From a virus: 20,765 nucleotides of DNA. Each line of letters starts with the position of its first letter. Positions within the stretch are counted from its first letter, which is position 1. The notes beneath the pieces are model-generated. The model was not told the DNA's origin and made no database searches. It worked only from the letters and a program-made list of their open reading frames with translations. A program made the position numbers and the translations under genes. The stretch spans positions 1 through 20,765 of IMG/VR virus record IMGVR_UViG_3300044972_000389; one strand, 5' to 3'. This document shows positions 1 to 20,765 of this stretch, in pieces.

Positions 1-7
1 GTTAAGA

Positions 8-1096
8 TTAAAGACCTGCCAGGCGCTTGAGGTCAATCACGTTGCTGCGATCTTCCGACACACTGGGAACAGTAGTTTTATCACCAGTTACTGAGGTGAC
101 AGATTCTGCAATTACTTTACGGGCTTTTGCAGATCTATCTTCCAACACTGCTGGTAGATACTTTTCAAAAGCGTTTTTCAAACGGGGTGTTTGAACGCTT
201 TCGAGTAAATTACGCATGACTTCTTGCTTTTCCCGGTTTAAGGGACGTAGCAATTCATCCATTGTGCTTTCACGCTCATTGGATTCTTTGATCATACGCA
301 GTTCACGTTCTTTTGACTCCACCACGGTCTTTGCAGTACGGGTGATGTCGATTGCTTTACGCAATTTCTGATCTTTCTCAGCAATAATATCATACAGTTT
401 ACGGACTTCTGCCTTCTCATTCAAATGAGTGGCTCCGAACTCTGACGCATACGCTTCAAAAATACGACGACCAAAATTGTTCTCACGAGCAACTTGGATG
501 TCTTCTTGTAACTGATTCAACTCAGCCTTGAGATGACGACTAACAGCTTGACTCATTTTGTGAGCAGATTCTTTTACGAAACGGCTCTTCAACTGTTCAA
601 GTTTGCCACGTGCTTCACGTACCAGACGTACCTTTGTCTCTACGACATCGCGTTTGTCTTTGGCGAATTCTGTGATTTCACGTGCCAATGCTTGCACCAC
701 AAAGTTTTCGAGTTTTGCAACTCCTTCAGTGTGCATTTTGCGGTCTTTGCGCAATTCGCCAATTTCTTCTGCAAGTTTAGAAACCATGAAGCCGTTGAAC
801 TTCTGTGCTGATTCTTTCATCTTGTGTTGGAACTTGACGCGATCTTCCGTAAGTGCCTGCTTCTCAGCAGCCACTTGCGCAATTTCTGCGGCCAAACCTT
901 CTGTTACCATCTTGTCTAGGGCTTCTACCATTACTGTCTTGTCATGCTCATAGCGTTGTGCAAACTCTTCTCTGAGTTCACTACGCACCTGTTCACGGGC
1001 TTCGTTTAGTTTTGATTCCCAAGCTTCGTTGAGTTCTTGACTAACGTCTTCGTTAATTAGGCCACTATCAAGCAAGGGTTTAATTGCATCAAACAT
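8..1096 (-). CDS. 22: Prohead core scaffolding protein, T4 gp22-like
   Basis: A 362-residue protein that is almost entirely charged alpha helix and coiled coil (rich in E, K, R, A, L, with no cysteine), as expected for the internal scaffold on which a T4-type prohead assembles and which the protease then degrades. Assignment rests on this composition together with position: it follows the gp21-type protease directly, as 22 follows 21 in T4, and the next gene off the left edge should be the major capsid protein. Several Leu/Ile-x-Glu triplets, the type of site cut by T4 gp21, are present, for example IAE near the C-terminus. The start ATG at 1096 is preceded by AAGGAG (minus strand, 1105-1110), which overlaps the protease stop codon, so the two genes are probably translationally coupled. 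Sequence similarity to T4 gp22 itself is weak by eye. Confidence 0.75.
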   Translation of the reverse strand: MFDAIKPLLDSGLINEDVSQELNEAWESKLNEAREQVRSELREEFAQRYEHDKTVMVEALDKMVTEGLAAEIAQVAAEKQALTEDRVKFQHKMKESAQKFNGFMVSKLAEEIGELRKDRKMHTEGVAKLENFVVQALAREITEFAKDKRDVVETKVRLVREARGKLEQLKSRFVKESAHKMSQAVSRHLKAELNQLQEDIQVARENNFGRRIFEAYASEFGATHLNEKAEVRKLYDIIAEKDQKLRKAIDITRTAKTVVESKERELRMIKESNERESTMDELLRPLNREKQEVMRNLLESVQTPRLKNAFEKYLPAVLEDRSAKARKVIAESVTSVTGDKTTVPSVSEDRSNVIDLKRLAGL

Positions 1097-1108
1097 GCCT
1101 GGTTCTCC

Positions 1109-1747
1109 TTAGATTTTGAGATCCCGAATGAGTCTTTTAACTTCATTCTTTAGGTATCTCTGTACTTTGTCGCCTTCACCAGATTCCCGAGCCATCTCCA
1201 TCAGTTTATGACCGTGCTTCATGTTCATGAGACCTTCATAAATTGCTGTTGGGTAAGCATTGGGTGCGCTGGGTTGTGCAACCACATCTATAGTGACAAT
1301 TTCAAAGTCACTTACATGTCCTGTTCTGTCGTCTACGTTACCGCTGCCACGACTGCTGACGCCAAGTTTTACACCTGACGTGATCAGCGTTTTGATCAAT
1401 TCTCCCATGGGAGTTGGCAATATCTTCAACTTACCGCAACCGGCATGCCCGTCCATCCACATGCCTTCAACTGTGTGACACACACGATCTAAGTTGATTT
1501 TTAGATCATCTGGATGGTCCACTTCACCTAAAACGGAGTTACCGTTGTGGATCTGTTCGTTGATGGTTTCTACTGCCTTGATAATTTCGTGTTTAGGATA
1601 GATACGTTCATTTGCATTGCGCTTGTCGCCTTCAATGCAAATGCCTTTGAGGTAGAGATTCTTTTTGCCATTCATATCCGACTCTTCTAAGACTTGGATA
1701 TTGGCCTGGCTAAAAGTTAAATCTTCTCTAAGGTATCTAGATGACAT
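1109..1747 (-). CDS. 21: Prohead core protease, T4 gp21-like (peptidase family S80/U9)
   Basis: A 212-residue serine protease that cleaves scaffold and shell proteins during prohead maturation. The fold markers of this family are visible: an N-terminal beta region (YLKGICIEGDKRNANERIYP), a conserved histidine in GEVDHPDD, the nucleophile region GVSSRGSG, and a following IDVVAQPSAPNA segment. Histidine and serine match the catalytic pair known for T4 gp21. Its length is close to T4 gp21. It lies between the acidic core protein (5-base gap upstream) and the scaffold gene, which is the T4 order. The start ATG at 1747 follows AAGGG at a short distance. Product and role are well supported by motif plus synteny. 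Confidence 0.9.
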   Translation of the reverse strand: MSSRYLREDLTFSQANIQVLEESDMNGKKNLYLKGICIEGDKRNANERIYPKHEIIKAVETINEQIHNGNSVLGEVDHPDDLKINLDRVCHTVEGMWMDGHAGCGKLKILPTPMGELIKTLITSGVKLGVSSRGSGNVDDRTGHVSDFEIVTIDVVAQPSAPNAYPTAIYEGLMNMKHGHKLMEMARESGEGDKVQRYLKNEVKRLIRDLKI

Positions 1748-1751
1748 TTAA

Positions 1752-2606
1752 TTAACCCTTACGTCCTGTAGGAAGTGGGCTCTTGTTGTTTTGACCTTCG
1801 CTGCCGGCGCCCATTTTAGGCTTTGGTGCTGCTGAAGGCTTTTGTGTGCCTTGTGCAGGTGTGTTGCCAACTTTGCCAATTAGGTCTTTTGTGTTGTTGC
1901 TGTAAGCGCCAGATGCGTCATGACGTCCACCTTCGGCTGCACCAGTGTGTACTGGACGGCTGGCCATGCCGGCTTGTCCGCTGTTGGCTGCATAGGTAGA
2001 CTTCTTGTTTACGCTGCCTTCTTCACTGGTAGCTGGCTTTGGGACTGCTTTAAGACTCACAGCTTCCATCATGCCTGGTTCCATTTCGTCAGTGTCGTCC
2101 ATCTCAATAGCGTCGCCGCCTTCGTCAGGACCAAAACCGTCGCCGTCGCCCATGTCATCACCGCCACCCATGTCATCACCGCCCATGAGGTCTTCAAACT
2201 CGGCCATCAACTGGTCCAGTTTGTCTTCTAAATTCATGATGTCGTCTTTGGAAGCAGGTTCGTCACCGCCCATGCCGCCTTCGTCGCCCATGCTAAATTC
2301 TGCTTCTTCGCCATCGTCGTCAGCAGACATGCTAAATTCTTCTTCGTCGCCTTCGGCTTCCATGTTCATGTCAGATTCTTCTTCCATTTCCACGTCGTCG
2401 ATTAGGTCGTCAGCAGCGTCACCGCCCATTGTGCCTTCATCAAGGTCTTCGTCGGCAGCTTCATCTAGTTCTTCATCTGCTTCTTCAGCCATGATATTTT
2501 CATAGATCTGACGGCTTTTTTCCACAACAATGTCGTGGAATAATTCGCGGGCTTTCGCCTCTTCGTCATTGATTACATATTCAATCAATTGTTCAAAACG
2601 GTTCAT
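1752..2606 (-). CDS. Acidic prohead core protein (gp67/gp68-position)
   Basis: A 284-residue protein with three parts. The first 40 residues are a helical head (start MNRFEQLIEYVINDEEAKAR). Residues about 40-170 are an extremely acidic, Met/Gly/Asp/Glu-rich low-complexity stretch with repeats of the GGDDMG type. The C-terminal third is neutral to basic and rich in Gly, Pro, Asn and Lys. In T4 the slot between portal and protease holds the small core proteins 67 and 68, and 67 is also very acidic, so an internal core role is inferred from place and charge. It is much longer than either T4 protein. The start ATG at 2606 has a good TAGGAG upstream (2618-2623), and a TGTAAATA late-type box lies a further 16 bases out. 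The acidic run makes a serine-rich open frame on the other strand that is only a shadow. Confidence 0.65.
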   Translation of the reverse strand: MNRFEQLIEYVINDEEAKARELFHDIVVEKSRQIYENIMAEEADEELDEAADEDLDEGTMGGDAADDLIDDVEMEEESDMNMEAEGDEEEFSMSADDDGEEAEFSMGDEGGMGGDEPASKDDIMNLEDKLDQLMAEFEDLMGGDDMGGGDDMGDGDGFGPDEGGDAIEMDDTDEMEPGMMEAVSLKAVPKPATSEEGSVNKKSTYAANSGQAGMASRPVHTGAAEGGRHDASGAYSNNTKDLIGKVGNTPAQGTQKPSAAPKPKMGAGSEGQNNKSPLPTGRKG

Positions 2607-2638
2607 ATGGGGAAACTCCTATAGGTAAAGTGTGCTGT

Positions 2639-2646
2639 TATTTACA
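2639..2646 (-). promoter_or_regulatory. Late promoter box, TGTAAATA (7 of 8)
   Basis: Read on the minus strand this is TGTAAATA, one base from the T4 late promoter consensus TATAAATA. It lies 33 bases before the ATG of the acidic core gene, leaving room for a short leader containing TAGGAG. Placement and match are good, but AT-rich octamers occur by chance, so this is moderate. Confidence 0.45.
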
Positions 2647-2703
2647 CACAAGGAGAAAAACACGTGGTTTAAGGGGCGAAAAGGCGTATAAATGTAAAAT
2701 TTA

Positions 2704-2925
2704 TTACATCGCCGGGGCGGCAGGAGGAGGTGCGTATTGTTTTCTTACTAGTTTGAGTTTTTCCTTGAACTCATAAGTTCTTACATCATTCATTTTGCGC
2801 AGTTTGTTTAACTGACGCAGTGTGAGACGAGTTTTACGCAAATCACTCTCTTGCGGCTGACTGTTGTCTTGCGACAAGTCTTGAAACGCTTCTGGGTCTT
2901 TGCGAAAAAATTCGTTTAACAGCAT
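2704..2925 (-). CDS. Small head-region protein, possible prohead core component
   Basis: A 73-residue protein, basic and helical in the middle (RKTRLTLRQLNKLRK, then more Lys/Arg-rich helix) and ending in a short Pro/Ala tail. It sits between portal and the acidic core protein, the place of gene 67 or 68 in T4, and proteins of this small size with the same basic helical core are found at this place in other T4-like phages (from memory, not checked). No catalytic motif is visible. The start ATG at 2925 comes 8 bases after the portal stop and only 5 bases after a perfect TATAAATA. No Shine-Dalgarno sequence is seen in that gap, so translation may rely on coupling to portal or on a leaderless late transcript. 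Confidence 0.6.
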   Translation of the reverse strand: MLLNEFFRKDPEAFQDLSQDNSQPQESDLRKTRLTLRQLNKLRKMNDVRTYEFKEKLKLVRKQYAPPPAAPAM

Positions 2926-2930
2926 GATTT

Positions 2931-2938
2931 TATTTATA
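2931..2938 (-). promoter_or_regulatory. Late promoter box, perfect TATAAATA
   Basis: The minus strand reads TATAAATA exactly, the T4 late promoter element recognised through gp55. The portal stop codon TAA (2934-2936) lies inside it. The next ATG is 5 bases downstream of the box, so a transcript starting at the usual distance would begin at or next to the start codon. Confidence 0.6.
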
Positions 2939-4730
2939 CTGCACCTGGGCCAGGAGCGGCTCCGCCAGCAGGTACAGCACCACCAGGAACCACGGGAACA
3001 GGACCAGCGCCTGCAGGTGCACCAGCACCGTTGGCAGCCATACCAGCAACGTCTTCGCCAGTTTCAATGTCTGATTCTAGAGCACCCGGGGTAATGCCAA
3101 TGCTACGCATGTCTTGCCCTGCGTTGGTTTCTAACTCAGGCTCGTCACGTTCTTCACGCCACATTTCTTCATTTTCTGCAATTTCTTCTTCAGTCAGTCC
3201 CAAGAAACGTTGCAACAAGAAACGCTTGCTCATGTAAGGCAATGCTTCCAACTGTGTAAATGCACCAATACGTGTGGTATCCAGTTCACTTTGACGATAA
3301 CTTGCAAAGTTTTGAGGTGCATTAAACTTCAAATTAAACAGGCTGGAGTCTATGTTAAACCCACGCCATTTCATAAACATCTTGAATTCGTCGTCTAATT
3401 TCTGCACAATCAATGCTTGCAAACGTTCGCAATACTGGTTGAATCTGTACTCTTGAATCAAGGCTGTGCCTACTTTGCCGTCGGTCATTGCACGGTCTGA
3501 ATCGTCTGGTCCAGTGGGCAAATAACTGCTGGGCACACGCAGGCCACGGGCCATTTTGTTGTTGAAATATTTCAAATCATCAATTTCGCCCAGGTTCTGT
3601 CCGCCTTGCAGTGTGTCTACGCTAGATCCACGACCATCTGCACCTTGGGGAAAGAAATAATCTTCGTTTATCGAAAGTGGGTTGTATGACGCATCCATCA
3701 TGTTGTTGCCACCGCCAGTCATGGTGGGAATTCGACGCTGATGCATTTCGTTTTTCACACGTTCCACAAACGCCATGGCCAGGTGTGATGGCATGTTGCC
3801 CACATCAATTTTGAAGATTCTGCGTTCTGGAGCACGGCTCACACGATAGATCAACACAGCATCTTCCAGCAGTTCTTTTTGTTTGAATACCTTGTAGATC
3901 TGTTCTAGTATGCTACGCCCAAATGGCCAGAAAACATCCAGGCCTTCGTTCAGGCTGATGTGTACCACGTGTTTGGCATCCAAGCAAACTTCATTCATGG
4001 CAGTCATAAATCTGCTGTTGCCCACGCCACCACCTGTGCCGCCGTTGGGCATGGTGTAGTTGGCGTTGCCTGATATTGTGCCTGTCACAGGATTGGTCAT
4101 GTAGTCTGTGGTGGTCTTGGCTGCCACAGTCATGTTTTGGAAATTGGGATTGATGTCACGAATCACATACTGTTCAGGACGTTTGCCTTCTGATTCGTTC
4201 ACAATCACACGGGCCACCTTGCTCATGTCCACCCACATCATTTCAAATGTTTCTGGGTCGCGCACAAACAATTGATCGCCATACTTGATGGTGTTGCGGA
4301 ACAGTTTGAATATACGCTGGTCTAACTTGTTCAGCTTGATCCACTGTTGCAACTGTTTCTTGATGATTGACACTTCGTTGTCTGTGGGTTTTTCACGATA
4401 ATCAACTTCAAACGGTGTACCGTTTTGTTCGTTCATTTGTGTGGAGAACTCAGCAATGATGTCTAAGCATGCATTGATCTCTGAGTCCATGTCCATGTTC
4501 TCGTACTGATTGTAGCGTTCGATACGATTGGGGTGTCCGGAGTAGACTTCGGGCAATCTTGACGCATAGTTGCGGAAGATAAAGTCTGCAGGCATACCTG
4601 TGTCTGATCCATCATTTTTGTTGTAGCCAGGAAGTCCATATTGATTCCTGCCTGAGATAGGGCTCATGACACCTGTGGTGTCTGCTACTTTGAAATACTT
4701 GCGCCAGCCGGGTTGTTTGGGTTCTGCCAT
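2934..4730 (-). CDS. 20: Portal vertex protein, T4 gp20-like
   Basis: A 598-residue protein (T4 gp20 is about 520) forming the dodecameric ring at the head vertex through which DNA enters and to which the tail joins. Recognisable portal stretches include the early helix with DSEINACLDIIAEF, the segment KYGDQLFVRDPET, the block SILEQIYKVFKQKELLEDAV followed by YRVSRAPERR, and the later FNQYCERLQALIVQKLDDEFK. The last 35 residues are a Pro/Ala/Gly low-complexity tail that is probably disordered. The gene is followed by small core proteins and protease as in T4. The ATG at 4730 is 17 bases past the tape-measure stop and 7 bases past an AATAAATA late-type box, with no clear Shine-Dalgarno. Confidence 0.93.
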   Translation of the reverse strand: MAEPKQPGWRKYFKVADTTGVMSPISGRNQYGLPGYNKNDGSDTGMPADFIFRNYASRLPEVYSGHPNRIERYNQYENMDMDSEINACLDIIAEFSTQMNEQNGTPFEVDYREKPTDNEVSIIKKQLQQWIKLNKLDQRIFKLFRNTIKYGDQLFVRDPETFEMMWVDMSKVARVIVNESEGKRPEQYVIRDINPNFQNMTVAAKTTTDYMTNPVTGTISGNANYTMPNGGTGGGVGNSRFMTAMNEVCLDAKHVVHISLNEGLDVFWPFGRSILEQIYKVFKQKELLEDAVLIYRVSRAPERRIFKIDVGNMPSHLAMAFVERVKNEMHQRRIPTMTGGGNNMMDASYNPLSINEDYFFPQGADGRGSSVDTLQGGQNLGEIDDLKYFNNKMARGLRVPSSYLPTGPDDSDRAMTDGKVGTALIQEYRFNQYCERLQALIVQKLDDEFKMFMKWRGFNIDSSLFNLKFNAPQNFASYRQSELDTTRIGAFTQLEALPYMSKRFLLQRFLGLTEEEIAENEEMWREERDEPELETNAGQDMRSIGITPGALESDIETGEDVAGMAANGAGAPAGAGPVPVVPGGAVPAGGAAPGPGAV

Positions 4731-4737
4731 AGTCTAT

Positions 4738-4745
4738 TATTTATT
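4738..4745 (-). promoter_or_regulatory. Late promoter box, AATAAATA (7 of 8)
   Basis: The minus strand reads AATAAATA, one base off TATAAATA, in the 16-base gap between the tape-measure stop and the portal ATG. The box ends 7 bases before the ATG, giving the same very short spacing as at the next gene downstream. Confidence 0.45.
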
Positions 4746-4746
4746 G

Positions 4747-7176
4747 TCAGTTGCTGGCTACCTGTGCTAATCGCCCACTGGCTTTGGCAGTGACCTGCAT
4801 GCTGCGGCGCATTTCTTCTAACAATCCTACCATTTGTTGTTGCAGTCCTGCATTGCCCTGGCTTTGCATTTGTTCTGCCAGTCGGTTGATACCGGACACC
4901 GCTGACTTGAATTCTTCACCCATGCTGTCTTTTATATTCTGCCCAAGTTGTTCTACTGTTTCTTTGTTGATGTCTAATTTGGGCATGTCGCCCAACAATG
5001 CTGCCTGACTGTCTGCCGATGTGGGCATGGCAAAGTTTTCCATTTTCTGGAGCATTTGTCCTTGGAGATCAATCATTGTTTTTTGCACAGTATCAGTGCT
5101 TGGCATGTCCGAAGACATATCTGCATAGGCTGCAGAAAAATCTTTATTGCCCCCTGACTTAGACGTGAGTTTCATTCCATTGGTAATGCTGTCAATTACC
5201 TTGAGCATTTCGCCTTGAGCATCCATCATTTTCTTTTGTGACTTTTCACCACTGACCATGTTGAACAACTTGGTCAAATCAGTGTTTTCATCTTTGTTGA
5301 GCACACGTTCACCCTTGTGTAACTGTGCAATGATGTCCTTGGGCTCAAACAGCGATCCAATTTCACCTGACGTGCCATGTGCTCTTTGGTTGCGTGGAGG
5401 TGGGAATAATGGGTCGTTCATGCCGGGCCGGCGTGGTGGGGGCGGAGTTTGATCAGGAATAACTATAGGCGGCACTGGTGGCTGGATTACTACCGGCAGG
5501 GGATTTTGTTCACTCCAAGGTGGCAGTTGTCGATTGTCAACTCTAGGATTGTTTGGACCAACAGGACCAGTTCTACTCTCACTCCCGTCAGGATTGGTAC
5601 GTATAAATCTCCGATCCAGACGTTGGCTAGCATTTTCGGGCAAGTTGTCCATCACACCAACGCTTCTTGGACCAAATCTACTAGATTGGCGACCCACAAC
5701 AACACCTTCTCCCAAAGTTTCTCCAATCTTCTTCATTAAATCAAGTATGTCTTTTTGCACAACCATCGAAGCATCTCTTAATATACCGGGCAATCCAGTT
5801 TGTATAAATGCCTGCGATGCCAACATAACTTCGTTCTGGGCTGCACGAAGTTCTGCTTGTTTTCCAACTTGCCCAGTTTTGTCTCCAATTTGAGCTGCTT
5901 GATTTTCTCGGGCCGCAGCAAGATTTTCTTGAAGACCACCGCGATTCAACATGGTTTCAGCCTTGGTCAATGATGAATACATTCCGCCCACGGATTTTCC
6001 AAACATGGCCAGTTCTTCTTGGCTTCTACTACTGCGAGCCATGCCTTTGAGCACTTGATCAAATCCTTTTTCAAACCCTTGTTGATCTCCTTGAAATTTG
6101 CCAGACTTTAATTGTTGTATCAATTGAAACATTTCTGGAGCCAATGACAACAATGCTTTTGATTCAGGAGTAGGTGCGCCACCACTCATCATGTCTTGCA
6201 TACCTTTGAAAACGTCTTCACCTAGATCTTTTGTAAGAGTGGTCAACATCCCCAATTGCTTCATGGTATCACTACCTTCACCAAATTGGCGTCTTATTTT
6301 GTTTTCTGCTGCTAGAAACTTTTCGTTTCTTTGTGCTTCTTGCAAGGCCTGTTGTTGTTGTTTGCGACTGAGTCCAGTCACTTTGGTCAGTGCATCTTGT
6401 TGTAGTATCAATTCATAAGCACTTTTGCCCAACTGGCTGAAATCAGTGATAGTACCTCGACTGATTTTGGCTTGCATTTTGGCATACTCTAATATGGCTT
6501 CGGCCTGTGCGTCTTGGTCCAGTCCCAGTTTGCGAAATGACTCGTTGTAACCAGCCATACTGCGGCCAAGTTCAGCAAATTGTTGACGCCCTTTGAGCAC
6601 CGTACCGCCCATCATAGCCATGGCATCAGCATTTTGTCCGGCCATTGACAAATATTTGTCAAGTTGGGTAACATTCAATCCCAGTTTTTGTATGTCGTTG
6701 AACAGTCCCTCAATGCCGTCTGCACCCACAGCACCACTTTCGGCCAATTGGCTGAATGCCGAATACATGGTGTCTGCTTGCTCTTTTGAAGTTGCGGCCA
6801 AATCCTCAGCAGTTTTTAAAGCATACACACCCAATGCAGTCAATCCAGCGGTCACTGCTTTTACTACAGGACCACCAGGCATCAACAGACTCAGTCCAAC
6901 AGCAAGCGTTGACACTGCATCGGTCATTTTGCTCATTGAATTGTTGAATACTGCGGCGCCCTGTTCGCCACGATACATGGCCTTGGTATAGTCGCCCACA
7001 GCATCAGCCAGATTGCCCATGACGCTGGTGGCCATCTGAACTTTAAATCCAAAGTTTTGTATACCAGTTTGTGCTTCTAACAGTCGTTGACTGGTTTCAG
7101 GCAAAATATACCCAAACCGGCGCATCTGTTCGTTTACTTCTTCTGTGATCCTTGCGAGATTTTCTTCTGGCGTCAT
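4747..7176 (-). CDS. Tail tape-measure-like protein
   Basis: A protein of about 809 residues, counted from the ATG at 7176. That start (MTPEENLARI) is preferred over an in-frame ATG at 7227 because a perfect late promoter box lies between the two. The N-terminal part is helical, with a long hydrophobic segment at about residues 85-122 (LAVGLSLLMPGGPVV, then AVTAGLTALGVYAL), a usual mark of tape-measure proteins. The middle is Gln/Ala-rich coiled coil. Residues about 555-600 are proline-rich, and a GSLFEPKDIIAQLHKGERVL motif follows at about 605-625, a type common near the C-terminus of tail proteins. In T4 the tape measure is gp29 (590 residues). Here it sits next to portal rather than in the hub cluster. 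Tail length control is the inferred role; T4 gp29 homology is not certain by eye. Confidence 0.72.
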   Translation of the reverse strand: MTPEENLARITEEVNEQMRRFGYILPETSQRLLEAQTGIQNFGFKVQMATSVMGNLADAVGDYTKAMYRGEQGAAVFNNSMSKMTDAVSTLAVGLSLLMPGGPVVKAVTAGLTALGVYALKTAEDLAATSKEQADTMYSAFSQLAESGAVGADGIEGLFNDIQKLGLNVTQLDKYLSMAGQNADAMAMMGGTVLKGRQQFAELGRSMAGYNESFRKLGLDQDAQAEAILEYAKMQAKISRGTITDFSQLGKSAYELILQQDALTKVTGLSRKQQQQALQEAQRNEKFLAAENKIRRQFGEGSDTMKQLGMLTTLTKDLGEDVFKGMQDMMSGGAPTPESKALLSLAPEMFQLIQQLKSGKFQGDQQGFEKGFDQVLKGMARSSRSQEELAMFGKSVGGMYSSLTKAETMLNRGGLQENLAAARENQAAQIGDKTGQVGKQAELRAAQNEVMLASQAFIQTGLPGILRDASMVVQKDILDLMKKIGETLGEGVVVGRQSSRFGPRSVGVMDNLPENASQRLDRRFIRTNPDGSESRTGPVGPNNPRVDNRQLPPWSEQNPLPVVIQPPVPPIVIPDQTPPPPRRPGMNDPLFPPPRNQRAHGTSGEIGSLFEPKDIIAQLHKGERVLNKDENTDLTKLFNMVSGEKSQKKMMDAQGEMLKVIDSITNGMKLTSKSGGNKDFSAAYADMSSDMPSTDTVQKTMIDLQGQMLQKMENFAMPTSADSQAALLGDMPKLDINKETVEQLGQNIKDSMGEEFKSAVSGINRLAEQMQSQGNAGLQQQMVGLLEEMRRSMQVTAKASGRLAQVASN

Positions 7177-7187
7177 GGTGTTGTACC

Positions 7188-7195
7188 TATAAGTA
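7188..7195 (+). promoter_or_regulatory. Late promoter box, TATAAGTA (7 of 8), facing right
   Basis: TATAAGTA differs from TATAAATA by one base and lies 24 bases before the gp26-like ATG at 7219. An RNA starting at the usual distance would carry a leader of about 17 bases containing AGG before the start codon. Confidence 0.55.
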
Positions 7196-7201
7196 GAACT
7201 A

Positions 7202-7209
7202 TATTTATA
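7202..7209 (-). promoter_or_regulatory. Late promoter box, perfect TATAAATA, facing left
   Basis: The minus strand reads TATAAATA exactly, 26 bases before the tape-measure ATG at 7176. It also overlaps the untranslated leader of the gp26-like gene on the other strand. Together with the box at 7188-7195 it makes a divergent late promoter pair in 42 bases. Confidence 0.7.
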
Positions 7210-7218
7210 GGTATCAAA

Positions 7219-8061
7219 ATGACCCAAACCTCCAATCCGTTACGACAATTTTTTAGACAACCTGCAATCTATCTAAAATTGCCCAGTGCTGGACGATATT
7301 GGCCAGCAGCCTCGTTGGACTTGCCCGCCAATGGAGAGTTACCGATATATCCCATGACTGCCATTGATGAAATAACATATCGCACACCAGATGCCTTGTT
7401 CAACGGACAAGCAGTGATCACTGTGATACAGAGTTGTGTGCCTGCTATCAAAAATGCCTGGCATGTGCCCAATATTGATCTCAGCCCATTGTTGATAGCC
7501 ATACGCATTGCCAGCCAAGGACACGAAATGGGATTAAATACTGTGTGTCCGTCATGCAGCCATGAAGAAGAATATGCGCTGGATCTACGTACAGTGTTAG
7601 ATCAACTTCGAGTTCCAAATTTTGCCGAAACTGTCAACTATGGCGACTTAGAAATTGTGTTTAAACCAGTCACGTACGAACAACAAAATCAAAGTAGTAT
7701 TGCACAATTTGAGCAACAAAAGATTTTGTCTACGCTGCCAACTTCAGAGTTGCCTGAAGAAGAAAAAATGAGTCGACTGACTCAGGCATTGAAAATCATT
7801 ACTGATCTAACTATAAACATCATATGCCAAAGCATTGCAATTATCAAAACTCCCAGTGCTGCGGTGTCCGACTCGGTACAGATTGAAGAATTTTTAAGAA
7901 ATTGTGAAAGCAAGATCTACAATCAAATACGAGAACATGTGGTGTCTCTAAGACAACAAAGTGATATACCGCCATTGAAAATCAAATGCACCGAGTGTGA
8001 TCACGAGTATGAACAAGCACTAGACTTGGACATTGCAAATTTTTTCGCATCCGCCTCCTAG
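7219..8061 (+). CDS. 26: Baseplate hub / tail-assembly protein, T4 gp26-like, zero-frame product
   Basis: A 280-residue protein from the ATG at 7219, preceded by AGG at suitable spacing. An upstream in-frame ATG at 7087 is rejected because it lies inside the tape-measure gene. The N-terminal half has the look of the T4 baseplate family around gp26: a LPSAGRYW segment, PMTAIDEI, RTPDALFNG, then a helix with AIRIASQG. Two Cys pairs, C110-C113 (CPSC) and C257-C260 (CTEC), each followed by a similar H-E-E/Y-x-A-L-D-L pattern, suggest a zinc-ribbon. T4 gp26 is a baseplate hub component or assembly factor of 208 residues. The coding frame ends at a TAG just after a heptamer AAATTTT, and the -1 frame continues to 8276 with what looks like a gp51-like tail end. 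Confidence 0.72.
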   Translation: MTQTSNPLRQFFRQPAIYLKLPSAGRYWPAASLDLPANGELPIYPMTAIDEITYRTPDALFNGQAVITVIQSCVPAIKNAWHVPNIDLSPLLIAIRIASQGHEMGLNTVCPSCSHEEEYALDLRTVLDQLRVPNFAETVNYGDLEIVFKPVTYEQQNQSSIAQFEQQKILSTLPTSELPEEEKMSRLTQALKIITDLTINIICQSIAIIKTPSAAVSDSVQIEEFLRNCESKIYNQIREHVVSLRQQSDIPPLKIKCTECDHEYEQALDLDIANFFASAS

Positions 8062-8276
8062 TCTCTTCTCCTGAGCAAATCAGTTCATATGTAGACCGCT
8101 TAGATCAGGAGGCTGGACAAATCAGGGCAGAAAGTCTTAGATTGTCTTGGTACATGCGCGGAGGCGCCAGTTATAATGATGTCATGCAAATGAGCGCCGC
8201 AGAACGAAAACTAATCAGCGAACTTGCCAAAGAAAATATTGAGACCACAAAGAAATCTAACTTACCGTATTTTTAA
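7219..8276 (+). CDS. Predicted -1 frameshift fusion of gp26-like and gp51-like frames
   Basis: Zero-frame codons run to the TTT at 8041-8043; after a one-base backward slip on A-AAT-TTT (8037-8043), reading resumes at 8043 and ends with TAA at 8274-8276. This gives a product of about 352 residues, whose last 77 residues come from the second frame. That second frame includes SWYMRGGASYNDVMQMSAAE and IETTKKSNLPYF, which I associate from memory with the small gp51-type hub-assembly proteins of T4-like phages. The second frame has no ATG, GTG or TTG between its upstream stop at 8010-8012 and 8154, and starting at 8154 would lose the segment before YMRGG. The next gene begins right at the TAA. The frameshift is inferred from sequence, not measured. 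Confidence 0.55.
8037..8113 (+). promoter_or_regulatory. Putative -1 frameshift signal: slippery heptamer plus stem
   Basis: AAATTTT at 8037-8043 is a legal X-XXY-YYZ heptamer in the zero frame. Nine bases later a 7-pair GC-rich stem begins, GCCTCCT (8053-8059) with AGGAGGC (8107-8113). A smaller hairpin CTGA-GCAAA-TCAG (8071-8083) nests in its loop. The zero-frame TAG (8059-8061) lies at the base of the stem. The spacing is in the normal range for frameshift stimulators. Confidence 0.6.
8154..8276 (+). CDS. 51: gp51-like small reading frame (alternative stand-alone start)
   Basis: If not made by frameshift, the only standard start in this frame is the ATG at 8154, giving a 40-residue peptide that opens with MRGGASYNDV. 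There is no Shine-Dalgarno at the right spacing for that ATG; the nearest, AGGAGG at 8107-8112, is over 40 bases away and sits ahead of an ATC codon at 8121. T4 gp51 is a catalytic factor in baseplate hub assembly and is far longer than 40 residues, so a stand-alone product from here looks truncated. Kept as a separate entry so the frame is not lost; I prefer the frameshift reading. Confidence 0.3.
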   Translation: MRGGASYNDVMQMSAAERKLISELAKENIETTKKSNLPYF

Positions 8277-8777
8277 ATGGATATTGAAACTGTCACTGCT
8301 GATATATTAACCTGGAGTGAGAACTTTGTAGAAGTTCCGCATCCTGCTCTGGGAGGGTGGCCTCCATGTCCGTTTGCACGACAAGCCAGATTGAATAAGA
8401 CCATACAAGTGTTGACCGGTGTTGATCCTTACTTTGATCTACGCAACAGATCAAGATGGGGCATGGGTGCATATGAAGTTATCGTGTATGCTTATGATCC
8501 TGCGGAGTGGCCTTATGCTCGCTTTCACTCCTCAATTGAATCAGCAAACACAGAGTTTTTGTTGACACGTGACATACTTGCCTTGGAAGATCATCCTGAC
8601 AGTGTAGAAGATGTCAACGGGGTCATAATGAATCAAGGCAAGTATGCTCTGGTGTTGGTGCAAAGTCTCAGCAAGCTAAACACAGCCGCTAAACAAATGG
8701 GCACAAAAGGCTTTTATCACACCTGGCCAGAAGAATACTTGACTGGATTGTTCAATCATAGACAGGATCCCAGATGA
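8277..8777 (+). CDS. Conserved-looking phage protein of unknown function
   Basis: A 166-residue protein whose ATG starts on the base after the previous stop (TAAATG), so it is very likely coupled to the frame upstream. A striking segment near residue 25 reads HPALGGWPPCPFARQARL, with a single conserved-type cysteine among prolines and tryptophans. The rest is a mixed alpha/beta pattern with a YEVIVYAYDP strand and a KYALVLVQSLSKL helix, with no signal peptide or membrane segment. I believe related proteins with the PPCPFARQARL block occur in other aquatic T4-like phages, but I know no function. Its stop overlaps the next ATG by four bases, making a three-gene unit with the two genes that follow. 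Confidence 0.7.
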   Translation: MDIETVTADILTWSENFVEVPHPALGGWPPCPFARQARLNKTIQVLTGVDPYFDLRNRSRWGMGAYEVIVYAYDPAEWPYARFHSSIESANTEFLLTRDILALEDHPDSVEDVNGVIMNQGKYALVLVQSLSKLNTAAKQMGTKGFYHTWPEEYLTGLFNHRQDPR

Positions 8778-9211
8778 GCGGTTATCAGTTTGCAAGAATA
8801 GATTTGAGCAAAACCAACTATAGCATTGGTATAGAATGGATGTACATGACTGATCCAGACATACCTGCGCTGAATGCCATCTATCGTGATTACTGCGTTC
8901 ACAAAAAGTTTGCGTCAGTGATGCCTATATTTGACAGCAAATACACTGACCCCATGACTGATGTGATTGGATATTATGACAAAGCCAAGTTAGTAGCGTT
9001 TTCACTTATCCGACGCTACGACGAACACAATGCCTTGTGCGATCAATTTGCATGGACTTATCACAATCCCAAACTGCGCATGGGTATAGAAACAATGAAA
9101 ACAGAATGTGCCATATACAAAGCACGGGGGTTCAAATACCTGTATCTTGAACAAGCACATTTATACAAATCAGAAATAGACGGATTTGAAATACTAGGAC
9201 CACTGGAGTAA
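8774..9211 (+). CDS. Possible GNAT/arginyltransferase-like protein
   Basis: A 145-residue protein starting in an ATGA overlap with the gene before. The second half, with DVIGYYDKAKLVAFSLIRRY, a FAWTYHNPKLRMGIETMK block and ARGFKYLYLEQAH, resembles the acyl-transfer core of arginyl-tRNA-protein transferases and other GNAT-fold enzymes: a strand pair, a short acceptor loop with a 'rmGI' helix start, then a Gly-x-x-Tyr-Leu-Tyr-Leu strand. If right it would move an acyl or aminoacyl group to a protein or small molecule. No full acetyl-CoA loop (Q/R-x-x-G-x-G/A) is clear, and the protein is half the length of cellular arginyltransferases, so activity is uncertain. Other readings are a non-catalytic GNAT relative or an unknown fold. 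Confidence 0.45.
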   Translation: MSGYQFARIDLSKTNYSIGIEWMYMTDPDIPALNAIYRDYCVHKKFASVMPIFDSKYTDPMTDVIGYYDKAKLVAFSLIRRYDEHNALCDQFAWTYHNPKLRMGIETMKTECAIYKARGFKYLYLEQAHLYKSEIDGFEILGPLE

Positions 9212-9213
9212 AC

Positions 9214-9555
9214 ATGGATTTATATACAATTTGGGCAGACAAAGAAGGTGACATCTCAGACCTTGATTGGGTCAATGGAATGAAAAGTTTCTTTGATCAT
9301 TTGATCGTTGAGGGCAAAATGGAAACCTATAGAATCACACGTTGCAAGATGGGATTCCGTAGCATTGCTGACATGCCTGAATGGATGATCATCATGGAGT
9401 TCCAAGACATGGGACAAATGGATAGTGCATTCAAACGTGTTGCCCCACTCAAAGGCGATCTTGAAACAAAACACAAAAGTTTCAATCAGTTTGTGAGTGG
9501 AAACATTCAACATGCATTGTTTAGAGATTGGCCAGATACCAACTTAGACAATTAA
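9214..9555 (+). CDS. DUF6614-like small protein
   Basis: A 113-residue protein with ATG at 9214, preceded by GGAG (9205-9208), two bases after the upstream stop. It opens with DLYTIWADKEG, followed by a helix, then ETYRITRCKMGF, MPEWMIIMEFQDMGQMDSAF, and ends with ALFRDWPDT. This pattern matches what I recall of the DUF6614 family of alphaproteobacteria and other bacteria, a ferredoxin-like alpha/beta barrel of about 110 residues with no assigned activity. A phage copy is unusual to me. It is the last gene of the rightward unit and runs into the hairpin-rich spacer. Confidence 0.6.
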   Translation: MDLYTIWADKEGDISDLDWVNGMKSFFDHLIVEGKMETYRITRCKMGFRSIADMPEWMIIMEFQDMGQMDSAFKRVAPLKGDLETKHKSFNQFVSGNIQHALFRDWPDTNLDN

Positions 9556-9574
9556 AGATGTACTGCGTACATCT
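9556..9574 (+). repeat. Hairpin, 8-pair stem, next to the DUF6614 stop
   Basis: AGATGTAC and GTACATCT flank a TGC loop, beginning on the base after the TAA. A hairpin placed this close to a stop may stabilise the 3' end or act as part of a terminator, although no T-run follows. Confidence 0.6.
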
Positions 9575-9598
9575 GTTGATTTCACTTCGTTCATCAAC
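9575..9598 (+). repeat. Hairpin, 6-pair stem
   Basis: GTTGAT and ATCAAC pair around a 12-base loop, directly abutting the previous hairpin, so the two would stack in RNA. Confidence 0.45.
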
Positions 9599-9611
9599 TG
9601 ATTGTCTTCTA

Positions 9612-9628
9612 AGTATCATCTAGATACT
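9612..9628 (+). repeat. Hairpin, 6-pair stem, competing with a longer helix
   Basis: AGTATC and GATACT pair around ATCTA. The right arm shares bases with a 10-pair helix between 9626-9635 and 9677-9686, so the two structures exclude each other in part. Confidence 0.4.
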
Positions 9629-9686
9629 GTGGTCATAATTCACCGTATGCACGGTGAATTGACGGCATCATCTGAGTGACCGCAGT
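9626..9686 (+). repeat. Nested stem: 10-pair outer helix enclosing a 10-pair perfect hairpin
   Basis: The inner hairpin is AATTCACCGT (9637-9646), loop ATGC, ACGGTGAATT (9651-9660), with no mismatch. The outer helix pairs ACTGTGGTCA (9626-9635) with TGACCGCAGT (9677-9686), with one G-U pair. Two ten-pair helices in 61 bases is well beyond chance background. Confidence 0.65.
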
Positions 9687-9910
9687 CATCTATTTTAAAG
9701 AGATTGTTGTTTCCAACACGGAGGCGGTTGACCGGTACCCCCTACTCTAGCTTCACATGTCAACGGAACCCTAGTGACCCGAAATAGATCCAAGTCCTAT
9801 AAGCACGGGTTGTATCTTTTTCACATTGCCCGAATCGTTTGCTGCCTTAAGTTAGTAGCTGTTCTTTGACGCCCAAGTCCGGACCGGGTATCGCACCGTT
9901 CCTCAATGGG

Positions 9911-9929
9911 GTTGGATCATGCATCCAAC
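9911..9929 (-). terminator. Hairpin just past the GIY-YIG stop, possible 3'-end structure
   Basis: GTTGGAT and ATCCAAC form a 7-pair stem around a five-base loop, 13 bases beyond the stop of the leftward GIY-YIG gene. It lacks a T-run on either side, so termination is only a guess from its place. Confidence 0.35.
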
Positions 9930-9941
9930 ACAGAGTCGTGA

Positions 9942-10370
9942 TTAAATTTTATCTTTGATGTGTGAGCCATGTACACGTACTTGTATATGGCCGTTGTAAT
10001 AATCTGTTGATTCCAATACTCGTCTTGCAAATTGCTCTCGTGCCTCAATGTAACTGCACTCACTCTTGCTTTTGCAATAGTAAAGTATTTCTCTGGAGAA
10101 GTTTTCGGTGCCTAGTGTGATTACGTCTGCGGTTAATTCTGGGCTTGACCCGTAGTACTCACGCCAATCTGAATCGATCTTGGTGCGTATCTTCTTCCGC
10201 TTCTTGATGCCGTTCTTTTGTTTTACAGTTTTGTACGTTGTTTTTGAAAATTTTGCTAATTTTTTGCCTATGTACTTGCGTCCAGATAGATTATTTGTGA
10301 TCTGATAAACAAATCCCACACATTCTTCGGGTAAAGTCTCAACTGGGGTGTCTTGATATTGCCAGGTCAT
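9942..10370 (-). CDS. GIY-YIG-type nuclease, probably a free-standing homing or mobile endonuclease
   Basis: A 142-residue protein whose first 45 residues carry the GIY-YIG signature in variant form: GFVYQITN (FVY in place of GIY), then RKYIGKK with an intact YIG. A Lys-rich stretch follows, then DWREYYGSS and a helix with ECSYIEAREQ that offers the metal-binding glutamate. This organisation is shared by Seg-type homing endonucleases of T4-like phages, though many domesticated relatives exist. There is no clear extra DNA-binding domain after residue 110. It is the last gene of the leftward run, 33 bases behind the dehydrogenase, with a weak ribosome-binding site. It borders the structured spacer; I looked for group I intron core sequences there and saw none. 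Confidence 0.72.
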   Translation of the reverse strand: MTWQYQDTPVETLPEECVGFVYQITNNLSGRKYIGKKLAKFSKTTYKTVKQKNGIKKRKKIRTKIDSDWREYYGSSPELTADVITLGTENFSREILYYCKSKSECSYIEAREQFARRVLESTDYYNGHIQVRVHGSHIKDKI

Positions 10371-10403
10371 GTGAGTTTCGGGGAATTGCCTTTCGTGCTA
10401 TAG

Positions 10404-10988
10404 TTATGCCTTGTGTTCAAAGTTCACGTAGAAAGTTGCCTCTTCTATCACAGTGTTTGGGGATACTGTGGTAACGTATCTTATAAAATTGCTGACGTCT
10501 GTCAATGCTATACCGTTGCCTGTCCATGTAGGGCGACTGCGGCTCAATTCTGTGTCCAGTCGATCAGGAGTGATCAGTGTGGTTCTGAACTGCACTAAAT
10601 TTTGTTTGAATGCCTGTGTGCCTTGGCGACTAGCATGACTCAATGCTGCCTTGGCCACACGATATGTTTCAAATCTGGGTTCGGGTGCCACAAGGTGTTT
10701 TTCTCCTGTGCTGCCGATGTTGAAAATCCAACCTGTTTTACCAGCAGTTCGCCATGCATCGTACACAGCAAAATACAACTGTGATTGCCCAAAGTTGGCC
10801 CACAATTCCTGGGGAGGGCCATCAAATGCATTGTTTACAAACACATCATATTCCAAACTTAACACAGCAAGCTCATGTGTATTGTGGTTAATATCGAACC
10901 CATTGGTGCGACTGGCGCTGTCTGCACCAAACACATCCACTAAGTGTTTGCCTAGTCCTCGATTGCCACCTGTTACTAACATTTTCAT
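10404..10988 (-). CDS. Short-chain dehydrogenase/reductase (SDR)
   Basis: A 194-residue NAD(P)-dependent oxidoreductase of the SDR type. The cofactor motif TGGNRGLG is at residues 6-13, the NNA motif at 52-54, the catalytic serine at 93 (NIGSTGEK) and the catalytic Tyr109-x-x-x-Lys113 pair (YRVAK), so the active site is complete. It is shorter than typical SDRs (about 250), with the C-terminal substrate lobe reduced, so substrate cannot be guessed. The start at 10988 is chosen because its ATG overlaps the TGA of the radical SAM gene in ATGA; an in-frame ATG at 11003 would overlap more. The tight coupling puts this enzyme in one pathway with the radical SAM genes upstream. Confidence 0.85.
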   Translation of the reverse strand: MKMLVTGGNRGLGKHLVDVFGADSASRTNGFDINHNTHELAVLSLEYDVFVNNAFDGPPQELWANFGQSQLYFAVYDAWRTAGKTGWIFNIGSTGEKHLVAPEPRFETYRVAKAALSHASRQGTQAFKQNLVQFRTTLITPDRLDTELSRSRPTWTGNGIALTDVSNFIRYVTTVSPNTVIEEATFYVNFEHKA

Positions 10989-12079
10989 TTTGATTGATCC
11001 CATACTTTTGTAAACTTTTTACCACAGGTCATTGCACATTCAAACAGTCTGTTGCTGTTGTTGAACGATGCTACGAGGTCCTGCCAAAAATCATTGGCAA
11101 ATATTTCCGGTAATGTCTTGTGATGTATATTCAAATTATCTAGTCCATAACGTTCTAAAAATTCACGAACTTGATTTTTACCATCCACTGTGCTCAGTGG
11201 GTTTGCACCAGGTAAGGTGCCATCGCTAAATCTTGCATCATACAAGTTGTGATTGAAAAAATTACAAGGCAATACTGTGCCTTCGGCATTGATTGCCACT
11301 TTGTTGCCCTTCAAGGCATCGCACTGTATGGGTGTGGTATCAAAATATTCTTTAATGTTGATGTATTGTTTTTTAAGCTCGGGTAGGTATTGCATACTGC
11401 GATTTCTATACTGCTCTTGCCGCGGTGGTTCCAACACATGATCTGCATTGGCAACTGGCCATGAATCCATTTCAGTCATTGTGGCATGATTTAAAAATCT
11501 ACCAGTCTTGCGTATCAACACATTGTGGAACCCCATAGCCTTGCCGTACTGTTTGACCAAGTCAATTTGATATTCATTATGTTTGAACACAATAAAGTTC
11601 CATTGTGCTCGTCCACCTGCGTTGATAAATGCTTGAGCATTAGCAATAACACTGTTGTATTTTACATTCTTTCTGTACAGATGTAAAGTGTCTGCCAAGC
11701 CGTCTATGCCAAAGTCTATCTGTCCATGGCCATTTATGATGCGGGCCATCTCTGTCCAGTACTCGGGATCATGCACTCCACCATTGGTGTGTATGTACAA
11801 CCACAATGTGGGACTCTTGCGTCTAAAGTCACGCAAGATATCTAAAAAGTCTGGATGCATTATGGGATCACCATAACTGCCGCAAAAAAACACTTGTCGT
11901 AGTCGTTGACACAATTTACTATCAAACGCTTGATCAATAGTTGCACGTGACAAGTGTATGAGTGGCATGTAAGGATTGATACCTGTTCCCAAGTTGTTGC
12001 GAGGGCATTGAGGACAGGCAGCATTACAGTAGGTTGTAATTTCAAGCTGATATTCACAAACACTTTGATAATCAAACAT
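10985..12079 (-). CDS. Radical SAM enzyme with SPASM-like C-terminal cysteines
   Basis: A 364-residue enzyme from the ATG at 12079. The CxxxCxxC cluster motif that binds the 4Fe-4S/SAM centre is C18-C22-C25 (CNAACPQC), followed by FCGSYGDPIMHPDF, a GGEP-like SAM-contact region, and TNGG and DFGIDGL strands of the TIM-type barrel. Beyond residue 250 there are added cysteines (IQCDALKGNKVAINAEG, LPCNFF, and CAMTC near the end) in SPASM-like order, so a second cluster is likely. SPASM proteins often act on peptides or proteins, but some act on small molecules. The start overlaps the previous gene by eight bases. It belongs to the packed run with the B12-type radical SAM enzyme, the unknown protein and the SDR. 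Confidence 0.85.
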   Translation of the reverse strand: MFDYQSVCEYQLEITTYCNAACPQCPRNNLGTGINPYMPLIHLSRATIDQAFDSKLCQRLRQVFFCGSYGDPIMHPDFLDILRDFRRKSPTLWLYIHTNGGVHDPEYWTEMARIINGHGQIDFGIDGLADTLHLYRKNVKYNSVIANAQAFINAGGRAQWNFIVFKHNEYQIDLVKQYGKAMGFHNVLIRKTGRFLNHATMTEMDSWPVANADHVLEPPRQEQYRNRSMQYLPELKKQYINIKEYFDTTPIQCDALKGNKVAINAEGTVLPCNFFNHNLYDARFSDGTLPGANPLSTVDGKNQVREFLERYGLDNLNIHHKTLPEIFANDFWQDLVASFNNSNRLFECAMTCGKKFTKVWDQSK

Positions 12080-12587
12080 CAGGTAAATTCTCAAACACAG
12101 TTTTGATTTCTTGAAGCACCTGATGATTAGTTTTAAAAATAGTATTGCCTAATTGTGGTCCTGGTCGCCTAATGTCAATCAACCATTTCAATGCAGGGGT
12201 TGCAAACTCCAATACCCACGTGCCATTGTGCCCCAAATACAAATTGGGACATATTGAATACGGTTCGTTGTCGGCTTTGTGCATGTACACAGGAAAAAAT
12301 TTCCCCAACCACAATTCACCAGTCAACGGGGTATCGTCTAAATGTATTCCAACTATTTCTACGTGTTTGTCTATAGCAATGTTGCCATCTGAGTTTAACA
12401 CATGATCATGCACAGTTTTGCCATGGTGTGTGATTTTTAATTCGTGATTGCCGTCGTCTAGCGGCACATCAAATTCTAAACTGTCCTGTGCAACGTCATC
12501 ATACAACAACATGTAGTCGTCAATGGTAACCTTGATCAATGGATCCCCTAGTCTTCGTTCTACTGCAAAGTTCAGTTGAATTTTCAA
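12072..12587 (-). CDS. Unknown protein in the radical SAM cluster, TTG start
   Basis: A 171-residue protein with many short beta strands, including KIQLNFAVERRLGDPLIKVT, then LEFDVPLDDGNHELKITHHG, a pattern suggestive of a beta sandwich in the first 90 residues. A second part has LYLGHNGTWVLEF and helices. I recognise no enzyme motif. The start is TTG at 12587, supported by an AGGAG 8 bases upstream (12593-12600 region) and by overlap with the TGA of the preceding gene (TTGA). No ATG is available near there. It is translationally linked to radical SAM genes on both sides, so a carrier, binding or substrate-presenting role in that pathway is plausible but not shown. Confidence 0.7.
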   Translation of the reverse strand: MKIQLNFAVERRLGDPLIKVTIDDYMLLYDDVAQDSLEFDVPLDDGNHELKITHHGKTVHDHVLNSDGNIAIDKHVEIVGIHLDDTPLTGELWLGKFFPVYMHKADNEPYSICPNLYLGHNGTWVLEFATPALKWLIDIRRPGPQLGNTIFKTNHQVLQEIKTVFENLPDV

Positions 12588-14086
12588 TGTACCAACTCCT
12601 GAATTCTAGCCAAGCGTTCTTGATACTTGTCCATCAGCGTTTTGAGTTGATCATCGCCTTTCCAAAATGTGTATCCCAACTGTTCACAATGTTCTTGTAT
12701 TTGTATTCTACGCATGATGCGTTTTTTATAAGTTAACTCAGTATTGGTCTCACATATCCAATTTGCCCCTTGCGGACGCTGATTGTTAATGCCAATTATG
12801 TTCAAAGTTTCTGGATGATCAAACATGGGTGTGCCTTGCTCTATGGTCAGCGTGGTGCCTAAATTTACACCAATGATGGTACCGTCTGCTACAAATCGTT
12901 GATACTTGGTCAGCAGATCCAACGATGCCTGATGGTCTTGTTCGGTCTCTGTGGGAAAGCCAGTGATCATTAAAAAATAAACCTGCATTTTGTTTTTGCT
13001 GTATTGCGCCATGTTGTAGTCAAGATCGTCCATGGTAAAATCTTTGCGCATGTCGGCTAGCACTCGATCACTGCCACTTTCAATACCCAACACCATGGTT
13101 TCTGCACCCGCTCGTGACATGTGTTCAAAATCTACGGGTCGCATGGCACCAGGCTTGCGCACAATGGCATGACTGCTGTAGGCAAAATGTCTATCAGGAA
13201 GATGGTGAGATTCATAATAGTCTATCAATGTTCGGTTAAATTGTCGAAAATCTTTCATACTACCATTGCACAATGCATCGTGAAAGAAGAAATCTCTCAC
13301 ACCGTATTGTTCATAGTAATGAATCATCTCGTTGGCCAATTGCGATCCTGATTTAACTCGGAACCCGCCATGTATAGTAGGAATATCACAAAACACACAT
13401 TTTCTAATGCAGCCTCTGGAACTTTCTATTGGCAGTACACCGTGTTTACTGCCATTCTTGTATGACCTTATATCAAAGTCACTAAAATCCATCACAGGTT
13501 GGTCAGCAATGTTGCTACGTTCAGCAAAAAAATCAGTGTCTATTCCGGCCGCATTGTAGTTGCCTTGTATGATTGCTGGTATAGTAGTTTCAGCCTCGCC
13601 GCGTATCCAATGATCAATCAAGCCGAGTTGCTTGAGGTAATGTGCAAAAGTTGGACGATCTGCAAAACTTCCATTTTCTTCACGTATGAGTCCTTGACCG
13701 CCTATGATAACTTCACATGTAAATTGGATTCTAAATTTTTCTAAAAACTTTTCAGTAAAACGTTGTGCTTGCCAACTGAACACGCTGATCAATAGTTGTT
13801 TGGGCTGATATGCAGAAATCAATTCAATCCAGTGTTGAATGAGCCGATCAAATTCTATTTGAGCAGATGCACTGAGTTGTTTGTTTTTGATAAACAAGTA
13901 CTCATCAATTTCATTCCACAGCACAGGATCACATTGTTGTTGAAATCTTGTGAAGTAATCTAAATTTATATCTAAGCATTTGCTGGTCACATTGTGTTGA
14001 TTGAATAATTGTTTAATGATAGCAGGAGCCGCCGCAGGTCGTACTGCTGCTTTTCGTGGTACTGTTAAAATTATTGCATGGACCAT
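12584..14086 (-). CDS. Radical SAM enzyme with B12-binding-like N-terminal domain
   Basis: A 500-residue protein of the class with an N-terminal Rossmann-like domain and a radical SAM core, as in BchE, MiaB-like and B12-dependent methyltransferases. The core motif is C226-C230-C233 (CIRKCVFC), preceded by ESSRG, a common lead-in. The N-terminal part has VIIGGQG and WIRGEAE, the family's 'GG' and 'GEgE' landmarks. The usual cobalamin ligand motif DxHxxG is not visible, so it may not bind B12. Later parts carry LGIESGSDRVLADMRK and MITGFPTETEQD, typical of the barrel's second half. The start ATG at 14086 lies 5 bases after the gp46 stop, so it is co-transcribed. Substrate is unknown. Confidence 0.88.
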   Translation of the reverse strand: MVHAIILTVPRKAAVRPAAAPAIIKQLFNQHNVTSKCLDINLDYFTRFQQQCDPVLWNEIDEYLFIKNKQLSASAQIEFDRLIQHWIELISAYQPKQLLISVFSWQAQRFTEKFLEKFRIQFTCEVIIGGQGLIREENGSFADRPTFAHYLKQLGLIDHWIRGEAETTIPAIIQGNYNAAGIDTDFFAERSNIADQPVMDFSDFDIRSYKNGSKHGVLPIESSRGCIRKCVFCDIPTIHGGFRVKSGSQLANEMIHYYEQYGVRDFFFHDALCNGSMKDFRQFNRTLIDYYESHHLPDRHFAYSSHAIVRKPGAMRPVDFEHMSRAGAETMVLGIESGSDRVLADMRKDFTMDDLDYNMAQYSKNKMQVYFLMITGFPTETEQDHQASLDLLTKYQRFVADGTIIGVNLGTTLTIEQGTPMFDHPETLNIIGINNQRPQGANWICETNTELTYKKRIMRRIQIQEHCEQLGYTFWKGDDQLKTLMDKYQERLARIQELVH

Positions 14087-14091
14087 AGTTT

Positions 14092-15855
14092 TTAAGCGAT
14101 ATCTACATCCGTGTTGTAACTGGTAAATCCGTTTTCTTTAACTACCTTGAGTATGTTCTCTACACGTCCGGCAAGTTCGTCTCTATGACTCACTAGCCAA
14201 ATACTCTTGTGGCGTTCACGAGTCATCTTCTTCAACAGCGCCAAACTGGCTTCTACGCCTTGTGTATCTAGCCCCGAATCAATCATCTCGTCAATGAACA
14301 AGATGTTGATAGGGCTGTACAAACTTTCCCACACGTCACGAAATGCCCAACTCATACTTAGTATCAACCTATTGCGCTCGCCACGACTCAAGTTATCAAA
14401 GTCCAGTTCACGGCCTAATTCTTCAATGCTTACACTCAAATCGTTTTGGAACTTCACAGTGTGTGGCAATCCAATTCTATCCAAGTACCATGTTAGCCTT
14501 GCATTCAAATAACTCAAGTTCTGATCAATAATTTTCTTGCGAACAAAACTATCTTTGCTTGTGAGCAACTTCAACAAAAACTCTTGATGTTCTTGTACTC
14601 TAATGAGTTCGTTCAAATGATCATAGGTGACAGTTTGCAGGGCTTGATTCTCCATGTCTGAGATTTGATCAGTGTAGGGATCTGTTTCTGCTTGTTTGCT
14701 TTGAATCTGTTGTTGCAATGACTCTAAGGTACTGCGATGTTTGAACGCATCATCTTCGTTGTCATAGAACATGGTGGGAGGTTTGCCCAGCACACCCAGG
14801 TCAGTGTGTGCTGTTTGCAGTTCGGCCAACACGGCTGTGTGTGCTACTGAGTTGGTATCAGCATCTGCTAACTCGCGTTTTTTATCTGCCAGCACCTTGG
14901 TGTGTTTGACGTCATGAAATTCCTGTCCACAAGTGTGGCATGTGTGTGCTTCTAAACTTTCAATCTCTTTCACAAGTTTGGCAATGGTCTTTTCTTCACG
15001 CTGGATATCCAGTTTGGTTCTGCTGATTTGTGTGGCCAGGTCATTGATGTCACGACGGCGTTGATCCCAGGCCGAATGTTGTTTGTGTGCGGCAATTTCT
15101 GCATCAATGTCAATGTTCTGTAAAGATTGCAGTGCGGCGTGTAGTCGGCCAAGGTCTTCTGCATGCTTGGTGGTCCACATGACATGTCTGCGCTTCAAAC
15201 TTTCAATCTGTTCTTCAATGCGTTTGTTGGCTTCTTGCACAGCACGTATTCTAAATTCTTCTTGTGTGATGGCATCCTTGGTACCACGGTTGAGTTCTTT
15301 GATGCGGTCAGCACGTTCACTCAACATGGTGATGCCCAACAACTGCTCAATTATGGTGCGTTGATCGTTGGCCTTCAAACTCAAGAACGGCTCAGTATAT
15401 GTGTTTAATGCCAAGATGTGCTTGAACATGTCATGACTCATGCCAAACACTGATTCAATGGCGTCTTGTGTTTCGCGGCTGTCGCCTTGTGCATCATCTG
15501 TGGCAGTTTGTTGTTCGCTGTCTACATAGAAACGCAACACATTGGGTTTGCGTCCACGTTCAATCTTGTATGTTTTACCATTCACAGCAAAGTCAAGACT
15601 GACCAACATGCCCTTGCCATTGGTTTTGTTTACTAGATTGTCCTTGCGAATGTTGCTCAATGCCTGTCCGTACATGGCATAACTCAGTGCATTGATAATT
15701 GTGGTCTTGCCTGTGCCATTGCGACTGCCGTCGCCACCCAGATCCAAGTTTTCGCCCAGCACTAATGTAAGATCTTGACGGTCAAAGTCAATGCCTTGTG
15801 TGGCGTTGCCCACACTCATAAAGTTTTTAACAGTGAGATTTTTAATTTGGATCAT
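14092..15855 (-). CDS. 46: Recombination endonuclease ATPase subunit, T4 gp46-like (SbcC/Rad50)
   Basis: A 587-residue SMC-type ATPase that works with gp47 to resect DNA ends during phage recombination-dependent replication. Visible: a Walker A in the region of residues 34-52 (GENLDLGG, then SRNGTGKTT), long coiled coils broken by a zinc-hook C306-H-T-C309, an ABC signature with LSRGERNR, and a Walker B at about residues 513-523 (INILFIDEMID). Length is close to T4 gp46 (560). The radical SAM gene 15883-17442 separates it from its partner gp47. It has its own host-type promoter at 15862-15890. The ATG at 15855 comes right after the expected RNA start, with no Shine-Dalgarno, so a leaderless message is possible. 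Confidence 0.95.
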   Translation of the reverse strand: MIQIKNLTVKNFMSVGNATQGIDFDRQDLTLVLGENLDLGGDGSRNGTGKTTIINALSYAMYGQALSNIRKDNLVNKTNGKGMLVSLDFAVNGKTYKIERGRKPNVLRFYVDSEQQTATDDAQGDSRETQDAIESVFGMSHDMFKHILALNTYTEPFLSLKANDQRTIIEQLLGITMLSERADRIKELNRGTKDAITQEEFRIRAVQEANKRIEEQIESLKRRHVMWTTKHAEDLGRLHAALQSLQNIDIDAEIAAHKQHSAWDQRRRDINDLATQISRTKLDIQREEKTIAKLVKEIESLEAHTCHTCGQEFHDVKHTKVLADKKRELADADTNSVAHTAVLAELQTAHTDLGVLGKPPTMFYDNEDDAFKHRSTLESLQQQIQSKQAETDPYTDQISDMENQALQTVTYDHLNELIRVQEHQEFLLKLLTSKDSFVRKKIIDQNLSYLNARLTWYLDRIGLPHTVKFQNDLSVSIEELGRELDFDNLSRGERNRLILSMSWAFRDVWESLYSPINILFIDEMIDSGLDTQGVEASLALLKKMTRERHKSIWLVSHRDELAGRVENILKVVKENGFTSYNTDVDIA

Positions 15856-15861
15856 ATGTAC

Positions 15862-15890
15862 ATTATAAACTTTATTTTGATATTAATCAA
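15862..15890 (-). promoter_or_regulatory. sigma70-type promoter before gp46
   Basis: On the minus strand, TTGATT (15885-15890), a 17-base spacer, then TATAAT (15862-15867). The -10 is perfect and the spacing ideal; the -35 matches 4 of 6. The -35 overlaps the stop region of the radical SAM gene. The start codon lies 6 bases after the -10. Confidence 0.6.
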
Positions 15891-17442
15891 CCAGTGGTAT
15901 AAGATCTGCAAATTGTGGTAATACAGTATGGAAAGACTCGCCTCGATAACGATCTTGATTAAGCATGGTACGTTGAAATTCTACAAGTAAATGAGAACGG
16001 TCTTCTAGCCACATATAATCAATAACGTTTTGCCATTCTTTTATTAGAAGATTGGCATCTTGTGAATTCAACCATGTTATATGATTTTTTATAATTGCTT
16101 CTAGTCTTTTTTTATGATGGGATGGAACAACCTGCACAGAAAAAAAACCTTCAAATATTTGTTGAGCTATTGAAAATTGATTAATAGAAATTAAATTACG
16201 CTCTGTCCAATTACGTTGTAGTTCTATTAGACTTTCAATGTTTAAAAATCCCACAGTGGAAGTAACTTTAAAGTTTACATGAGGAGATTCGTGTTGTACA
16301 CGAATCAAATTTGATTCAATTGTAGACCAAACTGTTCCGTGTCGTAGATATTCTGCAATTGTTCCGTGAGCATCTAAACTGGCGCCAATGGTGATATCAG
16401 AAAACTTTTTCCATATACTAGTAAAATTGCTTCCTCGAAAATCAAGTTGCATAAAATTCGTATTGTAAACTACACTGAGATCGGTATTTTTAATTTGCAC
16501 CAGCTCATTGATTATGTCAAAGTGTTCAGGGGCTAACAATGGTTCTCCGCCTGCAAAATAGATATGTTCTAAATTAGGTAACAATAACAATAATTCTGAC
16601 ATTACTGTTTTTCGTTGACGGCTATTTAGAGCAGGCCAGTCGACATTGTATATTCCTTGAACTTCTTGTGCAATGGCGCTACTGAGGTGTGGGCCACAAG
16701 ATCTGCATTTGAGATTGCATATTTTGTTAATACGTATATCAAGTGATATTAGTTTATCTTGATCAACAAGTTCGGTAACACTTGGTGTTGGCATTTGATA
16801 CAGTTCGTTGTAATGTAATCTGTGTGATTTTATACCATTTTTTTCTTTAACCCAACAGTGTTGGCATTCTTTTGGGTGTTTGCCAGTTAATAATCCCTGC
16901 CGTAATCTTTGAAAATTTTTATTATTGTAAATATTAGACAATTTATCTTGATCAATGTTACCCAATGGATAGTCTGTGTTTCCATCACAACACGGCAATA
17001 TGTTTCCGTCAGGATTGATATAAAGATGTATCCATGGCATCACACAAAAAGTGTTGCCAAATGTTGGAAATATTGGATGATAGTCGCCTGGAACTATCAC
17101 ATGATTTATAATATTAGAATGATCAGGAGAACTCAACTCTTCTGCAATATTTTTATTGGTAGTGACCACAGTCACAAAACAACTAGTAATGTCTACGACT
17201 GTCAATGCCTTTTGTATAATAGTTGTGTAGTTACCTCGCTGGTCATCGTACTCATAAACGTCACCGCAGTCTTGGACAAATATCAACCGTTCGTGTGATT
17301 CAAAAGAATCTTTATGATGTTGATATAACCAATTGTATAAAATTTTTTCACCGTCTTTGTCAAGTAACGTAGAATAATAAAATGTACCGAGAACATCATA
17401 TTCTTTTTTGAGTTGTTCTACTGCATTGTTTAATTCAATCAT
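15883..17442 (-). CDS. Radical SAM protein with N-terminal twitch domain
   Basis: A 519-residue protein with an unusual domain order: a cysteine-rich twitch/SPASM-like part before the radical SAM core. Residues C133 (FCVMPWIHLYINPDG), C151-C152 (LPCCDG), C193 and C196 (ECQHC) form the auxiliary cluster region; the core motif is C242-C246-C249 (CNLKCRSC), followed by FAGGEPLL, a clear SAM-contact GGEP. This matches the 'N-terminal twitch radical SAM' group that I recall from phages and bacteria, of unknown substrate. Its ATG overlaps the gp47 TGA in ATGA. It interrupts the usual 47-46 neighbourhood and is noticeably richer in A and T than the genes beside it, so it is probably a later insertion. 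Confidence 0.88.
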   Translation of the reverse strand: MIELNNAVEQLKKEYDVLGTFYYSTLLDKDGEKILYNWLYQHHKDSFESHERLIFVQDCGDVYEYDDQRGNYTTIIQKALTVVDITSCFVTVVTTNKNIAEELSSPDHSNIINHVIVPGDYHPIFPTFGNTFCVMPWIHLYINPDGNILPCCDGNTDYPLGNIDQDKLSNIYNNKNFQRLRQGLLTGKHPKECQHCWVKEKNGIKSHRLHYNELYQMPTPSVTELVDQDKLISLDIRINKICNLKCRSCGPHLSSAIAQEVQGIYNVDWPALNSRQRKTVMSELLLLLPNLEHIYFAGGEPLLAPEHFDIINELVQIKNTDLSVVYNTNFMQLDFRGSNFTSIWKKFSDITIGASLDAHGTIAEYLRHGTVWSTIESNLIRVQHESPHVNFKVTSTVGFLNIESLIELQRNWTERNLISINQFSIAQQIFEGFFSVQVVPSHHKKRLEAIIKNHITWLNSQDANLLIKEWQNVIDYMWLEDRSHLLVEFQRTMLNQDRYRGESFHTVLPQFADLIPLVD

Positions 17443-18455
17443 AAGTTTTGATAAATCTGCAACAATAGTTTGTTGTCGTAGAATTCTGATTCAATGTTTG
17501 TTAGTTGGTCAGTGACAATTTGATCCACACTCTCAAACTTGACATCACCGGGTGCAAGATCCACATCCACACCTGAAGTCTTGTTGGGTATCAGGGCCAT
17601 CTCACGCAGACTATAATCTCGAATAAAAGTTTCTTTGATGAAGTTGGCTTCTTCATATGAAATTTCAATATCTAAATTCACACGCACATGCATCTTAGGA
17701 GCCAGCAGCGTGGCTGCATTGTCAATCAAGTCGGCTAACCCGTGTACTCTATATCGGGGCTGATTGGGCCATGCATGAAACTCGGGCTCTCGGCCCCATT
17801 CAAGTATCATCATGCCACGCTCGTCATCGCCGGCATCGGCATAGTTGTGCGGAAAGCAGTTGCCAATGTAGGTGATGTTGTTGGCAGTCTGCCGTTTGTG
17901 AAAATGTCCGGTGAACACCTGATCAAACCCACCAAAGTCTCCACGCTGTACTGTGCCATGATCTGGCATTTGTACCATGGCATTCATGTAGTAGCCAGGC
18001 AGTTCAAAGTGCCCAAACATATATTTACCTTTTAGTTTGGGAATACGCTTGTGGTCATCGCCACATAGCCAAGGAGCAATAACAACGTCACCGTGACTGA
18101 ACCAATCATTGCAAATTTGAACTTTCGGCAAATGTTTGGCCCACTCCACACTTTGAATATCGCGCTTGTCTCGATAATAAAGATCGTGATTGCCAGGAAT
18201 AAAATATACCCGATCAAAGTTGTCATTCATGTGCTCCAAGGCCCGGAGACTGTAACTCAAGGTAACAATATTTAAGCTGGCCCGGTTGTTGTGCCAGTCG
18301 CCAAGAAACATACAGGTCTCGCAACCCTCTTCCTTGGCCTTGGCAGTGGCCCATTTCACAAAGTCCAAACAGTCGTCATTGTGTGTTTGACTGTTAGACT
18401 TCAACCCAAAATGTATGTCTGTGAAGACCGCAGCCTTTTTAAATAGATTAGTCAT
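17439..18455 (-). CDS. 47: Recombination endonuclease nuclease subunit, T4 gp47-like (SbcD/Mre11)
   Basis: A 338-residue metallophosphoesterase, the nuclease partner of gp46. Motifs appear in family order: D13-x-H15 (TDIHFG), GDWHNN, PGNHD, then GHFEL, and the closing TGHFHKR with paired histidines, so the two-metal site is complete. T4 gp47 is 339 residues, nearly identical in length. It follows the late sigma factor 55 as in T4-like genomes. The ATG at 18455 lies 12 bases beyond the gp55 stop with AGG upstream. Its TGA overlaps the start of the inserted radical SAM gene. Function is secure. Confidence 0.95.
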   Translation of the reverse strand: MTNLFKKAAVFTDIHFGLKSNSQTHNDDCLDFVKWATAKAKEEGCETCMFLGDWHNNRASLNIVTLSYSLRALEHMNDNFDRVYFIPGNHDLYYRDKRDIQSVEWAKHLPKVQICNDWFSHGDVVIAPWLCGDDHKRIPKLKGKYMFGHFELPGYYMNAMVQMPDHGTVQRGDFGGFDQVFTGHFHKRQTANNITYIGNCFPHNYADAGDDERGMMILEWGREPEFHAWPNQPRYRVHGLADLIDNAATLLAPKMHVRVNLDIEISYEEANFIKETFIRDYSLREMALIPNKTSGVDVDLAPGDVKFESVDQIVTDQLTNIESEFYDNKLLLQIYQNL

Positions 18456-18467
18456 CTACCTAGTATA

Positions 18468-19364
18468 CTACTCTTCGTAGGTAGTTACAACCGGACCGGA
18501 CATGGCAGCCATGCCAGCCTTGCCAGAGTTCTGACGTGTCCATGAAGGATTCAAGCCATTCATTTCAAGAATGTCATCACGGATATTTTGATTTTTCTTT
18601 TCAATGTTTAGGATACGAGTAAAGCTGTTGGTGATAGCAGCAGTATAATACGCAAAAGGATTTTGCGATTTTGATTCGTCGAATTGCAGTCCGATCTGAC
18701 TGAGTTGTAACAGTGCTTGTCCGCGCATTTCTTCATTGTAGGTGTATCCTCTCCAGTTGCTTCGGGTAGCATAACGCTCGCACAGTTTCATAAACATCAT
18801 GGCCAGTTTGCGTGTCATGTTGCCATGATCCTTGGAAAACTCGCCAGAATCCAAATCTCCCCGCCAGTGACTTTTGCCCACCAGCATAGGGGTCTTATTT
18901 TCGTCCAGTCGGTAATGCCAAAACGGGGGAAAGTTAACTCTCATGTGTGTGGGATTCAACACAACATCCTCAACAAGATCCGCCAATGTATCTTCTACTA
19001 CATCATCCAGGTCCAAGATGTCTTCAATCTTTTTCTTTTTGGTGGCAGTTTTTGGTATTTTCTTGGGCGCCATGGGTATGTGTTCCCAGGTCATTATGCG
19101 AAAAACCACTTCTGTATTGGGTATTTTTTTAGGATCAATCACTAGACCAGTTTCACGTTTGTGACGGTCTGCACGAACACGGCGTGCTTCGGCCACGGTC
19201 TTTTGATTGATTTTGTCCACTGATGGCAGGATCATGTCAAACTGATGATCAGTTGTTCTGTCTAGAAATGAGCAGTAGGTATTTTTGCTTAGATGTATTT
19301 CTTTCAAGATGTCACGGTTGTTAAGGTAGTTGACCTTGGCCGCAGGTTTTGCAATTAACGTCAT
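18468..19364 (-). CDS. 55: Late transcription sigma factor, T4 gp55-like, enlarged
   Basis: A 298-residue protein. It opens with VNYLNNRDILKEI, close to the start of T4 gp55 (NYVNNKELL), and near the C-terminus has SNWRGYTYNEEMRGQALLQ then SKSQNPFAYYTAAITNSFTR, matching the gp55 part equivalent to sigma region 2. Between these lies about 150 residues with no counterpart in T4 gp55 (185 residues): RTTDHQFDMILPSVDK, KKIPNTEVVFRIM and a Lys-rich then acidic stretch are seen there. The C-terminus (VVTTYEE) lacks the hydrophobic sliding-clamp tail of T4 gp55. It would direct host polymerase to TATAAATA promoters. The ATG at 19364 is preceded by GGAG and an early promoter. Confidence 0.88.
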   Translation of the reverse strand: MTLIAKPAAKVNYLNNRDILKEIHLSKNTYCSFLDRTTDHQFDMILPSVDKINQKTVAEARRVRADRHKRETGLVIDPKKIPNTEVVFRIMTWEHIPMAPKKIPKTATKKKKIEDILDLDDVVEDTLADLVEDVVLNPTHMRVNFPPFWHYRLDENKTPMLVGKSHWRGDLDSGEFSKDHGNMTRKLAMMFMKLCERYATRSNWRGYTYNEEMRGQALLQLSQIGLQFDESKSQNPFAYYTAAITNSFTRILNIEKKNQNIRDDILEMNGLNPSWTRQNSGKAGMAAMSGPVVTTYEE

Positions 19365-19379
19365 TGGTGGGGGTTCTCC

Positions 19380-19405
19380 AGATATGTACTTATTGTAGCA
19401 TATCT
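19380..19405. promoter_or_regulatory. Inverted repeat around the early -10 box, possible operator
   Basis: AGATATG (19380-19386) and CATATCT (19399-19405) form a perfect 7-base inverted repeat with a 12-base centre that contains the TACAAT box. A dimeric repressor bound here would block the early promoter. This is inference; no regulator is encoded nearby. Confidence 0.35.
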
Positions 19406-19419
19406 ACAACATTTGTCAA
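19392..19419 (-). promoter_or_regulatory. sigma70-type early promoter for the 55-47-46 unit
   Basis: On the minus strand, a perfect TTGACA (19414-19419), a 16-base spacer, then TACAAT (19392-19397; 5 of 6). RNA would start near 19385, giving a leader of about 20 bases with GGAG before the gp55 ATG. This is the strongest host-type promoter found. Confidence 0.72.
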
Positions 19420-19450
19420 CCTCTTCTTAAACTACGTGGTTAAAAAATTG

Positions 19451-19458
19451 GGTAAATA
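19451..19458 (+). promoter_or_regulatory. Weak late-type box GGTAAATA (6 of 8)
   Basis: The last six bases match the T4 late consensus TATAAATA. It lies 18 bases before the gp48-like ATG, with TAGGA between as a Shine-Dalgarno. Match is weak but position fits. Confidence 0.3.
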
Positions 19459-19475
19459 AGGCATAGGAATAAGAA

Positions 19476-20765
19476 ATGGCCACCACAAACGCCCCTGCTG
19501 AACAAAATCCCGCAGTTGACCCAGAACTGCCGCAGCCATCAACAACCATAGCAGGACCGCCTGTAAGGGATCCTGCACCATTGCCCCCGGTTGTGCCTGC
19601 TGAGGTGGATCCATTTGGGCCAGTGGTCAATGTTGATCTTACTCGACAACCCGAACCTGTGCCTACTGTGGCTCCAGGTGCTGACTCGCCATTTGGTGGT
19701 GTGTTCTTCAACGATGCAACTGCACGAGCTCCTACACCTGTGGCTCCGGGTGCTACATCACCATTTGGTGGTGCGTTCTTCAACGATGCAACTGCAAGAA
19801 CTCCTGCACCTGTGGATCCTGCAGTTGATCCTGGTGTTACATCACCGTTTGGGGGTGCAGCCTTCAACAATGCAGCCGCAAGAAATCCTGAAGCAGCAGT
19901 AGATGCAGTGGCCGCTGCCGAAGCAGCTCAGCAGAGAGCAACAGAAATACGACTACGAGAACAACAAGCCATACAAGCACAGTTCCAATCTCCGGCCAAC
20001 GGCGACTGGCGTGTGAAATTAAAATTACCGCCAGAAGCCACGTATCTGTACAAAGACGATACGCAGCAGTCAATTTTAGCTCCATTGGCAGCCAGTGATG
20101 GCGTGATATTTCCTTACATGCCCGATATACAAACCACATACAATGCCAATTACGACACTACAGACTTGACACATTCAAACTATCGTGGATACTTTTATAA
20201 AAATTCATACGTAGGCGATATTGGTATCACTGGAGTGTTTACTGCGCAAAACACTCAAGAAGCCAACTATCTTTTGGCAGTGATACATTTTTTCCGGACA
20301 GCCACAAAAATGTTTTATGGCAGCAAAGATAGCCAGCGCGGTACTCCGCCACCATTGGTGTATTTGTTTGGGTTGGGGCAATATCAGTTCAATGCACACC
20401 CTTGTGTGATTCGCAGTTTTAATTATAACTTGCCTAGTGACGTAGATTACATTAGAACCAAACCCAACAACTACAATGTCAATTTCAACAATACTTTGCC
20501 CAAAACACAGAGTGGTAACAATCCTATATCTGCTGTGATCAATCGACTGAGAAATGCTCTACTGCCCAAAGGCGCATTGCCCAATACTCCGCAAGAGTTA
20601 TTGACCGTGAGTCAAAGTGTCAGCAACATAGACAATTCAACTTATGTGCCTACCAAGATCACAGTTCAAATCAATTTGCTACCCATACAAACACGAGACC
20701 AAGTCAGTCAACAGTTCAGTGTCAAAGAGTTTGCCAATGGTAATTTACTCAAAGGAGGGTTCTGG
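19476..20765 (+). CDS. 48: Baseplate tail-tube cap protein, T4 gp48-like (3' end cut by window edge)
   Basis: An open frame of 430 codons with no stop before the window ends. The ATG at 19476 follows AGGA at good spacing. The first 150 residues are Pro/Ala-rich and carry an imperfect tandem repeat. The ordered part from about residue 165 (GDWRVKLKLPPEATYLY) includes DGVIFPYMPDIQTTYNANYD, LTHSNYRGYFYKNSYV, FTAQNTQEANYLLAVIHFFR and PCVIRSFNYNLPSDVDYIRT, a set that I recall from the gp48-type baseplate or tube-cap proteins of aquatic T4-like phages. The last residues (KITVQINLLPIQTRDQV, then LLKGGFW) resemble the C-terminus of T4 gp48 (ending in YTGTF), so the gene probably ends just outside. 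It is divergent from the early operon. Confidence 0.62.
   Translation, partial: MATTNAPAEQNPAVDPELPQPSTTIAGPPVRDPAPLPPVVPAEVDPFGPVVNVDLTRQPEPVPTVAPGADSPFGGVFFNDATARAPTPVAPGATSPFGGAFFNDATARTPAPVDPAVDPGVTSPFGGAAFNNAAARNPEAAVDAVAAAEAAQQRATEIRLREQQAIQAQFQSPANGDWRVKLKLPPEATYLYKDDTQQSILAPLAASDGVIFPYMPDIQTTYNANYDTTDLTHSNYRGYFYKNSYVGDIGITGVFTAQNTQEANYLLAVIHFFRTATKMFYGSKDSQRGTPPPLVYLFGLGQYQFNAHPCVIRSFNYNLPSDVDYIRTKPNNYNVNFNNTLPKTQSGNNPISAVINRLRNALLPKGALPNTPQELLTVSQSVSNIDNSTYVPTKITVQINLLPIQTRDQVSQQFSVKEFANGNLLKGGFW
19605..19901 (+). repeat. Tandem protein-coding repeat, about 24 residues per unit
   Basis: Units begin at 19686, 19758 and 19842, with a decayed one before them from about 19605. Each unit encodes S-P-F-G-G-x-F-F-N-D-A-T-A-R, then a Pro/Val linker. 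Units 19686 and 19758 are nearly identical in DNA; the second has a four-codon insert. The DNA similarity points to recent duplication. Confidence 0.8.

Follow-up and report, generated by a model that had tools for sequence, protein, structure and literature searches.

The window, a virus record of 20,765 bases analyzed here at its full length, very probably carries the tail chaperone gene of a jumbo T4-related phage, in which a -1 slip at T_TTT_TTC would yield a short and a long protein. Comparison with relatives strongly supports a -1 programmed frameshift giving gp26-like and gp26-51-like products. The record contains a single PF12322 gene and a T4-type portal gene.

Gene Layout and Reading Frames

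The zero-frame ORF (7219 to 8061, + strand) starts with ATG at 7219, ends with TAG at 8059-8061 (+ strand), and encodes a 280-aa protein with PF12322 and phrog_150 matches, the candidate gp26-like short tail assembly chaperone (TAC-N). Its codons up to the stop read GCA AAT TTT TTC GCA TCC GCC TCC TAG. In the -1 frame, no stop interrupts 8013 to 8273, and TAA follows at 8274-8276. After the predicted slip, this frame would supply an extension of 76 aa (TAC-C, 8046 to 8276, + strand), so that 276 zero-frame residues and 76 more (...DLDIANFF followed by RIRLLVSSPEQ...) form a long product of 352 aa. A sequence-only reading of the window had placed the heptamer, the stem arms, and the open -1 frame at coordinates that all agree with the sequence. 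Its statement that no standard start precedes 8154 is correct for ATG, the first of which lies at 8154, but left out an in-frame TTG at 8142.

Coding Evidence for the -1 Frame

An IMG/VR scan with the fused protein returned 80 loci, of which 79 contain the junction and 78 extend past it, and 47 representatives were chosen at <93% identity. Downstream of the zero-frame stop, all 47 representatives kept the -1 frame free of stop codons, and the other two frames held about 5 stops each. Over the same segment, pN/pS was 0.22 in the -1 frame vs 1.23 and 1.91 for the remaining frames. Judged from these alignments, the -1 frame is under purifying selection. In the stretch from the zero-frame stop to ATG 8154, where the values are saturated, pN/pS was still 0.47 in the -1 frame vs 0.96 and 1.63. 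Synonymous divergence in the zero frame dipped at the junction (pS 0.29 vs ~0.75 upstream), and no -1 frame start codon just past the junction was kept across all representatives, the positions varying widely. Constraint upstream of ATG 8154, the lack of a conserved start, and the synonymous dip together suggest that the junction is the most likely point at which translation enters the -1 frame.

An independent gp51-like gene, with its own start or reached by reinitiation after the zero-frame stop, would agree with public records, which mostly annotate the second frame as a separate CDS. ATG 8154 is often retained as the Met of WYMRGG, and 121Q, BF, and XbC2 carry TAATG, in which the ATG overlaps the zero-frame stop and some separate initiation is possible. 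Against this, conservation at the protein level extends upstream of ATG 8154, and FFRxRLL, the first residues of the extension, line up with the corresponding in-frame junction in T4 gp51. Independent initiation would also leave the invariant TTTTTTC and its phase unexplained. The sequence-only reading had proposed that its frameshift would fail if relatives kept the frames apart with a good start on the second; among the relatives, we saw no second gene standing apart with a conserved start codon. We therefore rejected an independent start, for which no conserved codon is available, as very improbable, and retained entry by frameshift at the junction.

The same reading had also raised a single-base error at this point. 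Two frames that join into one conserved protein are what a sequencing or assembly error splitting one gene would leave behind. The arrangement nevertheless recurs in independently assembled sequences, comprising no fewer than 158 metagenomic loci and 18 isolate genomes, and no relative was found with the frames fused by an indel. The probability of such an error is negligible.

Searches of Pfam, PHROGs, and NCBIfam with the window's extension alone gave no significant family; phrog_18291 covers the extension in CBB and 121Q. AlphaFold2 predicted the extension as a helical domain (pLDDT 89), with a pLDDT of 84 for the main domain. None of the annotated records examined marks a frameshift site, and most give the extension as a separate short CDS or not at all.

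The Slippery Heptamer

The T run, AAATTTTTTC, holds two overlapping X_XXY_YYZ heptamers, A_AAT_TTT (8037 to 8043, + strand) and T_TTT_TTC (8040 to 8046, + strand), in the zero frame shortly ahead of the zero-frame stop. TTTTTTC was present, always in the identical phase, in 79/79 related jumbo-phage contigs containing the junction. All 78 IMG/VR loci extending past the junction continue in the -1 frame, as does the window. The bases ahead of TTTTTTC vary among relatives (AAA, AAG, CAG, ACG, GGA, and others), and the codon ahead of it in the jumbo relatives is AGT, AAT, CGT, or GAT. In the representatives, TTT TTC always followed a codon whose third base is T (47/47); Phe codons elsewhere in their genes are 62% TTT and 38% TTC, giving this invariance, which we do not attribute to chance, a naive P of ~1e-46 with kinship ignored.

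A second IMG/VR scan, with a cyanophage protein as query, returned 80 further loci. These cyanophage-type contigs carried TTTTTTC in 80/80 cases, again in that phase, with a -1 extension of 60-66 aa, and the preceding Ser was AGT or TCT, ending in T without exception. A scan with Atu_ph07 returned Atu_ph07 itself and nothing else in IMG/VR. Among 13 jumbo isolates, TTTTTTC was found in 12 (Atu_ph07, Phosso, CBB, BF, Vibrio 2.275.O, Munch, GAP32, 121Q, SCTP-2, XbC2, RaK2, and PA5oct), and the 13th, XacN1, has TTTTTTT. The hosts of these isolates are Agrobacterium, Sinorhizobium, Pectobacterium, Serratia, Vibrio, Salmonella, Cronobacter, Escherichia, Salicola, Xanthomonas, Klebsiella, and Pseudomonas. 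Within the Kyanoviridae isolates, S-BM1 and S-RIM12 have TTTTTTC, and HTVC008M, Melnitz-1, and C48C1 have TTTTTTT.

The sequence-only reading had taken A_AAT_TTT as the working site. This heptamer fits X_XXY_YYZ in the window and is common to the window's closest relatives, but its AAA is not kept in most relatives, while TTTTTTC is retained throughout the 79 jumbo-phage and 80 cyanophage-type contigs. The stem also lies 9 nt from A_AAT_TTT vs 6 nt from T_TTT_TTC. Because TTTTTTC is invariant and AAA is variable, T_TTT_TTC was preferred as the most likely slip site, and A_AAT_TTT was rejected as the main heptamer on conservation. A_AAT_TTT is improbable as the working heptamer; it may act as a secondary site, and the protein product would be identical either way.

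Transcriptional slippage on the T run, in which an added U in some mRNAs joins the frames, would make the same frame change by a one-base insertion, and the longer T runs of HTVC008M, Melnitz, and C48C1 (Kyanoviridae) would suit it. In the window and nearly all relatives, however, the run is six T followed by an invariant C, which is shorter than the runs known to make bacterial polymerase slip. Ribosomal slippage agrees with the constant X_XXY_YYZ phase, with the spacer, and with the stem, and we regard a transcriptional origin as quite improbable.

The Downstream Stem

A spacer of 6 nt (8047 to 8052, + strand) separates T_TTT_TTC from the 5' arm of a stem, GCCTCCT (8053 to 8059, + strand), which is complementary at 7/7 positions to the 3' arm AGGAGGC (8107 to 8113, + strand). 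The pairing described in the sequence-only reading was thus confirmed, and its distance of 9 bases was replaced by 6 nt, counted from T_TTT_TTC. This places the candidate stimulatory structure within 5-9 nt of the heptamer; in RaK2-like phages, the structure is weak. Folded from the window alone, the 7-bp stem was not exceptional (z -0.5 to -1.2), so the case for it was built on comparison.

The 5' arm block is nearly invariant. A perfect 7-pair partner for it was found at one of two sites in 40/47 representatives vs an expectation of 4.6 after synonymous codons at family usage were substituted in the 3' region, a comparison that ignores kinship and to which conservation of an E-A dipeptide at either site contributes. 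The 3' arm lies at 8107-8113 in part of the clade and, in a sister part, 21 nt away at the place corresponding to 8128-8134 (+ strand), which is unpaired in the window. None of the 47 representatives pairs 7/7 at both 3' sites in one sequence. Paired changes also occur among the representatives, GGCTCCT with AGGAGTC and, at the alternative site, GCCTCTT with AAGAGGC. Persistence of heptamer and stem in relatives had been suggested as a check on the sequence-only reading; T_TTT_TTC and a partner for the 5' arm did persist, but AAA varied and the 3' arm shifted.

Among the isolates, Atu_ph07 and Phosso have 10-bp stems with 6-nt spacers and loops similar in length (z -5.8 and -3.7, respectively), and stems also begin 6 nt after the heptamer in XacN1 and PA5oct. 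A clear stem was not seen in CBB, BF, Munch, RaK2, and XbC2, where it is weak or absent; therefore, the stem is not universal.

Relation to T4 gp26 and gp51

The zero-frame protein matches PF12322 (T4_baseplate, E 1.2e-14) and phrog_150 (E 1.6e-15). Both families are common to T4 gp26 and T4 gp51, which makes these two proteins paralogues, and it is through them that our protein is homologous to identified tail assembly chaperones. T4 gp26 ends ...LKEFFELL* at the slip point, and T4 gp51 continues in frame. T4 gp51 is thus a full-length gp26 paralogue with a probable counterpart of the extension fused in frame. On this alignment, the zero-frame product corresponds to T4 gp26 and the predicted frameshift product to T4 gp51. 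The short gp26-like and long gp26-51-like products of the sequence-only reading are supported by this comparison, with the correction that gp51 is not merely the second frame.

The Kyanoviridae extension matched the T4 gp51 C-terminus with an hhalign probability of 95.6. For the jumbo extension, the match was moderate (probability 55, E 1.2e-4, one comparison). The PF12322 search found a single gene in each frameshift genome that matched at all (SCTP-2 did not) and two genes each in T4 and RB43. T4 genes 26 and 51, which are in divergent orientation, contain no slip site. In RB43 (3001-4294 of the stretch compared), a gp51-type and a gp26-type gene follow one another on the same strand, whereas the T4 pair is divergent.

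VIA-align placed the protein on the HK97 tail assembly chaperone 2ob9 with Z 5.8 over 101/107 target residues and rmsd 4.3, which is suggestive but ranks 50 among rows of similar Z and falls in the range of common arrangements. Foldseek against the PDB gave no significant match for the main or extension parts, and a PDB sequence search gave no match. Its family membership makes a tail assembly chaperone with short and long forms the most likely identity of the protein.

Two CxxC pairs, at residues 110/113 and 257/260 of the gp26-like protein (7219-8058), are invariant in the family alignment and also present in T4 gp26. These pairs form a possible zinc-binding site.

Neighboring Genes

The gp26-like gene is adjacent to a divergently transcribed tape-measure-like gene (4747 to 7176, - strand, ATG at ~7176). 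Its identity comes from weak similarity: blastp linked its product to the divergent neighbor of the same gene in Phosso (5e-7) and phage BF (2e-3), and in the RaK2 annotation the counterpart is described as similar to a tape measure protein. The T4-late-promoter-like sequence TATAAATA occurs at 7202-7209 and 2931-2938, both on the - strand (2 matches vs 0.42 expected), and the match at 7202-7209 lies ~26 nt upstream of the tape-measure-like gene's ATG.

Elsewhere in the window, three radical-SAM-type genes (10985-12094, 12584-14086, and 15883-17442, - strand), one with a SPASM domain, sit between T4-type replication and structural genes and are unusual phage cargo. A SegE-like GIY-YIG homing endonuclease gene (PF19835, E 2e-32) occupies 9942-10370 (- strand). 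SMC/AAA-type and calcineurin-type protein genes at 14092-15855 and 17439-18455 (- strand) probably encode the gp46 and gp47 recombination subunits.

Proposed Mechanism and Comparison with Known Systems

We propose that ribosomes translating the gp26-like frame would hold one tRNA-Phe in the P site and another in the A site on arriving at T_TTT_TTC, where the stem, its 5' arm 6 nt downstream, would promote slippage of both tRNAs by one base. By analogy with lambda, from which the efficiency of slippage and the roles of the products are drawn, the majority of ribosomes would stop at TAG 8059-8061 and release the 280-aa short protein (TAC-N, T4 gp26 type), and a minority would go on in the -1 frame to 8276, completing the 352-aa long protein (TAC-NC, T4 gp51 type). 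As in lambda G/GT, the long form may recruit tail-tube subunits, and the short form may coat the product of the divergent neighbor, the putative tape measure protein.

Tail-chaperone frameshifts are classical, and the frameshift proposed in the sequence-only reading, which knew of no description for these T4 genes, is of a kind already described. Lambda gpG/gpGT is the conserved example (Xu, Hendrix and Duda 2004; reviewed in PMC5009743), and a 2016 recoding review describes the G-T frameshift as widely conserved, with T4 as the exception (PMC5009743). Vladimirov, Gautam and Davidson 2022 are cited for T4 gp26 and gp51 as tail assembly chaperones (PMC10885494, PMC12846349) and, in the summary given by the PRFect authors, for a short gene accompanied by a longer fusion gene in some T4-like phages. 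PMC12846349 further credits them with poly-T slippery sequences in T4-like phage chaperone genes. No paper linking frameshifting in jumbo phages to tail chaperones or the baseplate hub was found in the literature collection searched. Nor did we find a description of how widespread the frameshift is in jumbo phages, of the invariance of TTTTTTC, of the stem with its movable arm, or of the split between one-gene and two-gene systems, some of which Vladimirov et al. 2022 may cover.

A frameshift would also explain why cyanophage gp51 lacks its first ~200 aa, as reported by Sullivan et al. 2010 (PMC3037559), whose main text is silent on frameshifting. In the jumbo phage and cyanophage records examined, the proteins annotated as 'hypothetical protein' or short 'gp51' would accordingly be corrected to the C-terminal part of a predicted frameshift product.

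The present locus resembles lambda G/GT in having a putative short chaperone, a predicted -1 slip near the 3' end of its gene, a predicted long product with an extra C-terminal domain, and an adjacent tape-measure-like gene. No sequence homology to lambda G/GT was found. The lambda slip heptamer is GGGAAAG, whereas ours is poly-T, and the tape-measure gene is divergent here vs downstream in lambda. Vandenendeviridae have a tail chaperone -1 frameshift at GTTTTT (PMC12846349), which shares with our locus a poly-T slip site at the gene end that is unannotated in public records. These are other phage families, likened by slip site and not by protein homology, and their GTTTTT motif is unlike TTTTTTC.

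Kyanoviridae (S-RIM12, S-BM1, and HTVC008M) come closer, with a TTTTTTC or TTTTTTT heptamer, a -1 extension, and a single PF12322 gene; their extension is shorter and diverged, and the GCCTCCT stem is not in common. T4 gp26 and gp51 belong to the same family as our protein, but T4 and RB43 encode two genes without a slip site where the window has one gene and a predicted frameshift. We lean slightly toward a history in which the T_TTT_TTC frameshift is a common, perhaps ancestral, route to two tail chaperones in T4-related phages, kept in jumbo phages and Kyanoviridae and replaced in T4 and RB43 by the duplicated pair 26/51, with the stem of the jumbo clade under selection and its 3' arm moved by 21 nt between lineages.
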